A DNA stretch of 64,000 bases from an uncultured Eubacteriales bacterium (GTDB lineage Bacteria > Bacillota > Clostridia > Christensenellales > CAG-138): NCBI GenBank assembly GCA_902786465.1, contig CADACQ010000008.1, forward strand, positions 93,772 through 157,771, in the 5' to 3' direction. Numbering within the stretch: position 1 is the first letter of the stretch; the number at the start of each line of letters is the position of its first letter. Below, piece by piece: positions 1 to 64,000 of this stretch. A program made the position numbers and the translations under genes. The notes beneath the pieces are model-generated. The model had not been told where the DNA came from, made no database searches, and saw only the letters and a list, made by a program, of their open reading frames with translations.

Positions 1-1167
1 GCCAAGGCCCTGGGCCGGCAGCCGATCTGGTTCGACCTGGCTAGTTTCGACGCCACCGGGTCCAAGATGATCCGGCATCAGAACGACCTATACTCCATGG
101 GGTCCAAGCTCTCCCAGAAGGTGGGCCTTTTCAACAAGCTCTACTGGGAGCCCCTCAACAGCGAGGGCTTTCGGCAGATCACCTACAACGCGGGGGATCA
201 GAAGAACGCGGAGCTGCTGGTGCCCCTGTTTAGGGACCTCCCCAAGGACGTGCCCTACGTGGGCACCCACGTGTGGCCCAGCCAGGGCGCGGTCCATGCG
301 GGCCTCACCCACGTGGTGAACGCCATCCCGGACAACTGGCCCATGGGATTGCACCTAAGTGAGGGGTCCATCCACACGGTCCAGACGCCCTTCGCGTACC
401 TGGGGTACAAGAAGCTCAACGGCATGGCGAAGACCGCCCTGAAGCCCATGCCCGACGCTGACCTCTACGACGTGGGCCACTATATCGACCACGAGCTGGT
501 GGAGGGCGTGGAGCACGACTGCGGCAAGCGGCTCGAGCGCCTCGAGAACGGCAAGCCCGTCCGGTTCCTCATGACCGTGGGCGGCGCCGGCGCCGGCGGG
601 GACCTGTACCTCGCCATGACGCGGCATCTGCTGCCCTACGTGAAGGCGGGGAAGGCGGAGCTGTGGATCAACTTCGGCGACCATCTCACCATGTGGGACG
701 TGTTCCAAAAGGAGATGCCGGAGCTCAAAGGCATCGTCAAGACCTATTTCGACAACTACGCGGGCCTGAAGGCCTGGGCTTCCACCTTGGACGGGGACAG
801 CCCGGCGGGGATCACCGCCTTCTGCCACAAGGACATCTTCGAGGCCGTGTACTCCACGAACCTCCTCATGCGCTACTGCGACGTGCTGGTGACCAAGCCC
901 TCGGAGCTGGCCTTCTACCCGGTGCCCAAGCTCATGATGCGGCACATCGGCGGCCACGAGGTCTACGGCGCCGTCCACGCCCAGGAGCTGGGGGATTCCA
1001 CCTTCGAGTGCGAGACCGCCCCGGCCCTCGCGGACATGATCGACACCCTCATCAACGACCCCGCCATCCTCAGGCACATGTGCCGCCGGATCGTGGAGCT
1101 CAAAAACCAGGGCGTGTATGACGGCGGCTACGAGGTCGTGAAGCTGGCGGTTAATGGAAGGGATTAA
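1..1167 (+). CDS. GT-B-like glycosyltransferase family protein (5' end outside window)
   Basis: The reading frame is open from the first base, so the N-terminus lies upstream; the first internal ATG is at 67. The C-terminal half resembles the donor-binding half of MurG/GT28 and diglyceride glucosyltransferases. It has a glycine-rich turn (TVGGAGAGG), a later segment VTKPSELAFYPVPK where such enzymes have a KPGG-type donor loop, and a helix-rich tail with a run of the form 'alad..d.L..dp..l..m'. The role is probably nucleotide-sugar-dependent glycosyl transfer in the cytoplasm, but the KPGG-type loop is degenerate, so activity is not assured. It is convergent with the MFS gene, with a three-hairpin repeat between them. 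The family is not recognised with certainty. Confidence 0.6.
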   Translation, partial: AKALGRQPIWFDLASFDATGSKMIRHQNDLYSMGSKLSQKVGLFNKLYWEPLNSEGFRQITYNAGDQKNAELLVPLFRDLPKDVPYVGTHVWPSQGAVHAGLTHVVNAIPDNWPMGLHLSEGSIHTVQTPFAYLGYKKLNGMAKTALKPMPDADLYDVGHYIDHELVEGVEHDCGKRLERLENGKPVRFLMTVGGAGAGGDLYLAMTRHLLPYVKAGKAELWINFGDHLTMWDVFQKEMPELKGIVKTYFDNYAGLKAWASTLDGDSPAGITAFCHKDIFEAVYSTNLLMRYCDVLVTKPSELAFYPVPKLMMRHIGGHEVYGAVHAQELGDSTFECETAPALADMIDTLINDPAILRHMCRRIVELKNQGVYDGGYEVVKLAVNGRD

Positions 1168-1174
1168 AAGCTGC

Positions 1175-1310
1175 GCGCCTTTTCTTCGAAAAGAAAAGGC
1201 GCCCCAAAAGAACTTAAGAAAAAGGAGAAGCTTCGTTGCCTCTCCTTTTTTCTCTTCTTGTGCTTTTCTTTTTCCGCCGCTTTTTCTTTTCACTGAAAAG
1301 AAAAAGCGGC
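1175..1310. repeat. Three-hairpin interspersed repeat, copy A
   Basis: Left hairpin 1175-1202 (GCGCCTTTTCTT paired with its complement), central stem 1219-1228 with 1241-1250 (10 bp, A/G-rich arm), right hairpin 1276-1310 (GCCGC base, T-rich arm). It lies between two convergent genes. The same architecture recurs at 6007, 26480, 51142, 54743 (partial) and 58225. GC pairs sit at the base of the outer stems and A/T pairs at the top, so it is not a canonical terminator, although it may stop or shield transcripts. Confidence 0.85.
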
Positions 1311-1327
1311 AAAAGAGACGAACAATA

Positions 1328-2893
1328 TCAATCTCCCACATCCAGCGCTTCCAGCTTGCTCTTCGCCGGGATGGGCTTGCTGTCGCCGTGCTTGACGAAG
1401 GCCATGGTGAAGGCGGCCAGGATGACGAACACCGTGGCGTAGGGGAACAGGGCGGTCATGCCCACCTTGTCCATGAGGGCGCCGGAGAAGTAGGGGGTGA
1501 AGGTCTGGGCGGCCATGCTGGCGGTGTAGTAGAAGCCGGTGTACTTGCCCACGTCGCCGCCCCGGGAGAGCTCCACCACCATGGGGAAGCTGTTCACGTT
1601 GATGGTGGCCCAGCCGATGCCGGCGAGGGCGAACATGCAGTTCATGAGCATGGCCGAGCTCCCTTCCCTGAGGAAGGAGGCGATGAAGAAGGACAGGGCC
1701 AAAAACCCGATGCCGATGAGGATGGTCTTCTTCCGGCCGATCTTGCTGGCCACCAGGCCCACGGGGATGTAGGACACGATGGCGGCGGCGTTGGCCACCA
1801 GCAGGGTGCTGTTGTAGTCCAACGACAGCACGTTCCCGGCGTAGACGGAATACTTGGAGGTGACGGCGTTGTAGCCCATGAACCAGAACACCACGGAGGC
1901 GAGGATCAAAATGAGGGATGTGAACTCGCCCTTCGTCAGCTTCCGGGTCTCGCCCTTTTCCATCTCCTCGGGGGTGGCCTCATCGAGGCCGTACTTGGCG
2001 CTTTCCTCCTCCATCTCCCGGACGAACCGGGGCTCATCCACCGTGAGCTTGAACACCGCCAGGGCGACGAGCATGATGGCGGCCACCACCCCGAAGAACA
2101 CCGTGTAGCTCATGAGGGAATTCTTCACCGCGCCGGTGGCGAACACCGAGCCCAGGATCAGCACCAGGATGCCGCCCGCCGTGCCCATGAGGTTGATGAT
2201 GGCGTTGGCCTTGGACCTAAGGGGCTTCATGGTCACGTCCGGCATCAGCGCCACCGCCGGGGACCGGAAGGTGGCCATGGCGATGAGGATGATCAGGAGC
2301 ACCGCGATGAACAGGATCAGGGTCTTGGGGTTCGCTTTCGTCACCTCGTGGGCGTAGTGCTGCCGGGCGGGGACCACGTAGTTGCTGTACAGCTCGTTCT
2401 TCACGGTCTTGCCCGTGTCCGGGTCCACCTTCTGGGAGGTGACGGCGGCGAACTCCGCCTTGCTGAACTTGTCCGCCAGCACGAACTTCTCCCCGTCGGG
2501 GGTCTGGAGCTGGGCGTCCTTCTCCGCGTCGTAGAGGGCCTCCAGGGAGGCGGGATCGTCGATCTTCGCCACGGCCTCGATGTTCTTGAGCTGCTGCCCG
2601 TCCACGAAGGACAGGACCACCAGCATCACCGCGGCCACGATGGTGCCGTAGAGGATGAAGGGGGTCCGGCGGCCCAGCTTGTGGCGGCACTTGTCGGAGA
2701 GGGTGCCGAACAGCGGCAGCATGAACAGGGCCAGCACGTTGTCCAGGGCCATGATGATGCCGGAGTTGGCCTGGGTCATGCCGAACTTGTCGGTCAGGAT
2801 CTTGGGGATGATGGTGTCGTAGGCGTTCCAGAAGGTGCAGATCAGGAAGAACGCGAAGCCGACCAGGATGGTGCGCTTGTAGTTGAGTTTCAT
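1328..2893 (-). CDS. MFS transporter, SLC45/GPH-like
   Basis: A 521-residue, roughly 12-helix carrier. A first-loop motif near residue 65 (GTLSDKCRHKLGRRTP) is typical of MFS and GPH carriers. A late segment near residue 425 (GWATINVNSFPMVVELS) resembles bacterial relatives of SLC45 sugar/proton symporters. A hydrophilic insert of about 100 residues after TM4 is unusual. The substrate is probably a sugar or glycoside and cannot be named. I chose the ATG at 2893 because GGGAGGGG lies just upstream; an in-frame ATG at 2908 has no such site. It has a promoter (TTGTTA, 17 bp, TAAAAT) overlapping the divergent gdpD promoter. Confidence 0.85.
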   Translation of the reverse strand: MKLNYKRTILVGFAFFLICTFWNAYDTIIPKILTDKFGMTQANSGIIMALDNVLALFMLPLFGTLSDKCRHKLGRRTPFILYGTIVAAVMLVVLSFVDGQQLKNIEAVAKIDDPASLEALYDAEKDAQLQTPDGEKFVLADKFSKAEFAAVTSQKVDPDTGKTVKNELYSNYVVPARQHYAHEVTKANPKTLILFIAVLLIILIAMATFRSPAVALMPDVTMKPLRSKANAIINLMGTAGGILVLILGSVFATGAVKNSLMSYTVFFGVVAAIMLVALAVFKLTVDEPRFVREMEEESAKYGLDEATPEEMEKGETRKLTKGEFTSLILILASVVFWFMGYNAVTSKYSVYAGNVLSLDYNSTLLVANAAAIVSYIPVGLVASKIGRKKTILIGIGFLALSFFIASFLREGSSAMLMNCMFALAGIGWATINVNSFPMVVELSRGGDVGKYTGFYYTASMAAQTFTPYFSGALMDKVGMTALFPYATVFVILAAFTMAFVKHGDSKPIPAKSKLEALDVGD

Positions 2894-2918
2894 AAGGTCC
2901 CCTCCCATAGATAGGCTA

Positions 2919-2952
2919 TGTACATTTTAGCGCACTTTCGCTATAATAACAA
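2919..2952. promoter_or_regulatory. Overlapping divergent promoters for the MFS and GDPD genes
   Basis: Plus strand: TGTACA at 2919-2924, 17-bp spacer, TATAAT at 2942-2947. Minus strand: TTGTTA (complement of 2947-2952), 17-bp spacer, TAAAAT (complement of 2924-2929). The two elements share almost the same 34 bp, so polymerase binding on one strand should exclude the other. Confidence 0.75.
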
Positions 2953-2981
2953 CAAAGATTTCGCCAAAAAAGGAGGTTCCC

Positions 2982-3803
2982 ATGGGCTATTTTCTGGCGC
3001 TGGCGCTCCTTCTGGCCCTGTGGCTCTATCTGATCGCCCCGGGCCGGGCGTCCCAGGCGCAGCGGGCCCCCTTCGAGGGCCGGGCCTTCGCCCACCGGGG
3101 GCTCTACGAACCGGACCAAACCGTGCCCGAAAACTCCCTGGAGGCCTTCCGCCGGGCGGCGGCCCAGGGCTACGGGGCGGAGCTGGACGTGCAGCGGACG
3201 CGGGACGGAAAGATCGTGGTCTTCCACGACGACAGCATGCAAAGGGCCTGCGGCGTGGACCGGCCTATTAGGGACTTCACCTACGAGGAATTGCAAGCCT
3301 TCCCCCTGTTCGGCACCGAGGAACGGATACCCCTGTTCTCGGAGGTCTTGCAGATATTCGACGGCAAGCAGCCCCTGATCGTGGAGCTGAAATACGGCCC
3401 CGACTGGCAGCTCCTCTGCGAGGCCACCCGCCGGATGCTGGACCAGTACGGCGGCCCCGTCTGCGTGGAGAGCTTCCATCCGGCCATGGTCCGCTGGTTC
3501 AAGCAGCACGACCCCAAGCGCCTCCGGGGGCAGCTGTCCGAGGCGGCCTGCTTCTCCAAACAGCACGTAAAATGGTACCTTGCCTTCATGATGTCCCGGC
3601 TCCTGACCAACTGCCTGACCCGGCCCCAGTTCGTCGCCTACCGCCTGGGCCCGAAGCCCCTCTCCGTCCGCGTGTGCGAAACCATGGGCCCCATGAAGGT
3701 CCTCTGGACCGCCCGGGACCCTCGGGACCACGCCCGGCTCATGGAGGAGAACCACGCCGTCATCTTCGAGGGCTACCGGCCCGAGGAGGGGAAAGCGCCA
3801 TGA
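2982..3803 (+). CDS. Glycerophosphodiester phosphodiesterase, membrane-anchored
   Basis: Hydrolyses glycerophosphodiesters to glycerol-3-phosphate and an alcohol, in phospholipid or teichoic-acid turnover. The 273-residue protein opens with one hydrophobic helix (residues 2-19), which suggests an extracytoplasmic catalytic domain held at the membrane. The GDPD signature is complete: His38-Arg39-Gly, the PENS segment at 49-52, metal ligands Glu67 and Asp69 (AELD), and the general acid His82 in FHDD. The start follows AAAGGAGG. It overlaps the downstream Nudix gene by four bases (ATGA), implying translational coupling. Confidence 0.92.
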   Translation: MGYFLALALLLALWLYLIAPGRASQAQRAPFEGRAFAHRGLYEPDQTVPENSLEAFRRAAAQGYGAELDVQRTRDGKIVVFHDDSMQRACGVDRPIRDFTYEELQAFPLFGTEERIPLFSEVLQIFDGKQPLIVELKYGPDWQLLCEATRRMLDQYGGPVCVESFHPAMVRWFKQHDPKRLRGQLSEAACFSKQHVKWYLAFMMSRLLTNCLTRPQFVAYRLGPKPLSVRVCETMGPMKVLWTARDPRDHARLMEENHAVIFEGYRPEEGKAP

Positions 3804-4297
3804 GGACCATCGAGATCGTGGGCAAAAACTATTTCGGCCATTGGACCCATGAGCGCACCGCTTGCCGGGGCGTCGTGATTGAGGACGGCCGCGTCCTTTT
3901 ATCCTACGCTGTGCGGGACGATCTTTGGATGATCCCCGGCGGCGGCCTGGAGGCGGGGGAGGACGAGGGGACCTGCTGCGTCCGGGAGCTGGCGGAGGAG
4001 ACGGGCCGGGTCATCCTGCCGTCAGATTGCGCCTTGGAGCTGGATGAATACTACGAGGATACCAGGTACGTCAGCCGCTATTTCTTCGGGACCGTGGTGG
4101 GCCGCTGCCAGTCAAAGCTCATGGAAACGGAGCGACGGATGGGTCTGGAATCCCGCTGGCTGCCCGTGGCGGAAGCCCTTCAAATCTTCTCCCGCCACGA
4201 CGACTATGCAGCCACCGACGAGGAGCGCCGGGGCATCTACCAGCGGGAGTACACGGCCCTTTCGGCGCTGCTGCTGGACGGGCCGGGGGATCGCTGA
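3800..4297 (+). CDS. Nudix hydrolase
   Basis: A 165-residue cytosolic Nudix enzyme. The Nudix box runs from Gly48 to Gly69, with Glu54, Arg62, Glu63, Glu66 and Glu67 in place for metal binding and hydrolysis of a nucleoside diphosphate linked to another moiety. The substrate is not predictable from the box. The start overlaps the stop of the glycerophosphodiesterase (ATGA), which decides the start and indicates one transcript. Pairing with a phosphodiesterase suggests, but does not prove, a substrate such as a CDP-alcohol or nucleotide sugar. Confidence 0.9.
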   Translation: MRTIEIVGKNYFGHWTHERTACRGVVIEDGRVLLSYAVRDDLWMIPGGGLEAGEDEGTCCVRELAEETGRVILPSDCALELDEYYEDTRYVSRYFFGTVVGRCQSKLMETERRMGLESRWLPVAEALQIFSRHDDYAATDEERRGIYQREYTALSALLLDGPGDR

Positions 4298-4318
4298 GAT
4301 GGGGGAAACAGTTTCCTG

Positions 4319-4347
4319 TTGCCATGGGGCCGCGGATTCTGTATACT
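4319..4347 (+). promoter_or_regulatory. Promoter of the ExbB/ExbD-like module
   Basis: TTGCCA at 4319-4324, 17-bp spacer, TATACT at 4342-4347. The ATG at 4369 follows with AGGAGG at 4355-4360. Confidence 0.75.
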
Positions 4348-4368
4348 GATAGGCAGGAGGTGCGGACT

Positions 4369-4878
4369 ATGTCGGTTTTTCAGGTGATCGCTCACAATCT
4401 GCTGGGGTTCGACCTCATCATCTTCGTGGCCGCGGCGCTGAACGGGGTCTGCTACTATTTCGCCCGCAAGAACGCGGACAGGCTCTACCGGAAGCTCCAT
4501 ATGATCGTCTTCGTCCCCTCCCGGCGGAACGACCCGGACAGCGTATCCAAGGCCATCCGGGACATCGACGAGGAGCAGGTGGTGGCCATGCGCAAGCGGT
4601 CCGAGAGCCTGTATTCCGTGTTCGTGAACGTGACCGCCATCTTCCCCCTGCTGGGCATATTGGGCACGGTGGTGTCGCTCCTGCCCATGGTGGCGGACAT
4701 GGCCGACATGCAGACCAACTTCTTCGCCGCCCTCACGTCCACCTTCTGGGGGCTGGTGTTCGCCATTATCTTCAAGCTCCTGGACGGGTTCCTATCCGCC
4801 CGCATGGAGGACAACGACAAGGCCGTGGACCTGCTGCTGCAGCGGCGGGAGCTGCTCACGGAGGATAGGGACCGGTGA
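4369..4878 (+). CDS. MotA/TolQ/ExbB-family proton channel subunit
   Basis: A 169-residue, three-helix membrane protein. One N-terminal helix (about residues 10-30) is followed by a cytoplasmic stretch and two helices carrying the family signature: PLLGILGTVVSLLPM near residue 98 and a small-residue helix FFAALTSTFWGLVFAI near residue 122. ExbB/TolQ/MotA proteins form a pentamer around a pair of ExbD/TolR/MotB subunits and convert proton motive force into movement in the envelope. It is short for the family (ExbB is usually over 220 residues). The next gene starts inside its stop codon. The force-receiving partner is unknown in this presumed monoderm. Confidence 0.8.
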   Translation: MSVFQVIAHNLLGFDLIIFVAAALNGVCYYFARKNADRLYRKLHMIVFVPSRRNDPDSVSKAIRDIDEEQVVAMRKRSESLYSVFVNVTAIFPLLGILGTVVSLLPMVADMADMQTNFFAALTSTFWGLVFAIIFKLLDGFLSARMEDNDKAVDLLLQRRELLTEDRDR

Positions 4879-5498
4879 GGCGGCGGGAGATCTTCATCGA
4901 GCTCACGTCCTTGCTGGACGTGATCCTCATCATGCTCTTCATCCTGCTCATCCAGGCCAAGACCACCACGGCCCAGGCCATGGACGCTTCGGCCCAGGCC
5001 GAGACCGCCGCCGCCCAGATGGAGGCGGAGCTCACCGAGGCCCGGAGCGAGCGGGCGGCCCTGGAGGCGGAGGCTCAGGCCCAGCGGGACCGGGCCGACG
5101 CGGAGGCCCGGCGGGCGGAGGTTCAGGCGGAGCGGGCGGAGGGCCTGCAGCGGCAGCTGTGGACGGAGAACATCGTCCTCGACAACTCCCTGGTGATGAC
5201 CGTCAGCGTGGACAAGGGGGGCGATATCCGCCTGGAGACGGAGGGGGCGGGGGCCGTCCTCATCGACTACGACTGGGACGACGACACCTACGCCTACAAC
5301 CGGCTTCGGGGGCTCCTGCTGGACAAGCTGAAGAGCACGGACCGGGAGGCGGCGTTCCTGGTGTTCCAATACGATCGGGCCCGCGTCTATCACGCGGAAT
5401 ACGACATGATCGAGCGCATCGTCCAGGAGGTGAAGGGGGAGGCCCGGGACCGGGACATCCCGCTGAGCGTGCTGGAACTGGACATTCACGAAGGATAG
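4875..5498 (+). CDS. ExbD/TolR-like protein with long coiled coil
   Basis: Starts with GTG overlapping the previous stop (GTGA). The single N-terminal helix (about residues 9-28, LTSLLDVILIMLFILL) keeps the in-membrane Asp at residue 14 that is protonated in ExbD/TolR. Next comes an alanine-, glutamate- and arginine-rich coiled coil (about residues 33-95), then an extracytoplasmic alpha/beta domain like the TolR/ExbD periplasmic domain. The coiled coil is not usual in ExbD and may place the domain at a distance across the wall. Stator-rotor pairing with the upstream protein is inferred from coupling and family. Confidence 0.75.
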   Translation: MRRREIFIELTSLLDVILIMLFILLIQAKTTTAQAMDASAQAETAAAQMEAELTEARSERAALEAEAQAQRDRADAEARRAEVQAERAEGLQRQLWTENIVLDNSLVMTVSVDKGGDIRLETEGAGAVLIDYDWDDDTYAYNRLRGLLLDKLKSTDREAAFLVFQYDRARVYHAEYDMIERIVQEVKGEARDRDIPLSVLELDIHEG

Positions 5499-5520
5499 AC
5501 CCATAAGGAGGTACAAAACG

Positions 5521-5994
5521 ATGGAAGAAAACAAGCGCAGTCCCAAAAGGAATCGGCATACGGGCGGCAAGGTGACCGCGGGGGCGGTGATCCTGGCGCT
5601 GCTGCTGGCGGGCGGCCACTTCGGGCTGGGCATCGGCCGGGAGGGCGGCGGCCTCTTGACCGGGCAGGCGTTGGAGACGGCCCAGGAGAAGGCGGCCGAG
5701 ACCGTGGAGCAGGTCCAGGAGAAGGCGGAGGAGACCGTGGAGACGATCCAGGAGAAGGTGCAGGAGGTCACGGCGCCCCAGGACGACGGGGTGCTGACCG
5801 TCACCGTCCAGGAGGACAAGCTCCTCTACGAGGGGCAGGAGGTGACTTTGGCACAGCTGGAGGAGAACCTCTTGAAGGACTACAAGGCGGAGACCGCCGT
5901 GGAGCTCAAGGACGACCACGCCATCAAGGCCGCCTACGACGAGGTCACGGCCCTGCTGCAGAAGCTGAATATCCCGTTTACGGCAGGGAAATAG
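5521..5994 (+). CDS. Membrane-anchored coiled-coil protein with ExbD-like terminal domain
   Basis: 157 residues: a basic N-terminus, one transmembrane helix (about 18-38), a near-repeat coiled coil built from variants of 'ETVEQVQEKAEE' (about 50-80), then a small alpha/beta domain that reads like the ExbD/TolR periplasmic domain. Unlike the preceding protein, its helix has no acidic residue, so it is unlikely to conduct protons and may be a scaffold or second arm. A strong AAGGAGG lies upstream at 5506-5512. It closes the three-gene module. The function is inferred only from layout. Confidence 0.65.
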   Translation: MEENKRSPKRNRHTGGKVTAGAVILALLLAGGHFGLGIGREGGGLLTGQALETAQEKAAETVEQVQEKAEETVETIQEKVQEVTAPQDDGVLTVTVQEDKLLYEGQEVTLAQLEENLLKDYKAETAVELKDDHAIKAAYDEVTALLQKLNIPFTAGK

Positions 5995-6006
5995 AGGAAT
6001 CATTAT

Positions 6007-6153
6007 GCGACTTTTTCTCTTTGGACAAAGGAGAAAAAGTCGCCCAAAAAGAGAAACTTAAGAATGGATCACAGAATGTCTGCGATCCATTTTTGCATTC
6101 TTAAGCTTTTCTTTTTCCGCCGCTTTTGCTTTTCACTGAAAAGAAAAAGCGGC
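6007..6153. repeat. Three-hairpin interspersed repeat, copy B
   Basis: Left hairpin 6007-6043 (GCGACTTTTTC arm). The central stem is long: CTTAAGAAT at 6057-6065 pairs with 6097-6105, and ATGGATC at 6064-6070 with 6084-6090. The right hairpin is 6119-6153 (GCCGC base). It has the same orientation as copy A and again lies between convergent genes. Its stem sequences differ from copy A, but pairing is kept. Confidence 0.85.
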
Positions 6154-6164
6154 AAAAGGTAAAC

Positions 6165-6686
6165 TTAATCAAGGTGAATCCAGTACCTTTCCAAATCCCT
6201 ATCCATCTCCGGCTCGTGGACGGTGGACTCGTAGACGCCGCCGTTCGCGAGGATGGTGCGGCGGGAGCCCTCGTTGTCCGTGAGGCAGGAGATGAGCACG
6301 TCCCGGATGCCCAGCGCCCGACAGTGGGGCAGGGCGTCGTGGAGCATGGCGGTGGCGTACCCCTTCCGGCGCTCGGAGGGGCGGACGCTGTAGCCGATAT
6401 GCCCGGCGTACTTCTCCAGATACTCGTTGAAACAGTGCCGAAGCTGCAGCATGCCCACCACCCTGTTGTCCTCCTCCCGGACGTAGACGAACTGGGTGGC
6501 CGGGACCCGGCCCTCGGGCACGAACTTCGGGTCCTTGCCCTGAAGGGACTTCTCGATCCACTCCGCCCCGGTGGCGCACCGGCGCAACGACCCGCACCCG
6601 TCCATGGACCCCTCTATATCCAAAAACTCCTGCCGGTAGGCTTCGATATCCCTGGCGTATTCCATGGTAGGTTCGATCAGCAGCAT
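6165..6686 (-). CDS. GNAT-family N-acetyltransferase
   Basis: 173 residues with the GNAT fold. The acetyl-CoA pyrophosphate loop is visible as VRPSERRKGYATAM (about residues 102-115), preceded by the beta-4 strand HIGYSV. GNAT enzymes move the acetyl group of acetyl-CoA onto an amine; the substrate is unknown here. Close relatives are often annotated as acetylating a small amine or an amino acid. It starts one base after the stop of the nucleoside phosphorylase, with AGGAGG inside that gene, so the two are co-transcribed. Confidence 0.85.
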   Translation of the reverse strand: MLLIEPTMEYARDIEAYRQEFLDIEGSMDGCGSLRRCATGAEWIEKSLQGKDPKFVPEGRVPATQFVYVREEDNRVVGMLQLRHCFNEYLEKYAGHIGYSVRPSERRKGYATAMLHDALPHCRALGIRDVLISCLTDNEGSRRTILANGGVYESTVHEPEMDRDLERYWIHLD

Positions 6687-6687
6687 A

Positions 6688-7485
6688 TCAAAGATCCTCC
6701 TTGGCGATGTGATAGATCAGGTCCGGTATGGTCCAGCCCCGGGCCCGGTGATAGTCCATACAGGGCTCCTGCCGTCCCAGCAGGGGCGCGCCGGTGGCGG
6801 AGTTGTCCGACACCGCCAGCAGGGCCACGGCGGGCACCTCGAACAGGTCCGCCAGCCGATAGAAAAGAGCCGTCTCCATCTCGATGAGCTCTGCGCCTAT
6901 GGCGCGTATCTCGTCCAGGTGGGAGTATTCGAGGGCGATGGAATCCGTACAGAACACCTTCCCCGGCCGGATCTCGTACCCCAGCCGCCGCCCGAGACCG
7001 ATCACCCGGTCCACGTACGCCCGATCCGGCGGCAGGACGGGGGCGAAGGGCGTGAAGGCGGGCAGCTTTTCTTCGAAGTACGCCCCGGCGTAGGTGCCGT
7101 CGAAGCAGACCTCCGGCGTGCAGACGGTCCCCACGGGGAAAGAAGGCGCGAGCCCGCCCACGGCCCCCGCGAAGATCATCTTTTTGAAGGACAGCTCCGC
7201 GCAGACGAGGAGATGGTCCAGTACGTTGCAGGCCCCCGAGGCGGTCTGGGCCCAGGCGATCCTGAGGCCGTCCTTCTCCACCAGGAACCCGGAGAAATAG
7301 GCGTGCTGGGTGAGCTGCGTCACGGTGAAGGACGGGTCCAGAATGGTCTTGTCCGGCTTCCAGCTCGTGGCCGCCACCAGGGCGTCGTAGGGGACCTCCG
7401 GCTCGAAGCCGAAGCATTCCCGGCTCATGACCCCGGCGTTGTGCCGCCGCATATTCTCCAGCGCTTCCGTAAGCCGCGGCTTCAT
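6688..7485 (-). CDS. Purine/uridine phosphorylase-like nucleoside phosphorylase
   Basis: 265 residues of the PNP/UDP phosphorylase superfamily (nucleosidase fold). Visible motifs are the glycine-rich phosphate region GAVGGLAPSFPVG and the nucleoside-binding ELIEMETALFYRLA, which contains the conserved EMET. The likely reaction is phosphorolysis of a nucleoside to a base and (deoxy)ribose-1-phosphate; the base is not assignable. The ATG at 7485 follows AAGGAGG. An upstream in-frame ATG lies at the -10 region and is not used. Promoter TTGACT, 17 bp, TATGCT precedes it (complement of 7541-7546 and 7518-7523). Confidence 0.85.
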   Translation of the reverse strand: MKPRLTEALENMRRHNAGVMSRECFGFEPEVPYDALVAATSWKPDKTILDPSFTVTQLTQHAYFSGFLVEKDGLRIAWAQTASGACNVLDHLLVCAELSFKKMIFAGAVGGLAPSFPVGTVCTPEVCFDGTYAGAYFEEKLPAFTPFAPVLPPDRAYVDRVIGLGRRLGYEIRPGKVFCTDSIALEYSHLDEIRAIGAELIEMETALFYRLADLFEVPAVALLAVSDNSATGAPLLGRQEPCMDYHRARGWTIPDLIYHIAKEDL

Positions 7486-7517
7486 GACGATCCCCTCCTT
7501 CCCGTTGTTTTTGAAAG

Positions 7518-7546
7518 AGCATACCATCCTTTTCCGGGCCAGTCAA
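7518..7546 (-). promoter_or_regulatory. Promoter of nucleoside phosphorylase-GNAT operon
   Basis: TTGACT (complement of 7541-7546), 17-bp spacer, TATGCT (complement of 7518-7523). Confidence 0.7.
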
Positions 7547-7564
7547 TATAGGCGTTTTTTTCCG

Positions 7565-7594
7565 GTGGTCAAAGGGGCGGGCCTGTGATATACT
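7565..7594 (+). promoter_or_regulatory. Promoter of GH3 gene, apparently leaderless
   Basis: Extended -10 TGATATACT with TATACT at 7589-7594; weak -35 TGGTCA at 7565-7570 (18-bp spacer). Transcription would start about 7 bases after the hexamer, that is at the G of the GTG start at 7601. There is no Shine-Dalgarno sequence, and an in-frame TGA at 7586 rules out an earlier start. Confidence 0.65.
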
Positions 7595-7600
7595 GATACC

Positions 7601-8884
7601 GTGAAAAGACTTTGGAGCCTCCTTTGCCTCCTGCTCCTGCTCATGGGCTGCGGCGGGAAGGCGGCGGACGGGAAAATCACATACGTGCCCTCGGAGACAG
7701 CCGGCCGCCCCGGCCAGGTGACGGCCGCGGCCACCGCCGCGCCCCTGTTCACGGTCGCGCCCACGCCAGCGCCAACGCCCGAGCCAACGGCGACCCCGGA
7801 GCCTACGCCCACCCCGGAGCCCACGCCCGTGCCCATGGAGGTGCGGCTGAGGGACTACGTGGCGGGCATGTCCGATAAGGAGAAGATCGGCCAGCTGGTC
7901 ATGTTCGGCTTCTCCGGCACCAAATCGGTGTCCTCGGAGTTTGGGAAGATCATGGCGGACTGGGCCGTGGGCAACGTGATCCTCTACGGCCAGAACATCA
8001 GCAGGGACGACAAGGACGGCGGCTTCGACCGATGCGCCCAGCTGACGGAGGACATCCGCGCCCGCAGCGCCACCAGCATCCCCCTGCTCATCAGCATCGA
8101 CGTGGAGGGGGGCACCGTGACCCGCTTCCGCTGGCGGAACAAGCTGGCGGGGGCCGACGCCCTGGGCCAGAGCGACGACGCGGAGGCGGCCCGGCTCCAG
8201 TTCCAGCGCATCGCCACCGCCCTCTACGACGTGGGCATCAACACGGACCTCGGTCCGGTGCTGGACGTAGCGAAGGACCCGTCCAAGACCTTCCTGGGCA
8301 AACGGATCATCAGCCGGGACGCGGAAGTTGCGGCCCGGATCGGCTGTGCCTCGGTGGCGGGGCTCCAGGAGGGCGGGTGCCTGTCCGTGGTGAAGCATTT
8401 TCCCGGCCACGGGGCCACCGCGTCCGACTCCCACAACGTGACGCCCGTGGTGAAGAAGGGCCTTGACGAGCTGCGTTCCTACGAGTTCCTGCCCTTCCAG
8501 CGGGCTGTGGCGGCGGGGGCGGACGGGGTCATGATGGCCCACATCCTCTATCCCGAGGTGGACCCGGATCATATCGCCTCCCAGAGCGAGATCTTCATGA
8601 CGGACATCCTGCGGGAGGAGATGGGCTTCGAGGGGGTGATCCTGGCCGACGACTTCCGCATGAACGGGCTTCGGTCCAAGACCACTCTGGAGCAGGCGGC
8701 GGTCCGGTTCATCCTGGCGGGGGGCGATATCATCCTCTGCGGGGCCAACCACGAGTACCAGCGGGCCATCTTGAAGGGGCTCACGGAGGCCGTGGCGGAC
8801 GGCACCATCAGCGAGGAACGGCTCGAGGAGAGCGTGGTCCGGGTGCTGACGGCGAAGATGAAGGTGTCGGACTGGACGCCGTGA
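7601..8884 (+). CDS. Glycoside hydrolase family 3 lipoprotein, NagZ-like beta-N-acetylhexosaminidase
   Basis: 427 residues. The N-terminal signal peptide ends in a lipobox-like LLMGC, so the mature protein should be lipid-anchored outside the cell. A Pro/Thr/Glu-rich linker (about residues 45-80) precedes a single GH3 barrel. The NagZ signature KHFPGHG with downstream DSH lies near residue 264 (general acid-base His). The nucleophile Asp is in ILADDF near 349. It probably trims N-acetylglucosamine from peptidoglycan fragments. GTG 7601 is the only plausible start, since later ATGs would destroy the signal peptide. It converges with the deacetylase on a shared terminator. Confidence 0.9.
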   Translation: MKRLWSLLCLLLLLMGCGGKAADGKITYVPSETAGRPGQVTAAATAAPLFTVAPTPAPTPEPTATPEPTPTPEPTPVPMEVRLRDYVAGMSDKEKIGQLVMFGFSGTKSVSSEFGKIMADWAVGNVILYGQNISRDDKDGGFDRCAQLTEDIRARSATSIPLLISIDVEGGTVTRFRWRNKLAGADALGQSDDAEAARLQFQRIATALYDVGINTDLGPVLDVAKDPSKTFLGKRIISRDAEVAARIGCASVAGLQEGGCLSVVKHFPGHGATASDSHNVTPVVKKGLDELRSYEFLPFQRAVAAGADGVMMAHILYPEVDPDHIASQSEIFMTDILREEMGFEGVILADDFRMNGLRSKTTLEQAAVRFILAGGDIILCGANHEYQRAILKGLTEAVADGTISEERLEESVVRVLTAKMKVSDWTP

Positions 8885-8912
8885 CGAGGGATCGGGAACG
8901 GCGCGCATACAA

Positions 8913-8940
8913 AAAAAGCATCGCCTCAGCGATGCTTTTT
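8913..8940. terminator. Bidirectional intrinsic terminator
   Basis: AAAAAGCATCGC, loop CTCA, GCGATGCTTTTT: a 12-bp perfect stem with an A tract on one side and a T tract on the other. It serves the GH3 gene and the convergent deacetylase gene. Confidence 0.9.
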
Positions 8941-8954
8941 CATTTCTTTCGGGC

Positions 8955-10031
8955 TTAGTCCGCCTTGGAGTAGATCCAGCCCCAGTGGAGGCCCTCCTGG
9001 GAGCAGTTGAGGAGCTCCGACACCGTCACCAGCTGGTACCCCTGCTGCTGGAGGGCGGGGAGAATGACCTTCATGGCCTCCACGGTCTTCGCGTACTTGT
9101 CGTGGAACAGGAGGATGGACCCGTTGAGCCCCTTGCCCAGCTCGTCCTTCTCGGCCAGGATGCGGTCGATCATCATTTGGGCGGTGTAGTCGTCGTGGGA
9201 ATCGTGGCTGGACCGGGTGTGGTTGATGATGGCCAGCTCGTACTCCTTGGCCATGGCCACGATGTCCTCCCGGTTGGCGTCGCCCTTCTTGCCGTAGGAG
9301 ATGTAGGGGGGCCGGAGCAGGTGGACCCGGTAGCCGAAGAGCTCCTGCATCTTGTCGTTCACCCCGCCCACGGTGGCCCGGCGCTCCGCGGCGGACAGCT
9401 TCTCGAGATCGTCGTGGTTCATGGTGTGGTTGCCGATCTCGCAGCCCAATCCCAGCTCCCGCTTGATGAGGTCCTGGTTGGCGTCGATATACGCGCCCTT
9501 GATGAAGAAGGTGGCCCGGGCGTGGTTCGCCTCCAGCACGTCCAGAATCTCATTGGTGATGGGCGGGTAGGGCCCGTCGTCGAAGGTGATGGCCAGCATC
9601 TTGCCGTTGGGGTCGATCTGCATCTCGTCGAGAGCCCTATAGAGGGCGGCGGCGTCCGGGTAGCTGCCGTAGGTGGACAGGTTGTAATAGAGCTGGGCCA
9701 TCCGCTCCTGATACCAGGCCGCCTCGATGGCCGGGGCCGGCGTGGCCGGCACGGCTGTGGGGGCCGGGGTAGGCACAGCGGTGGGCTGGGCGGTGGCCGT
9801 CGCCGCGGCGGTGGCCGCCGCGGCCTGGGCGAGGCCCGGCTCCAGGGCGGAGGCCTGCCTGCTCTTGCGCACCGCCCGGACGATCAGGGATATGGCCCCG
9901 ACGACGACCAGCACCAAAACGAGCGCCGCGGCCCCCAGCGCCATGAGCCGGCGGCGGCGCTTCCTTCTTCTCTTTTCAGCGGCCCTGCGGCGGGCGGCCC
10001 GCTTGCGGGCTTCCTCACGATCGTATTCCAT
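8955..10031 (-). CDS. Polysaccharide deacetylase (NodB domain), membrane-anchored
   Basis: 358 residues. A very basic cytoplasmic N-terminus (residues 8-29) precedes one transmembrane helix (about 30-52), an Ala/Thr/Pro linker (about 70-100) and a NodB domain. Catalytic motifs are TFDDGP (Asp151, Asp152), the metal ligands His202 and His206 in NHTMNH, RPP at 240-242, and LLFHD near 314. It probably removes acetyl groups from peptidoglycan N-acetylhexosamines, which changes lysozyme sensitivity. The predicted transcription start coincides with the ATG, so this mRNA also looks leaderless. Its layout (TM or lipid anchor plus Pro/Thr linker) matches the neighbouring GH3 and PBP genes. Confidence 0.9.
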   Translation of the reverse strand: MEYDREEARKRAARRRAAEKRRRKRRRRLMALGAAALVLVLVVVGAISLIVRAVRKSRQASALEPGLAQAAAATAAATATAQPTAVPTPAPTAVPATPAPAIEAAWYQERMAQLYYNLSTYGSYPDAAALYRALDEMQIDPNGKMLAITFDDGPYPPITNEILDVLEANHARATFFIKGAYIDANQDLIKRELGLGCEIGNHTMNHDDLEKLSAAERRATVGGVNDKMQELFGYRVHLLRPPYISYGKKGDANREDIVAMAKEYELAIINHTRSSHDSHDDYTAQMMIDRILAEKDELGKGLNGSILLFHDKYAKTVEAMKVILPALQQQGYQLVTVSELLNCSQEGLHWGWIYSKAD

Positions 10032-10037
10032 GGAGCC

Positions 10038-10066
10038 AGTATACAGGAAAACCCCGGATTTGACAA
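10038..10066 (-). promoter_or_regulatory. Promoter of deacetylase gene, apparently leaderless
   Basis: TTGTCA (complement of 10061-10066), 17-bp spacer, TATACT (complement of 10038-10043). Only six bases separate the -10 hexamer from the ATG at 10031, and no ribosome-binding site is present. Confidence 0.7.
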
Positions 10067-10151
10067 GGACGCGGCGGGGAATATGAACGAATTATCGGAA
10101 ACCAAGGGGCCCTTCCGGGTGTAGAATGGAGCCGAAAGGAAGGAAAAGACC

Positions 10152-10901
10152 ATGGCGAAGCGGCAGACATTCTATACGCGAGCGGACCTGTTCGAGGCGA
10201 AGATCAGCCCCCGGGCCAAGCTCGTTTTGGCGTACCTCTCCCGCGTCAGCAACACACAGGGGCAGAGCTGGCCCGCCGTGCCCACCATCGCCGAGAAGTG
10301 CGGCTGCTGCGAGAACTCCGCCCGCAAGGCCCTCCGGGAGCTGGAGGCGGCGGGCTTCATTTCCGTCACCGCCCGGGATCTGCCCACGAAGCAGGGCCGC
10401 CTTCGCCATACCTCTCACATATATACCCTTCTTTTTTTGCCGTCCAAAGATGAAGGACCCCTCCTTCAACCGGTGAAGGAGGGTACTTCAGCCGATGAAG
10501 GACTAAGAGATGATAGAGAGATTACGATAGACGTTCCCAAAGGTCACAGTCCGTCCGTAGAGACGACGGACCCTGACCCGGACCCGGACCGGGGGGAAAC
10601 GAGCCTCAAAACCATCCTCTCCCGGCTGCAGCTGGACCTGTTCATGGACAGGCCCTTTGCTAAGGCCGTCCGCCACGCCCTTCGGCGCATGTACCATAGC
10701 GACAGCATCCGGGTGAAGGGGGAGAGGATCCCCCGGGAGACGGTCCGGGAGGCCATGGCGCTCCTCACCATCGACCACATCGACTTCGTGGAGCGTCAGC
10801 TAAGGGAGGCCACGGCTCATGTCACCTGCGGGGAAACCTACCTCATGTCCTGCCTCTACAACGCCCCCCTCGACTGCCTGGCCAAAAGCAGGTGCGGATG
10901 A
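10152..10901 (+). CDS. Helix-turn-helix replication-initiator-like protein
   Basis: 249 residues. The N-terminal 100 residues form a winged-helix domain of the kind found in plasmid and phage replication proteins (HTH_36-like): KLVLAYLSRVSN, then PTIAEKCGCCENSARKALRELEAAGFI. A low-complexity acidic stretch (about 138-150, alternating Asp/Pro) leads to a C-terminal helical domain reminiscent of DUF6017. No relaxase, integrase or origin repeats are visible nearby, so it is either a relic of an integrated element or a domesticated regulator. It starts after AAAGGAAGG with a separate promoter-like TAGAAT. Family assignment is from memory. Confidence 0.6.
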   Translation: MAKRQTFYTRADLFEAKISPRAKLVLAYLSRVSNTQGQSWPAVPTIAEKCGCCENSARKALRELEAAGFISVTARDLPTKQGRLRHTSHIYTLLFLPSKDEGPLLQPVKEGTSADEGLRDDREITIDVPKGHSPSVETTDPDPDPDRGETSLKTILSRLQLDLFMDRPFAKAVRHALRRMYHSDSIRVKGERIPRETVREAMALLTIDHIDFVERQLREATAHVTCGETYLMSCLYNAPLDCLAKSRCG

Positions 10902-10969
10902 AGCGCAAACGGCGAAAAGCGGAATTTTTGAAAAAGTTTGCGAATTCGGATGCAAACGGACGGGTTTTC

Positions 10970-10978
10970 TGCTATAGT
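10970..10978 (+). promoter_or_regulatory. Extended -10 promoter of the PBP gene
   Basis: TGCTATAGT (TGn plus TATAGT at 10973-10978), with no convincing -35. GGAGG and the TTG start at 11013 follow. Confidence 0.55.
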
Positions 10979-11012
10979 ATAAACAGCTTATTATGTACTT
11001 TGGAGGAGATCG

Positions 11013-13058
11013 TTGAAACGCACCCTCGCCGCATTGCTTATCCTCGCCATGCTCCTGCCTCTCGTGCTCACGGGCTGCGGCCCGGACCGGGGCCAGGGGA
11101 GCGTGGTGTGCCGTCAATTCATACAATACCTGGCGGAGCAGAACTTCGACGCCGCCTATGAGCTCATCGCCGCGGACCTGAGGAAGGAGGACCCGCCCCA
11201 GCCGGTCAAGCCCACCAAGGGCCCCACGCCGGGCCCCGGGGAGACCGCCGCGCCTACGGCCAAGCCCACGGCCACGCCGCTGCCCACCGCGGAGCCCACG
11301 GCGGTGCCGGCGGACGTCACGGATCATCGCATGACCCGGGCGGAGTTCAAGAAGCGGTACACGGACATCTTCGACGCCATGGAGCTCACCGCCATCACCT
11401 CCCAGATCGTCTCCGAGGTGAACGGCACCCTGAACGCCAGCGTGGTCTATCGCATGGCCTACCTCACCAACAAGGCCGGGAACCTGATCTTCGACTTCAC
11501 CGTCAACAGCGAGTATCACGACGGCCAGTGGGTGGTCATGTGGGACCCCAGCCTCATCTTCCCCAACATGGAGTGGGGCGACACCATGCTGGTGGGCACC
11601 AACTACCCGGACCGGGGCGAGATCTTCGACGCCGAGGGCATCCTCCTCGCCGAGAACGTGCCCGCCGTCACCATCTACTGCATCCCCAGCAAGATCCAGC
11701 TGAAGGACGGGGGCAAGGCCGTCACCGACGTGAAGACCCTCTTTAAGGCCGAGGACAAGCAGCTGACCCCGGACCAGCTCCTGGAGAAGGAGCTCTACGT
11801 GCCCTTCGAGCAGGCGGTGGCCGCCGTGCCGGAGCTGGAGCTCACCGAGGCGGACGTGAGGAACAGCCTGGCAAGGACCTTCCGCGACTTCGCCAAATTG
11901 AAGGTCCTGTACCCGGACGAGATGAACCCGGAGCTGGAGGCTCGCCTGTTGGCCATCCCCGGCGTGGGCGTGGACAGCAACAACTACGGCACCCTCCGCC
12001 AGTACCCCTACGGCACCAGCCTCGCCCACCTGTTGGGCTACGCCGGCATCATCCAGAAGGAGTATATCAACCAGTTCGATCCCAAGACCGGTCAGCCCAA
12101 CAAGGAATGGCTTTACGTCATCGATCCGGTGACGGGCAAGAAGGTCAACGACCCCAACTACGACGGCGACAGCTGGCTGGGCTACGCGGGCCTCGAAAAG
12201 CAGTACGAGGAGAAGCTTCGCGGCGTCAAGGGGAGCTTCGCCTACATCCAGGGCAAGGGCGGCCAGGTGAAGCAGATCCTGTACAACGTGCCCGCCGTGG
12301 ACGGGGAGGATCTGCACCTCTCCGTGAAGATCAATCTGCAGAAGCGGACCGAGGAGGTCATCCAAAACATCGTCTACGACGACGCCATCTCCGGCACGGT
12401 CATCGTCATGAACCCCACCACCGGGGCCGTGGAGGCCATGGTCTCCTTCCCGGGCTACGATCCCAACAGTTTCACCCGGGGCGACTTGGACGACGAGGCC
12501 TGGGCGGCCATGGAGAAGGACCCCAAGACCCCCCTCTTGAATCGAGCCATCCAGGGCCTCTACCCGCCGGGGTCCACCTTTAAGCCCCTGGTGGCCATCA
12601 CCGGCCTGGAATCCGGGAACATGACCCTGGACTGGGCCTTCCCCGAGGAGCAGGAGCATTTGAGGGGCATCGACACCATCTGGAACCCCACGAAGGGCAC
12701 GTTGATCCCCGAGTCCGGCGTCACCAAGGTCACCCGCACCTACAGCACCAACCGGCGGGGGCCCATGAACATGAAGAACTGCATGATCCAGTCGGACAAC
12801 ATCTACTTCGCGTATCTGGGGATGAAGATCGGCTGGGACACCCTGAAGCGGTATCTGACGGTCATGGGCATGGGCGAGGCGGTCCCCTTCGACCTGCCCA
12901 CCCAGAAATCCCAGATCAAGAACACCGGCGACGGCGAGAAGGAGGCCTCCGAGGAGACCATGGACCTTTTGGCCATGACCGGGTACGGACAGGGCTGCAG
13001 CTCGCGAGCTACATCTCCGCCTTCCGCAACGGAGGCACCGTCTACGCGCCCTACGTGA
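11013..13058 (+). CDS. Class B penicillin-binding protein, N-terminal fragment (frameshifted)
   Basis: Starts with TTG after GGAGG. A signal peptide ends in a lipobox (LVLTGC). Next come an NTF2-like MecA_N-type domain (about residues 25-165, interrupted by a Pro/Thr linker at about 53-95), a PBP dimerisation domain and the transpeptidase domain. The acylation site STFK lies near residue 528 in PPGSTFKPL, and the second motif is SDN near 594. The frame is lost just after GYGQG (about 12995), and the last 21 residues or so are out of frame. The continuation, including KTG, is in the next entry. The enzyme would cross-link peptidoglycan. Consensus class B PBPs have about seven more residues between GQG and LQLA than the bases here can encode. 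Confidence 0.85.
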   Translation: MKRTLAALLILAMLLPLVLTGCGPDRGQGSVVCRQFIQYLAEQNFDAAYELIAADLRKEDPPQPVKPTKGPTPGPGETAAPTAKPTATPLPTAEPTAVPADVTDHRMTRAEFKKRYTDIFDAMELTAITSQIVSEVNGTLNASVVYRMAYLTNKAGNLIFDFTVNSEYHDGQWVVMWDPSLIFPNMEWGDTMLVGTNYPDRGEIFDAEGILLAENVPAVTIYCIPSKIQLKDGGKAVTDVKTLFKAEDKQLTPDQLLEKELYVPFEQAVAAVPELELTEADVRNSLARTFRDFAKLKVLYPDEMNPELEARLLAIPGVGVDSNNYGTLRQYPYGTSLAHLLGYAGIIQKEYINQFDPKTGQPNKEWLYVIDPVTGKKVNDPNYDGDSWLGYAGLEKQYEEKLRGVKGSFAYIQGKGGQVKQILYNVPAVDGEDLHLSVKINLQKRTEEVIQNIVYDDAISGTVIVMNPTTGAVEAMVSFPGYDPNSFTRGDLDDEAWAAMEKDPKTPLLNRAIQGLYPPGSTFKPLVAITGLESGNMTLDWAFPEEQEHLRGIDTIWNPTKGTLIPESGVTKVTRTYSTNRRGPMNMKNCMIQSDNIYFAYLGMKIGWDTLKRYLTVMGMGEAVPFDLPTQKSQIKNTGDGEKEASEETMDLLAMTGYGQGCSSRATSPPSATEAPSTRPT

Positions 13059-13612
13059 TCGAGTCCGTCTGGCAGGAGGACAAGACCGAGTATACCGAGG
13101 TCAGCCGCCACGAGCCCACCGTGTGGAAGGAGATCTGCGCCACCGGCACGGCGGAGGCCATCCGGGACATGCTGGAGGGGGTCGTGGAAGCGCCCAGCAA
13201 CATGGGCAAGAACCCGGTGACCAAGGAGCACTGGGGCGGCTACGGCACGGGCCGGTTTTTGAGCATCCTTCGGACCTACACCTGCGCCGGCAAGACGGGC
13301 ACCGCCGAGTTAGCTAAGAAGCTGAACGCCAAGGACGCGGACAAGGAGCTGGCCTGGTTCGTGGCCTTCCGCAGCCGCCATATCGACGGCACCGAGCTGG
13401 AGCCTGAGGAGGAGCGGCTGGTGCTGGTCATGCTGGAGATCGACATGACAAAGCAGGTGGACGAATGGACCCAGATGAAGTTTTTGATCGCCCAGGCCCT
13501 GTTGAAGGACGACAGCCTGACGGAGTCGCCCACCACCGACACCTGCATCGAGGGCGACACGGTGAACACCGCCGCCGGCGCGGGCGCCGCAGGCGGGAAC
13601 AATGCGGGCTGA
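13055..13612 (+). CDS. Class B penicillin-binding protein, C-terminal fragment
   Basis: Continuation of the preceding transpeptidase in another frame. In-frame homology starts upstream at about 12995 (LQLASYISAFRNGGT). It carries the third active-site motif, Lys-Thr-Gly, in AGKTGTAEL, and ends in an Ala/Gly-rich tail. The two fragments together have the length and motif order of a complete class B PBP. A deletion of about 20 bases rather than a point frameshift explains the junction best, because several usually present residues are missing as well. Confidence 0.8.
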   Translation: MIESVWQEDKTEYTEVSRHEPTVWKEICATGTAEAIRDMLEGVVEAPSNMGKNPVTKEHWGGYGTGRFLSILRTYTCAGKTGTAELAKKLNAKDADKELAWFVAFRSRHIDGTELEPEEERLVLVMLEIDMTKQVDEWTQMKFLIAQALLKDDSLTESPTTDTCIEGDTVNTAAGAGAAGGNNAG

Positions 13613-13659
13613 GGGCGGCATAGAATAGCAGACACCGAGAACAGCGAGGGGGACGAGGC

Positions 13660-14724
13660 ATGAAAACCATCATCTTTACCGGCGGCGGCACGGCGGGCCA
13701 CGTGATGCCCAATCTGGCGCTGATGGATCGGCTGGACAAAAATGAGTGGACCATCCATTACATCGGCACCCAGGAGGGCATCGAGCACGAGCTCCTCAAG
13801 GGTCGGCCGGAGGTGATCTATCACGCCGTGGCCTGGGGGAAGCTCAGGCGGTACTTCTCCTGGAAGAACTTCACGGACCCCTTCCGGGTGGTGAAGGGGT
13901 ACTTCCAGTCCCGGCGGATCATCCGGACCGTGAAGCCCGACGTGCTCTTCAGCAAGGGGGGCTACGTATCCGTGCCCGTGGTCATGGCGGCCAAGGGCCG
14001 CTGCCCCGTCCTCTGCCACGAGAGCGACTATTCCCCGGGCCTCGCCAATAAGATCGCGGCCCGGTTCGCGGACACCATCTGCACCACCTTCGCCGACACC
14101 GTCTCCAAGGTCCCCGCGGGCAAGGGCGTTCACACCGGCACCCCCATCCGGGCGGCCCTCTTCGCGGGCAGCCGGGAGAGGGGCCTCGATTTTGCGGGCC
14201 TTTCGGGCCAAAAGCCCGTCCTCCTGGTGGTGGGCGGCAGCACCGGCGCCAAGGCCGTCAACGAGGCGGTGGAGGCGGCTTTGGACGAACTTCTCAAGAC
14301 CTTCGACGTCATCCACCTCTGCGGCCAGGGGAAGCTGGACGACACCGCCCCCCGGCCCGGGTACGTGCGCTTCGAGTACGTGAACGAGCAGATGGCGGAC
14401 GTACTGGCGGCGGCGGACGTGGTGGTGAGCCGGGCGGGGGCCAACGCGGTCTTCGAGCTCCTGGCCCTGAAAAAGCCGGCGGTGCTGATCCCCCTGCCCC
14501 TGGAAGCGAGCCGGGGCGACCAGATTTTGAACGCCAAGTATTTCGAGAAGAACGGCTACGCCGTGCACCTCCCCCAGGCGGAGGCTACGCCGGAGAAGCT
14601 GGTGGAGACCGTGCTGGCCCTCTACCGGGACCGGCAGAAGTATATCGACGCCATGGCCGCCGCCCCCGGCAGCGACGGCACGGAGAACATCCTCCATCTC
14701 ATCTTCCAAGCGGTGAAGGAATGA
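13660..14724 (+). CDS. murG: UDP-N-acetylglucosamine--MurNAc-pentapeptide transferase
   Basis: 354 residues, the usual MurG length. It transfers GlcNAc from UDP-GlcNAc to lipid I, making lipid II at the inner membrane face. Signatures are the N-terminal G-loop GGGTAGH (residues 8-14), SKGGYVS with PVLCHESD in the acceptor half, and in the donor half GGSTGAKAVN, SRAGANAVFELLALKKP and the GDQ of LPLEASRGDQ. An SD-like GAGGGGGACGAGG precedes it. It follows the PBP gene and overlaps the methyltransferase gene by four bases. It is outside a dcw-type cluster here, so it could be a MurG paralogue; the motifs favour true MurG. Confidence 0.88.
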   Translation: MKTIIFTGGGTAGHVMPNLALMDRLDKNEWTIHYIGTQEGIEHELLKGRPEVIYHAVAWGKLRRYFSWKNFTDPFRVVKGYFQSRRIIRTVKPDVLFSKGGYVSVPVVMAAKGRCPVLCHESDYSPGLANKIAARFADTICTTFADTVSKVPAGKGVHTGTPIRAALFAGSRERGLDFAGLSGQKPVLLVVGGSTGAKAVNEAVEAALDELLKTFDVIHLCGQGKLDDTAPRPGYVRFEYVNEQMADVLAAADVVVSRAGANAVFELLALKKPAVLIPLPLEASRGDQILNAKYFEKNGYAVHLPQAEATPEKLVETVLALYRDRQKYIDAMAAAPGSDGTENILHLIFQAVKE

Positions 14725-16136
14725 CGGCCCAAGGGTATATCGAACAACTGAACGGCGAAGCGGCGGGGGAGGCCCTGTCCGCTTTGTGCGCCCTCGGCAA
14801 GACCAAGGCGGGGCGGGAGGAGATCAACGGCCTGCTGGGGGACAGGCTGTCCCTCCACGGGGCCGCCGCCTCCGAGAAGCCCAAGGTCCGCAAGAACGCC
14901 TACCGGCTCATGGGTGCCCTGGAGGATGGGCGGGACCTGCCCGTGCTGCGGGAAGCTTTACAAAAGGAAGAAACGCTGTTCGCCGTCCCCAGTCTCCTCT
15001 TGGCCCTGGGCCGGCTGGGGGACGAGGAGACCCTCCGGGCCTATGAGCCCCCCGCTTCCCTGAGCCCCGAGACCGACGGCCTGGTGGCCCAGATCGTGCT
15101 GGCGAAGGAGAAGGCCCTGCAGAGCTTCGAAAGCTACGGGGCGGAGCAGATCGACCGGCTGCCCGCGCCCCACAAGGTCCTCTGTTATGCCCCCGAGGGG
15201 TTTTTGGATATGCTGATGGAGGAGCTCAGGGAGCTTAGCTTCGACCCCCGGCCGGAGAGCGGGGCCGCCGCCGTCACGACGGATCGGATCGACCTCGTGT
15301 ACCGGGCCGACTGCATGACGGAGGCCCTGCTGCCCGTGGGCCAGGACGTGGCCCTGGACGCGGAGGAGATCGCCCGGAAGGTGGGGCCCCTGCCCGCGGA
15401 CCGGTACCGGATCGAGCTTCGGGGCTACACCCGGGATCGGCGGAAGCTCATCGCCGCCCTCGCCAAGGCGCTGCCGGGGCAGAACAACCCCTCGGCCTAC
15501 GACGCGGAGCTTCGGGTGGACTGCCGCCTGGACAGGGCGGATCTATATTGGAAGCTTTGGAACGTGGCGGACGGCCGCTACCCCTGGCGGCAGCGGACCG
15601 TCAGCGCCTCCATCCACCCGGCCACGGCGTCGTGCCTCGCCCGCTACGCCATGAAATTTGAGAAGCGGGAGCGGCCCCGGGTGCTGGACCCCTTCTGCGG
15701 CTGCGGCTCGCTGCTCTTTGCAAGGGAAAGCCTGGGCCCCTGCCGGGTGCTCATGGGCGTCGATAAGAGCGGCAGCGCCGTGGAGAGCGCCCGCGCGAAC
15801 GCCCGGGCGGGGAAGTCGAAAGCGTCCTTCGTCACCAAGGACATCCTGCGGTTCGAGGGAAGGGAGGGCTTCGACCTCATCCTCTCCAACCTGCCCTTCG
15901 GGAACCGGGTGGGGAGCCACGAGGACAATACCCGCCTCTACGACCGGTTCGTCCGGCGGCTGCCGGACCTCCTGGCCCCCGGAGGCGTGGCGGTGCTGTA
16001 CACCATGGAGTACAAGCTCCTGAAAACCTGCCTCGACAGGACGCGGGGCCTGGTGCTCCGGGAGCGCAAGCGCACCGAGGCCGGGGGCCTGCTGCCCTGG
16101 ATATTTGTGGTTGACAGGGACGATGTGCGCTGTTAA
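14721..16136 (+). CDS. HEAT-repeat/THUMP-like RNA methyltransferase fusion
   Basis: 471 residues. The N-terminal 130 residues are helical repeats of HEAT type (for example KVRKNAYRLMGAL and SLLLALGRLGDEETLRAY). The middle resembles the THUMP-proximal region of RlmL/Trm14-type enzymes. The C-terminus is a Rossmann SAM methyltransferase with motif I DPFCGCGSLLFA near 322 and motif IV SNLPFG near 390 (a variant of NPPY). The probable activity is SAM-dependent N2-guanine methylation of rRNA or tRNA. HEAT repeats fused to this class are unusual. It overlaps murG (ATGA), and the metG promoter lies within its last codons. Confidence 0.75.
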   Translation: MTAQGYIEQLNGEAAGEALSALCALGKTKAGREEINGLLGDRLSLHGAAASEKPKVRKNAYRLMGALEDGRDLPVLREALQKEETLFAVPSLLLALGRLGDEETLRAYEPPASLSPETDGLVAQIVLAKEKALQSFESYGAEQIDRLPAPHKVLCYAPEGFLDMLMEELRELSFDPRPESGAAAVTTDRIDLVYRADCMTEALLPVGQDVALDAEEIARKVGPLPADRYRIELRGYTRDRRKLIAALAKALPGQNNPSAYDAELRVDCRLDRADLYWKLWNVADGRYPWRQRTVSASIHPATASCLARYAMKFEKRERPRVLDPFCGCGSLLFARESLGPCRVLMGVDKSGSAVESARANARAGKSKASFVTKDILRFEGREGFDLILSNLPFGNRVGSHEDNTRLYDRFVRRLPDLLAPGGVAVLYTMEYKLLKTCLDRTRGLVLRERKRTEAGGLLPWIFVVDRDDVRC

Positions 16137-16139
16137 AAT
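16111..16139 (+). promoter_or_regulatory. metG promoter inside the end of the methyltransferase gene
   Basis: TTGACA at 16111-16116, 17-bp spacer, TAAAAT at 16134-16139. The short leader contains a CCCGC/GCGGG hairpin just before AAGGAGG (16174-16180). Confidence 0.75.
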
Positions 16140-16152
16140 TCTAAAAATCTAA

Positions 16153-18128
<1,976 letters not shown>

Positions 18129-18139
18129 CAAAACCAACG

Positions 18140-18159
18140 GGGCGGGCCTTGGCCCGCCC
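18140..18159 (+). terminator. GC-rich hairpin after metG
   Basis: GGGCGGGCC pairs with GGCCCGCCC (effective loop CCTTGG), followed by TTTGCG. The T tract is short, so termination would be partial and tatD may be read through. Confidence 0.5.
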
Positions 18160-18176
18160 TTTGCGTAGGAAAAGCT

Positions 18177-18947
18177 ATGGATATCTTCGATACACACGCC
18201 CATCTGCTGGATGAACACTTTGACGAGGATAGGGAGGAATTGATCGCTTCCCTAAGTGACAGCGGCGTGAAGCTGGTCATGGAGGCCTGCACGGACCTCC
18301 AATACTTGGAAAAGCTGATCCCCTTCGCGGAGGCCCACCCCATGATCTACGGGGCCGCGGGGCTCCACCCAGAGGAGCTGGGGCCCTATGAGCTATCGGA
18401 CCTGGACGCCGTAGCCGCCGCCCTTGCCCACCCCAAGATCAGGGCGGTAGGGGAGATCGGCCTCGACTACTACTGGCCCGAGAACCCGCCGAGGGAGGTC
18501 CAGCGGGCCTTTTTCGACGCCCAGCTGTCCCTGGCGTCGGCCCGCGGCCTGCCCGTCATCGTCCACGATCGGGAGGCCCACGGGGACACGGTGGACGTGC
18601 TCCGGGCCCATCGGGGCCGGGTCACCGGCGTCATGCACTGCTTCTCCGGCAGCTGGGAGACCGCCAAAGAGTGTCTCGACATGGGCTTCTATCTGGGCTT
18701 CGGCGGGGCGTTGACCTTCAAGAACGCCAAAAAGAACGTGGAGGTGGCGGCCAAGGCCCCCCTGGACCGCCTGGTGGTGGAGACCGACTGCCCCTACATG
18801 GCCCCCGTGCCCTTCCGGGGAAAGCGGAACGACCCCACCAAGACCCTGTACGTCCTCCAAAAGCTGGCGGAGCTCAGGGCCATGGCCCCGGAGGACCTGG
18901 CCCCCATCCTCTTCGAGAACGGCAAGCGGCTGTTCGGCATACAATAA
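18177..18947 (+). CDS. tatD: TatD-family metal-dependent DNase
   Basis: 256 residues, TIM-barrel amidohydrolase-like nuclease. The metal and active-site motifs are DTHAHL at the N-terminus, the Glu of GEIGLDYY near 92, His in IVHDREAH near 129, MHCFSGS near 154, and the Asp of ETDCPYMAP near 203. It acts as a 3'-5' exonuclease in DNA repair or turnover. In Firmicutes it often follows metG, as here, probably as part of the same transcript. The SD is weak (AGGA). Confidence 0.92.
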   Translation: MDIFDTHAHLLDEHFDEDREELIASLSDSGVKLVMEACTDLQYLEKLIPFAEAHPMIYGAAGLHPEELGPYELSDLDAVAAALAHPKIRAVGEIGLDYYWPENPPREVQRAFFDAQLSLASARGLPVIVHDREAHGDTVDVLRAHRGRVTGVMHCFSGSWETAKECLDMGFYLGFGGALTFKNAKKNVEVAAKAPLDRLVVETDCPYMAPVPFRGKRNDPTKTLYVLQKLAELRAMAPEDLAPILFENGKRLFGIQ

Positions 18948-18952
18948 AAAAT

Positions 18953-18980
18953 CGCCGTCCCGGCTTGGGACGGCGTTTTT
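18953..18980. terminator. Bidirectional intrinsic terminator after tatD
   Basis: CGCCGTCCC at 18953-18961, loop GGCTT, GGGACGGCG, then TTTTT. An A run lies on the left side, so it also serves the convergent gene. Confidence 0.9.
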
Positions 18981-18995
18981 CGTCGGGCAGAGAGG

Positions 18996-19760
18996 TCACG
19001 CCCGGTCGCTGCCCAGCAGTTTTTTCAGCACCATCGTGAGGATCACCCCCACCGGAGCCAGCAGCGGGATCAGGACCAGGGCCAGCCGCGCCGTGGCGGG
19101 CACCCCCAACTGCTGCAGCAGGGGGCGGCCCAGGAACGCGGCCCCGCAGAACAGCCCCAGCCAGAGCAGCTCCAGGACCAGCAGCGCCACGTCGAAGCCC
19201 TTCCCCCGCCCGAACAGGGTCTGCAGGAGGCTGCCCAGGGCGCAGAAGACCAGCAGCCCCAGGAGCACGTCGAACCCGATCAGGGCCCCGAGGATCAGAT
19301 GGCGCTGGTTGGCGCAGATATCCTTGAAGTCCCCGTAGTATTCCTCGATCCCCAGGGTGTCGAACAGGCCCTCCGTGGCCTCCGTGCTGTCCAGCTTCCC
19401 CGCCGTCGGCAGCAGCTGCTGGGCCAACAGGGCCCCCCGCGCCAGCTCCGCCAGGGACAGATCCCCGTCCGTAAAGCCCCTGGCGGCGGTCTCCATGGCG
19501 CCCAGCAGGGGCACCACGTGCCCCTCGCTCAGGTCCACCCCGGCCGCTTCGATGGCCGCCCGGTCGAAGTCCTGGGAATGGAGCAGGTCGTCCCGAGCCA
19601 CCTCCAGGGAGTCCGTCACCTGAAAGTCCGCGTCCTGTAGATAGCTCTCCGCGTCCTTCCCGGTCAGCCGCAGGATGGGACAGGTGCACAGCAGCGCCAG
19701 GGACAACAATATCAGCGCCGTCCCCACCACCATCCGCACGATCCGCTTCAGTATGCCCAT
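18996..19760 (-). CDS. Hypothetical multi-pass membrane protein
   Basis: 254 residues, not recognised. One hydrophobic N-terminal helix (about 7-27) is followed by an extracytoplasmic acidic domain (about 35-150), then three hydrophobic helices (about 155-180, 190-215 and 222-245) and a short basic tail. The topology (single helix, external domain, three-helix bundle) suggests an envelope or stress protein. No catalytic motif is visible. It is followed by an XRE-DUF2975 pair on the same strand, but a gap of about 50 bases upstream of its start leaves co-transcription open. Confidence 0.65.
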   Translation of the reverse strand: MGILKRIVRMVVGTALILLSLALLCTCPILRLTGKDAESYLQDADFQVTDSLEVARDDLLHSQDFDRAAIEAAGVDLSEGHVVPLLGAMETAARGFTDGDLSLAELARGALLAQQLLPTAGKLDSTEATEGLFDTLGIEEYYGDFKDICANQRHLILGALIGFDVLLGLLVFCALGSLLQTLFGRGKGFDVALLVLELLWLGLFCGAAFLGRPLLQQLGVPATARLALVLIPLLAPVGVILTMVLKKLLGSDRA

Positions 19761-19810
19761 AGGAAAACCCTCCGATGCTTCTTTTGCGGGGGCGCGCGCT
19801 TGTTCTTTGC

Positions 19811-20032
19811 TTATTCCGCCGCCTCGTCAGGGGCGTATTCCAGGATATCGCCGGGCTGACAGTGGAGGGCTTCGCAGATGGCGATGAGGGTGGAGAAGCG
19901 GATGGCGCTGATGTGGCCGTTCTTCAGCTTGGAGAGGTTCACGTTGGCCACGCCCACCTTCTCCGACAGCTCGTTGAGGCTCATCTTCCGGTCGGCCATG
20001 ACCCGATCGAGCCTAAGGATGATCTTACCCAT
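19811..20032 (-). CDS. XRE-family transcriptional regulator (YozG-like)
   Basis: 73 residues, a single Cro/cI helix-turn-helix: SLNELSEKVGVANVNLSKLKNGHISAIRFSTL split into the two recognition helices, ending CQPGDILEYAPDE as in small YozG-type regulators. It follows the DUF2975 gene by 12 bases with AAGGGAGG between, a pairing common in Firmicutes. It probably represses its own operon through the CGTAAAA sites upstream of the DUF2975 gene. Confidence 0.9.
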   Translation of the reverse strand: MGKIILRLDRVMADRKMSLNELSEKVGVANVNLSKLKNGHISAIRFSTLIAICEALHCQPGDILEYAPDEAAE

Positions 20033-20044
20033 GGCGCGCCTCCC

Positions 20045-20767
20045 TTACAGGGTCTCGTCGGCTTCCCGCTGGAGCTGGGCCCCGTAGCGGAAGATCATGC
20101 AGAGGAAGAACACGATGAGGGCGGCGAAGATGGGGTAGAGGTCCAGGGAGACGCCGAAGTTCTTGGCCCCCACGTGGATGCCCGCGTTCTGGAAGGCCAT
20201 CACCGCGCTCTGGGCGGCGGAGCCGGCGAAGGAGCCCACCACGGCGCAGACGATCAGCGTCCAGGCGAAGATGTTCATCCGCCGGATCACGGCCTCGTCG
20301 AAGGGGGAGCGGCAGACCCGGAAGGCGTCGGAGAGCTTCAGGAACATGACCAGGGCCACGATGGCGCTGGCGATGCCCACGAGACCCGCCCAGATGGCGC
20401 CGAGGGCGTTTCTGAGACGAAAGACCTCGCCCTCCTCCATCAGGCGATCCAGGCGGATCAGGAGGCCCCGGTCCGTCTTTTCAAATTGGATGACTTCGCC
20501 GTATTTCCCGGCCAGCGCTTCCTGAGCTTCGGCGACGATTTCGTCGATCCGGCTCCATTCCTGACCCAGGATAGACCTGCCCACCAGCACGTCCGCGTTG
20601 GGCCGGAAGGACACCTCCACCGTGTCCTCGGGCAGGACGGCGCAGACGCCCCCCGCCAGCAGGAGGGAGAAGGCCCCGATGGAGAGCAGCACGATGAGGA
20701 TGATCGAAACGATCCGACCGGCCTTGCCGATCCTGTTGACTTTGGTCTGGATGTTGTTGTTTTCCAT
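20045..20767 (-). CDS. DUF2975 membrane protein
   Basis: 240 residues. Four hydrophobic helices are seen (about 20-45, 128-150, 172-195 and 215-235), with a loop of about 75 residues after the first. The layout and the adjacent small XRE gene match the DUF2975/YoaS family, whose function is unknown. GGAGGAAAC precedes the ATG. The promoter has perfect TTGACA and TATACT hexamers and is surrounded by palindromes. Confidence 0.8.
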   Translation of the reverse strand: MENNNIQTKVNRIGKAGRIVSIILIVLLSIGAFSLLLAGGVCAVLPEDTVEVSFRPNADVLVGRSILGQEWSRIDEIVAEAQEALAGKYGEVIQFEKTDRGLLIRLDRLMEEGEVFRLRNALGAIWAGLVGIASAIVALVMFLKLSDAFRVCRSPFDEAVIRRMNIFAWTLIVCAVVGSFAGSAAQSAVMAFQNAGIHVGAKNFGVSLDLYPIFAALIVFFLCMIFRYGAQLQREADETL

Positions 20768-20789
20768 GGTTGTTTCCTCCGTTCGTTTT

Positions 20790-20951
20790 CGTAAAATTGT
20801 TAACGACTATCGTTAACTTCTGGACGCAGTATACACCCGCCCTTTGCGTTTGTCAACTACTTTTTTACGAAAAACGTAAAATATTTTACGAAGCCTCCAA
20901 AAGGCCCCGTTCGGATTGACAGGGGCCGGGGGGCGGCGCTATACTTTTACG
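20790..20951. promoter_or_regulatory. Operator array and divergent promoters (XRE-DUF2975 / acyltransferase)
   Basis: The heptamer CGTAAAA (or its complement TTTTACG) occurs five times: 20790, 20863, 20875, 20884 and 20945. Two of these form the perfect palindrome CGTAAAATATTTTACG at 20875-20890. A second, 19-bp palindrome GTTAACGACTATCGTTAAC lies at 20799-20817. Minus promoter: TTGACA (complement of 20851-20856), 17 bp, TATACT (complement of 20828-20833). Plus promoter: TTGACA 20916-20921, 18 bp, TATACT 20940-20945, where the last heptamer starts. Confidence 0.75.
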
Positions 20952-20960
20952 TGAAAAAAT

Positions 20961-22226
20961 ATGCGAAAACAGGCGGAAAACACCATGCTGGACGACGTAC
21001 AACGCTTCGATATGCAGCGGCCCCCCATGCGGCAGCACCTGATGCCCGTGGCTTGGCTGTTGGCGGCGGGGACGCTGATCCCCCATAAAAACAAGTTGAC
21101 GAAGGTGAACATGGAGGGCGTACGCCCCCCCTATCTGCTGCTGTGCAACCACAACGCCTTCATGGACTTCTCCGTGGCCACCCGGGCCATGTTCCCCCAC
21201 CGGGCCAACTACGTGGTGGCCATCGACGGGTTTTTGAAGCGGGAATGGCTCCTCAGGCTCATCGGCTGCATCTGCAAGCGGAAGTTCACCCGGGACGTGA
21301 CGCTGGTCCGCCAGCTCAAGCGGGTGGTGGACCGGGGGGACATCGCCGTCCTCTACCCCGAGGCCCGGTACTCCCTCTGCGGCACCACGGCGGTGCTGCC
21401 GGAATCCCTGGGGAAGCTCTGCAAGCTCCTGAAGGTGCCGGTGGTGACCCTCATCTGCCACGGCCATCACGTGAACTCCCCCTTCTGGAACCTCCACGAC
21501 CGGGGCGTGAAGCCCACGGAGGCGGAGATGACCTGCCTGTTCACTAAGGAAGCCCTGGAGAAGGCCACCGTAGCTGAGGTCAACGAAGCCATCGAGAAGG
21601 CTTTCCAGTACGACGACTTCGCCTGGCAGAAGGAAAGGGGCATCCGGGTCACCTATGAGGGCCGGGCGGAGGGCCTCGAGAAGGTCCTCTATCAGTGCCC
21701 CCACTGCGGCGCGGAGTATCGGATGAAGACCAAGGGCACGAAGCTTTTCTGCGAGAGCTGCGGGAAGGTTTGGGAGATGAGCGAGCTAAGCGAGCTTCGC
21801 GCGGTGGAGGGGGAGACGGAGTTCTCCCACATCCCCGACTGGTACGAGTGGGAGCGGTCCAACGTGCGTAAGGAGGTGGAAGGGGGGACCTACGCCTTCA
21901 CCTGCCAAGCCCGGGTGGACGCCCTGCCCAACGCCAAGGGGTATATGGACCTGGGGATGGCCGCCCTCACCCACGACATGACCGGCTTCACCGTGGACGG
22001 GACCTATAAAGGGGAGGACTACCACGTCCACATCCCCGCGGCCTCCCAGTACTCCGTCCACATCGAGTACGAATACCTGGGCAAGTACGGGGACTGCGTA
22101 GACCTCAATACGGATCAGGACACCCTGTACGTGTACCCCAAGGACTGTCTGTTCGCCGTGACCAAGATGGCCCTGGCCACGGAGGAGCTCTACCAATACT
22201 ACGAACGGCAGCGGAAGGGCTGCTGA
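20961..22226 (+). CDS. PlsC-like 1-acyl-glycerophosphate acyltransferase with zinc ribbon
   Basis: 421 residues. The acyltransferase block I NHNAFMD has its catalytic His64 and Asp69. Block III is YPEARYS near 133 (FPEGTRS in canonical enzymes; Gly to Ala). A zinc-ribbon-like pair, CPHC near 246 and CESC near 264, separates it from a C-terminal beta-rich domain of about 150 residues. It probably acylates a lysophospholipid or related lipid at the membrane. The ribbon and tail are not part of PlsC. The leader is only about 9 bases with no SD if ATG 20961 is used; ATG 20985 is an alternative. The promoter shares operators with the divergent DUF2975 gene. Confidence 0.8.
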   Translation: MRKQAENTMLDDVQRFDMQRPPMRQHLMPVAWLLAAGTLIPHKNKLTKVNMEGVRPPYLLLCNHNAFMDFSVATRAMFPHRANYVVAIDGFLKREWLLRLIGCICKRKFTRDVTLVRQLKRVVDRGDIAVLYPEARYSLCGTTAVLPESLGKLCKLLKVPVVTLICHGHHVNSPFWNLHDRGVKPTEAEMTCLFTKEALEKATVAEVNEAIEKAFQYDDFAWQKERGIRVTYEGRAEGLEKVLYQCPHCGAEYRMKTKGTKLFCESCGKVWEMSELSELRAVEGETEFSHIPDWYEWERSNVRKEVEGGTYAFTCQARVDALPNAKGYMDLGMAALTHDMTGFTVDGTYKGEDYHVHIPAASQYSVHIEYEYLGKYGDCVDLNTDQDTLYVYPKDCLFAVTKMALATEELYQYYERQRKGC

Positions 22227-22236
22227 CGAGGGAAGC

Positions 22237-22977
22237 ATGAACGAGCACGCCGGCCACCGGAGCCGCCTTCGGGAAAACTTCATACAGAACGGCATCGAGG
22301 GCATGGCGGACCACCAGGTGTTGGAGCTGCTGCTCACCTACGCCCTGCCCCGGGTGGACGTGAACCCCCTGGCCCATCGGCTCCTCAGTCGGTTCGGCTC
22401 CCTGGAAGGGGTCCTCTCCGCCCGGCCCGACCAGCTTCAGCAGGTGGAGGGCATCGGCGAATCCGCCGCCGTGTTTTTGAGCCTTCTGGGGGAGGTGGAC
22501 CGGCGGGTGCTCCTGCAGCGGTTCGCGGGCCACGACAAGCGGCCCGTCCTCGCCACGCCCTCGGCCCTGGGCCGGTACATGCTGGCCCTTTCCCTCCAGG
22601 ATCGGTACGAGACGCTGCGGCTGGTGTGCCTCAACAAGAAGTACGAGCTGATCTACGAGGGCGTCATCTCCTCCGGCTCCCTCACCGAAGTGCTGGCGGA
22701 CCCCCGGCCCATCCTGGAGACGGCCCTGATCCACAAGGCCTGCTTCATCGCCCTGGCTCACAACCACCCCTCCGGGGACCCGACCCCCTCCCGGGAGGAC
22801 GAGGACGCCGCCCGGCGCATGGAAGCGGCGGCGGAGGCCGTGGGCATCGGCGTGGCCGACCAGTTCGTTCTGGGCCGGGGCGCCGTCTACAGCCTGCGCA
22901 CGGACCGGGTGCTCCTCTTTCCCACCCCCGATCTCGTCACGGACATGACCCTGGCCCAGTACGCTCAACGAGATTAA
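22237..22977 (+). CDS. radC: RadC-family JAMM/MPN domain protein
   Basis: 246 residues. An N-terminal helix-hairpin-helix region (LQQVEGIGESAAVFLSLL near 70-85) precedes a JAMM metalloprotease-like domain with HNHPSGD near 172 and a conserved Asp downstream. RadC is linked to DNA repair or uptake, but its biochemical role is unresolved. The length is normal. It sits ten bases after the acyltransferase, likely on the same transcript, and before a low-GC gene. Confidence 0.92.
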   Translation: MNEHAGHRSRLRENFIQNGIEGMADHQVLELLLTYALPRVDVNPLAHRLLSRFGSLEGVLSARPDQLQQVEGIGESAAVFLSLLGEVDRRVLLQRFAGHDKRPVLATPSALGRYMLALSLQDRYETLRLVCLNKKYELIYEGVISSGSLTEVLADPRPILETALIHKACFIALAHNHPSGDPTPSREDEDAARRMEAAAEAVGIGVADQFVLGRGAVYSLRTDRVLLFPTPDLVTDMTLAQYAQRD

Positions 22978-23049
22978 ATGACAAGGATGTTGCCCGCCTT
23001 TTGGCTATGGTGCTCATGATTCGATATTCATGGATTAGGAGTGAGGAGG

Positions 23050-23550
23050 ATGGAGCCACAGATTTTATTCGAAGCTTCTTTTGCGTTTGACCCGTTCTGG
23101 CTTGTGGGGCCGGTTATGTTTGCCTGTTTCCTCGGTTATTTGATTCGGGGGATCAAAAAAGCCAGAAAAAGCGAAAAGGTAGAAGACAGGTTCGGGATCG
23201 TGATAGGCTTGACCGGTTGTCTTTCCATATTGATTTTTGTAATGGTCCTGGTACCGGACAAAATAAAAACATACAACGCTACGGTCGGCGCATACAAGCG
23301 CGGCGAGTACGAAATCGTAGAGGGATATGTCAAGGACTTTCATCCCATGCCTTACTGGGGTCACGATCAGGAATCCTTTACGATTGATGGCGTTTTATTT
23401 GCATATAGCAATTATTCAGATACATTCGGATATCATAATGCAAAATCCCATGGTGGAGTGATCATGGGTGACGGCCAGCACCTGCGGATAGGGTATACAG
23501 CCAATAACAAGCTGGGGAACGTGATCGTATACATTGAAGCTTTACAATGA
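23050..23550 (+). CDS. Low-GC hypothetical membrane-anchored protein
   Basis: 166 residues. Two hydrophobic helices (about 12-32 and 45-68) are followed by a globular domain with motif VEGYVKDFHPMPYWGHDQE, then FTIDGVLFAYSNY and SHGG. From memory this matches an uncharacterised family seen in several phyla, including proteobacteria. By hand count its G+C is about 46 percent, against roughly two thirds for its neighbours, which suggests recent transfer. The start at 23050 is supported by AGGAG 8 bases upstream. A terminator follows at once. Confidence 0.7.
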   Translation: MEPQILFEASFAFDPFWLVGPVMFACFLGYLIRGIKKARKSEKVEDRFGIVIGLTGCLSILIFVMVLVPDKIKTYNATVGAYKRGEYEIVEGYVKDFHPMPYWGHDQESFTIDGVLFAYSNYSDTFGYHNAKSHGGVIMGDGQHLRIGYTANNKLGNVIVYIEALQ

Positions 23551-23553
23551 GTC

Positions 23554-23584
23554 AAGGGGAAGGACGAGGGTCCTTCCTCTTTTA
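23554..23584 (+). terminator. Intrinsic terminator after the low-GC gene
   Basis: AAGGGGAAGGAC pairs with GTCCTTCCTCTT (one mismatch, loop GAGG), followed by TTAT. Confidence 0.8.
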
Positions 23585-23631
23585 TGTAATACTATTTTGC
23601 ATATTTCACCGCGCACCGGCAGTGTAGAAGG

Positions 23632-23997
23632 TCACATCTTCGTCTTCGGACGGGCCAGCAGGGCGAACAGGTAGCCGAAGAGGATGGCCGCGGCCACGCC
23701 TCCGGCGGTGGCGGTGACGCCCCCGGTGAAGGCCCCCAGGAGGCCCTGCTCGCCGACGGCCTTCTTCGCCCCCTGGCTGAGGGCGTAGCCGAAGCCCGTC
23801 AGAGGCACCGTGGCCCCGGCTCCGGACCAGTTTACCAGGGGTTCGTAGAGGCCCAGGCCCCCCAGGACGACCCCGGCGGTCACGTAGATCACCAATATGC
23901 GGGCGGTGGTGAGCCGGGTCAGAGACAACCCCAGCTGCCCCAGGGCGCACAGGAGCCCGCCCACCAAAAACACCTTCAGATACAGCATTCCATCCAT
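23632..23997 (-). CDS. spoVAE: Stage V sporulation protein AE
   Basis: 121 residues with four hydrophobic segments. It matches SpoVAE: an N-terminal VFLVGGLLCALGQL, the central GAGATVPLTGFGYALSQG typical of the SpoVAC/SpoVAE pair, and a final TM followed by a basic tail. It is part of the SpoVA channel in the spore inner membrane, which moves Ca-dipicolinate in during sporulation and out during germination. GAGGAG sits before the ATG. It starts three bases after spoVAD ends. Confidence 0.88.
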   Translation of the reverse strand: MDGMLYLKVFLVGGLLCALGQLGLSLTRLTTARILVIYVTAGVVLGGLGLYEPLVNWSGAGATVPLTGFGYALSQGAKKAVGEQGLLGAFTGGVTATAGGVAAAILFGYLFALLARPKTKM

Positions 23998-24000
23998 AGT

Positions 24001-25026
24001 TTACTCCTCATATACCAACGAAATCCCGTGGGCGATGCCCGGTATGCTCTCCCCCTGACAGGCGGACAGGGGGCTCATGAGGGCGCCCGTGGACAGAAAC
24101 AGCACCCGCTTCACCGCCCCCCGCTCGATCTGGGGCAGCACGTGGCTCGCCAGCAGCACGGCGCTGCAGCCGCAGCCGGACCCGCCGCAGTGGTACCCCT
24201 GCTGGGGGCTGAAGATCATGCTGCCGCAGTCCATGTGCCGGTCCTCCAGGTCCAGGTCCGCCTCCGCCGCCAGCTCCCGCAGCATCCGGCTCCCGAAGTC
24301 CCCCAGATCCCCCGTGACGATCCAGTCGAAATCCATCTCCTTCATCCCCCGATCCGCCAAGTGCCGCCCGATGGTGTCAAAGGCGGCAGGGGCCATGGCC
24401 GCGCCCATGTTGTTGGCGTCGGTGATGCCCAGATCCCGGACCCGGCCCAGGGTGGCGGCCTCCAGGCGCACGTGGCGAAAGCCCGTGTGGGGCAGGGGAG
24501 CATCCCCCAGGAGCACGGCCCCGGCGCCGGTGACGGTCCGCTGGGCGTGGGGCGGGGCGGTGGTGCCCATCTCCAGGGGGAAGCGGTACTGGCGCTCGGC
24601 GGTGGAGAAGTGGGAGCTGGCGGCGCAGAGGGCCCGGGTGCGATAGCCCCCGTCCACCAACGTGGCGCCCAGGAGCAAGGCCTCCGTCATGGTGGAGCAG
24701 GCCCCGTAGAGGCCCAGGTAGGGGATGGCGAGCTCCCGGGCGGCGTAGCTGGCGGTGACGATCTGGTTCAGCAGGTCCCCGGCCAGCAGGCACCCCGCCT
24801 CCTCCATGGGCAGGGCCACCCGGGCCATGGCCCGGCAGAGGGCCTTCACCAGCATCTTTCGCTCCCCCTGCTCGAAGGTCTTTTCCCCCAGCCGATCGTC
24901 CTCCAATATCTCGTCGAACACGTGGCCGTAGGGGCCCTTCTCCTCGGCCTTGCCCGCCACGCTGGCGGCGGAGAGCACGTAGGGCCGGTTTTCAAAGAGC
25001 AGCGTGGCGCTGCCTGCCTGTTTCAT
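24001..25026 (-). CDS. spoVAD: Stage V sporulation protein AD
   Basis: 341 residues of the thiolase-like fold. SpoVAD binds dipicolinic acid on the outer leaflet side of the SpoVA channel. Signatures are PYLGLYGACSTMTEALLLG around 128-146, where thiolases carry their Cys, ASSHFSTAERQYRFPLE near 170, and the Cys/Gly-rich YHCGGSGCGC near 285. It forms a spoVAD-spoVAE operon here; spoVAC, normally upstream, is at 51.3-51.7 kb. I could not identify a convincing sigma-G promoter, though a forespore promoter is expected. Confidence 0.9.
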   Translation of the reverse strand: MKQAGSATLLFENRPYVLSAASVAGKAEEKGPYGHVFDEILEDDRLGEKTFEQGERKMLVKALCRAMARVALPMEEAGCLLAGDLLNQIVTASYAARELAIPYLGLYGACSTMTEALLLGATLVDGGYRTRALCAASSHFSTAERQYRFPLEMGTTAPPHAQRTVTGAGAVLLGDAPLPHTGFRHVRLEAATLGRVRDLGITDANNMGAAMAPAAFDTIGRHLADRGMKEMDFDWIVTGDLGDFGSRMLRELAAEADLDLEDRHMDCGSMIFSPQQGYHCGGSGCGCSAVLLASHVLPQIERGAVKRVLFLSTGALMSPLSACQGESIPGIAHGISLVYEE

Positions 25027-25101
25027 CTCGTTCGTCGTTCCCTTCGTTTTTTCCTTACTCTGCCACCGAGAGAAGGAAACTATGCGGCGAAAAGTCCATT
25101 C

Positions 25102-25129
25102 TTGACATACGCGTCAGGGCTGGCATAAT
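25102..25129 (+). promoter_or_regulatory. Promoter of the nitroreductase gene
   Basis: TTGACA at 25102-25107, 16-bp spacer, CATAAT at 25124-25129, then AGGAGG before the ATG at 25163. Confidence 0.7.
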
Positions 25130-25162
25130 GAAAGCGAAAAGACCCAGGCAGGAGGAAAGACC

Positions 25163-25975
25163 ATGATCACAGCAGAAACCATGCTGACGCGCAAGAGCGT
25201 CAGGAGCTACGACGGGCGGGCCGTGGCGGCGGAGACGTTGGAGAAGGTGAAAGGATACACCGCGGGGATAGAGAACCCCTTCGGCATCCCGGTGTCCTTC
25301 GTCTTTTTGGACGCCAGGGAGAGGGGGCTCACCAGCCCCGTGCTCACCGGGGAAACCCTGTTCGTGGCGGGGAAGGTGGGGAAGGTGCCCTACGGGGACG
25401 TGGCCTTCGGGTTCGCCATGGAGGAGCTGCTGCTGTTCGCCTGGTCCCTGGGCCTGGGGTCCGTGTGGATCGGCGGCACCATGAAGCGGGAGGCCTTCGA
25501 GGCGGCGGCGGGCCTGGAGGCGGGGGAGCGGATGCCCTGCGTCAGCCCCCTCGGGTACCCGGCGGCGAAGCGGTCGCTGCGGGAAACGGTCATGCGCCGG
25601 GGCTGCGGGGCGGACGGGCGGCTCCCCGGGGAAAAGCTGTTCTTCGACGGCGGCTTCGATCGGCCCCTGGTCGGCAAGGCCCTGGAGCCCTACAACGACC
25701 TTTTGGAGCTGGTGCGCTGGGCCCCCTCGGCGGTGAACAAGCAGCCCTGGCGGATCGTGCTCCGGGACGGCCTCTTTCATTTCTATCTCCACCACGACAA
25801 GGGCTACATCGGCGAGGCCGTGGGGGACCTGCAGAAGATCGATCTGGGCATCGCCCTCTGCCACTTCGTCCTGGGGGCCCGGCTACGGGGCCGGACGCCC
25901 ACGGTGACCGTCGCCGACCCGGGCATACCCGCCCCGCCCGACACGGAATACATCGCCACCGTGGCGCTATCATAA
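25163..25975 (+). CDS. Nitroreductase-family protein (TM1586-like)
   Basis: 270 residues. Duplicated-half nitroreductase fold: N-terminal RKSVRSYDGR (FMN-binding Arg motif), a central GLGSVWIGGT, then RWAPSAVNKQPWRIV, which is the typical APSavNkQPWrf of the second half. It should bind FMN and use NAD(P)H to reduce nitro compounds, quinones or another electron acceptor; the natural substrate is unknown. It is a monocistronic unit with its own promoter and a strong terminator. Confidence 0.85.
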   Translation: MITAETMLTRKSVRSYDGRAVAAETLEKVKGYTAGIENPFGIPVSFVFLDARERGLTSPVLTGETLFVAGKVGKVPYGDVAFGFAMEELLLFAWSLGLGSVWIGGTMKREAFEAAAGLEAGERMPCVSPLGYPAAKRSLRETVMRRGCGADGRLPGEKLFFDGGFDRPLVGKALEPYNDLLELVRWAPSAVNKQPWRIVLRDGLFHFYLHHDKGYIGEAVGDLQKIDLGIALCHFVLGARLRGRTPTVTVADPGIPAPPDTEYIATVALS

Positions 25976-25977
25976 GG

Positions 25978-26014
25978 AACGGGGACCGCTTCAAAAAGCG
26001 GTCCCCGTTTTTGT
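25978..26014. terminator. Intrinsic terminator after the nitroreductase gene
   Basis: AACGGGGACCGCTT, loop CAAA, AAGCGGTCCCCGTT: a 14-bp perfect stem followed by TTTGTTT. It is near-symmetric and also lies downstream of the convergent cupin gene. Confidence 0.9.
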
Positions 26015-26044
26015 TTCTTCGTCGGGAGGAAATGAGGTCCTGCG

Positions 26045-26398
26045 TCACTCGTACAGGATCAGCGTGATCAGCTCCAGGGGCTCGTCCCCGAGGCACAGGA
26101 TGCTGTGGCCCTGGCCGGGCGGGCAGAAGGTCACGTCCCCGGGCTCCACGGTGGTGGTGATCTCGTTGTTGTCGTTGTACTCGCCCCTGCCGCTGAGGAC
26201 GTAGTAGATCTCCCCGTCGCCCACGTGCACGTGGTACCCGATGCCGCTGCCGGGGTGGACGGTGGTGTGGGCGAAGGCCCGGCCCTTGCCGAAGAGCTCC
26301 TCGGGGGCGTCGATCAGGTTCCGTACGGTGAGCTGCCCCGGGGCGCCGAACTTGTGCCAGGGCTTGTCGATGACGCGTTCGCTGCTTCTGCGGATCAT
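26045..26398 (-). CDS. Cupin-domain protein
   Basis: 117 residues, a single cupin barrel. Cupin motif 1 is G(X)5HXH(X)4E(X)6G, seen as GIGYHVHVGDGEIYYVLSG, with His55, His57 and Glu61 as likely metal ligands. Motif 2 is GDVTFCPPGQGH near 87-98. It may bind a small ligand or act as an isomerase or dioxygenase; it cannot be named. It starts at ATG 26398 after AAGGAGAG. Promoter and a 17-bp palindrome lie directly upstream. Confidence 0.85.
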   Translation of the reverse strand: MIRRSSERVIDKPWHKFGAPGQLTVRNLIDAPEELFGKGRAFAHTTVHPGSGIGYHVHVGDGEIYYVLSGRGEYNDNNEITTTVEPGDVTFCPPGQGHSILCLGDEPLELITLILYE

Positions 26399-26417
26399 GC
26401 TGTGCTCTCTCCTTTTT

Positions 26418-26461
26418 CTGTCGTTCAACGACAGTATGGCACCGGGCGCGGCTTCTGTCAA
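26418..26461 (-). promoter_or_regulatory. Cupin gene promoter with palindromic operator
   Basis: TTGACA (complement of 26456-26461), 17-bp spacer, CATACT (complement of 26433-26438). The perfect palindrome CTGTCGTTCAACGACAG at 26418-26434 covers the expected transcription start and touches the -10, an ideal position for repression. No local regulator gene is obvious. Confidence 0.75.
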
Positions 26462-26479
26462 TGACGGCCTATTTCTTTT

Positions 26480-26615
26480 GCCGCTTTTTCTCTTTTGTAA
26501 AGAGAAAAAGCGGCGGAAAAAGAGAAACACAAGAATAGTAATGGGAAGTACAGCGAAAGCCATACTTCCCATTTGCGTTTCTTTTGGGTACCTTTTCTTT
26601 ACAAAGAAAAGGTAC
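26480..26615. repeat. Three-hairpin interspersed repeat, copy C
   Basis: Inverted relative to copies A and B. Hairpin 26480-26514 has a GCCGC base; central stem ATGGGAAGTA at 26541-26550 pairs with 26563-26572; the other outer hairpin is 26588-26615 (GTACCTTTTCTTT arm). It lies between the cupin promoter and the end of the C69 dipeptidase gene. Confidence 0.9.
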
Positions 26616-26635
26616 GAAAGCTTCCATTCCTTCCT

Positions 26636-28099
26636 CTAATTATCCGCCCGGTCGTAGCCGTCCTTCATGCTTTCGCTGGCCGTGAGGACCAGGGCGTTGA
26701 GGATCTTCTGGGTCTCCTCCCGGGCCATCTTGCAGAGGGCGTCGTTGGCCTGGGCGGTCAGGGAAAAATCGCCGGAATCGGCCATCTTTTTATCGTACTC
26801 CCGCACGATCTGCCGGCCCCGGGTCATGACCGCGCTCTGATACCGGTCCAGGGGCTGGACGGCTTTGGCGAAGTGGGGGTCGGCCAGGGTGGCGAGGAGG
26901 CGGCTCGACCAATAGAAGTTCTCCGTGGACACGTCCAGGGTGACGGCGGAAAGATAGGCGGGCATCTTCGCTGCGTTGGGGTACACCGGGAGCAGGGCGT
27001 CGAAGGTGGTGGGGCCGAAGCAGATCCATTCGAGGCCCTTGATGGCCTCCGGCACGCCGCTGCGGATCTGGCAGACGCTGGCTACGCCCGTCCTATTGAT
27101 GCCGATGGACCGGTACATGCCCCGCTTGCCCGTGTCCCGATGGATGTAGGGGTCGTAGTCCGTGCCCTGATAGTGGCTGGACAGCAGGTACTTCACGTCC
27201 TCCACGCTTACCTTCCGATCCGGCACCAGGGCCCAGGGGATATCGTCGCTCTCGGGGCCGTACTCCGCGTCAGGCCCCTCCCAGCGGTGGGAGAAGGGGC
27301 ACAGATACCGCCCCATGAACCAGGCCCGGGGCGTGTTGTAGATGTGGTCCTGGTCCGAATGGGAGCCGAACACGTTCCGGGGGTCGAACCGGCCGCCCTG
27401 GTTCCCGTCCAGGCGGTTCTCGGCGATGAATTCCCTCAGGTCCGCCGAGCACAGGTGATCTTTCTGGGCCCCGAAGGCGTCGTCCAGGTCGAACCCGTCC
27501 ATGCCGAACTGGTTGGGGGCGATGACGCACACGTCGTCGGGCACCCGCCTCGCCAGCCAGTGGTGGCCGCCCACGGTCTCCAGCCACCAGACCTCGTTCT
27601 CGTCGTTGATGGCGATGCCGTTGGATTCGTAGGTGCCGTAGGTCTCCAAAAGCTTCCCCAGCCGCAGCACCCCCTCCCGGGCCGTGCGGATGTAGGGCAG
27701 CACCAGCACCAAAATGTCCTCCTCGCCGATGCCGCCGGGCACGTCCTTCTCGCCCCGCTTCCTGGCCTTTTTATAGACCACCAGCGGGTCCGCAGAGAGG
27801 ACCCGGGGGTTGGAGGTGATGGTCTCCGTGGCGGTCATGCCCACGTTGGCGGCGTTGACGCCCGTGGCCGCCCAGACGCCGTAGGTGCGGTCCACGCTGG
27901 GGCAGGCGGTGTAGCGGAGGGGCTCCTCGGGCAGATCGATCGTAAGATGCCCGATGACGGACGTGTAGGTCTTTTTCTGGTCCTTGGGCTCCACGACGAT
28001 GAGCTTCTTCACGTCGAAGTGGCCGTCGTCGGTCCGGGCGATCATGGTGGAATTGTCGTTGCTGGCGCGCTTGCCGACCAGGATGGTGGTGCAGGGCAT
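26636..28099 (-). CDS. C69-family dipeptidase (PepD-like)
   Basis: 487 residues, N-terminal-nucleophile hydrolase. The protein begins MPCTTILVGKRAS, placing the catalytic Cys at position 3, exposed after N-terminal processing without a signal peptide. Family segments follow: SMIARTDDG-type (TMIARTDDG) at 19-27 and GVNAANVGMTATET near 100. It cleaves dipeptides in the cytosol. The ATG at 28099 follows AAAGGAG. It has its own promoter divergent from the acylation operon. Confidence 0.88.
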   Translation of the reverse strand: MPCTTILVGKRASNDNSTMIARTDDGHFDVKKLIVVEPKDQKKTYTSVIGHLTIDLPEEPLRYTACPSVDRTYGVWAATGVNAANVGMTATETITSNPRVLSADPLVVYKKARKRGEKDVPGGIGEEDILVLVLPYIRTAREGVLRLGKLLETYGTYESNGIAINDENEVWWLETVGGHHWLARRVPDDVCVIAPNQFGMDGFDLDDAFGAQKDHLCSADLREFIAENRLDGNQGGRFDPRNVFGSHSDQDHIYNTPRAWFMGRYLCPFSHRWEGPDAEYGPESDDIPWALVPDRKVSVEDVKYLLSSHYQGTDYDPYIHRDTGKRGMYRSIGINRTGVASVCQIRSGVPEAIKGLEWICFGPTTFDALLPVYPNAAKMPAYLSAVTLDVSTENFYWSSRLLATLADPHFAKAVQPLDRYQSAVMTRGRQIVREYDKKMADSGDFSLTAQANDALCKMAREETQKILNALVLTASESMKDGYDRADN

Positions 28100-28132
28100 G
28101 GCAGTTTTCTCCTTTTCCGATGCGTTTACCTC

Positions 28133-28161
28133 AGTATACGCTCTTTTCGCCCCGTTTTCAA
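28133..28161 (-). promoter_or_regulatory. Promoter of the C69 dipeptidase gene
   Basis: TTGAAA (complement of 28156-28161), 17-bp spacer, TATACT (complement of 28133-28138). Confidence 0.7.
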
Positions 28162-28194
28162 CGATGGTTTTACAACTCCCTTTTTCGCGTTTTA

Positions 28195-28223
28195 TTGACA
28201 TCCCAGCCGTTTTCTTCTATGAT
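28195..28223 (+). promoter_or_regulatory. Promoter of the Dlt-like acylation operon
   Basis: TTGACA at 28195-28200, 17-bp spacer, TATGAT at 28218-28223. GGAGG precedes the GTG start at 28252. No other promoter is obvious before 35.3 kb, and gene spacing is tight throughout, so the six genes are likely one transcript. Confidence 0.75.
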
Positions 28224-28251
28224 AAGTGAGTACATTTATGGAGGCGCGGCA

Positions 28252-30330
28252 GTGGAGGAGATCCGGGAACGACAACCCCATAGGACCCGATGGCTCTGGC
28301 TCCTGCTGGAGGGGCTGCTGCTCCTGGTCGCTTTGCCCATAGGCGCGTATTGCCTGCTCTATGGGGAGGTGCGCCCCGTGACGGTGTGGGAGCTCACCGG
28401 CAGCTGTCCCCCGGCCTCCGTCCTCCTGCGGGACGGGAGCGAGGGCCACTGGTGCTTCGACACCGGGAAGATCGACTGGCGGAAGACCGGCGACGCTTTG
28501 GTGCTGGTGGCGGGGTCCGCCGGGCCCCGGATCGCCCTCCTGCGCCAGGTGGACACCACGGCCCCCGAAGCCCGGGGCCTTTCCCCGGTGCTGGGGGTGG
28601 ACGAGGAGCCGGGCCCGGAGACCTTTATCGCGGACCTTAGGGACGCCCAGCTGGTGGGCGTTTCCTTCGAGGAGCCCCCCCGGTTCCACGAAGCGGGGAC
28701 CTGGCCCGTGGTGGTGCGCCTCGAGGATCTGTCGGGGAACGTGAGCTTCGTGGAAACCTCCTGCACCATCCTGGGCGCGGTGCCCCGGGTGGACATGGAG
28801 GCGGGGGAGGCGGTGCCGCCCCTCAGCGCCTTCTTGCCCAACGACACGGTGGACGGCCGATTCGTCACCGATATGACCAGCCTGGATACCCGCACCCCCG
28901 GGGTCCGCACCGTAGAGGTGGAGGCCGAAGGGCAGGTGTACGAGACCGCGTTGGTGATCGCCGACACCAGGGCCCCCCGGTGCGCCTTCGAAACGGCGGC
29001 CTATGCCCGGACGGGGCAGGCCCTGGCTCCGGAGGACCTGGTGGCCTGGGCCCAGGACGCCTCGGCCCTGACCTATGCCTTCGATCCCCAGCCCGACTGG
29101 ACGCGGCAGGGGTATCAAAACGTGCAGGTGGCGGTGACGGACGCGGGCGGGAATAGGACCACGGGCACGGTGACGGTCCTCATCTCCGACCTGCAGCCCC
29201 TCGTATGGGAGGCCAGCCGCCGCTGGGTGGCGGGTGCGACGGTCCGCGACCGGCAGCGGGAGCTGGACCCCGCCTTCTCCGGCGAGGTGAAGGTGGCCCG
29301 GTTCGTGCCCAAGGCCCCGGGCTGCTACGATATCAACGCCACCGTGGACGAGGTGCCCTGCATCCAGCGGCTCTACGTGGTGGACACGACGGCCCCCCGG
29401 CTGAGCTTCCCCCGGAAGCTCCAGGCGTACCTCGATCATCCCCGGCCTCCGGCGGCTTTGCTGGAGACGGCGGAGGACGCCACGGCCCTGACCCTTTCCT
29501 ACGTGACCGAGCCCGACTGGTCGAAGGAGGGGCCCCAGCCCGTCATCATCGCGGGGGTGGACATCGCCGGGAATCGGACCGAGATCGAGGGCACGGTGAA
29601 GATCGTCCGGGACACGGAGAAGCCCACGATCCTGGGCGTGGTGAACCAGTACTCCTACATCGGCGAGCCGGTGGCGTACTTCGCCCACGTGTCGGCCACG
29701 GACAACGCCGACGATCCTGAGGACATCGTGATCACGGTGGACAACAGCGCCGTGGACATCTATACCCAGGGCACCTATCTCGTGACCTACCGGGCCACGG
29801 ACCGGGCGGGGAACACCGCCGAAAAGCAGGTGTATCTGTACTTCGTCCGGCCCAGCGTGTCCGACGAGAAGCTGAACCAGAAGGCGGACGAGGTGCTGGC
29901 CACCCTGGTGACCGACGACATGACCAAGGGTCAGAAGGCCTACGCCATCTACCGCTACGTCTACGACACCTATACCTTTAAGGACAATTCGTCCAACAAG
30001 CGGGATTGGAAGTACGAGGCCTGGCGGGGACTCGCCTACCGGCGGGGGGATTGCTTCACCTACTGCGCGGCGGCCAAGGTGCTGCTGGAGAAGATCGGGG
30101 CCAAGGTCATGTTCGTGACCCGGAACCACGCCTTTCGCCACTATTGGCTCATGGTGGACCTGGGTTCGGGCTGGTACCACTTCGACCCCCTGAACAGCGG
30201 TCCCAGCCGGAAGTTCCAGTGCTTCATGCTGACCACAGGGCAGGTCCTGGACCTGTACCCGTTCTTCTGGAAATACGACCAAAGGATCTACCCGGCCACG
30301 CCGGAGACGCCCTTCGTCAAGGATTGGTAA
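28252..30330 (+). CDS. Membrane-anchored transglutaminase-like protein with Ig-like repeats
   Basis: 692 residues, GTG start 7 bases after GGAGG. One N-terminal helix (about 15-38) anchors a large extracellular part. Several beta-rich repeats follow, each opening with a DTTAP- or DTEKP-type strand (near 105, 380 and 460), as in HYR/Ig-like domains; the last contains AVDIYTQGTYLVTYRATDRAGN. The C-terminal transglutaminase-like domain has Cys601 in GDCFTYC, His near 630 in HYWLMVD and Asp near 644 in FDPL. Such domains can be cross-linkers or proteases. It is first in the acylation operon and may bind or process the acceptor polymer or a wall peptide; that is inference. Confidence 0.85.
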   Translation: MEEIRERQPHRTRWLWLLLEGLLLLVALPIGAYCLLYGEVRPVTVWELTGSCPPASVLLRDGSEGHWCFDTGKIDWRKTGDALVLVAGSAGPRIALLRQVDTTAPEARGLSPVLGVDEEPGPETFIADLRDAQLVGVSFEEPPRFHEAGTWPVVVRLEDLSGNVSFVETSCTILGAVPRVDMEAGEAVPPLSAFLPNDTVDGRFVTDMTSLDTRTPGVRTVEVEAEGQVYETALVIADTRAPRCAFETAAYARTGQALAPEDLVAWAQDASALTYAFDPQPDWTRQGYQNVQVAVTDAGGNRTTGTVTVLISDLQPLVWEASRRWVAGATVRDRQRELDPAFSGEVKVARFVPKAPGCYDINATVDEVPCIQRLYVVDTTAPRLSFPRKLQAYLDHPRPPAALLETAEDATALTLSYVTEPDWSKEGPQPVIIAGVDIAGNRTEIEGTVKIVRDTEKPTILGVVNQYSYIGEPVAYFAHVSATDNADDPEDIVITVDNSAVDIYTQGTYLVTYRATDRAGNTAEKQVYLYFVRPSVSDEKLNQKADEVLATLVTDDMTKGQKAYAIYRYVYDTYTFKDNSSNKRDWKYEAWRGLAYRRGDCFTYCAAAKVLLEKIGAKVMFVTRNHAFRHYWLMVDLGSGWYHFDPLNSGPSRKFQCFMLTTGQVLDLYPFFWKYDQRIYPATPETPFVKDW

Positions 30331-30346
30331 GGCTTTGGAGAAACCC

Positions 30347-31384
30347 ATGCAGAAACGAAACTGGTTCGCTCCCATATTCGCCCTCCTGCTCCTCGGGCTC
30401 CTCGTGTGGGGCCTGGGGCGGCTGGTGCGGCCCAAGTACGCCTCCGGGATCACCCTGGAGGGGAGCATGGTGGAGAACTGGTACGCCCATCGAAACGAGG
30501 ACCATCAGGTCCTGTTCATCGGCGACTGCGAGGTCTACGAAAGCTTTTCCCCGGTGACCCTGTTCAGCGAGTTCGGGGCCACCTCCTACATCCGGGGCAG
30601 CGCCCAGCAGCTCATGTGGCAGAGCTACTACCTGCTTCGGGAAGCCCTGAAGACCCAGAGCCCCCGGGCGGTGGTTTTGTCCATCTGCTCCCTCCGGTAC
30701 GCGGAGCCCCAGAGCGAAGCCTACAACCGGATGACCCTGGACGGCATGCGCCTGGGCCGGGAGAAGTTCGAGGCCGTCCGGGCCTCCCTGACGGAAGGGG
30801 AATCGGAGCTCAGCTACTACGTGCCCCTGCTCCGGTATCACGATCGGATCTTCGAGCTCACGGGGGAGGACGCCCGGTATATGCTCCGGGGGCCGGAGCT
30901 CACCTACAACGGCTACCTCATGCGGACGGAACAGGTGCCCTACACCCGGCTGCCGTCGGCCCCGGTGCTTCAGGACCCAGGGTTCGGGGAGAAGCCGGTG
31001 GCCTATCTCGACAGGATAGTGGACCTGTGCCGGGAGAAGGGGATCGCCCTCATCCTGGTGAAGAGCACCTGCCTGTACCCGGCCTGGTACGACGAGTGGG
31101 ACGATTGGCTCGAGGACTACGCCGAGAGGAAGGGCGTCGAATATATCAACGCCATCCCCCGGATGAAGGAGATGGGGATCGATCTTAAGACCGACACCTA
31201 CGACGGGGGCATCCACCTGAACGTCTACGGGGCGGAGAAGTACACCCGGTGGCTGGGGCAGCACCTCTGTGACCGGGGGCTCGTAGAGGATCAGCGGCAG
31301 GACCCCGTGGTGGCGGCCCGATACGACGATCTTGGTCGGCGATACGAACAGGAGAAACAGAGAAGGGGGTCAACGAACGGATGA
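30347..31384 (+). CDS. SGNH-fold acyltransferase-like protein, DltD analogue with Cys nucleophile position
   Basis: 345 residues. One N-terminal helix (about 8-26) places the catalytic domain outside. Block I reads VLFIGDCEVYESF: the residue at the SGNH nucleophile position is Cys61, not Ser. The catalytic Asp/His block is DGGIHLN near 286-290. DltD-type proteins take an acyl group from the MBOAT complex and place it on an extracellular polymer, so this is the likely second transferase. GGAG is 6 bases before ATG 30347. It overlaps the lipoprotein gene by four bases. It lacks close DltD motifs and belongs to another SGNH branch. Confidence 0.78.
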   Translation: MQKRNWFAPIFALLLLGLLVWGLGRLVRPKYASGITLEGSMVENWYAHRNEDHQVLFIGDCEVYESFSPVTLFSEFGATSYIRGSAQQLMWQSYYLLREALKTQSPRAVVLSICSLRYAEPQSEAYNRMTLDGMRLGREKFEAVRASLTEGESELSYYVPLLRYHDRIFELTGEDARYMLRGPELTYNGYLMRTEQVPYTRLPSAPVLQDPGFGEKPVAYLDRIVDLCREKGIALILVKSTCLYPAWYDEWDDWLEDYAERKGVEYINAIPRMKEMGIDLKTDTYDGGIHLNVYGAEKYTRWLGQHLCDRGLVEDQRQDPVVAARYDDLGRRYEQEKQRRGSTNG

Positions 31385-32034
31385 ACACACGTATGCGGAT
31401 AGGAGCCGTCCTTCTGGCGGCGCTGCTGCTGGTCCTGACGGGCTGCGGCGGCTCGGCCCAGCCCACCCAAAAGGAGGGCGTGGTCTATCTGGACCCCAAC
31501 GCCCCCGCGGCTGCCAAGACCCAAAGCACCGCCGCGCCCGCGTCCCAGGCGGAAGCCGCCCCGGATCAGCCGGGGACGGAGCCGCCCGCCGCGGAGGAGC
31601 CGGCCGGGGAGCCCGCGCCGGCCCTGGACCTGTATTTCGAGAGCCAGGGCGTGCGGCTGGAGCCCATGATGGCGGCGGACAAGGTGCTTTTAGCCCTGGG
31701 CCAGCCCATAGGCGTCTTCGAGGCCGACAGCTGCGCCTACATCGGCAAGGACGTCTTCTACTACTATCCGGGCTTCGAGCTGACGGTGAACGAGGTGGAC
31801 GGACAGAACGTGGTCACCGCCATCGCGGTGGTGGACGATACCGTGGTCACCCCCCAGGGCCTCCGGATCTACGACGAGGAGGAGAAGCTCCTGTCCATCC
31901 TGGGCGGGACCGAGGAGAACGGGGTCTACACCTATGAGAGCGGCAAGACGATACTGCTCATCCAGGTGAGGGCAGCCGGGGACGAGGTCCGGCGCATCGC
32001 CACCATGGAGTATCGGGCGGCGGAGGAGGGATAA
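31381..32034 (+). CDS. Lipoprotein of the acylation operon
   Basis: 217 residues. Signal peptide with lipobox LVLTGC (Cys21 or 22), so it is lipid-anchored on the outer face. A Pro/Ala/Glu linker (about 35-75) leads to a small beta-rich domain (about 80-215) beginning LYFESQGVRLEPMMAADKVLLALG and containing YYYPGFELTVNEVDG. The family is not recognised. It is translationally coupled to the SGNH gene (ATGA). It could hold the SGNH protein or polymer near the MBOAT channel; this rests on position alone. Confidence 0.75.
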   Translation: MNTRMRIGAVLLAALLLVLTGCGGSAQPTQKEGVVYLDPNAPAAAKTQSTAAPASQAEAAPDQPGTEPPAAEEPAGEPAPALDLYFESQGVRLEPMMAADKVLLALGQPIGVFEADSCAYIGKDVFYYYPGFELTVNEVDGQNVVTAIAVVDDTVVTPQGLRIYDEEEKLLSILGGTEENGVYTYESGKTILLIQVRAAGDEVRRIATMEYRAAEEG

Positions 32035-32042
32035 ACGTTCCT

Positions 32043-33530
32043 ATGAAAAGCTTTCTATCCTATTTGAATCACACGGCGGACCGGCTGCCGGACAAGCTGG
32101 CCTTCTCCGACGGGGAGACGGGGCTCACCTTCTCTGAGCTTCGCCGGGCGGCGGCCAACGTGGGGGCCTGCCTCATGAACAGCGGCGCCAAGGCCGAGCC
32201 CGTGGGCGTGCTCATGGAGCGGAGCGCCTACGAGATCGCGGCCTTCCTGGGGGTCCTGGAGGCGGGCTGCTTCTACGTGCCCCTGGACGAGCAGATGCCC
32301 CGAGAGCGCCTCGATCGCATCGTCCGGGCCCTGAACCCCCGGTTCATCCTCACGGACCAAAAGAATCTGACCGCAGCGGAGGGCCTGTGCCCGGCGGCGG
32401 AGCATCTGATCTACAGCCGGGCGGCGGCCTTTCCCGGCCCGGATAGGCTTCGGGAGGAGAGCGCAGAGGACGCCCTTTCCTACGTGGTCTTCACCTCCGG
32501 CTCCACCGGGGAACCGAAGGGGGTCTCCATCCGGGAGAGCGCCCTCCTCGATTACGCCGCCACCCTGCCCGACGCCGTGGGCTTCGACGAAAGCCTGATC
32601 TTCGGCATCCAGTCCCCCCTCTATTTCGACGCCTGGCTCAAGGAGCTCTTGGGGGTCATGGTGAAGGGCGGCACGGCCTATCTGCTGCCCCGGGAGCTGT
32701 TCGTGAACCCGGTGTCCCTGATCGAATACATCAACGAACGGAAGATCAACGCCCTCTGCTGGGTGGCCTCCGCCTTCAGTTTGGTGTCGAGGCTTCGGAC
32801 CTTCTACGCCGTGGTGCCGGAGCATCTCAAGCTCATGTGCTTCGGCAGCGAGGTCTTCCCCGTGAAGCAGCTCACCGCCTGGCAGAAGGCCTGCCCCGAC
32901 GCCCGGATCTTCCAGCTCTACGGGGCCACGGAGTGCACGGGCATGAGCTTCTATCACCCGGTCGTCGGCCCCCAGGCCCCGGATCGGCCCGTGCCCGTGG
33001 GCAAGCCCTTCCCCGGCACGAAGCTGTATCTTTTGAACGACGAGGGGCGGCTCGCCGACGAGGGCGAGATCGTCATCGGCGGGCCCTCGGTCATGGCGGG
33101 GTATTATAAGGACCCGGTCCGCACCGCCGCTGCCCTGATCCCGGACCCGGCGGACCCGGAGAGCGGCCAGCTCTGCTACCGCACCGGCGACATCGGCCGG
33201 CTGGACGAGCACGGGGATTTGATCTTCATCGGCCGCCGGGACCAGCAGATCAAGCACATGGGCCATCGGGTGGAGCTGGGGGAGATCGAGGCGGCCGCCC
33301 TGAGTCTCAAGGGGGTCCACGAGGCGGTCTGCATGTACGTAGCCGACCGGCAGCGGATCGACCTCTTCTACACGGGCCCGGCTCAGCCCTGGGATTTGGT
33401 GGTGGGCCTCAAGGTGAAGCTGCCCGGGTACATGACCCCCAACCGGACGGAGCAGCGCGCGGAGCTCCCGCACCTCCCCAACGGGAAGATCGACCGGCGG
33501 GCCATCGAACAAAAGGAGTATGGAAAATGA
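32043..33530 (+). CDS. DltA-like acyl-adenylating ligase
   Basis: 495 residues of the ANL superfamily, the DltA length. Motifs in order: YVVFTSGSTGEPKGVS (P-loop, near 150), FGSEVFPVKQL near 268, QLYGATECT near 293, YRTGDIGRLDEHGDLIFIGRRDQQIKHMGHRVELGEIE (split across motifs near 379-410), and the C-terminal catalytic Lys in LPNGKIDRR near 480. It activates a carboxylic acid with ATP and loads it onto the phosphopantetheine arm of the following carrier protein. D-alanine is the likely substrate by analogy with DltA, but the pocket was not checked. It overlaps the next gene by four bases. Confidence 0.88.
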   Translation: MKSFLSYLNHTADRLPDKLAFSDGETGLTFSELRRAAANVGACLMNSGAKAEPVGVLMERSAYEIAAFLGVLEAGCFYVPLDEQMPRERLDRIVRALNPRFILTDQKNLTAAEGLCPAAEHLIYSRAAAFPGPDRLREESAEDALSYVVFTSGSTGEPKGVSIRESALLDYAATLPDAVGFDESLIFGIQSPLYFDAWLKELLGVMVKGGTAYLLPRELFVNPVSLIEYINERKINALCWVASAFSLVSRLRTFYAVVPEHLKLMCFGSEVFPVKQLTAWQKACPDARIFQLYGATECTGMSFYHPVVGPQAPDRPVPVGKPFPGTKLYLLNDEGRLADEGEIVIGGPSVMAGYYKDPVRTAAALIPDPADPESGQLCYRTGDIGRLDEHGDLIFIGRRDQQIKHMGHRVELGEIEAAALSLKGVHEAVCMYVADRQRIDLFYTGPAQPWDLVVGLKVKLPGYMTPNRTEQRAELPHLPNGKIDRRAIEQKEYGK

Positions 33531-33760
33531 CCTACGAACAGCTTTTGGAGATGCTGCGGGACATGCATCCCGACATCGACTTTGATACGGCGGAGGGGCT
33601 CATCGACCGGAAGGTGCTGACCTCCTTCGACGTGGTGTCCATCGCGGCGGAGCTTAGCGAAACCTACGGCGTGGAGCTGGGGGCCGTGGACATCGTGCCC
33701 GAGAACTTCAACAGCGCCCGGGCCCTCTTCGCCCTGATCGAGCGGATCGAGAACGAATGA
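33527..33760 (+). CDS. DltC-like acyl carrier protein
   Basis: 77 residues, a single carrier domain. The phosphopantetheine Ser is in VLTSFDVVSIAAELSETYG at about residue 33; the residue before it is Thr where carriers usually have Asp. The tail VPENFNSARALFALIERI matches DltC-type carriers. It receives the acyl group from the ligase and presents it to the MBOAT protein at the inner membrane face. It overlaps both neighbours by four bases, so the three proteins are made in coupled amounts. Confidence 0.88.
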   Translation: MTYEQLLEMLRDMHPDIDFDTAEGLIDRKVLTSFDVVSIAAELSETYGVELGAVDIVPENFNSARALFALIERIENE

Positions 33761-35319
33761 CCTTCCTTTCGGGCGGCTTCCTCCTGCTGGTGGGGGCCCT
33801 GCTCATAATCTACTGCGTGCTGCCCAAGCGCTTCCGGTACCTGGCTTTGCTGGGGGGAAGCGTGGTCTTCTACGCCCTGGCGGGCCGGGCGTACCTGCCC
33901 TTCTTGGGGATCACCGTCCTCACGGTCTACGGCGCCGCCCTGCTCCTGGGCAGGAGCCTGGAGCGGCAGAAGGCCTATGTGAGCGAGCACAAGAAGGAGC
34001 TGACCAGGGAGGCCGTCGCCGCCTATAAGAAGAAGGAAGGGAAGAAGCGCACGGCCCTGTTCCTTCTTTGCCTGCTCCTGAACCTGGGGCTGCTGGCGGC
34101 CCTCAAGTACACCGCCTTTCTGCTGGACGCCTTTCGGGCCCCCTGGGAGGTCCACTGGGTGCTGCCGCTTGGCATCTCCTTCTACACCTTCCAATCCCTG
34201 GGCTACCTCATGGACGTGAAGCGGGGCAAGTACCCGCCGGAGCGGCATTTCCTCAAATACGCCCTCTTCGCCTCCTTCTTCCCCCAGATGATCCAGGGGC
34301 CCATCAGCCGCTACGACATGCTCTCCAAGACCCTCTACGAGGGGGCGGACTTAGACATAGATCGCATCGGCCGGGGCCTGGTGCGCATTTTGTGGGGCGC
34401 CTGTAAGAAGCTGCTGGTGGCGGATCGGCTGGCCCCCGCTCTGGGGCTGCTCTTCGGGGCCCAGGCCGCGGATTACCGGGGCGGCTGGGTATTCCTCGGC
34501 ATGGTCCTCTACGCCCTGCGGCTCTACGCCGACTTCACCGGCGGCATCGACATGGCTCTCGGCGTGGGGGAGCTCTTCGGCGTGACCCTGCCGGAGAACT
34601 TCGATCGGCCCTACCTCTCCAAAAACATCGAGGAATACTGGACCCGCTGGCACATGACCATGGGCGGCTGGTTCCGGGACTACGTGTTCTACCCCCTGAA
34701 CGTATCGAAGACCTTCCTGAAGTGGACCAAGGGCCTCCGCACGAAATTCGGCGACAGCTTCCTGTCCCGTCTGCCCCTCTACACCGCCACCCTGGTCACC
34801 TGGCTCGCCACCGGCGTCTGGCATGGGGCGGGCTGGAACTTCGCCCTGTGGGGCCTCACCAACGGGGTGGTCATCATCGCTTCCCTCACCCTCAAGCCCC
34901 TCTACGACCGGTTCCACAGCCGCTTCCCGGGCCTGAAAGAAAGGAAGGGCTACGGGGCCTTCGAGGTCCTGCGCACCTTCCTCCTCATGTGCCTCATCCG
35001 CCTGTGGGACTGCTACGCCGGCCCCGGGGGCGTGTGGGGGGCCTTCTCGTCCCTGTTCACTACCTTCAATGGGGGCGCGGTCCTTTCGGGCCTCTCCGCC
35101 CTGGGCCTCTCGGCCGGGGACTGGCTGGTGCTCCTCGTTATGGCGGCCCTGATGCTCCTGGTCTCCCTGAAGAAGGGGGAGGGCTCCTTCCGCACCAAAT
35201 ATCTGGCCGACCCTTGGAAGCTCTGGTTCGCCGCCGCGGCCCTGCTGATCCTGGTCCTGCTCCTGGGCGCCTACGGCCCCGGCTACACGGCCTCGGACTT
35301 CATCTACGGGCAGTTCTGA
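33757..35319 (+). CDS. MBOAT-family O-acyltransferase with C-terminal acyl-shuttle motif (DltB/AlgI-like)
   Basis: 520 residues, about 11-12 helices. MBOAT signatures: PLGISFYTFQSLGYLMDV near 133, FFPQMIQGPISRYDML near 170, YWTRWHMTMGGWFRDYVFYPL split near 293-313, and the invariant His near 355 in ATGVWHGAGWNF. It moves the acyl group from the intracellular carrier across the membrane. The protein ends FIYGQF. This fits the hexapeptide with central Tyr reported at the C-terminus of DltX and fused to MBOAT proteins in other systems, where the Tyr carries the acyl group to the second transferase. No separate dltX gene is present, which fits the fusion. Confidence 0.9.
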   Translation: MTFLSGGFLLLVGALLIIYCVLPKRFRYLALLGGSVVFYALAGRAYLPFLGITVLTVYGAALLLGRSLERQKAYVSEHKKELTREAVAAYKKKEGKKRTALFLLCLLLNLGLLAALKYTAFLLDAFRAPWEVHWVLPLGISFYTFQSLGYLMDVKRGKYPPERHFLKYALFASFFPQMIQGPISRYDMLSKTLYEGADLDIDRIGRGLVRILWGACKKLLVADRLAPALGLLFGAQAADYRGGWVFLGMVLYALRLYADFTGGIDMALGVGELFGVTLPENFDRPYLSKNIEEYWTRWHMTMGGWFRDYVFYPLNVSKTFLKWTKGLRTKFGDSFLSRLPLYTATLVTWLATGVWHGAGWNFALWGLTNGVVIIASLTLKPLYDRFHSRFPGLKERKGYGAFEVLRTFLLMCLIRLWDCYAGPGGVWGAFSSLFTTFNGGAVLSGLSALGLSAGDWLVLLVMAALMLLVSLKKGEGSFRTKYLADPWKLWFAAAALLILVLLLGAYGPGYTASDFIYGQF

Positions 35320-35331
35320 TCCTTTCCACAA

Positions 35332-35361
35332 AAAAGAGCACGGCCGAAGCCGTGCTCTTTT
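35332..35361. terminator. Bidirectional intrinsic terminator
   Basis: AAAAGAGCACGGC, loop CGAA, GCCGTGCTCTTTT: a 13-bp perfect stem between the MBOAT gene and the convergent nifU gene. Confidence 0.92.
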
Positions 35362-35377
35362 GCTGTATACATGTGGT

Positions 35378-35812
35378 TCAGTGCATCTCGCAGCTGGCGC
35401 AGCTGGGGGCCTCGGGGAACTGGGCCGGGTCGTAGGGGATGTTGTTCTTGTCGAAGTAGTCCTTGAGGGCCGCCTTCACCGCCTCCTCCGCCAGGACCGA
35501 GCAGTGGAGCTTGTAGGCGGGGAGCCCGTCCAGGGCCTCCACCACGGCCTTGTTGGTCAGCTCCATCACCTTCTCGATGGGCTGGCCCTTGATCATCTCC
35601 GTGGCCATGGAGCTGGAGGCGATGGCGCTGCCGCAGCCGAAGGTGGAGAACTTGGCGTCGGTGACGATGCCGTCGTCGATCTTCAAGAAGATCTTCATGA
35701 TGTCGCCGCACTTGGCGTTGCCCACCTCGCCCACGCCGTCCGCGTCCTCGATGACGCCCACGTTCCGGGGGTGGAGAAAATGATCCATCACTTTTTCGCT
35801 GTAGAGAGCCAT
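35378..35812 (-). CDS. nifU: Iron-sulfur cluster scaffold, IscU/NifU type
   Basis: 144 residues. Cluster ligands are Cys35 and Asp37 (AKCGD), Cys60 (STFGCGSA) and Cys104 (LHCSVLAEEA), as in IscU scaffolds. It receives sulfur from the upstream cysteine desulfurase and assembles [2Fe-2S]/[4Fe-4S] clusters. The extra C-terminal tail CASCEMH is common in clostridial NifU-like proteins. The ATG at 35812 follows AAGGAAGG. It is the last gene of an iscR-iscS-nifU cluster. Confidence 0.93.
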   Translation of the reverse strand: MALYSEKVMDHFLHPRNVGVIEDADGVGEVGNAKCGDIMKIFLKIDDGIVTDAKFSTFGCGSAIASSSMATEMIKGQPIEKVMELTNKAVVEALDGLPAYKLHCSVLAEEAVKAALKDYFDKNNIPYDPAQFPEAPSCASCEMH

Positions 35813-35829
35813 AGTTCCTTCCTTTCCGC

Positions 35830-37014
35830 TTATAGCATATGGGCCCGACGGCCGCTGATAAGGTCCTGCCAGATGGGGGAGAAGCCCCTGAGATATTCCA
35901 CGATCCGGGGGACCTCCTTTAGGATCGTGTCCACGTCCGCCTCGGTGTTCTCCTCGCTGAGGGTCAGCCGCAACGACCCGTGGGCCACCTCGTGGGGCCG
36001 CCCGATGGCGAGGAGCACGTGGCTGGGGTCCAGGGACCCTGAGGTGCAGGCGGAGCCGGAGCTGGCGCAGATCCCCGCCTGATCGAGGAGCAGCAGCAGG
36101 CTTTCGCCCTCGATGCCCTCGAAGCAGAAGTTCACGTTGCCGGGGAGCCGGCGGGTCCTGTCGCCGTTGAGGGCGCTGTGGGGGATTGAGGAGAGGCCCT
36201 CGATCAGCCGGTCCCGCAGGGCGCTCACATAGGCCCCGTTCCTGTCCAGGTTCGCCACCATCTCCTCCAAAGCCGTCACCATGGCGCAGATGCCCGCCAC
36301 GTTCTCCGTGCCCGCCCGGCGGTTCCGCTCCTGGGCGCCGCCCTCGATGAGGGGGTAGAGGGGCAGGCCCGTCCGGCAGTAGAGGGCGCCCACGCCCCGG
36401 GGGCCGTGGAACTTGTGGGCGGAGAGGGAGAGAAGGTCGATATTCATCTCCTTCACGTCGATCCTTATATGGCCCGCCGCCTGGACCGCGTCCGTGTGGA
36501 AGGGCACCTTGGCCGCCCGGCACACGGCGCCGATCTCTTGGATGGGCTGGATGGTGCCGATCTCGTTGTTGGCGAACATGATGGTGACGAGACAGGTGTC
36601 GGGCCGGATGGCGGCCTTCACCTCCTCCGCCGTCACGATGCCGTTCTCGTGGACCGGCAGGTAGGTAATTTCGCAGCCCTCCTTCTCGAGGCGCTTCAAG
36701 GTGTGGAGCACGGCGTGGTGCTCGAAGGCGGTGGACACGATGTGGCGCTTGTTCTTGGCCGCGCCCAGGCGCACGCAGGAACGGATGGCCTGGTTGTCCC
36801 CCTCGCTGCCGCCGGAGGTGAAGTATATCTCCTTCGCTTCCGCGCCCAGGATGCGGGCCATGCGGCTCCGGGCGTCCATAAGGGTCTCCTGGGCGGCTTG
36901 CCCCAGCTCGTAGAGGCTGGAGGGGTTGCCCCAGGCGTTCTGGGCCACGTCCAGCATCACCTGCAGGGCCTGGGGGCTCATCTTGGTGGTGGCCGCGTTG
37001 TCGGCGTATATCAT
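35830..37014 (-). CDS. iscS: Cysteine desulfurase, IscS/NifS type
   Basis: 394 residues, class V aminotransferase fold. Key residues: YADNAATT at the N-terminus, His100 (FEHHAVL), the PLP Lys201 in SAHKFHGPRGVGAL, and the mobile-loop Cys near 323 in ASSGSACTSGS. It converts cysteine to alanine and an enzyme persulfide for cluster assembly by nifU, 17 bases downstream. I chose ATG 37014 because AGGAGG lies 8 bases upstream. It has its own promoter, overlapped by an Rrf2 operator. Confidence 0.95.
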   Translation of the reverse strand: MIYADNAATTKMSPQALQVMLDVAQNAWGNPSSLYELGQAAQETLMDARSRMARILGAEAKEIYFTSGGSEGDNQAIRSCVRLGAAKNKRHIVSTAFEHHAVLHTLKRLEKEGCEITYLPVHENGIVTAEEVKAAIRPDTCLVTIMFANNEIGTIQPIQEIGAVCRAAKVPFHTDAVQAAGHIRIDVKEMNIDLLSLSAHKFHGPRGVGALYCRTGLPLYPLIEGGAQERNRRAGTENVAGICAMVTALEEMVANLDRNGAYVSALRDRLIEGLSSIPHSALNGDRTRRLPGNVNFCFEGIEGESLLLLLDQAGICASSGSACTSGSLDPSHVLLAIGRPHEVAHGSLRLTLSEENTEADVDTILKEVPRIVEYLRGFSPIWQDLISGRRAHML

Positions 37015-37045
37015 AGAGAAAACCTCCTGCATGTCGTTCGGCTCC

Positions 37046-37079
37046 AGTATAGCATATAAACCTACCTTGTCAATAGGTT
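37046..37079 (-). promoter_or_regulatory. iscS promoter with Rrf2/IscR operator
   Basis: TTGACA (complement of 37068-37073), 16-bp spacer, TATACT (complement of 37046-37051). The inverted repeat AACCTA-N9-TAGGTT at 37059-37079 covers the -35. A matching half-site with the same spacing occurs at the iscR promoter. Confidence 0.8.
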
Positions 37080-37488
37080 ATTCCTTTCCGCGCGGCAGCA
37101 AATCCTTCAGGGTATGGGCCATCAGGTAGTCGTCGATGACCTTGTCCAGGCCCTGCCACAGGGGGAAGGTGGGGCAGCTCTGGGCTTGAGGGCAGGCCGT
37201 GCCCGGCTCGAGACAGGTCACGGGGGCCAGACTCTTTTCCGTCAGCCGCAGCACCTCGCCGATGGGGTACTCTTCGGGCCGCCGGCTCAGCCGGTAGCCG
37301 CCGCCCTTGCCCCGAAGGGCCTGGACCAGCCCGGCCCGGCTCAGGACGGCCAGGATGCTTTCGAGATACTTTTCCGACATGCCCTCCCGCCGGGCGATGG
37401 AATCCAGGGGCACGTAGGTCCCCGTCCCGTCCAAAGCGAGGTCCAGCATCACCCGCAGGGCGTACCGCCCCCTGGTGGAGATCATCAT
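37078..37488 (-). CDS. iscR: Rrf2-family regulator with Fe-S cysteines, IscR-like
   Basis: 136 residues. Winged helix MISTRGRYALRVMLDLAL to LRGKGGGYRLSR, then three cysteines Cys92, Cys99 and Cys105 in the pattern of the E. coli IscR [2Fe-2S] ligands (92, 98, 104). It should sense cluster supply and repress iscS-nifU and itself. Two adjacent ATGs at 37488 and 37485; the first is 8 bases after AAGGAGG. Both its promoter and that of iscS carry AACCTA-type operators. Confidence 0.9.
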   Translation of the reverse strand: MMISTRGRYALRVMLDLALDGTGTYVPLDSIARREGMSEKYLESILAVLSRAGLVQALRGKGGGYRLSRRPEEYPIGEVLRLTEKSLAPVTCLEPGTACPQAQSCPTFPLWQGLDKVIDDYLMAHTLKDLLPRGKE

Positions 37489-37510
37489 GGCCGTCGCCTC
37501 CTTTCCGATA

Positions 37511-37544
37511 AACCTACTATAGCACAAGGCTGAATCGGATGCAA
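37511..37544 (-). promoter_or_regulatory. iscR promoter with IscR-type operator
   Basis: TTGCAT (complement of 37539-37544), 17-bp spacer, TATAGT (complement of 37516-37521). AACCTA at 37511-37516, 9 bases, AAGGCT at 37526-37531: the same arrangement as the iscS operator with a weaker second half. It overlaps the -10, as expected for autorepression. Confidence 0.65.
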
Positions 37545-37611
37545 GGCCGGTGAAAACTTGTAAATAATCCCTGAAATGAGTGAAAGAATCCTGTTTATGG
37601 GACACATAGTA

Positions 37612-37620
37612 TGGTATGAT
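37612..37620 (+). promoter_or_regulatory. Extended -10 promoter of pcrA
   Basis: TGGTATGAT at 37612-37620 with no clear -35. It overlaps the ATG at 37616, which therefore cannot be the start; ATG 37649 fits. Confidence 0.55.
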
Positions 37621-37648
37621 AGAAAAAAAGAGACAGGAAAGGGACAGC

Positions 37649-38917
37649 ATGGACAGCTTAGCAGGATTGAACGAAGCCCAGCGCCGGGCGGTGGAGGCCA
37701 CCGAGGGGTATATCCGGGTGGTGGCCGGGGCCGGCACCGGCAAGACCCGGACCCTGACGCGGCGCTACGGGTATCTCGTCGAGGCCGGGGGCGTGAGCCC
37801 GGGCCACATTTTGGCCGTCACCTTCACCAACAAGGCCGCCAACGAGATGAAGCAGCGGGTCCGGCACATGGTGGGGGACGGGGACACGGGCTACATCTGC
37901 ACCTTCCACGCCCTGGGGCTCATGATCCTGAAGGAGGACCTGCACACCCTGGGCTGGCCCCAGAACTTCCTGGTGCTGGACGAGGAGGACAAGAACTCCC
38001 TCCTTCGGACCGTGTTCGAGGACATGGGCATGACGTTGAAGGAGATGAGCCTCCACAAGGCCGCGGACCTGACCGACGACATGAAGTGGGACCTTGCCTA
38101 CGTGCCCCTCCTCACCGGGGAATCCGACGGCCCCCTCCTCGACCTCATCGACCGGGAGCAGAACCGCCGGCGGCAGATGTTCTACCGGTACCTCTACGAG
38201 CAGCGGAAGATCTACGCCCTGGACTTCGAGGATTTGGTGGACATGGCGGTGGCCCTGCTGCGGCAGAACCAGGAGGTCCGGGAGAAGTGGGCCAGGCGCT
38301 TTGAGTACGTGATGGTGGACGAGTTCCAGGACATCGACGGCAAGCAGTACGAGCTCGCCGACATGCTCTCCTCCTGCCATAAGAACCTGTTCGTGGTGGG
38401 GGACCCGGACCAGACCATCTACACCTGGCGGGGGGCGGACGTTCACTACATCCTGGATTTCCCCAACAAGTACCCGGGGGCCCAAACCGTGGTCCTCACG
38501 GAGAACTACCGGAGCACCCCCGAGATCTTGGCCGCCTCCAACGCCCTCATCGCCAAGAACCAACAGCGGGTGGAGCGGGACCTCCGGGCCGTGAACCCCT
38601 CGGGCCCCGTGCCCCCCTACTACCACGCCAAGGACGTGGGGGCGGAATCGAAGTTCATCGTCTCCCGGCTCCAGGAGCTGAAGGAAGCCGGGAACGACTG
38701 GCGGGACATGGCCATCCTCTATCGGGCCCACTACGTGTCCCGGAGTTTGGAGGACGCCCTCCTCCACGCCAAGATCCCCTACGCCGTCCGGCCGCAAGGA
38801 GATCAAGGACGCCATCTGCTACCTTCGGATGCTGGCCATGGGGGACGATCTCGCCTTCAGCCGGGTGGTGAACGAGCCTCGCCGGGGGGTGGGCAAGAAG
38901 CGCATGGCCTTCCTTAG
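37649..38917 (+). CDS. pcrA: UvrD/PcrA-type DNA helicase, N-terminal fragment (frameshifted)
   Basis: Superfamily 1 helicase. Walker A is AGAGTGKTRTLTRR near 28-41; motif Ia TFTNKAANEMKQRV; motif II VMVDEFQDID near 225; motif III GDPDQTIYTWRGA near 255; motif IV NYRSTPEILAASNALI near 290. The frame is lost after KIPYAV (about 38790), and the last 40 or so residues are unrelated. The missing bases fall exactly where the highly conserved GGxxFxxR segment before KEIKDA should be. SD GGAAAGGG supports ATG 37649. Confidence 0.88.
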   Translation: MDSLAGLNEAQRRAVEATEGYIRVVAGAGTGKTRTLTRRYGYLVEAGGVSPGHILAVTFTNKAANEMKQRVRHMVGDGDTGYICTFHALGLMILKEDLHTLGWPQNFLVLDEEDKNSLLRTVFEDMGMTLKEMSLHKAADLTDDMKWDLAYVPLLTGESDGPLLDLIDREQNRRRQMFYRYLYEQRKIYALDFEDLVDMAVALLRQNQEVREKWARRFEYVMVDEFQDIDGKQYELADMLSSCHKNLFVVGDPDQTIYTWRGADVHYILDFPNKYPGAQTVVLTENYRSTPEILAASNALIAKNQQRVERDLRAVNPSGPVPPYYHAKDVGAESKFIVSRLQELKEAGNDWRDMAILYRAHYVSRSLEDALLHAKIPYAVRPQGDQGRHLLPSDAGHGGRSRLQPGGERASPGGGQEAHGLP

Positions 38918-39761
38918 GGCCTACGCCCAGGAGAAGGGCTGCAGCCTGTACGGGGCGCTCCTCGAGAATCTGGACCACCCCATGATCCAGTCCTCCGACG
39001 CCGCTTCCTTCGTGACCCTGCTGAAAGCCTACGAGGACCACGAGGGCATGAAGATGAGCGAGCTATTGAGCCACCTGCTCACCGAAAGCGGGTACATGAA
39101 GATGTTGAAGCAGCTGGGGGACGGGGACCGGCTCGATAACATAGCGGAGCTGCTGCAGAGCTTAGAGGAATATGAAACCAGCGCAGGCGAAGATTGTACC
39201 CTGGAGGATTTCCTCTCGGAGGTGGCCCTCTTCACGGACCGGGACCGGGAGGATCGGAAGGACTCCGTGAAGCTCATGACCGTCCACAACGCCAAGGGGC
39301 TGGAGTTCCCCCACGTGATCGTGGCGAGCCTCAACGAGGGCGTCTTCCCCAGCCGCAAGACCGACACCGCCGAGCGCATGGAGGAGGAGCGCCGCCTCTG
39401 CTACGTGGCCTGCACCCGGGCGGAAAAGACCCTGACCCTCACCGAGGCCGCCGGGGTCTCCCACGAGGGCACGGCCCGGTACCCCTCCCGGTTCCTGTTC
39501 GAGATGGGGAAGGAGCACCTCAACTATCTCGTGGAGCTGGACCCGGCCTGGGAGGGGGAGGCCCGGCGCTACATCCGATCCACCCAGCGGCGCATGGCCC
39601 CGCCCCAGGACCCCCTCGCGCCCGGCGTCCGGGTGGAGCACGCCCTGTTCGGCAAGGGCACCGTTTTGGAGGTGGAGAAGGACCAGCAGTGCGTCGTCAT
39701 CCGATTCGATTCCGGCCGGGAGCGGACCATCCGCTTCGACGGCCCCATCCGCATTCTATAG
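38829..39761 (+). CDS. pcrA: UvrD/PcrA-type DNA helicase, C-terminal fragment
   Basis: Continues the helicase; in-frame homology (RKEIKDAICYLRMLAM) starts before the apparent ATG, at about 38796. Motif V is VKLMTVHNAKGLEFPHV near residue 155 and motif VI EEERRLCYVACTRAEKTL near 188. It ends with a small beta-barrel tail (VRVEHALFGKGTVLEVEKD), the Tudor-like C-terminus of PcrA. The two fragments together have normal PcrA content but are short (about 700 residues). Confidence 0.86.
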   Translation: MLAMGDDLAFSRVVNEPRRGVGKKRMAFLRAYAQEKGCSLYGALLENLDHPMIQSSDAASFVTLLKAYEDHEGMKMSELLSHLLTESGYMKMLKQLGDGDRLDNIAELLQSLEEYETSAGEDCTLEDFLSEVALFTDRDREDRKDSVKLMTVHNAKGLEFPHVIVASLNEGVFPSRKTDTAERMEEERRLCYVACTRAEKTLTLTEAAGVSHEGTARYPSRFLFEMGKEHLNYLVELDPAWEGEARRYIRSTQRRMAPPQDPLAPGVRVEHALFGKGTVLEVEKDQQCVVIRFDSGRERTIRFDGPIRIL

Positions 39762-39773
39762 GAGGGAAAGGAT

Positions 39774-40757
39774 ATGCCCAGAACCATCAATCAGAAAGCC
39801 AAGGTCCTGTACGTCATGCGGCTGCTGCTGCAGGAGAGCGACGAGGACCATCCCCTGTCCACGGAGGACATCATCAGCAAGCTCAACGAGGCCGGGATCA
39901 GGGCCGAGCGCAAGAGCATCTACAGCGACATCGAGACCCTGCGGGACTTCGGGCTGGATGTTCACGGCAGCCGGGGCCGGTCCGCAGGCTACTACGTGGG
40001 CGAGCGGGACTTCGAGCTGCCGGAGATCAAGCTCCTCATCGACAGCGTCCAGTCCAGCAAGTTCATCACGGAGCGCAAGACCATGCAGCTCATCAAAAAG
40101 CTGGCCGGCCTCATGAGCGTCCACGAGGCGGCCCTCATGAAGCGGCAGCTGTTCGTGAAGAACCGGATCAAGAGCATGAACGAGTCCATCTACTACAACG
40201 TGGACGCCATCCACCAGGCCATCGCCGAGGACAAGCAGATCGAGTTTCGGTACTGCTCCTACACCCTCACCAAGGAGAAGAAGTTCCGCCGCAACGGCCG
40301 CCCCTATCGGGTGAGCCCCCTGGCCCTCTCCTGGGCGGAGGAGAACTACTACCTGATCGCCTACGAGGCCGAGGCCGGGAAGATCAAGCACTTTAGGGTG
40401 GACAAGATGGACGGCATCAAGGTCACGGAGATGTTTCGCCAGGGGAAGGACCTGCTGCCCGAGAAGGAGATGGGGGAGTACACCCGGAAGAACTTCTCCA
40501 TGTTCGGCGGGGAGGAGCAGACCGTCACCCTCCGCTTCTCCAACCGGATGATCGGCGTGGTCATCGATACCTTCGGCAAGGACGTGGCCGTCACCAGCGT
40601 GGACCAGGACCATTTCCAGATCCGCACCACCGTGGCCGTGAGCCCCCAGTTCTTCGGCTGGCTCTTCGGCCTCGACGGGGAGGCCGCCATCACCGCCCCC
40701 CGGGAGGTCATGGAAGCGTTCCAGGCCCAGCTCCAACGGGTCAAGACGGGCTGCTGA
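39774..40757 (+). CDS. WYL-domain transcriptional regulator
   Basis: 327 residues. An N-terminal winged helix (about 10-70, STEDIISKLNEAGIRAERKSIYSDIETL) precedes a WYL domain near 145-215 (IEFRYCSYT through YRVSPLALSWAEENYYLIAY) and a WCX C-terminal extension. WYL proteins sense nucleic-acid or nucleotide ligands and often govern DNA repair or defence genes. It starts 12 bases after the helicase gene with GGAGGG, so it is probably co-transcribed with pcrA. Confidence 0.88.
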   Translation: MPRTINQKAKVLYVMRLLLQESDEDHPLSTEDIISKLNEAGIRAERKSIYSDIETLRDFGLDVHGSRGRSAGYYVGERDFELPEIKLLIDSVQSSKFITERKTMQLIKKLAGLMSVHEAALMKRQLFVKNRIKSMNESIYYNVDAIHQAIAEDKQIEFRYCSYTLTKEKKFRRNGRPYRVSPLALSWAEENYYLIAYEAEAGKIKHFRVDKMDGIKVTEMFRQGKDLLPEKEMGEYTRKNFSMFGGEEQTVTLRFSNRMIGVVIDTFGKDVAVTSVDQDHFQIRTTVAVSPQFFGWLFGLDGEAAITAPREVMEAFQAQLQRVKTGC

Positions 40758-40778
40758 CGACAGAAAGGAGAAAGGATC

Positions 40779-41075
40779 ATGACTATACCACAATTTTGCG
40801 AGATCGCCATGCTGTGCCTGTTCGGGTGCTCCTGGCCCTTCAACATCGCCAAGGCCCTCAGGACCAGGACCGCCAAGGGCAAGAGCGTCGTCTTCGAGGT
40901 GCTGGTCATCGTCGGCTATCTCATCGGCCTCTTCGGCAAGCTCTACGCCTACCGCCAGACCGGTACTTTGGCCTATTCCGTCTGGTTCTACATCGCCGAC
41001 ATCCTCATGGTCAGCGTGGACCTGGTGCTCTACTGCATCAACACCCGGCGGGACAAACTGGCGGCGCAGGGGTGA
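40779..41075 (+). CDS. Small PQ-loop-like membrane protein
   Basis: 98 residues, three helices (about 5-22, 38-57 and 66-86). The first reads LFGCSWPFNIAKALRTRTAKGKS, close to the PQ-loop/SemiSWEET half-transporter pattern, with Pro in the first helix and a basic loop. Such three-helix units dimerise to form a transporter. The substrate is unknown. AAAGGAGAAAGG precedes the ATG. It ends the pcrA-WYL group. Confidence 0.75.
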   Translation: MTIPQFCEIAMLCLFGCSWPFNIAKALRTRTAKGKSVVFEVLVIVGYLIGLFGKLYAYRQTGTLAYSVWFYIADILMVSVDLVLYCINTRRDKLAAQG

Positions 41076-41086
41076 ATTTTAACAGC

Positions 41087-41159
41087 CCGTGACCCATCCG
41101 TGAACCTTTCGTGACCCGGTGCCAAAGTCCTGCGAATGGGACAATTACTTTGATATGCT
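41087..41159 (+). promoter_or_regulatory. Promoter with three 11-bp direct repeats upstream
   Basis: Three tandem 11-mers, CCGTGACCCAT, CCGTGAACCTT and TCGTGACCCGG, at 41087-41119: the usual footprint of an OmpR-family regulator. A weak promoter follows (CTGCGA 41130-41135, 18 bp, TATGCT 41154-41159). The nearest candidate regulator is the KdpE-like protein at 45.9 kb. Confidence 0.6.
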
Positions 41160-41189
41160 TGCTTCATCACAAGAGAGGAGGCAAGCGAT

Positions 41190-41363
41190 ATGGACAACAA
41201 CTACGGGTATCTGGATCAGGAGGTGGAGCAGTTTGCCGCCTACGTGGACACGCTCAAGGAGGCGCGCAAGAACGACAAGATGGGCATCGGCTGCGGCACG
41301 GCCCTGATGCTGGTGATCGTTGGCTTCGTAGCGTTGGTGGAGATCACGAGCCTGCTTTTGTGA
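41190..41363 (+). CDS. Small single-helix membrane protein upstream of ktrB
   Basis: 57 residues. A charged, probably helical cytoplasmic part (YLDQEVEQFAAYVDTLKEARK) is followed by GIGCGTALMLVIVGFVALV, a single transmembrane helix. GAGAGGAGG lies before the ATG. It is the first gene behind the 11-bp repeat promoter and is followed by a leader and hairpin before ktrB. It may be a small regulator or accessory subunit of the potassium transporter; no family is recognised. Confidence 0.65.
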   Translation: MDNNYGYLDQEVEQFAAYVDTLKEARKNDKMGIGCGTALMLVIVGFVALVEITSLLL

Positions 41364-41524
41364 TCCTTGCCCGCCCTGGCTGCGGACAATCAAGGGGGTT
41401 GACGCGTAAAGCGGCGACCTATGGAACGGTGCGCCGATCAGGCAAAATCCACGGCAAGGGGCGCTGAACGTAGAGCGCGGGAACGGCGCATACAGCCTAG
41501 ATTGAGAAAAGAGCTGGAGAAAAG

Positions 41525-41548
41525 CGGAGGAAGATGCGTCTTTCTCCG
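41525..41548 (+). terminator. Terminator/attenuator-like hairpin before ktrB
   Basis: CGGAGGAAGA, loop TGCG, TCTTTCTCCG (10 bp with one G-T pair) followed by TTTCTGTTTGTG. It lies in the 326-base stretch 41364-41689. The stretch otherwise holds no convincing gene; bases 41400-41520 could form a structured leader that I cannot assign to a known riboswitch. Confidence 0.6.
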
Positions 41549-41592
41549 TTTCTGTTTGTGTCCGGATCTATCGGCGGTCCATGAGCCCCGAT

Positions 41593-41659
41593 CTTTAATG
41601 CCGTCTTAATTTCTGCGCGATCCGCCTTAACGCCGTCTTTGCAGGGAATGGGGTAAGAT
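41593..41659 (+). promoter_or_regulatory. ktrB promoter with paired direct repeats
   Basis: -10 TAAGAT at 41654-41659 with no normal -35. Upstream hexamers CTTTAA 41593, TCTTAA 41604, CCTTAA 41625 and TCTTTG 41636 form two pairs, each 11 bases apart, ending at the -35 position. This is the layout of class II activation by an OmpR/KdpE-type regulator. Confidence 0.6.
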
Positions 41660-41689
41660 AGGACCATCCAAAGGGAAAGGAGGTCCGTC

Positions 41690-43024
41690 ATGGGCAGGCG
41701 CATCTTCGGGAAGCAAGTTAGCTCCTTTCAAATCGTCATCCTGGGTCTTGCGGCCGTCATCCTGCTGGGCACGGGCCTGCTGATGCTGCCCGTTTCGTCC
41801 CGGGCGGGCACATGGACCTCCATAGACGACGCTCTGTTCACCGCCACCTCCGCCGTGTGCGTGACCGGTCTGGTGGTCAAGGATACGGCGATCTACTGGT
41901 CCTTCTTCGGACAGGCGGTCATTTTGATCCTGATCCAGATCGGCGGTCTGGGCATCGTCACAATCACGGCCTTCATCGCCACCGTCTCCGGGCGAAAGAT
42001 CTCGCTGCTGCAGCGAAGCATGCTCCAGGAGAGCCTCTCGGCGTTTCAGGTGGGCGGCATCGTGAAGCTGACCTGGTTCATCTGCAGGGTGGCCCTGGTG
42101 GCGGAACTGTCGGGCGCCCTGCTGATGCTGCCTGCGTTTCTGCCCCTCTACGGCAGAGCCGGGATATGGATGGCCCTGTTCCATTCCGTATCCGCCTTCT
42201 GCAACGCGGGCTTCGACGTGATGGGCGCCTATACCGGCCCCTATTCCTCCCTGACCTCCTTCAGCGCCCGGGCCGGGATCGTCCTGCCGGTGACGCTGCT
42301 GATCGTCGTCGGCGGCATTGGTTTTCTGACCTGGGACGACATGGCGAAGCATCGGTTCCGGCTTAGGCGCTACCGGATGCAGAGCAAGGTGATCCTGACC
42401 GCCACGGCCCTGCTGGTGCTCCTGCCCGCGCTGGTATTCTTCCTGAACGACTTTTCCGATTTTGGGCTGAAGGAACGCGCCCTCGCCGCCCTGTTCCAGG
42501 CGGTGACGCCCCGGACCGCTGGGTTCAATACAGTGGATATGAATCGCCTCACCAGCGCGGGCCGGGCTATGACCGTGGTGCTGATGCTTGTGGGCGGGGC
42601 TCCAGGCTCCACGGCGGGCGGCGTGAAGACCACCACCGTGGCCGTGCTCCTCGCCAACGCGACAGCGGTCATCCGGCGCAGGAAGGACCCCCGGCTCTTC
42701 AACCGCCGCATCGACGGGGACACGGTGAAGAGCGCGTCCACGCTGCTGATGCTGTATCTGCTTCTGGCGCTCCTGGGCGCGTTCGTCATCAGCGCCGGGG
42801 AGGGGCTTTCTTTCGAAACCTGCCTCTTCGAGACCGCCTCCGCCATCGGCACCGTGGGGCTGTCTCTGGGCATCACGCCGACGCTGGGGCTCCTCTCTCG
42901 GGGCGTGCTGGTGGGGCTCATGTTCTTTGGACGGGCCGGCGCGCTCACGCTTCTGTTCGCCGCCGTCAACAGCATCGAGCCCCAGGTGGCCCAGTATCCA
43001 TTGGGCCGGATCAACGTGGGATAA
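41690..43024 (+). CDS. ktrB: Potassium uptake channel subunit, KtrB/TrkH family
   Basis: 444 residues, four M1-P-M2 repeats. The four selectivity-filter loops are visible: TSAVCVTGL (about 49-57), SVSAFCNAGFD (about 168-178), VTPRTAGFNT (about 277-286) and TASAIGTVGLS (about 384-394). It forms the membrane channel for K+ (with Na+ coupling in some relatives), gated by the KtrA ring encoded 13 bases downstream. AAAGGAGG is before the ATG. The length is typical of KtrB. Confidence 0.93.
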   Translation: MGRRIFGKQVSSFQIVILGLAAVILLGTGLLMLPVSSRAGTWTSIDDALFTATSAVCVTGLVVKDTAIYWSFFGQAVILILIQIGGLGIVTITAFIATVSGRKISLLQRSMLQESLSAFQVGGIVKLTWFICRVALVAELSGALLMLPAFLPLYGRAGIWMALFHSVSAFCNAGFDVMGAYTGPYSSLTSFSARAGIVLPVTLLIVVGGIGFLTWDDMAKHRFRLRRYRMQSKVILTATALLVLLPALVFFLNDFSDFGLKERALAALFQAVTPRTAGFNTVDMNRLTSAGRAMTVVLMLVGGAPGSTAGGVKTTTVAVLLANATAVIRRRKDPRLFNRRIDGDTVKSASTLLMLYLLLALLGAFVISAGEGLSFETCLFETASAIGTVGLSLGITPTLGLLSRGVLVGLMFFGRAGALTLLFAAVNSIEPQVAQYPLGRINVG

Positions 43025-43037
43025 AAAGGAGGACGTC

Positions 43038-43685
43038 ATGAAATCCATTCTTCTGATCGGGACCAACCGGCTGGGATCGCTCCTGGTGCGGGAGTTCCAT
43101 AAGCTGGGCCATCAGGTCATGGCCGTGGACAAGAACGAGGCGCGGATCAACAGCGTCCTGCCCTTCGTGACCGACGCCCAGATCGGCGACAGCACCAACG
43201 CAGCCTTTCTGCGGTCATTGGGCGTCGCCAGCTTCGACGTGTGCATCGTCACCATCGGCGGCGATTTCCAGAGTTCCTTGGAGACCACGTCCCTGCTGAA
43301 GGAGCTGGGGGGCAAGCTGGTGGTGGCCCGGGCGGACAGGGAGGTCCAGGCCAAGTTCCTCCTGCGCAACGGGGCCGACGAGGTCATCAGCCCCGAAAAG
43401 CAGGTGGCGGAGTGGGCGGCCATCCGCTACGCCTCCGACCACGTTCTCGATTACGTGAAGTTGGACGAGGAACACGCCATCTTCGAGGTGGCCGTGCCCG
43501 GGGAATGGGCCGGGCGGAGCGTGGGGCAGATCGACATCCGCAAACGATACGAGATCAACATCCTGGGCGTGAAGCGGCATGGGCGGATGGACCTGTCCGT
43601 GACGTCTGAACTTGTCCTGACCGGCGACATGACGCTGCTGGTGCTGGGGGAGAAGAAAGCGATCCGAAAGTGTTTTCGGATTTGA
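43038..43685 (+). CDS. ktrA: Potassium uptake regulatory subunit, KtrA/TrkA type
   Basis: 215 residues. An RCK_N domain with nucleotide-binding loop LLIGTNRLGSLL (a GxGxxG variant) and acidic VDKN at the end of strand 2, then RCK_C (about 135-215, where c-di-AMP binds in Gram-positive relatives). It binds ATP/ADP as an octameric ring and gates KtrB. ATG 43038 follows AAAAGGAGG. It forms one transcription unit with ktrB. Confidence 0.93.
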   Translation: MKSILLIGTNRLGSLLVREFHKLGHQVMAVDKNEARINSVLPFVTDAQIGDSTNAAFLRSLGVASFDVCIVTIGGDFQSSLETTSLLKELGGKLVVARADREVQAKFLLRNGADEVISPEKQVAEWAAIRYASDHVLDYVKLDEEHAIFEVAVPGEWAGRSVGQIDIRKRYEINILGVKRHGRMDLSVTSELVLTGDMTLLVLGEKKAIRKCFRI

Positions 43686-43714
43686 CCCGTCGACAGCCAA
43701 AGGGGGTGTGCGAT

Positions 43715-43852
43715 ATGAAGGACCTGATTCTGATACTGGCGATCCTGGGGGCCTTCGCAGCCGGATTCTATGTGATCGACCGCCTGGGAAAAGCGCTGGA
43801 CGAAAAGACCGCCGGGCGCCGCAGGAGAAGGGGCCGATGCCTGTTCAAGTGA
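43715..43852 (+). CDS. Small membrane protein after ktrA
   Basis: 45 residues: one hydrophobic helix (LILILAILGAFAAGFYVI), then a strongly basic tail (GRRRRRGR). AGGGGGTG is upstream at the right distance. It sits 29 bases after ktrA and before the sensor kinase promoter. Size and position recall small regulatory subunits of ion transporters such as KdpF, but the sequence is not recognised. Confidence 0.6.
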   Translation: MKDLILILAILGAFAAGFYVIDRLGKALDEKTAGRRRRRGRCLFK

Positions 43853-43875
43853 GAGTGGCAGAACGGGGAAACATA

Positions 43876-43884
43876 TGATATACT
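43876..43884 (+). promoter_or_regulatory. Extended -10 promoter of kdpD-kdpE
   Basis: TGATATACT (TATACT at 43879-43884) with no clear -35. GAAGGA at 43900-43905 is placed for ATG 43916, not for the GTG at 43907. Confidence 0.55.
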
Positions 43885-43915
43885 GTCGTCAACCCGATCG
43901 AAGGACGTGAACCAT

Positions 43916-45877
43916 ATGGAAAAAAGCGGTCAAAGCGAGCATATCCTGGTCTGCATCTCCCCGTCGCCCTCCAATCCCAAGGTGGTGGCGGCGGCGGCTC
44001 GGATGGCGGCGGCCTTCCACGCCTCTCTGACCGCCATCTACGTGAAGCCCACCACCCTTTCGGAGGCGGACAGGACCCGGCTCCAGAACAACATCCGCTA
44101 TGCGGAGCAGTGCGGCGCGTCCGTCACCACCATCGTGGGGGACGACGTGCCCGGCCAGGTAGCGGAGTACGCCCATATCTCCGGCACCACCAAGATCGTG
44201 GTGGGGCGCAGCGCTATCCGGCGCCGCCACTTCTGGAGCAAGCCGCCCCTGACGGAGCAGATCATCCTGAACGCGCCGGACGTGGACGTATACATCATCC
44301 CTGATTCCGCTGCAGATCTGAAACAGCAGAAGGAAGATTCCCGCATGGCTGATCCCATGCGCCCCACCTGGAAGGAATCCCTCTACACCCTACTGCTCCT
44401 CATGGCGGCCACGGTCATCGGGCTCCTCTTCACCCGGTTCGGCTTCTCGGAAGCTAACATCATCACCGTCTTCATCCTGTGCGTCCTGATTGTCTCCGTG
44501 GTCACCGTCAGTCCCGTCTACAGCGTGGTGGGATCCCTTCTCAGCGTTCTGCTGTTCAATTGGTTCTTCATCGACCCCAAGTTCAGCTTCCATACCTACG
44601 AGCCGGAATACGCCGTGACCTTCGCCGTCATGCTCGTCTCCTCCCTCATCACAGGGACGTTGGCCAACCGCATGAAGCTGAACGCCCGGCAGAGCGCCCG
44701 GGAGGCCTTTCGGACCAAGGTGCTGCTGGACACCAACCAGCTGCTGCAGAAGGCGGAGCGCCCGGAGGCGGCTGTGGAGACCACCGCCCATCAGATCATC
44801 ACCCTGCTCAGCCGGGACGTGGTGATCTTTCCCCGCACAGAGGCCGGCGGCCTGGGGGCGGGGATGACCTTCCGCGCCGCCTATGGCGCGGAGGACAGCG
44901 TTCCTGATGAGAACGAAGAGAAGATCGCCCGGTGGGTCTTTGAAAACCAGCGGTCCGCGGGCTACCGGCTGGACCGGTTCGAGGGGGCCGCCGCCCAGTA
45001 TCACGCCATCTGCCTCAACGGCTATTGCTACGGGGTCATCGCCATCCGCCTGGATCGGGCGCCCCTGGAACCCTATGAAAACAGCATCGTGGTGTCCATC
45101 CTGGGCGAGTGCGCCCTGGCGCTGGAGAATCTGAGGAACGCGGCGGAGAAGGAACAGGCGGATCTGATGGTCCGCAAGGAGCAGCTTCGGTCCAACCTGC
45201 TGCGGTCCATCTCCCATGACATCCGCACGCCGCTCACGTCCATCTCCGGCAACGCCAGCAACCTGCTCAGCCACTACGGACAGCTGGACGACGAGACCCG
45301 CCGGCAGATCTTCTCCGACATCTACGACGACGCAGAGTGGCTCATCGACCTGGTGGAGAACCTTCTCTCCATCTCCCGCATCGAAAACGGACAGATGGAG
45401 CTGCACCTCTCCTCGGAGGTCATGGGCGACGTGATCGAAGAAGCTTTGAAGCATGTGGACCGGAACGCCGCCCAGCACCATATTGCCGTGAAATCCACGG
45501 ACGACATCCTGCTGTTGGACATGGACGCCCGGCTCATCATGCAGGTGCTGATCAACCTCATCAACAACGCCGTCAAGAACACGCCGGCGGGCTCCCATAT
45601 CTTGATCGAGAGCCGACGGGCGGGCAGCGAAGCCGAGGTCGTCGTCCGGGACGACGGGCCGGGCATCCCGGACGACGTGAAGCCCCATGTGTTCGAGATG
45701 TTCTACACGGGGCAGAACAAGGTGGCCGACGGCCGCCGGGGCCTGGGCCTGGGACTGGCCCTCTGCAAAGCCATCGTGGAGAGCCACGGGGGCCGGATCT
45801 CCCTCACCGACAGCGCCCCCACGGGCTGCTGCTTCACCGTTTCCCTGCCCATGAAGGAGGTACAAGTGGATGAATAG
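43916..45877 (+). CDS. kdpD: KdpD-like sensor histidine kinase lacking the N-terminal KdpD domain
   Basis: 653 residues. It begins directly with a universal-stress-protein domain (1-135); the usual 200-residue N-terminal Walker-type KdpD domain is absent. Then DUF4118 with four helices (about 150-255), a GAF-like region (about 275-405), HisKA with SHDIRTPL near 433, and HATPase with NAVKNTPAG, DDGPGIPDD and GLGLGLAL. Residues 15-17 SPS, 20 residues, then LTAIY 38-42, match the c-di-AMP motif SxS-X20-FTAxY described for S. aureus KdpD except Phe to Leu. It probably senses K+ limitation and c-di-AMP. Confidence 0.88.
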   Translation: MEKSGQSEHILVCISPSPSNPKVVAAAARMAAAFHASLTAIYVKPTTLSEADRTRLQNNIRYAEQCGASVTTIVGDDVPGQVAEYAHISGTTKIVVGRSAIRRRHFWSKPPLTEQIILNAPDVDVYIIPDSAADLKQQKEDSRMADPMRPTWKESLYTLLLLMAATVIGLLFTRFGFSEANIITVFILCVLIVSVVTVSPVYSVVGSLLSVLLFNWFFIDPKFSFHTYEPEYAVTFAVMLVSSLITGTLANRMKLNARQSAREAFRTKVLLDTNQLLQKAERPEAAVETTAHQIITLLSRDVVIFPRTEAGGLGAGMTFRAAYGAEDSVPDENEEKIARWVFENQRSAGYRLDRFEGAAAQYHAICLNGYCYGVIAIRLDRAPLEPYENSIVVSILGECALALENLRNAAEKEQADLMVRKEQLRSNLLRSISHDIRTPLTSISGNASNLLSHYGQLDDETRRQIFSDIYDDAEWLIDLVENLLSISRIENGQMELHLSSEVMGDVIEEALKHVDRNAAQHHIAVKSTDDILLLDMDARLIMQVLINLINNAVKNTPAGSHILIESRRAGSEAEVVVRDDGPGIPDDVKPHVFEMFYTGQNKVADGRRGLGLGLALCKAIVESHGGRISLTDSAPTGCCFTVSLPMKEVQVDE

Positions 45878-46571
45878 CCCCATGATCCTGGTCATCGAGG
45901 ATGACGCGCCCGTGCGGAACCTGATCGTCACCACCCTGAAAACCCACGACTATCGGTATCTCACCGCCAAAAACGGGGCCGAGGCCATCCTCATGGCCGC
46001 CTCCCATAACCCCGACGTGCTGTTCCTCGACCTGGGCCTTCCCGATATGGACGGTATCGACGTCATACGCCAGGTCAGGACCTGGTCCAACCTGCCCATC
46101 ATCGTCATCAGCGCCCGCAGCGACGACGGGGACAAGATCGAAGCCCTGGACGCCGGGGCGGACGACTATCTCACCAAGCCCTTCTCCGTGGAGGAGCTGC
46201 TGGCGCGGCTCAGGGTCACGCTGCGGCGGCTGTCCCTCATGAGCAGCGACGTGGGTGCGGACAAGTCCGTGTACACCAACGGGCGGCTTCGGATCGACTA
46301 CTCCGCCGGCTGCGCCTATCTGGACGGCGAGGAGCTGAAGCTGACCCCCATGGAATACAGGATACTCTGCCTGCTGGCGAAAAACACGGGCAAGGTGCTG
46401 ACCCATACCTTCATCACCCAGAGCATCTACGGCCGGAACTGGGACAACGACATCGCCTCCCTGCGGGTGTTCATGACCACCCTGCGCAAGAAGATAGAGC
46501 CCGATCCGGATTCCCCCAAGTATATCCAGACCCACATCGGCATCGGCTATCGTATGTTGAAGATAGATTAG
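45870..46571 (+). CDS. kdpE: KdpE-like response regulator, OmpR family
   Basis: 233 residues. Receiver domain with acidic pair at 10-12, phospho-acceptor Asp54 (LFLDLGLPDMDG), conserved Thr/Ser near 82 (VISARS) and Lys near 104 (TKPF). The winged-helix DNA-binding domain is about 130-230 (LTPMEYRILCLLAKN, SLRVFMTTLRKKIE). It overlaps kdpD by eight bases and has AAGGAGG inside it. No kdpFABC genes are present in the window, so its likely targets are the ktrB and 41.1-kb promoters with 11-bp repeats. Confidence 0.9.
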   Translation: MNSPMILVIEDDAPVRNLIVTTLKTHDYRYLTAKNGAEAILMAASHNPDVLFLDLGLPDMDGIDVIRQVRTWSNLPIIVISARSDDGDKIEALDAGADDYLTKPFSVEELLARLRVTLRRLSLMSSDVGADKSVYTNGRLRIDYSAGCAYLDGEELKLTPMEYRILCLLAKNTGKVLTHTFITQSIYGRNWDNDIASLRVFMTTLRKKIEPDPDSPKYIQTHIGIGYRMLKID

Positions 46572-46657
46572 CTGTACTCTTTCCCGGCAGCAGCTTAATG
46601 AGCGCTCGTGCGTTTGCATCACCGGATGAACCAGAGCGATCCGCGAACCGACCGCAC

Positions 46658-48382
46658 CTACACCAACGCCGAAACGAGACGTAAAACAAAACAGATGAGG
46701 AGACCGAAGATAGTGGGCAGAAGGGCCGAAAGGAGGGTCCAGCCCCAGGAGCCGGTCTCCTTTTTGATGGTCAGGAGGGTGGTGGAGCAGGGGAAGTGGA
46801 GGAGGCTGAAGACCATGAAGGCGAGGGCCGTCCACCGGGTCCACCCGGCGGCCAGGAGGGCTGGCCCGAGAGCTCCCGCCGCAGCCGTTGAGGACAGGGC
46901 GCCCACGGCCCCGTAGCCTCGCAGGGTCAGGGGGAGGACGATCTCGTTGGCCGGGAGGCCCAGCAAAAAGCCGGAGAGGATGGCCCCGTCCAGGCCGAAG
47001 GCCCGGCCCACCGGGTCCAGGAGGCGCACCAGCCGGGAAAGGAGGGAGGGGCCCTCCTGGGGCAGGCTTCCCAGCAGGTAGAGGATAAGGCCGCAGGGGG
47101 CCGCCACCGTCACCGCCCGAAGGAGGATGCGCAAAGTGCGGTCGAGAAGGGACCGGACGATCACCTTCCCCACCTGGGGCTTGCGGAAGGGGGGCAGCTC
47201 CAGGGTGTAGGCGGAGGGCTGGCCCCGAAGGATGGTCCGGGACAGCAGGAAGGAGAGGCCCAGGGTCATGGCCACCGAGAAGGCCATGAGGCCCACCATG
47301 AGCCCCGCCGACAGGAGCCCGCCGCCGAAGAACACGGTGCACAGGGTCAACAGGGCCGGGAACCGGCCGTTGCAGGGGGTAACGGCGTTGGTCAGGATGG
47401 CGATGAGCCGCTCCCGCCGGGAGTCGATGATCCGGCAGCCCGTGACGCCCACAGCGTTGCACCCGAAGCCCATGCACACGGTCAAAGCCTGCTTGCCGCA
47501 GGCGTGGCAGCAGGCGAAGCACCGGTCCAGGTTGAAGGCCACCCGAGGCAGGTACCCCAGGTCCTCCAAAAGGGTGAACAGGGGGAAGAACAGGGCCATG
47601 GGCGGCAGCATCACCGCCACCACCGTAGCCGTGGTGCCGTAGACCCCGTCCATCAGGGCCCCGATCAGGAAGGTCAGCGTCAGAAAGAACACCAGCCCAA
47701 GGAGGAGCAGCATGGCGGGGACGCCCAAAAGTTGCCCCGTCAGGAGCCGATCCGCCCGCCGCTGCCGGTCCCGGGCGGCCCCGTTTCCCTGCCGGACGGC
47801 CAGGGCGCACAGCTCCCCGGCCCGCCGGTGGCAGGCCTCCGCCCAGGTCTCTCCGGGCCGGAGGGTCAGGGGCTCCAGCTTCGGCGCGGGCCCGTCCACC
47901 AGATCTAAAGCCCCGCGCAGGGCCTCCCGGACCCCCCGGCCGCTGCGGGCCGCCGCGCCGATCACCGGCACGCCCAGGGCCTTAGAGAGGGCCGCCGTGT
48001 CCACCTGGACGCCCTGCTTCTTCGCCTCGTCCAGCAGGTTCACGCACAGCACCGTCCGGGGCTGCACCGTCAGGATCTCCAGGGCAAGGGGCAGGCTCCG
48101 CCGAAGGCTGGTGCCGTCCAGGACCACGATGCAGGCGTCCGCCCGGCCGGATCGAACGAAGTCCGCCGCCGCCCGCTCCTCCTCGGACACGGGCCGGAGG
48201 GAGTAGGTCCCCGGCACGTCCACCAGCGTCAGGGCCCGCCCGTCCACCCGGGCCGTGCCCGATTGGAGGCCCACGGTCTTGCCCGTCCAGTTGCCCGTGT
48301 GCTGCCGAAGGCCCGTGGCGGCGTTGAACAGAGTGCTCTTGCCCACGTTGGGGTTGCCGCAGAGGCCCACGACGGGGGTCAT
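46658..48382 (-). CDS. feoB: Ferrous iron transporter FeoB
   Basis: 574 residues, a compact FeoB. N-terminal G domain: G1 GNPNVGKST (9-17), switch I QHTGNWTGKTV, G3 DVPG near 53, G4 NLLD near 114. The membrane part holds two Gate-like halves with conserved Cys residues (CFACCHACGK and GFGCNAVGVTGCR). It imports Fe2+ across the cytoplasmic membrane. It overlaps feoA by four bases (ATGA). It converges with kdpE across 86 bases without a clear terminator. Confidence 0.93.
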   Translation of the reverse strand: MTPVVGLCGNPNVGKSTLFNAATGLRQHTGNWTGKTVGLQSGTARVDGRALTLVDVPGTYSLRPVSEEERAAADFVRSGRADACIVVLDGTSLRRSLPLALEILTVQPRTVLCVNLLDEAKKQGVQVDTAALSKALGVPVIGAAARSGRGVREALRGALDLVDGPAPKLEPLTLRPGETWAEACHRRAGELCALAVRQGNGAARDRQRRADRLLTGQLLGVPAMLLLLGLVFFLTLTFLIGALMDGVYGTTATVVAVMLPPMALFFPLFTLLEDLGYLPRVAFNLDRCFACCHACGKQALTVCMGFGCNAVGVTGCRIIDSRRERLIAILTNAVTPCNGRFPALLTLCTVFFGGGLLSAGLMVGLMAFSVAMTLGLSFLLSRTILRGQPSAYTLELPPFRKPQVGKVIVRSLLDRTLRILLRAVTVAAPCGLILYLLGSLPQEGPSLLSRLVRLLDPVGRAFGLDGAILSGFLLGLPANEIVLPLTLRGYGAVGALSSTAAAGALGPALLAAGWTRWTALAFMVFSLLHFPCSTTLLTIKKETGSWGWTLLSALLPTIFGLLICFVLRLVSALV

Positions 48383-48606
48383 GGTTCCGCCACGGCCACC
48401 GTGGCCGCGTCCTTCTGTCTCAGGGCGATGACCGTGTCGCACACCAGGTACGCCCGGGGGTCCCCCAGAGGGGCCGCGTACAGGGGCGTGATCTCGCCCT
48501 CGGGCACGAAGCCCAGGTCCAGCAGCCGCCCCCTTAGGGGCTCCTGGGCGGACAGGGACAAAATGCGGGCGGTCTTCCCTAGCGGCAGGCGGGAGAGAGG
48601 GAGCAT
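48379..48606 (-). CDS. feoA: Ferrous iron transport protein A
   Basis: 75 residues, a single SH3-like FeoA domain (LGKTARILSLS, then LRGRLLDLGFVPEGEITPLY). It helps FeoB function at the inner membrane face. ATG 48606 follows AGGAGG; upstream in-frame codons lie in the promoter region. An 18-base palindrome sits 19 bases upstream. Confidence 0.92.
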   Translation of the reverse strand: MLPLSRLPLGKTARILSLSAQEPLRGRLLDLGFVPEGEITPLYAAPLGDPRAYLVCDTVIALRQKDAATVAVAEP

Positions 48607-48624
48607 AGGCGGACCTCCTGAAAA

Positions 48625-48642
48625 ATAGTATTGGTATACTAT
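48625..48642. promoter_or_regulatory. Palindromic operator upstream of feoAB
   Basis: ATAGTAT-TGGT-ATACTAT, a perfect 7-bp inverted repeat with 4-base spacer. Position and AT-rich symmetry suggest a DtxR/Fur-type metal-responsive repressor site. No such regulator is encoded in the window, and the sequence does not match a textbook Fur box. Confidence 0.6.
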
Positions 48643-48705
48643 GGCGTCCGGGACGGTTTTGTGCCTCTGCGCCTTCCCTGCGGGGAAGCACATCGTGAAA
48701 AAACC

Positions 48706-48734
48706 TTGCGCCGCCGCCCCTTTCCTGCTATACT
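48706..48734 (+). promoter_or_regulatory. Promoter of the 121-residue membrane protein gene
   Basis: TTGCGC at 48706-48711, 17-bp spacer, extended -10 TGCTATACT (TATACT 48729-48734). Confidence 0.7.
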
Positions 48735-48764
48735 TTATCTATCAATGCGGGGAGGGCACGGCTC

Positions 48765-49130
48765 ATGGAACTCTTGACGACCATTACCACCAACATCGCT
48801 CACGTGGGCATCGAGCTGTTGGAGATCGCCGCCATGGGGATTCTCCTTTACGGCAGCGGCAAGACCGTCTGGATGCTGATCCGCCACAAGCCCCACATAA
48901 CCCTGTCCCTGACCCGATTCATGAACATCGCCCTCATCATCATGCTCTGCGCGGAGATCGTCCGGCTGGTGCTGGTCCGCACCCCCATCGAGCTGGCCAT
49001 CGTGGCGGGCATGGTGGTGCTCCACGGCGCCATCTCCTTCCTCATCTCCTGGGAGGTGGATCGGGAGCATTCCCACGATAAGGAGCGAGCCACGAGCGAA
49101 CAGTCCGATCAGGAGGACGTGCTGCTGTAA
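48765..49130 (+). CDS. Small three-helix membrane protein, DUF1622-like
   Basis: 121 residues. Three helices (about 10-32, 48-68 and 76-94) and an acidic, charged tail (about 98-121). The order LEIAAMGILLYGSGKT, CAEIVRLVLVRTPIE, VVLHGAISFLISWE resembles DUF1622 membrane proteins, of unknown function. The match is from memory and moderate. It has its own promoter and an SD of GGGGAGG. It is followed by the fbp gene. Confidence 0.65.
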   Translation: MELLTTITTNIAHVGIELLEIAAMGILLYGSGKTVWMLIRHKPHITLSLTRFMNIALIIMLCAEIVRLVLVRTPIELAIVAGMVVLHGAISFLISWEVDREHSHDKERATSEQSDQEDVLL

Positions 49131-49185
49131 GCGGCGCGTCCTTTCGCATATCTCACAATAAAACAGCATATAAGGAGACCTGACC

Positions 49186-51122
49186 ATGGCAAAGCATCGC
49201 ACGTACACGGAAAATGACCTGCGCTATCTCAAAATGCTGGCCCGCATGTTCCCCACCGTCCGGGCCGCGGCCACGGAGATCATCAACCTGAACGCCATCA
49301 TGAACCTGCCCAAGGGCTGCGAGCACTTCATCTCCGACGTCCACGGGGAGCACGAGGCCTTCCTCCATATCCTCAACTCCTGCTCCGGCGTGATCCGGGA
49401 GCGCTTGGACGAACTCTTTGCCAACGCCGTTTCCCGGGACGAGCTCAACCAGCTGGCCACCCTTATCTATTATCCCAAGGAGAAGCTGGAGCAGATCAAG
49501 CCCCAGATCAAGGACATGGAGGAGTGGTATCGGATCACCATCCACCGGCTCATCCAGGTGGCCCGGGCCACCAGCGAGCGGTACACCCGGTCCAAGGTCC
49601 GCAAGGCCCTGCCCCCGGACTTCGCCTACATCCTGGACGAGCTCCTCTACACCCACGGGGAGGACCTGGACAAGCGGGACTACTTCGAAAACATCATCTC
49701 CACCATCATCGCCATCGGCCAGGCCCCGGACCTGATCGCCGCCATCTGCGCCCTCATCAAGTGGGCCGCCGTGGATCGGCTCCATCTGGTGGGCGACATC
49801 TTCGATCGGGGGCCCCGGGCGGACATCATCTGCGATTCCCTCCTGCAGCACCACAGCGTGGACATCCAGTGGGGCAACCACGACATCCTGTGGATGGGCG
49901 CGGCCTCCGGCTCCCGGACGCTGGTGGCCACCGTGGTATCGAACTCCATCCACTACAACAACCTGGAGGTGGTGGAGACGGGCTACGGCATCTCCCTCAG
50001 GCCCCTCAGCGTGTTCGCCAACGAGGTGTACAAGAACACCGACGTAAGCCGCTTCGCCGTGAAGCTCATGGGCGAGGAGGCGTTGGGCGTGTCCGAGAAG
50101 GACAAGCTCCTGTCCGCCCGGATGCACAAGGCCATCACCGTGATCCTCTTCAAGCTGGAGGGCCAGAAGATCCTCCGGCACCCGGAGTACGGCATGGAGG
50201 ATCGGCTCCTCCTCGATAAGATCGACTATGAGAACAGATGCGTCACCATCAACGGCGTCACCTGGCCCCTGGAGGACGTGGACTTCCCCACCGTGGACCC
50301 CAAGGACCCATACGCCCTGACCCCCGAGGAGAGCTCCGTCATCGACCAGCTCACCAGCTCCTTCCTCAACAGCGAGAAGCTCCAGCGGCATATCCGCTTC
50401 CTGTATTCCAAGGGCAGCATCTACAAGATCTTCAACGGGAATCTGCTGTTCCACGGCTGCATCCCCATGGACAAGGAGGGGAACTTCCTCACCTTCAACC
50501 TGGACGGGGTGGATAGGAGCGGCAAGGACTTTTTGGACTACGCCGACGCCGCCGCCCGCCGGGCCTACTACTACAAGATGGGCACCCCCGAGCGGGAACT
50601 GGGCATGGACTTCCTCTGGTTCCTGTGGGCCGGGCGCAACAGCCCCATCTTCGGCAAGGACCGCATGACCACCTTCGAGCGCCGGCTTATCAAGGACGAA
50701 AGCTCCTGGTCCGAGCCCAAGAACCCCTACTACACCCTCTATGAGCAGCCCGAGATCTGCGACAAGATACTCAAGGAGTTCGGCCTGGAGGGGCCTCACT
50801 GCCACGTTATCAACGGGCACGTGCCCGTGAAGGCCAAGAAGGGGGAGAGCCCCCTGAAGGCCGGGGGAAAGCTGATCGTCATCGACGGCGGCTTCTGCAA
50901 GGCGTATCAGTCCACCTCCGGCATCGCCGGCTACACCCTGATCTACACCTCCTACAGCTTCCGCATCCCTCCTCCACCAACGTGTTCGAGCTGTTGGAGA
51001 GCCGCCAGAAGATCAAGGAGACCGACACGGGCCGGGAGCTCCAAAAACAGATCGACGATTTGCTCCTCCTTCTGGACGCCTTCCACGACGGCGTGGTGGC
51101 CGAGGACCACAAGAGCAAGTAG
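49186..51122 (+). CDS. fbp: Fructose-1,6-bisphosphatase class III (frameshift near the 3' end)
   Basis: About 645 residues as read across the shift. Metallophosphoesterase motifs are FISDVHGEHEAF near 45, LVGDIFDRGPRAD near 204, WGNHDILWMG near 227 and VINGHVPVKAKKGE near 542. It removes the C1 phosphate from fructose-1,6-bisphosphate in gluconeogenesis. The first frame runs correctly to TLIYTSYSFR (about 50971) and would otherwise run on to 51213 in nonsense. The true C-terminus (STNVFELLESRQKIKETDTG to DHKSK) is in another frame and ends with TAG at 51120-51122. Several residues usually found here (a SHEPF-like segment) are missing. Confidence 0.85.
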
Positions 51123-51141
51123 GGGAGGCCGATTCTGTTTT

Positions 51142-51275
51142 GCCGCTTTTTCTCTTTGGAGAAAGAGAAAAAGCGGCGCAAAAAGAGAAATCAGGGAGGG
51201 AAAGCAGGGATAGGGACGATAGCTTTTCCTCTTCCTGAAAGTTTTTTGGTTGCAACTTTTTTACAAAAAAGGTGC
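51142..51275. repeat. Three-hairpin interspersed repeat, copy D
   Basis: Hairpin 51142-51177 (GCCGC base, perfect), a purine-rich/pyrimidine-rich central pairing (about 51193-51206 with 51231-51238), and a degenerate outer hairpin 51252-51275 (GCAACTTTTTT with a T-G pair). It starts 20 bases after the fbp stop and lies between convergent genes. Confidence 0.75.
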
Positions 51276-51281
51276 GTGCTT

Positions 51282-51722
51282 TCATTCAGTTCCTATTAAA
51301 AACAAAACTATCCCATACACTACGCTGGACCCGATGCCGTAAACTAGCACCGGCCCGGCGATCTGGAAGAGCTTGGCGGCGGTGCCGGTGATGAGCCCCT
51401 CCGAGCGGAACTCCATGGCCGGGGCCACGATGGAGTTGGCGAAGCCCGTGATGGGCACTACGGTCCCCGCCCCGGCGAAGCTGGCGATCCTGTCGAAGAC
51501 CCCCAGGGCCGTCAAGAGCCCCGCCAGGAAGATGAGACTGATGGAGCACAGGGCCCCCGCCTCATCCTTGTTAAGGCCCAGATACGTCTTGCCCAGGTCT
51601 GAGACGAGCTGCCCCAGGCAGCAGATGAGGCCGCCCACCAGGAAGGCCTTCAGGCACATGAGCCCCGTCTTCGATCGGGGCAGCAGCTGGTTGACCCGCT
51701 TTTGGTATTCCTGGGCTGTCAT
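51282..51722 (-). CDS. spoVAC: Stage V sporulation protein AC
   Basis: 146 residues. N-terminal YQKRVNQLLPRSKTGLMCLKAFLVGGLIC, then four helices with GAGTVVPITGFANSIVAPAMEFRSEG, the SpoVAC signature. SpoVAC is the mechanosensitive pore component of the dipicolinate channel in spores. Here it is 26 kb from spoVAD-spoVAE; in Bacillus and most Clostridia the three are adjacent. It overlaps the preceding small gene by four bases (ATGA). Confidence 0.92.
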   Translation of the reverse strand: MTAQEYQKRVNQLLPRSKTGLMCLKAFLVGGLICCLGQLVSDLGKTYLGLNKDEAGALCSISLIFLAGLLTALGVFDRIASFAGAGTVVPITGFANSIVAPAMEFRSEGLITGTAAKLFQIAGPVLVYGIGSSVVYGIVLFLIGTE

Positions 51723-51991
51723 GAGCGCTCCTCCCGCCGGACGGTCTCCCGCCGCCGGATCTCCCGATCCCCGGGGCAGGTCCGGCCGACGCCGATGGGG
51801 TCCGTGGGGTAGAAGCGGGTGCGGCAGGGCCCGTCCCCGGAGGGGGAGGGGAAGTAGTTGGTTCTGTCCACGCTGTAGAGGCCCTGGCCCCCGGGCGCCT
51901 TCTCCCGCCGGAAGCGGGGCAGCAGCACCGCCAGGGCGATGGTGAGCAGCAGCAGCCCCAGCAGCAGATACAGGTACGTGGAACGGGTCAT
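51719..51991 (-). CDS. Small membrane protein translationally coupled to spoVAC
   Basis: 90 residues, not recognised. One N-terminal helix (about 5-25), then a basic, hydrophilic domain containing YSVDRTNYFPSPSG and FYPTDPIGVGRTCPG, with two Cys. AAGGAGG 7 bases before ATG 51991 and the ATGA overlap with spoVAC argue for a real gene. Coupling suggests expression in the forespore with the SpoVA channel. The extracellular or intermembrane location of the tail is inference. Confidence 0.7.
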   Translation of the reverse strand: MTRSTYLYLLLGLLLLTIALAVLLPRFRREKAPGGQGLYSVDRTNYFPSPSGDGPCRTRFYPTDPIGVGRTCPGDREIRRRETVRREERS

Positions 51992-52052
51992 GGCCTTTCC
52001 TCCTTTTCGTTCGATAGGAAAAGCATGGTCCGTTTCGCGGCAAAGTATGCAA

Positions 52053-52087
52053 AAAAGCGGCCCCGCCCCTACGGCAGGACCGCTTTT
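52053..52087. terminator. Intrinsic terminator between sensor kinase gene and the spoVAC unit
   Basis: A 15-base arm starting AAAAGCGG pairs with one ending CCGCTTTT (two mismatches, loop CCTAC). It follows the stop of the sensor kinase (minus strand). Confidence 0.8.
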
Positions 52088-52098
52088 GTTTTGAAAGA

Positions 52099-53295
52099 TC
52101 AGCTGTTTTCCCGAGGCAGCTGCACTGTGAAACTGGTGCCAGTTGCTTCGTTGCTCTCGGCTAAGACGCTGCCGCCCATGCTCTCCGCCACGCTCTGCAC
52201 GATGGCGAGGCCCAGCCCGGAGCTCTCGGAGGCGGTGCGGCTCTTGTCCGCCCGGTAGAAGCGCTCGAACACGTGGGGCAGGTCCTCGGCGGGGATGTAG
52301 GAGCCGGTGTTGTGGACGGTGAGCTTGGCCTTCTTGCCTGCCTTCTCCAGGGACACGGAGATGGCGCTGCCCGGGGCGGCGTACTTGCAGGCGTTGTCCA
52401 GCAAACATTCGAGGACGCTCTGGACCTGGGCCCGGTTCCCCTTGACGATAAGGTCGCTCTCCACGTTCTCCTCGATGGTGAGCCCCTTTTCGAAGGCCGT
52501 GGCCTCGAAAGCGAGGGCGCTCTCCATGACCATGTCGCTGAGGTCCATGCTCTCCCAGGCGCCCCGGTTGGGGTCGTCCTCCATCCGGGCCAGGGTCAGC
52601 ATCTTCTGGACCAGGTCCTTCATACGCCGTCCGGCGGCCTCGATCCGGTCCAGCTCCGGCGTGTCGTCAGCGCTCTGCTGCTTCAACAGCTCGCTGTTGC
52701 TCAAGATGACGGTCAGCGGGGTCTTGAGGTCGTGGGATGCGTCCGCCACGAACTGCCGCTGCATGTCCCAGGCCTGGGCCATGGGCTTCACCGCCCAGCC
52801 GGACAGGAGCCATACGAGGAGCAGCAGCGCCAGCCAGGTCCCCCCCGCGAACAGGCCCAGGGCCTTCGCGGCGGCGGTCACCAGCCTATCCTCCATGGCC
52901 GTGTCCACCACCGCCACGTAGGTCTTCCCGTTGCGCTCCTCCACCGAGGCTCGGACGCCCTTGTTCTTCAGCTTCCCGCCCCGGGCGGCCTCCTTGGCGA
53001 GCTCCTGCTGCTCCTCCTCGGAGAAGTGCTCCAAGGTGGCGTCGCCCTTATTCTCGATGGCCCCGGTCTCCGGGTCGATGGTCAGCACCACGGCCCGCTC
53101 GAATCGGTTGCCCCGGCCTTCGCCGCCGGGCTTCTCCCCCAGGGAGACCATCAGCGAGCGCTTGAGCATCTGGTCCGCGTCGGCGTAGATCACCCGCCGG
53201 GCGCCCACGAACAGGACGCCGGTGACGATGAGCAGCACCAGCGTGACCACGGCCATGCTGGTGAGGATGAACCTTCGCTTCAGCTTCTTGATCAT
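52099..53295 (-). CDS. Two-component sensor histidine kinase
   Basis: 398 residues. Two transmembrane helices (about 11-31 and 160-182) flank an extracellular sensor domain of about 125 residues rich in Lys and Glu. HisKA follows with ASHDLKTPL near 215, then HATPase_c with N-box LLDNACKYAAPGS and G2-box ESSGLGLAIV. The stimulus is unknown; the architecture fits envelope-stress sensors. It overlaps the response regulator by four bases (ATGA). Confidence 0.92.
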   Translation of the reverse strand: MIKKLKRRFILTSMAVVTLVLLIVTGVLFVGARRVIYADADQMLKRSLMVSLGEKPGGEGRGNRFERAVVLTIDPETGAIENKGDATLEHFSEEEQQELAKEAARGGKLKNKGVRASVEERNGKTYVAVVDTAMEDRLVTAAAKALGLFAGGTWLALLLLVWLLSGWAVKPMAQAWDMQRQFVADASHDLKTPLTVILSNSELLKQQSADDTPELDRIEAAGRRMKDLVQKMLTLARMEDDPNRGAWESMDLSDMVMESALAFEATAFEKGLTIEENVESDLIVKGNRAQVQSVLECLLDNACKYAAPGSAISVSLEKAGKKAKLTVHNTGSYIPAEDLPHVFERFYRADKSRTASESSGLGLAIVQSVAESMGGSVLAESNEATGTSFTVQLPRENS

Positions 53296-53969
53296 TTCTC
53301 CACCGCCTCCAGCCGGTAGCCGAACTTGCGCAGGGTGGCGATCTGCACGGGGGCCTTCAGAAAGGCCAGCTTCTTGCGCAGGAAGGAGATGTAGACCTCC
53401 ACGTTGTTGTCCTCCGCGTCGCTCTCGAAGCCCCAGACCTTGTTGATCAGGGTCTCCTTGCTGACGATGGCCGCGCCGTTGGCCATGAAGATGCGCATGA
53501 TGGAGAACTCCTTCTTGCCAAGGCGCACCTTCTTGTCCCCGTAGCATAGGTCGCAGGTGGACAGGTTCAGCGTCAAATCCCCGAAGGTGAGCTCGTCCAT
53601 GACCACCTCCCCCTGTCGCCGGGTCAGGGCCCGGACGCAGGCCAAAAGCTCCGACATCTCGAAGGGCTTGGTCAGGTAGTAGTCCGCGCCGCTGTCCAAG
53701 CCCCGCACCTTGTCGCCGGTCTCGGTCCGGGCGGTGAGCATAAGGATGGGCGTGTCGATCCGGGCCCGGCGCAGCTCCTTGGCCACGGCGAACCCGTCCT
53801 TCTTGGGCAGCATGATATCGAGGACGATGAGGTCGTAGGTGTCGGAGAGACTGTTGTCAAGGCCGCTTTCTCCGTCGTAGCTGATGTCGCTTTCAAAATG
53901 GGCGCTCTTGAGCATCTCGCCCAGCGTCCGGGCGAGGGCCCTGTCGTCCTCCACGATCAACGCGCGCAT
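53292..53969 (-). CDS. OmpR-family response regulator
   Basis: 225 residues. Receiver with acidic residues 7-9, phospho-acceptor Asp51 (LIVLDIMLPKKDG), Thr near 79 (MLTART) and Lys near 101 (TKPFEMSELLA). A winged helix from about 125 to 222 ends in NVEVYISFLRKKL and FGYRLE. SD GAGGGGGAT. Upstream 11-bp direct repeats suggest self-regulation. Confidence 0.92.
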   Translation of the reverse strand: MRALIVEDDRALARTLGEMLKSAHFESDISYDGESGLDNSLSDTYDLIVLDIMLPKKDGFAVAKELRRARIDTPILMLTARTETGDKVRGLDSGADYYLTKPFEMSELLACVRALTRRQGEVVMDELTFGDLTLNLSTCDLCYGDKKVRLGKKEFSIMRIFMANGAAIVSKETLINKVWGFESDAEDNNVEVYISFLRKKLAFLKAPVQIATLRKFGYRLEAVEK

Positions 53970-54012
53970 GATGGTATCCCCCTCACGATTTTTCTACACT
54001 CTACGCCCCGAA

Positions 54013-54029
54013 CCTGAAAAAAGCCTGAA
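54013..54029 (-). promoter_or_regulatory. Direct-repeat operator upstream of the two-component genes
   Basis: Read on the minus strand, TTCAGG occurs twice exactly 11 bases apart (complements of 54013-54018 and 54024-54029), the spacing of OmpR-family tandem sites. It lies about 45-60 bases before the response regulator start. Confidence 0.5.
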
Positions 54030-54032
54030 CCT

Positions 54033-54716
54033 TTAGAGGAACAGGCAGAAAATGATGGGCAAAAAGATGGCGGGCAGCAGGTCCATGACCTTGATGCGGG
54101 TGATCTTCAGCATGTTGAGGCCGATGGGCACCAAGAGGAGGGAGCCCACCGCGCCCATCTCCACCGCAGAGGCGGCGAAGAAGGAGGCGCTGAATATGCC
54201 GAGGACGGTGAAGAGGCCCTGGTAGAGGAACACCGCCGCCGCAGAGAGGAGCACGCCGCTGCCCAACGCGGAGGCAAGGAGCATGGCGGAGATGCCGTCG
54301 ATGAGGGCCTTGGCGAACAGGGTGGCGTGGTCCGCGGAGAAGCCGTCCTGGAGCGCCCCGGTGACCGCCATGGCGCCGGTGCAGAAGAGGAGGGACGCGC
54401 TGACGAACCCGGCGGCGAAGCCCGCCTGCTTGTCGGGGCCCACCAGCTTGCCGCTCAGCTTGTCCGCCAGGCGATGGAAGCCGTCGTCGATGGAGAGGAG
54501 GGCGCCGATAGCCGCGCCCACGGCCAAAGAGAGGATCATGACCAGGGTCTTTTCCCCCTTCAGCGCGCCGGAGAGGCCGATGAGGATCACGCCCAGGGCC
54601 AGGGCCTCCATGACCCGCTCCTGGAGCTTTGGGGGGATGCCCTTGTGAAACAGTAAGCCTGCGCCGCCGCCCAGCAGGATGGCGGCGGCGTTGACGATGG
54701 TGCCGAGACCTTTCAT
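54033..54716 (-). CDS. DUF554 membrane protein (YdfK/YqgA-like)
   Basis: 227 residues, six to seven helices. Family landmarks are the N-terminal GTIVNAAAILLGGGAGLL, LALGVILIGLSGAL near 38, FCTGAMAVTGALQDG near 107 and GLNMLKI near 210. DUF554 proteins are putative transporters of unknown substrate. The SD is weak (AAGG). Repeat copy E lies just upstream. Confidence 0.88.
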   Translation of the reverse strand: MKGLGTIVNAAAILLGGGAGLLFHKGIPPKLQERVMEALALGVILIGLSGALKGEKTLVMILSLAVGAAIGALLSIDDGFHRLADKLSGKLVGPDKQAGFAAGFVSASLLFCTGAMAVTGALQDGFSADHATLFAKALIDGISAMLLASALGSGVLLSAAAVFLYQGLFTVLGIFSASFFAASAVEMGAVGSLLLVPIGLNMLKITRIKVMDLLPAIFLPIIFCLFL

Positions 54717-54742
54717 GGGGTTACCTTTTTGCTTTTTATTTT

Positions 54743-54799
54743 GCCGCTTTTTCTCTTTAGACAAAGAGAAAAAGCGGCGGAAAAAGAGAAACTCAAGAG
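54743..54799. repeat. Three-hairpin repeat, partial copy E
   Basis: Only the GCCGC hairpin (54743-54778) and the flanking GGAAAAAGAGAAACTCAAGAG remain; the central stem and second outer hairpin are missing. It lies between ileS and the DUF554 gene on the same strand. Confidence 0.75.
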
Positions 54800-54818
54800 A
54801 TATTCGTGTTTTTCGTCC

Positions 54819-56714
54819 TTATACCCGTTCCACCGAGAGCCGGACTGCTTCGCCGTTGATGTCCCAGTCCTTCTCGTAGCCGGAGAGGTCGCCAGAGACG
54901 GCGTCGGCCAGGGTGTCGGCGGCGATATCCTGAGCGTACTTCTCGAACACGGCCTTCACCTTGTCGCTGCCGGCGTAGCCGATGCGGATATGGTCCGCCA
55001 CCTCGAAGCCCGCCTCCTTGCGCATGGTCTGGAGCTTGCTGGTGAGCTCCCGGACGAAGCCCAGCTCGATGAGCTCCGGCGTCAGGTTGGTATCAAGGAC
55101 CACGGTCACCTGCCCGTCGGTCTCGGAAACCAATCCTTCCTTCTTCACGGCGGTGACCAGCACGTCCGCCTCGGTGAGCTCCACAACTTGGCCGCCCGTC
55201 TCGAAGCAATATTTGCCGTCCGCCTTGATGGCGTTCACGATCTCGTCCCCAGCCCCGGGCTCGGCCATCTTGCTGCGGATGGCCCCCAGGAGCTTGCCGT
55301 ACTTGGGCCCCAGGGTCCTTAGCTGAGGCTTCACCGCGTAGCTGATGAACCCGGAGGCGTCGGACACGAAGCTGACCGCCTTCACGTTCAGCTCCTCGGC
55401 GATGATGGTGCCGTAGCCCTCACTAAGGGGCTCGCCCTGGACGTACATGGCGGCAAGGGGCTGGCGGATCTTCATGGCGGCGTTGTTCCGGGCGGCCCGG
55501 CCCAGCGTCACGATGGAGAGGACCTCCTCCATGTTCTTCTCCAGATCCGCGTCGATCAGCGTTTCGTCCGCCGCGGGGAAGTCGCAAAGGTGCACGGAGA
55601 GGGGCGCGTCCTTCTCCACCCGGCGGACCATGTTCTGGTAGATGCTCTCCGCCATGAAGGGTACGAAGGGGGCGCTGATGAGGGTCAGCTCCTTCAGCAC
55701 CGTGTAGAGGGTCATGTAGGCCGCCTCCTTGTCGGCGGTCATCTCGCTCCCCCAATACCGGTTCCGGCACCGGCGCACGTACCAGTTGGAGAGCTCGTCC
55801 ACGAAGCTCTGGAGCTCCCGGCCCGCCTCGGTGATCTTCAGGGCACTAAGGTCCGCGTCCACGGTCTTCACCAGAGTCTGCATCCGGGAAAGGACCCAGC
55901 GATCCATGAAGGACAGGTTTTCCCGCCGCAGCTCATGCTTGGTGGGATCGAACTCGTCGATATCCGCGTAGAGGATGTAGAAGGCGTAGGTGTTCCACAG
56001 CGTGCCCATGAACTTGCGCTGATACTCGCTGACCGCGTCGCCGGAGAACCGGGAGGGCAGCCAGGGGCTGGAGCCCGTGTAGAAGTACCAGCGGACGGCG
56101 TCGGCGCCCTGGGCGTCCAGCACGTCGAAGGGGTTGACCACGTTCCCCAGGTGCTTGCTCATCTTCTTGCCGTCCTTATCGCACACGAGGCCCAGGACCA
56201 CGCAGTTCTTGAAGGGCGCTTCGTCGAAGAGCAGGGTGGCGATGGCGAGCAGGGTATAGAACCAGCCCCGGGTCTGGTCGATGGCTTCGGAGATGAAGTC
56301 GGCGGGGTACCGGCGCTGGAACTTCTCCTTGTTCTCGAAGGGATAGTGCCACTGGGCGAAGGGCATGGAGCCGGAGTCGAACCAGCAGTCCATGACCACG
56401 CTCTCCCGCTTCATGCGCCCGCCGCACTGGGGGCACAGGACGGTGACCTGGTCGATGTAGGGCTTGTGGAGCTCGATATCCTCCGGGCAGTCCGGGCTCA
56501 TGGCCTTTAGCTCCGCCTTGCTGCCCATGACGTGGACCTTCCCGCAGTCCGGACAGACCCACACGGGGAAGGGGGTGCCCCAGTACCGCTCCCTCGTCAC
56601 GGCCCAGTCGATGACGTTCTCCACGAAGTTGCCCATGCGGCCGTCCCGGATGGTCTCGGGGATCCAGTTGACGCTCTTGGTGAACCGGACCAGCTTGTCC
56701 TTCACCGCGGTCAT
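54819..56714 (-). CDS. ileS: Isoleucyl-tRNA synthetase, C-terminal fragment
   Basis: Continues IleRS from MTAVKDKLVRFTKSVNWIPE. It contains the editing-proximal WVCPDCGK and CPQCGG knuckles, the catalytic-half DQTRGWFYTLL, KMSKH (KDGKKMSKHLGN), the anticodon-binding helices near FMDRWVLSRMQTL, and a long C-terminal domain. It charges tRNA-Ile. The first codon coincides with the frameshift; upstream the enzyme is in the next entry. At the junction eight to nine residues of the conserved YARESWFIR-like segment are missing. Confidence 0.87.
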   Translation of the reverse strand: MTAVKDKLVRFTKSVNWIPETIRDGRMGNFVENVIDWAVTRERYWGTPFPVWVCPDCGKVHVMGSKAELKAMSPDCPEDIELHKPYIDQVTVLCPQCGGRMKRESVVMDCWFDSGSMPFAQWHYPFENKEKFQRRYPADFISEAIDQTRGWFYTLLAIATLLFDEAPFKNCVVLGLVCDKDGKKMSKHLGNVVNPFDVLDAQGADAVRWYFYTGSSPWLPSRFSGDAVSEYQRKFMGTLWNTYAFYILYADIDEFDPTKHELRRENLSFMDRWVLSRMQTLVKTVDADLSALKITEAGRELQSFVDELSNWYVRRCRNRYWGSEMTADKEAAYMTLYTVLKELTLISAPFVPFMAESIYQNMVRRVEKDAPLSVHLCDFPAADETLIDADLEKNMEEVLSIVTLGRAARNNAAMKIRQPLAAMYVQGEPLSEGYGTIIAEELNVKAVSFVSDASGFISYAVKPQLRTLGPKYGKLLGAIRSKMAEPGAGDEIVNAIKADGKYCFETGGQVVELTEADVLVTAVKKEGLVSETDGQVTVVLDTNLTPELIELGFVRELTSKLQTMRKEAGFEVADHIRIGYAGSDKVKAVFEKYAQDIAADTLADAVSGDLSGYEKDWDINGEAVRLSVERV

Positions 56715-57913
56715 TAGTAGATGAGGGGCGTATCGCAGCGCCAGCAGAAGGGGTAGCTGTGCTCGAACTGGGGCGCGCTGAACAGCTTCTCCTGCCGCTT
56801 CAGGTCCTCCAGGACGGGCTTGTCCGCGTCCTTCACGAAGAGGCCGTCGAAGGGGGTGCCGCCGCACATATGGCCGGAGGTGTTGACGAGCTGCAGGAAG
56901 GGCAGGTCGTAGACCTTGCCCACCCGGTTGTCGTCCTCGCCGAAGGCGGGGGCGATGTGGACCACGCCGGTGCCCTCGTCCAACGTCACGTAGTTGTCCG
57001 CCACCACCCGGTAGCCCTTCTTGCCGCCAAAACCGGCGCTCATGTCGAACAGGGGCTCGTACTCCGTGCCCACGAGATCGGCGCCGGAGAAGGTCTCCAT
57101 GATCTCCACGTCCTCGCCCAGCACGTTCTTCACCAGCCCTTCGGCCAGGATGTACACCCCGTCCTCCCGGCGGGCCTTCACGTAGGTCTCATGGGCGTTG
57201 ACGCACAAGGCTACGTTGCTGGGCAGCGTCCAGGGGGTGGTGGTCCACGCCAGGATGCAGGTGCCGCTGCCGTCCTTCAGGTAGAACTTGGCGATGGCGG
57301 AGGTCTCCTTCACGTCCTTGTAGCCCTGAGCCACCTCGTGGGAGGAGAGGGCCGTGCCGCAGCGGGGGCAGTAGGGCACGATCTTGTAGCCCTTATAGAG
57401 GAGTCCCTTGTCGTAGATGGTTTTCAGCGCCCACCACTCGGACTCGATGTAGTCGTCGTGATAGGTCACGTAGGGATCGTCCATGTCCATCCAGTAACCC
57501 ACCCGGTCGGACATGTCCGCCCACTCGGCGGAATATTTCCATACGGACTTCTTGCAGCCCTCGATGAAGGGCTCCACGCCGTACTGCTCGATCTGCTCCT
57601 TGCCGTCGAGACCCAGCTGCTTCTCCACCTCCAGCTCCACGGGCAGGCCGTGGGTGTCCCAGCCGGCCTTCCTAAGCACGTCGTAGCCCTTCATGGTCCG
57701 GTAGCGGGGGATGATGTCCTTGATGCTCCGGGTCAGCACGTGGCCGATGTGGGGCTTGCCGTTGGCCGTGGGGGGGCCGTCGAAGACGGTGTAGGCGGGG
57801 GCGCCCTTGCGGAGCTCCACGCTCTTCTCGAACACATGGTTTTCCTTCCAGAAGGCCAGCACCTGCTTCTCCCGGTCCACGAACTTCAGATCCGTCGATA
57901 CTTTGTCGTACAT
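56714..57913 (-). CDS. ileS: Isoleucyl-tRNA synthetase, N-terminal fragment (frameshifted)
   Basis: 399 residues from the true start (GGAGG 5-6 bases upstream of ATG 57913). It contains the HIGH motif in PPTANGKPHIGHVL near 47-60, GWDTHGLPVELEVEK, CPRCGTALSSHEV, and the CP1 editing domain (WTTTPWTLPSNVAL near 229). It ends at CWRCDTPLIY, where a stop appears in this frame. Expression is expected to depend on the T-box leader. Confidence 0.88.
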   Translation of the reverse strand: MYDKVSTDLKFVDREKQVLAFWKENHVFEKSVELRKGAPAYTVFDGPPTANGKPHIGHVLTRSIKDIIPRYRTMKGYDVLRKAGWDTHGLPVELEVEKQLGLDGKEQIEQYGVEPFIEGCKKSVWKYSAEWADMSDRVGYWMDMDDPYVTYHDDYIESEWWALKTIYDKGLLYKGYKIVPYCPRCGTALSSHEVAQGYKDVKETSAIAKFYLKDGSGTCILAWTTTPWTLPSNVALCVNAHETYVKARREDGVYILAEGLVKNVLGEDVEIMETFSGADLVGTEYEPLFDMSAGFGGKKGYRVVADNYVTLDEGTGVVHIAPAFGEDDNRVGKVYDLPFLQLVNTSGHMCGGTPFDGLFVKDADKPVLEDLKRQEKLFSAPQFEHSYPFCWRCDTPLIY

Positions 57914-57940
57914 ACGTTCCTCCAACTGTTTATTGAAAAT

Positions 57941-58178
57941 AAAAAATCTTCCGCCCCAATACGGGGCGAAAGACCTGATCTTCCGCGGTACCACCCGCCT
58001 TGCGCAGCCGAAAGCCGCGCCGCTCGTATGCCCCTGTAACGGAGGGCCGCCGGAGGCCGCTACTTCTCTTTCACGTCCCCGCTCCCGGGTGATCTCACGC
58101 ATGGGCCCCTTGCCGCCTCGCACCGCCCGCGGCTCGCTTGAAGGGGGAGGCATCCGCTACCTGTCCCGATCCACGTTT
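57941..58178 (-). ncRNA. T-box riboswitch leader of ileS
   Basis: On the minus strand the T-box core GGGTGGTACCGCGG (complement of about 57983-57996) is followed by a terminator: CTTTCGCCCC/GGGGCGGAAGA hairpin (57947-57973) ending in TTTTTT. The upstream part would form Stem I; an ATC triplet in GAGATCACC (about 58092) could be the isoleucine specifier but was not folded. Uncharged tRNA-Ile would stabilise the antiterminator and allow ileS expression. Confidence 0.88.
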
Positions 58179-58184
58179 GGCAGT

Positions 58185-58213
58185 ATTATACATGGAGGGG
58201 GAGGATTTGTAAA
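58185..58213 (-). promoter_or_regulatory. Promoter of the ileS T-box transcript
   Basis: TTTACA (complement of 58208-58213), 17-bp spacer, TATAAT (complement of 58185-58190). Confidence 0.8.
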
Positions 58214-58224
58214 GAGACGTTTTT

Positions 58225-58362
58225 GTTCCTTTTTCTCTTCGGTGAAGAGGAAAAAGGAACCGAAAAAAGAGAAGCACAAGAATAATAATGGGAAGTACAG
58301 CGTCAGCCATACTTCCCGATTGCGTTTCTTTTGGGTGCCTTTTCTTTACAAAGAAAAGGCAC
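58225..58362. repeat. Three-hairpin interspersed repeat, copy F
   Basis: Outer hairpin 58225-58260 (GTTCCTTTTTCTCTTC arm; base pairs differ from the GCCGC copies but pairing is kept), central stem ATGGGAAGTA 58288-58297 with TACTTCCC 58310-58317, second outer hairpin 58335-58362 (GTGCCTTTTCTTT arm). The central part is nearly identical to copy C. Confidence 0.88.
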
Positions 58363-58382
58363 AGATGCTTTCAATACTACCT

Positions 58383-58883
58383 CTATTCGTGGAGCTGGCG
58401 CTCCCGCTGGAGCTCGTCCCGTTTGCCCTGGATGCGGCCGTAGCAATAGGCCAAGAACCCGGCGCACAGAAGGTTGATGACGCCCAGGCTTGAATACCTC
58501 AGGTTGGATAGTCCGATGCCCAGGTTCATGAGTATGACCGCCAGCAGCATCCGGCAGATGTTGCTCAAGTGCTGTATCCGGGAGTCGAGATCACTGTTGA
58601 GCTCAAATTCACCCAACTCAGCCTTACGGCGGAAGAATACCCACATAGCCATCCGGCCGATGTGCTCCGCCCCCATTTCCCTCAAAAACGACTCGTAGGC
58701 CACATCCCGCCTGCGGAACTCCTCGCGGATGATGTACTCGCCCGGCTCAGTCTTTTCAAAATAGTAGGTGGCGAAGCCAACCCGACAGAGAGCCCAGCCC
58801 CCCGCGGCCATGGAATTGAGCCAAATCTCCTCCTCTTCGAACTGCCACACCCAGAACCATCTGACTACCTTCTTCGTTTCCAT
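58383..58883 (-). CDS. DUF2812-domain membrane protein
   Basis: 166 residues. The N-terminal soluble DUF2812-like domain (VVRWFWVWQFEEEEIWLNSMAAGGWAL, then YYFEKTEPGEY) is followed by two helices (about 110-128 and 132-150) and a basic tail. The function is unknown; DUF2812 genes are often next to PadR regulators, as here. ATG 58883 is preferred; ATG 58892 is an alternative. Confidence 0.75.
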   Translation of the reverse strand: METKKVVRWFWVWQFEEEEIWLNSMAAGGWALCRVGFATYYFEKTEPGEYIIREEFRRRDVAYESFLREMGAEHIGRMAMWVFFRRKAELGEFELNSDLDSRIQHLSNICRMLLAVILMNLGIGLSNLRYSSLGVINLLCAGFLAYCYGRIQGKRDELQRERQLHE

Positions 58884-58899
58884 ATCCCCCATCCTTTCC

Positions 58900-59157
58900 T
58901 TATGCCTGCGGGTCCTCGTTCCCGTCGTCCTTCTTATCCTTCTTCTCGCTGTCGAAGGACATGCCCACGACCATGCCGAGACACATGCCGATGGGCATCC
59001 ACAGCCCCAGGTTCTTGGTGGCGGCGCCTATGGCCGTGCCAACGGCCATGCCGATGCACATGCCCAGAACCATACCCGAGTCGGCCTCCTTCTTCCTTTC
59101 TTCCGGCTGCTCCGGCTGTTCCGGCTGCTCCTGCAGCTCTTTCCTCTTATCTTCCAT
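58900..59157 (-). CDS. Small Gly/Met-rich membrane protein
   Basis: 85 residues. An N-terminal hydrophilic part with Glu-Gln-Pro repeats (QPEQPEQPEE), then glycine-rich hydrophobic stretches GMVLGMCIGMAVGTAIGAA and MPIGMCLGMVVGM, then an acidic Lys/Asp tail. The glycine-zipper pattern suggests a helical hairpin in the membrane. It overlaps the PadR stop and has GGAGGGG 8 bases before the ATG. No family is recognised. Confidence 0.7.
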   Translation of the reverse strand: MEDKRKELQEQPEQPEQPEERKKEADSGMVLGMCIGMAVGTAIGAATKNLGLWMPIGMCLGMVVGMSFDSEKKDKKDDGNEDPQA

Positions 59158-59474
59158 CACGCTTCCCCTCCCAACACGATTTCTCCGTTCTCCACCAGCT
59201 CCTTGAGCCGGTCCAGTTCCCCTTCCAGGGCCTCCCGGCCCCGGTCCGTCAGGGCGTATTCCTTCCGGCGGCTGTCCTCAGCCCCGGGGACCGCTTTGAT
59301 CCAGCCCCTGTCCAACAATCCGTTGATGGCCCCATAGAGGGTCCCCGCCGCCAGCTTCACCCGGCCTTGGCTCATGCGCTCCGCTTCCTGCATGATGCCG
59401 TAGCCGTGCCGGGGCGTGACCAGGGACAGCAGGATGTAGTACACCGCCTCCGTCAGGGCCGCCTGTGTGTTCAT
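59157..59474 (-). CDS. PadR-family transcriptional regulator
   Basis: 105 residues. The winged helix AVYYILLSLVTPRHGYGIMQE and GTLYGAINGLLDRGWI is typical of PadR, and YALTDRGREALEGELDRLKELV forms the dimer helix. It probably represses its own operon, which contains the two membrane proteins downstream. The promoter carries a palindrome between -35 and -10. Confidence 0.92.
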   Translation of the reverse strand: MNTQAALTEAVYYILLSLVTPRHGYGIMQEAERMSQGRVKLAAGTLYGAINGLLDRGWIKAVPGAEDSRRKEYALTDRGREALEGELDRLKELVENGEIVLGGEA

Positions 59475-59530
59475 ACCCTCGCCTCCTTTATCGGTCGCCG
59501 TTATATCGGCTGTCGTTATATCGTGCTTAG

Positions 59531-59559
59531 AGTATATCGCCGCCCGATATATTTGTCAA
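59531..59559 (-). promoter_or_regulatory. PadR operon promoter with internal operator
   Basis: TTGACA (complement of 59554-59559), 17-bp spacer, TATACT (complement of 59531-59536). The perfect palindrome ATATCG-N5-CGATAT (59534-59550) fills the spacer and -10. Further CGATATAACG-type repeats follow downstream of the start site, toward the gene. Confidence 0.8.
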
Positions 59560-59617
59560 CCCCTATTTTCAAAAAAGTTTCACGACGGCGAAAGGCCGCA
59601 AAGGCGAACAAAACCGC

Positions 59618-59646
59618 TTGCGCAGATGGGGCGATGGGTGTATAAT
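59618..59646 (+). promoter_or_regulatory. glnS promoter
   Basis: TTGCGC at 59618-59623, 17-bp spacer, TATAAT at 59641-59646. The leader has a GGGGC/GCCCC hairpin before AAGGAG. Confidence 0.7.
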
Positions 59647-59707
59647 ATGCTATTCAATGGGGCGGAAGGGCCCCGTGTTTTGAGAATCTGACCCAAGGAG
59701 CACGCAT

Positions 59708-60334
59708 ATGGAAGAAGCACCGAAGATCAAAAACTTCATCGAGGAAGCCATCGAGGAGGACCTGGAGAAGTTCCGGGCCCTGTATCCGGACAAGGAGCCC
59801 CGCGTCAAGACCCGGTTCCCGCCGGAGCCCAACGGGTATCTGCACATCGGCCACGCCAAGGCGTTGACCATCGATTTCTCCATGGCGGAGAAGTACGGCG
59901 GCACCTGCAACCTCCGCTACGACGACGGTCTTCGGCTCCTCCTATTTCGATCAGTGCTACGAGCTCGCCAAGAAGCTGATCAAGAAGGGCGTGGCCTACG
60001 TGGACGATCTCACCAAGGAGGAGATGAAGGCCTACCGGGGCACCCTGACGGAGCCCGGGAAGAACAGCCCCTGGCGGGATCGGTCCGTGGAGGAGAATTT
60101 GGACCTCTTCGAGCGCATGAAGAACGGGGAGTTCGAGAACGGATCGAAGACCCTTCGGGCCAAGATCGACATGGCCTCCCCCAACATCAACATGCGGGAC
60201 CCGGCCCTCTATCGGATCATCCACATCCCCCATCATCAGACCGGGGACAAGTGGTGCATCTACCCCATGTACGACTTTGCGCACCCCATCCAGGACGCCA
60301 TCGAGGGCGTGACCCACAGCCTGTGCTCTCTTGA
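59708..60334 (+). CDS. glnS: Glutaminyl-tRNA synthetase, N-terminal fragment (frameshifted)
   Basis: The N-terminus is clear Gln[21 protein letters not shown] (HIGH motif, about residues 37-55) and NLRYDD near 72. The frame fails right after this DD (about 59925); the rest of this reading frame to 60334 is unrelated. The usual DDTNPxKE region and about 25 following residues are missing. ATG follows AAGGAG. Confidence 0.82.
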
Positions 60335-61352
60335 GTACGAGATCCATCGGCCCCTCTACAACTGGGTGGTGGAGCAGTGCGAGTTCGACAATAGGCCCAA
60401 CCCCCGGCAGATCGAGTTTGCCCGGCTGAACCTCACCAACACGGTCATGAGCAAGCGGAAGCTTCGCATGCTGGTGGAGGAGGGCATCGTGTCCGGCTGG
60501 GACGATCCTCGGATGCCCACCCTGTGCGCCATGCGCCGGAGGGGCTACCCCGCCGAGGCCATCCGGGACTTCCTCTCCCGCATTGGCGTGGCCAAGGCCG
60601 ACTCCGTGGTGGAGACGGCGCTTCTCGAGGCCTGCGTCCGGGACAACCTGAACGCCACGGCCTACCGGATGATGGCGGTGACGGAGCCGGTGAAGCTCGT
60701 CGTCGAGAACTGGCCCGAGGGCAAGACCGAGGAGATCGAGCTCGAGAACCTGCCCGGCAACGAGGCGGCGGGCACCCGGACCGTCACCTTCTCCAAGGAG
60801 CTTTACATCGAAAGGAGCGACTTCGACCCCGACCCGCCCAAGAAGTTCTTCCGCCTCAAGCCCGGCGGCGAGGTCCGCCTGAAGGGGGCCTACATCATCC
60901 TCTGCACGGGCTATGAGACCGACGAGGAGGGGAACGTCACCCTGATCCGCTGCACCTACGACCCCGAGACCCGGTCCGGCGAGTGCCAGCGGAAGGTCAA
61001 GGGCACCATCCACTGGCTCAGCACCCTGGACGCGGTCCCCGCGGAGCTTAGGCACTACGAGCCGCTGCTCGCTGAAACCGCCGCGGACGATGCGGAGGCG
61101 GAAGCCGAAGCTGAGGCCGAGGGCGAATACGTGGGCGGCGCCAGGGATCGGGACTTCTTGAAGACCATCAACCCCGACAGCCTGAAGGTCCTCCAGGGCT
61201 TCGTGGAGCCCGCCGCGGCCAAGGCCCCTGCCGGCACACGGTACCAGTTCCTGCGCATGGGCTACTACTGCGCGGATCTCGACACCAGCGCCGAAAAGCC
61301 CGTGTTCAACCGGGTGGTGGGCCTGAAAGACTCCTTCAAACCTGCAAAATGA
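59991..61352 (+). CDS. glnS: Glutaminyl-tRNA synthetase, C-terminal fragment
   Basis: In-frame homology begins before the apparent ATG, at about 59931 ([25 protein letters not shown]). It carries the class I KMSK-type loop [14 protein letters not shown] near 152, the catalytic-domain [18 protein letters not shown], and the two anticodon-binding beta-barrels. An acidic Ala/Glu insertion near 370 (alternating EA) is unusual. GlnRS charges tRNA-Gln directly. The break is a deletion of roughly 80-90 bases rather than a single base. Confidence 0.85.
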
Positions 61353-61362
61353 GGTAATAGAT

Positions 61363-62808
61363 ATGGATACCGTACGCACAAGATTCGCCCCCAGCCCCAC
61401 GGGGTACATGCACCTGGGGAACCTGCGCAGCGCCCTCTATACCTATCTCTACGCCAAGGCCAACGGCGGCAAGTTCATCCTGCGCATCGAGGACACGGAC
61501 CAGTCCCGGTACGTGCCCGGAGCGGTGGACGTGATCTACCGCACCCTCAAGAGCATCGGCATGCAGTGGGACGAGGGTCCCGACATCGGCGGCGACTACG
61601 GCCCCTACGTCCAGAGCGAGCGAAAGAGCATGTACCTGCCCTACGCCCAGGAGCTGGTGAAGAAGGGCAAGGCCTACTACTGCTTCTGCACCGAGGAGGA
61701 GCTCTCGGAGCGCCGGGAGGCGGCCGCCAAGCGGGGCGAGACCTTCAAATACGACAAGCATTGCCTGCACCTCTCCCCTGAGGAGGTCCAGCGGCGTCTG
61801 GACGCCGGGGAGCCCTACGTGATCCGGCAGAACGTGCCCGAGAGCGGCGAGGCCTCCTTCGACGACGCTATCTACGGCCATATCGCCGTGGACTGCTCGG
61901 ATCTCGATGATATGATCCTCATCAAGGCCGACGGCATGCCCACCTACAACTTCGCCAACGTCATCGACGACCACACCATGGGCATCACCCACGTGATGCG
62001 GGGCAACGAGTATCTGGCGAGCACGCCCAAGTACAACCTCCTCTACGACGCCTTCGGCTGGGAGAAGCCCACCTACATCCACATGACCCCCATCATGCGG
62101 GACGCCTCCCACAAGCTTTCCAAGCGGGACGGGGACGCCTACTTCGAGGACTACATCAACAAGGGGTACCTGAAGGAAGCCATCGTGAACTACGTGGCGC
62201 TCCTGGGCTGGAACCCCGGGGACGATCGGGAGTTCTTCACCATGGACGAGCTCATCGGCGCCTTCTCCGTGGACGGCATGAGCAAGTCCCCGGCCATCTT
62301 CGACGTGAACAAGCTCACCTGGATGAACGCGGAGTACATCCGCCGCATGACCCCCGAGGCCTTCACGGCCCAGGCCATGCCCTACTACGAGAAGGCGGGC
62401 ATCGACACCAGCCGGACGGACGTGCTTTGCCGCATCCTCCAGCCCCGGGTGGAGACCTTCGCCCAGATCCCCGAGACCGTGGACTTTTTGGCGAAGCTCC
62501 CGGACTACGACGTGGAGCTGTTCACCAACAAGAAGAGCAAGACCAACCCGGAGGTAGCCCGGGAGGTGCTGGACATGGTGATCCCGCTGCTGGAGAGCCT
62601 GCCCGACTGGGAGGAGAATACCGTTCATGACGCCCTCATGAACCTGGCCGCGGAGAAGGGTTTGAAGAACGGGACCCTCCTCTGGCCCGTGCGGATCGCC
62701 CTGGCCGGCAAGCAGGTGACCCCCGGCGGCGCCATCGAGATCGCCCTGCTCCTCGGTCGTGAGGAGAGTATGAAGCGGCTCAAGGCCGGAAGGGAGAAGT
62801 TAGCATGA
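61363..62808 (+). CDS. gltX: Glutamyl-tRNA synthetase
   Basis: 481 residues, intact. RFAPSPTGYMHLGNLRSALY carries the HIGH-type motif (17-20, HLGN), RIEDTDQSR near 45-53, and KLSKRDGD near 251-258 is the KMSKS-type loop. It attaches glutamate to tRNA-Glu. It starts 10 bases after glnS and overlaps ychF by four bases. Having both GlnRS and GluRS suggests GluRS is discriminating. Confidence 0.94.
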   Translation: MDTVRTRFAPSPTGYMHLGNLRSALYTYLYAKANGGKFILRIEDTDQSRYVPGAVDVIYRTLKSIGMQWDEGPDIGGDYGPYVQSERKSMYLPYAQELVKKGKAYYCFCTEEELSERREAAAKRGETFKYDKHCLHLSPEEVQRRLDAGEPYVIRQNVPESGEASFDDAIYGHIAVDCSDLDDMILIKADGMPTYNFANVIDDHTMGITHVMRGNEYLASTPKYNLLYDAFGWEKPTYIHMTPIMRDASHKLSKRDGDAYFEDYINKGYLKEAIVNYVALLGWNPGDDREFFTMDELIGAFSVDGMSKSPAIFDVNKLTWMNAEYIRRMTPEAFTAQAMPYYEKAGIDTSRTDVLCRILQPRVETFAQIPETVDFLAKLPDYDVELFTNKKSKTNPEVAREVLDMVIPLLESLPDWEENTVHDALMNLAAEKGLKNGTLLWPVRIALAGKQVTPGGAIEIALLLGREESMKRLKAGREKLA

Positions 62809-63893
62809 AGCTGGGCGTGATCGGCCTCCCCAACGTGGGGAAGAGCACCCTTTTCAACGCCATCACCCAGGCCGGGGCCCAGGCCGCCAACTACCCCTTC
62901 TGCACCATCGAGCCCAACGTGGGCGTGGTGGCGGTGCCCGATAAGCGGCTGGACGTGCTGGCGGAGATGTATCATCCCGAGAAGTACACCCCCACCACCA
63001 TCGAGTTCGTGGACATCGCGGGTCTCGTCCGCGGCGCCAGCCGGGGCGAGGGCCTGGGCAACAAGTTCCTCTCCCACATCCGGGAGGTGGACGCGGTGGT
63101 CCACGTGGTCCGCTGCTTCGAGGACGGGAACGTGGTCCACGTGGACGGCAGCATCGACCCGGTCCGGGACGCGGAGACCGTGAACCTGGAGCTGATTTTC
63201 GCGGACATGGACACCCTCCAAAAGCGGATCGACAAGAACGCCCGCCTTGCCAAGGCCGACAAGAAGGTGGCGGCGGAGGTGGAGCTCCTCAAGCGTCTCT
63301 ACGATCATCTGGAGAGCGGCCAGCCCGCCCGGACCTTCGAAGCGGACAAGGAGGAGCGGGAGGCCATCCATAGCTGCTTTTTGCTCACCGACAAGCCCGT
63401 GATCTACGTGGCGAACATCGCCGAGGACGACATCGGCAACGACGACAATCCCTACGTGAAGGCCCTCTACGGGGTGGCTGAGAAGGAGGGGGCGGGCTGC
63501 CTCACCGTCTGTGCCCGCATCGAGGAGGAGATCGCGGAGCTGGAGCCCGCCGAGAAGCAGGAGTATCTCCAGGAGCTGGGCATCGAGGAGAGCGGCCTCG
63601 ACAAGCTCATCGCCACCTGCTACGACCTCTTGGGCCTCATGAGCTTCCTCACCGCCGGACCCAAGGAGGTCCGGGCCTGGACCATCCAGAAGGGCACCAA
63701 GGCCCCCCAGGCCGCCGGTAAGATCCACACGGACTTCGAGCGGGGCTTCATCCGGGCCGAGGTGGTGAACTTCGACGATCTGGTCGCCAACGGCACCATG
63801 CAGGCCTGCAAGGACAAGGGCCTCATCCGTTCCGAGGGCAAGGACTACGTCATGCGGGACGGGGACGTGGTCGTCTTCCGGTTCAACGTGTAA
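62805..63893 (+). CDS. ychF: Redox-regulated ATPase/GTPase YchF
   Basis: 362 residues, the usual YchF/Ola1 length. G1 GLPNVGKST (7-15), G3 [10 protein letters not shown] near 68, a variant G4 NIAE near 204 that favours ATP over GTP, and the C-terminal TGS-like domain with [21 protein letters not shown]. It is a ribosome-associated ATPase in stress responses. Translationally coupled to gltX. Confidence 0.95.
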
Positions 63894-63923
63894 GGACGGC
63901 CAAAATATAGGAAAATCTCGAAA

Positions 63924-63952
63924 AAAACAGCTTGACATCGTCAGGCTGTTTT
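63924..63952 (+). terminator. Intrinsic terminator after ychF
   Basis: AAAACAGCTTGAC, loop ATC, GTCAGGCTGTTTT, a 13-base stem with one T-G pair and T tract. The descending arm overlaps a promoter. Confidence 0.85.
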
Positions 63953-63960
63953 GTTAATAT
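63932..63960 (+). promoter_or_regulatory. Promoter embedded in the ychF terminator
   Basis: TTGACA at 63932-63937 (inside the terminator stem), 17-bp spacer, TAATAT at 63955-63960. It would start transcription near 63967, close to the window end. What it drives lies outside. Confidence 0.6.
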
Positions 63961-64000
63961 ATGCAAGTGCCTATTGGGTGAAGTGCGGCACAAGCCCCGC

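Follow-up and report, generated by a model that had tools for sequence, protein, structure and literature searches.

The operon described here, found in a 64,000-nucleotide stretch of DNA from an uncultured Clostridia bacterium (hereafter the window), raises the question of whether genes organized along the lines of the Dlt pathway attach the same group to the cell surface, and in the same way. Judging from sequence, we think it probable that they encode a new variety of carrier-fed MBOAT/SGNH surface-acylation pathway, in which an acidic amino acid, probably D-Asp-like, would pass through a thioester on a cysteine of the SGNH protein. We are considerably more confident of the architecture, a carrier-fed pathway with a fused acyl shuttle. 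Together, the signs of an acidic amino acid, the built-in shuttle and the presence of cysteine in place of serine suggest that the group attached, and the way it is attached, may differ from those of the Dlt pathway.

Gene layout and the fused acyl shuttle

Six plus-strand open reading frames at 28252-35319 encode a transglutaminase-like protein (TGL), an SGNH protein, a lipoprotein (LPP), a ligase (LIG), a carrier protein (ACP) and an MBOAT protein that, as initially annotated, ends in FIYGQF (Table 1). PF01841, PF00501 and PF03062 are matched above their cut-offs among these proteins, and LPP and ACP have no Pfam match. The genes had been described as tightly packed with four-base overlaps, which are present at three of the five junctions (SGNH/LPP, LIG/ACP and ACP/MBOAT); the other two are gaps, of 8 nt between LPP and LIG and 16 nt between TGL and SGNH. 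The SGNH start is an ATG with GGAG upstream, and use of an alternative in-frame TTG at 30335 would reduce the latter gap to 4 nt. The upstream promoter and downstream terminator proposed in the same annotation both held up: two promoter-like sites occur in 7.6 kb against 0.8 expected from shuffles, and the hairpin after the MBOAT stop folds at -23.5 kcal/mol (z -6.6, equaled by 0 of 200 shuffles). This hairpin was absent from the list of the motif scan that listed the promoter and was recovered by folding.

Table 1. Features of the operon and its flanks (window coordinates)
Feature	Position	Strand	Details	Evidence
Promoter, sigma-70-like	28195..28223	+	TTGACA-17-TATGAT	consensus scan, 11/12 matches
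TGL	28252..30330	+	membrane-anchored or secreted, Ig-like domains; catalytic-type Cys601 (30052-30054), His630, Asp645	PF01841 35.2 bits; codons checked
SGNH, acyltransferase-like	30347..31384	+	Cys61 (30527-30529), Asp286, His290 (DTYDGGIHLN)	alignment, AlphaFold2 (AF2) model, Foldseek
LPP	31381..32034	+	lipobox Cys22, YfeY/DUF4309-like domain, Cys118 (31732-31734)	AF2, Foldseek
LIG, stand-alone amino-acid adenylating ligase	32043..33530	+	Asp196, Ala197, Lys200 (32640-32642), Gly268	TIGR01733, pocket code
ACP, carrier protein	33527..33760	+	77 aa; phosphopantetheine site Ser33 (33623-33625)	weak carrier matches
MBOAT	33757..35319	+	520 aa; His299, His356	PF03062 60 bits; PDB DltB match
Acyl-shuttle hexapeptide, fused to MBOAT C-terminus	35299..35316	+	FIYGQF, Tyr517	codons checked
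Terminator hairpin	35332..35361	+	13 bp, outer pairs A-U, T run on 3' side	RNA fold

The MBOAT protein combines the invariant histidine and C-terminal FxYxxF of PatAB-type enzymes, with His299 and His356 kept in 67/67 aligned rows and Tyr517 in all 66 rows that reach the end of the protein (MBOATs above 600 bits); the motif-less homologues named in advance as evidence against a fused shuttle were not found among these rows. It is the sole window ORF ending in the shuttle motif, and the genome, 71% complete, gave no match to DltX (PF12459), in agreement with the proposed carrier-to-surface route lacking a separate DltX. The phosphopantetheine serine typical of a Dlt carrier is likewise present in ACP, where Ser33 is retained in 66/66 relatives. 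Two other MBOATs of this genome were considered as an alternative route and rejected, their flanks having no LIG or ACP profile match.

By itself, the FxYxxF end is ordinary, as many MBOATs without a nearby carrier have it; the uncommon feature is the fused motif and the carrier together.

Recurrence across Clostridia

Among 391 Clostridia genomes, 49 (the window's own included) carry the system, as defined by an SGNH match of at least 436 bits (next match 196), and all 49 of these high-scoring loci have cysteine at SGNH block I. Recurrence across the class places the six-gene set beyond chance. The order seen in the window is found in its own genus (L035, L036, L061), while elsewhere the order is mostly TGL-LIG-ACP-MBOAT-SGNH-LPP. 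In a table of 99 loci with an SGNH match, from which the duplicate of our own locus (L126) and loci without such a match (L034, L041, L046 and others) were dropped, TGL is present in 56 and LPP in 59 of the 66 Cys loci, and 27 of the 66 have an aspartate/cysteate-type racemase within or next to the operon; none of the three occurs in the 33 other loci (Fisher P 1e-17, 1e-19 and 2e-6, respectively, for loci that are related and hence not independent).

The TGL Cys/His/Asp triad is conserved in 90/90 aligned rows above 30 bits. TGL was rejected as exclusive to the Cys type, since it is also matched, at 31-38 bits, in five loci (L082, L097, L103, L106, L107) that have other MBOATs and lack an SGNH match. 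Cys118 of LPP is invariant (68/68 rows); the LPP model (pLDDT 84) has weak Foldseek matches to 2qzb and 4ygt (E 2e-3 to 3e-3), and in three loci of one genus LPP is fused to the SGNH C-terminus. Exceptions to the full set include L182, whose 17 kb lack both TGL and LPP, L174, with no LPP, and L041, where TGL-LIG-ACP-MBOAT occurs with no SGNH match in its stretch.

Some relatives invite the reading that Cys-SGNH, LPP and TGL form a separate extracytoplasmic machine, such as a thioesterase or a protein or glycan crosslinker, acting on any MBOAT-delivered acyl group, with LIG-ACP-MBOAT as one supplier of several. LIG is absent anywhere, at 1e-30, from eight Cys-SGNH genomes: two f32 genomes (G381, G304), which keep the MBOAT, and six of genus g87. 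In seven g87 genomes the Cys-SGNH core is accompanied by two to six TGL genes, with the stretch lacking an MBOAT (neighbors of the core include GT2 and GT87 in L183, the one such locus scanned, and look alike by eye in L186, L190 and L191), and an FkbH-like protein, carrier and MBOAT lie elsewhere in place of LIG, so that the donor is not fixed. Against this, LIG lies within the same stretch in 49 of the 66 Cys loci, making LIG-ACP-MBOAT the usual supply, and we consider a separate machine unlikely, as well as partly compatible with surface acylation.

Ligase pocket, racemases and the SGNH cysteine

LIG passes the TIGR01733 model (323 bits, cut-off 317) and falls far under the cut-offs of the DltA models TIGR01734 and NF003417 (224 bits against 559.85 and 229 bits against 476). 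According to PMC8972799, the D-Ala methyl in DltA faces Leu197, Met200 and Cys268; in LIG these are Ala197, Lys200 and Gly268, and the enantiomer-selecting cysteine of Dlt ligases (Cys268/269) is therefore missing. The pocket code DAKW[ACV]GLGMK is shared by 47 of 55 ligases, and all 55 have Lys or Arg at GrsA position 239 (LIG position 200), compared with 0 of 13 clostridial DltA-like ligases. The DltA yardstick is itself mixed, as only five of these 13 have Cys in the DltA Cys column and only 3/391 genomes pass the DltA cut-off. By its sequence, then, LIG is not DltA. Its substrate probably has an acidic side chain, with Lys200 presumably reading the carboxylate, an assumption drawn from NRPS codes, and we lean slightly toward the D form. 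Glycine specificity, as might be read from the top PDB match, linear gramicidin synthetase (311 bits), was rejected, since that score is the total over two adenylation domains (135.7 + 175.0).

Six racemases were scanned against TIGR00035, which models a subfamily of amino acid racemases rather than those of aspartate alone, and scored 198-213 bits (cut-off 93); both catalytic-type cysteines are kept in 29/29 aligned racemases. In 39 of the 66 Cys loci, some of which are truncated at a contig end, no racemase was seen. There is none within the window operon; one lies unlinked on contig C15 of the same genome. All 12 genomes of the window's genus have one racemase above cut-off, but so many controls do too (6/14) that presence across the genus says little.

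These results bear on whether the operon is simply a clostridial Dlt, with LIG a diverged DltA that places D-Ala on a teichoic-type polymer and the fused shuttle as the sole real change, a reading we find quite unlikely. The ligase-carrier-MBOAT-SGNH logic is shared, and to that extent the initial label of Dlt-like is apt; membership is another matter, as the DltB and DltC models, like those for DltA, do match, but far below cut-off (164 bits against 375 on TIGR04091, and 16.4 against 68). LIG has other residues where DltA holds D-Ala, and the racemase linked to operons of this kind belongs to the Asp/cysteate type. In DltA-like operons of the same class (17 found, 13 fetched), the MBOAT frame spans 384-410 aa and lacks the motif in 13/13, with a separate DltX-like ORF in 11/13. 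A PF04464 glycerophosphotransferase is present once in the window's genome and in 14 of 20 genomes picked among carriers of the system but was not found in the other six, making it uninformative on the acceptor, and deduction of the acceptor from teichoic genes was rejected. Nor did a separate Dlt operon, which would have accounted for surface esters otherwise, come to light: no second Dlt-type ligase was seen in this genome, 71% complete (LIG itself scores 1136 bits, the next AMP ligases 68 and 51). DltA-like ligases occur in 17/391 genomes, compared with 49/391 for the Cys-SGNH system, which may thus be the commoner amino-acid export route in Clostridia. The two share no genome where about two would be expected, a difference that is not significant, and mutual exclusion was dropped as an argument.

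The SGNH protein scores below the PF13472 cut-off (30.2 bits against 32.9). Its AlphaFold2 model (pLDDT 87.6) supports the SGNH/GDSL fold and block I/V layout, and most top PDB matches in Foldseek are GDSL/SGNH enzymes, with weak E-values (best 5e-4; PatB at rank 27, DltD at rank 30). In this model, Cys61 is placed at the helix start after the first strand, the SGNH nucleophile place. The GD(C) and D-H blocks are kept, the latter spaced DxxxH, compared with DxxH in most Ser rows; strict coupling of Cys to this spacing was rejected, as Ser-type locus L066 also has DxxxH. Serine stands at block I in all 12 lower-scoring loci fetched (16 domain rows, representing 10 of 42 further genomes with a match and second loci of two Cys genomes) and was read in 30 of the 33 loci without Cys, the alignment stopping short in L076, L077 and L081. 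The Cys group forms one side of a branch with SH-aLRT 99, in a tree that omits every second Cys row and four other rows below 80 bits, keeps the trait columns and has several long Ser branches.

Cys61 is thus a good candidate for the nucleophile, and a redox or structural role in a non-acyltransferase SGNH relative, to which the sub-threshold Pfam score might point, is very unlikely given its modeled position, the retention of Cys61 and His290 in 67/67 and Asp286 in 66/67 rows, and the lack of any second Cys conserved at 97% or more in those rows, hence of a general disulfide partner within the protein. A Cys61-Cys228 disulfide was rejected on the same grounds, Cys228 being invariant in 19 rows and below 97% in the 67-row set. 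The cysteine, the non-DltA pocket and the racemases of relatives had all been missed initially.

Proposed pathway and known systems

We infer the chemical steps, substrate, acceptor and roles of TGL and LPP as follows. LIG would adenylate an amino acid and load it onto Ser33 of ACP; this amino acid probably carries an acidic side chain and is probably the D enantiomer (D-Asp or something resembling it, for instance D-cysteate). The MBOAT protein, probably via His356, would transfer the acyl group from the carrier to its own Tyr517 outside the membrane, and the Tyr517 peptide would pass it to Cys61, forming a thioester where Dlt and PatAB form a serine ester. From there it would move to a surface acceptor, with LPP as a putative partner of the SGNH protein. 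TGL may take part in, or act on, the final product; its involvement in the final transfer itself is offered tentatively.

A bolder and rather doubtful extension is an extracellular thioester relay, in which an acidic D-amino acid of the D-Asp type would be held in turn as a thioester on the carrier, a tyrosyl ester on the MBOAT and a Cys thioester on the SGNH protein, perhaps move on to LPP Cys118 or TGL Cys601, and end as an amide on a surface glycan or protein amine rather than an ester on a hydroxyl. If true, this would be the first example of an MBOAT pathway that serves to make amides and to add negative rather than positive charge. More generally, a D-Asp-like acid would have an effect on surface charge opposite to that of D-alanylation. 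A literature search outside preprints found no fused shuttle with a carrier, no acidic D-amino acid with an MBOAT and no SGNH enzyme with a Cys nucleophile.

Among known systems, Dlt (DltXABCD) is alike in its amino-acid ligase, carrier, MBOAT, SGNH protein and Tyr shuttle motif. It differs in having that motif at the C-terminus of a separate DltX, whereas here it is fused to a longer MBOAT, with no DltX found; in the Ser nucleophile of DltD, here Cys61; and in its ligase pocket, as well as in lacking the additional TGL and LPP and the racemase that many relatives carry within or next to the operon. Stand-alone loading of amino acids onto carriers is known from NRPS-type adenylation domains and butirosin BtrJ/BtrI, and LIG passes the corresponding TIGR01733 model; here, however, the carrier shares an operon with a membrane acyltransferase and not with a peptide or antibiotic line. 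The seven FkbH-like/carrier/MBOAT operons (L250-L256) also pair a carrier (7/7) with an MBOAT whose C-terminal Tyr motif is FIYARI or FIYATI, but an FkbH-type loader replaces LIG (268 bits on TIGR01686 in the one scanned) and their stretches have no SGNH profile match.

Finally, PatAB and AlgIJX-type O-acetyltransferases share the C-terminal FxYxxF on the MBOAT and the separate SGNH protein, and Tyr auto-acetylation has been shown experimentally for PatA (PMC12148441). Those enzymes use acyl-CoA. That 2025 paper describes fused-shuttle MBOAT/SGNH pathways as lacking a carrier protein, a generalization that the present system, with ligase and carrier in the operon and a putative carrier-bound donor, runs against. 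The SGNH proteins in that paper rely on Ser, and passages of an SGNH review name Ser alone as nucleophile (PMC9487903), whereas alignment here predicts Cys-His-Asp, which would make this a natural SGNH family whose final step proceeds through a thioester rather than an ester.

Operon layout and recurrence among relatives

All six genes described in the initial annotation lie where it placed them and in the same direction: TGL (transglutaminase-like), SGNH (acyltransferase-like), LPP (lipoprotein), LIG (adenylating ligase), ACP (carrier) and MBOAT (membrane acyltransferase). A consensus scan found one good promoter-like site upstream, RNA folding gives a strong terminator hairpin directly 3' of the MBOAT stop, and checking of the codons confirmed that the MBOAT C-terminus reads FIYGQF. 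The four-base overlaps said to join the genes are present at three of the five junctions and absent from the other two. Family searches agree with the gene labels, although LIG, MBOAT and ACP all fall far under the curated DltA, DltB and DltC cut-offs.

Coordinates of individual features, in the window unless another locus is named
Feature	Coordinates	Strand	Observation
SpoVAD-like gene	24001-25026	-	Identified by eye; would suggest a spore former
SGNH gene start	30347		Most likely ATG, preceded by GGAG
ACP	33527-33760		LTSFD in the window's genus, with Thr before the phosphopantetheine Ser; LDSLD in most relatives, with Asp there
UvrD/PcrA-like helicase	37616-39761		Two overlapping frames (37616-38917, 38829-39761), by eye; may be frameshifted
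LIG and ACP flanking a PLP fold-III decarboxylase-like gene (genome G239)	L258:4950-8180		The loaded amino acid may be decarboxylated

In a gene-order survey of 80 public loci and 60 stretches fetched from the class sample, two arrangements of the gene set predominate: the window's genus (L035, L036, L061) has TGL-SGNH-LPP-LIG-ACP-MBOAT, and loci outside it mostly have TGL-LIG-ACP-MBOAT-SGNH-LPP. A search with the MBOAT protein finds a match in 88 of 103 family genomes at 1e-30, many of the weaker matches being other MBOATs, and in 12 of the 12 genomes of the genus, where the best match per genome has an E-value of 3.3e-187 or lower. All 66 MBOAT rows that score above 600 bits and reach the column of the C-terminal Tyr retain this residue. 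For the Cys set (loci with Cys at the SGNH nucleophile place), 58 MBOAT C-termini were listed, of which 56 read FIYxxF or FIYxxY; one exception is an additional MBOAT in L146, with the end FLYFRF, and the other is the first part of a split frame in L176. A motif of this kind is also found at the end of many MBOATs without a neighbouring carrier, so the shuttle motif is not unusual by itself.

Cysteine at the SGNH nucleophile place and its partner proteins

A profile built from 19 SGNH proteins matches 91 of the 391 Clostridia genomes of the class sample at 1e-20, with a clear gap in score: 49 genomes, the window's own included, lie at 436-551 bits and the next at 196. Block I carries Cys (GDCE or GDCD) in all 49. 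Ser was read in 16 of 16 domain rows from the 12 lower-scoring loci fetched, which come from 10 of the 42 other matching genomes and from second loci of two Cys genomes. Across 99 loci with an SGNH match, 66 have the Cys (438-598 bits) and 33 do not (29-234 bits), Ser being read in 30 of the latter and the alignment falling short of the nucleophile place in three. Of 67 aligned rows, all retain Cys61 and His290 and 66 retain Asp286; a longer DxxxH-type block occurs in all 66 Cys loci and DxxH in most Ser proteins; L066, a Ser-type SGNH, has the longer block as well. In a quick 63-row tree, which includes several long Ser branches, a branch with SH-aLRT 99 separates the Cys proteins from the rest. 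An AlphaFold2 model (pLDDT 87.6), in which Cys61 opens the helix after the first strand, places this residue at the predicted SGNH nucleophile position, and the Foldseek matches to this model are mainly GDSL/SGNH enzymes, at weak E-values; PatB and DltD rank lower. Excerpts of a 2022 SGNH review name Ser as the only nucleophile described (PMC9487903).

TGL is found at 56 of the 66 Cys loci and LPP at 59, vs 0 of the 33 other loci in both cases, at thresholds of 20 and 30 bits, respectively, and with both profiles made from Cys loci. L056, L057 and L067 give weaker LPP matches, of 19-22 bits. Beyond the Cys type, TGL scores 31-38 bits at five loci with other MBOATs and no SGNH match (L082, L097, L103, L106, L107), and the MBOATs near these TGL-like genes are without a carrier profile match. 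Eight of the 10 Cys loci lacking TGL are cut at a contig end (L039, L042, L045, L065, L160, L168, L170, L175), while L047 lies on a 7.8-kb contig and L182 has no TGL across 17 kb. A separate LPP is missing from seven Cys loci: in L158, L162 and L167, all of one genus, the SGNH C-terminus carries the LPP domain as a fusion, L148 and L047 lie close to a contig end, and L174 and L182 are also without an LPP. The TGL Cys-His-Asp residues are kept in 90 of 90 rows and LPP Cys118 in 68 of 68, the latter besides the lipobox Cys in the 18 proteins first aligned. By AlphaFold2 and Foldseek, LPP weakly resembles YfeY and YjgB (DUF4309).

The ligase pocket, the racemase and the acyl group

The LIG pocket was read by alignment with LgrA and 13 clostridial DltA-like ligases, which assigns Asp196 to the amine and sets Ala197, Lys200 and Gly268 at DltA Leu197, Met200 and Cys268. 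According to excerpts of two studies, these DltA residues form the cavity that takes up the methyl group of D-Ala (PMC8972799), and changing the pocket Cys relaxes the D-Ala preference (PMC4176424). Position 200 is Lys or Arg in 55 of 55 LIG proteins (five from Ser-type loci) vs 0 of the 13 DltA-like ligases, a mixed set in which five have the pocket Cys, with 3 of 391 genomes passing the DltA cut-off. The pocket code DAKW[ACV]GLGMK is common to 47 of the 55. By the codes of glutamate-activating domains, Lys200 is a putative reader of a side-chain carboxylate.

A TIGR00035-type racemase (aspartate/cysteate-type) lies in or beside the operon at 28 loci; 27 of these also have Cys-SGNH in that stretch, and the remaining one is L046, where the contig ends within MBOAT. 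At 19 of the 28 it sits directly between TGL and LIG. Six racemases, including that of the own genome, were scanned: all reach 198-213 bits against TIGR00035, and four also pass the model for cysteate racemase. In the own genome the racemase gene is not linked to the operon. An over-cut-off racemase is present in 12 of 12 genus genomes, but 6 of the 14 control genomes have one too. In G239, LIG and ACP stand apart from the rest of the set with a PLP decarboxylase-like gene between them, an arrangement reminiscent of butirosin biosynthesis, in which a glutamyl carrier is decarboxylated.

Seven genomes of one genus (g87) carry Cys-SGNH, LPP and 2-6 TGL genes with no LIG beside them, and LIG was absent anywhere at 1e-30 in six of these. 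All seven have a separate operon elsewhere encoding a large FkbH-like protein (of the seven, one was scanned) together with a carrier and an MBOAT whose C-terminus is FIYARI or FIYATI. G381 and G304 keep MBOAT, SGNH and LPP without LIG. The extracytoplasmic core may therefore accept different acyl groups, with the probable acidic amino acid belonging to the LIG-bearing form only.

Several other arrangements were seen. At L183 and L186-L191, Cys-SGNH and LPP adjoin 2-6 TGL-like genes with no MBOAT in the stretch, and glycosyltransferases adjoin the core in L183 and, by eye, in L186, L190 and L191. The FkbH-like/carrier/MBOAT operons (L250-L256) represent a second type of MBOAT that is both carrier-linked and shuttle-fused, and may export a glyceryl group or other FkbH product. 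L056, L057, L058 and L067 combine a carrier with IDSID, an MBOAT that ends in FIYAAY and a tandem array of two or three SGNH genes of the Ser type, and the ligase of L056, L057 and L067 lacks the amine-binding Asp; these four loci would be a third carrier-linked kind, with a loader for a non-amino acid.

Proposed mechanism and comparison with dlt operons

A carrier-fed, shuttle-fused, Cys-based variant of MBOAT/SGNH acylation is real and widespread, and its substrate is probably an acidic amino acid. In the mechanism that we propose, LIG would load the acyl group onto ACP as a thioester, MBOAT would move it to Tyr517 as an aryl ester, and SGNH Cys61 would take it as a thioester before passing it to the acceptor. 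Because amines are the favoured acceptors for a thioester and transglutaminases work by the same chemistry, a bolder reading is that the relay may end as an amide on an amine of a surface glycan or protein. Teichoic-type PF04464 genes are present in only 14 of 20 chosen carriers of the system. The Tyr step has been shown for PatA and described for DltX, according to excerpts of PMC12148441, and we infer the Cys step at SGNH, which is new. No earlier description of such a variant was found in the literature searched, which covered a fused shuttle with a carrier, Cys-SGNH, and an acidic D-amino acid with MBOAT.

A DltA-like ligase is found at 1e-120 in 17 of the 391 class genomes and in none of the 49 Cys-SGNH genomes. 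Loci from 13 of these 17 genomes were fetched; with the ORF filter used, no separate small ORF ending FxYxxF was seen in L270 and L279, the other 11 have one, and in all 13 the MBOAT frame is 384-410 aa long and without the motif.
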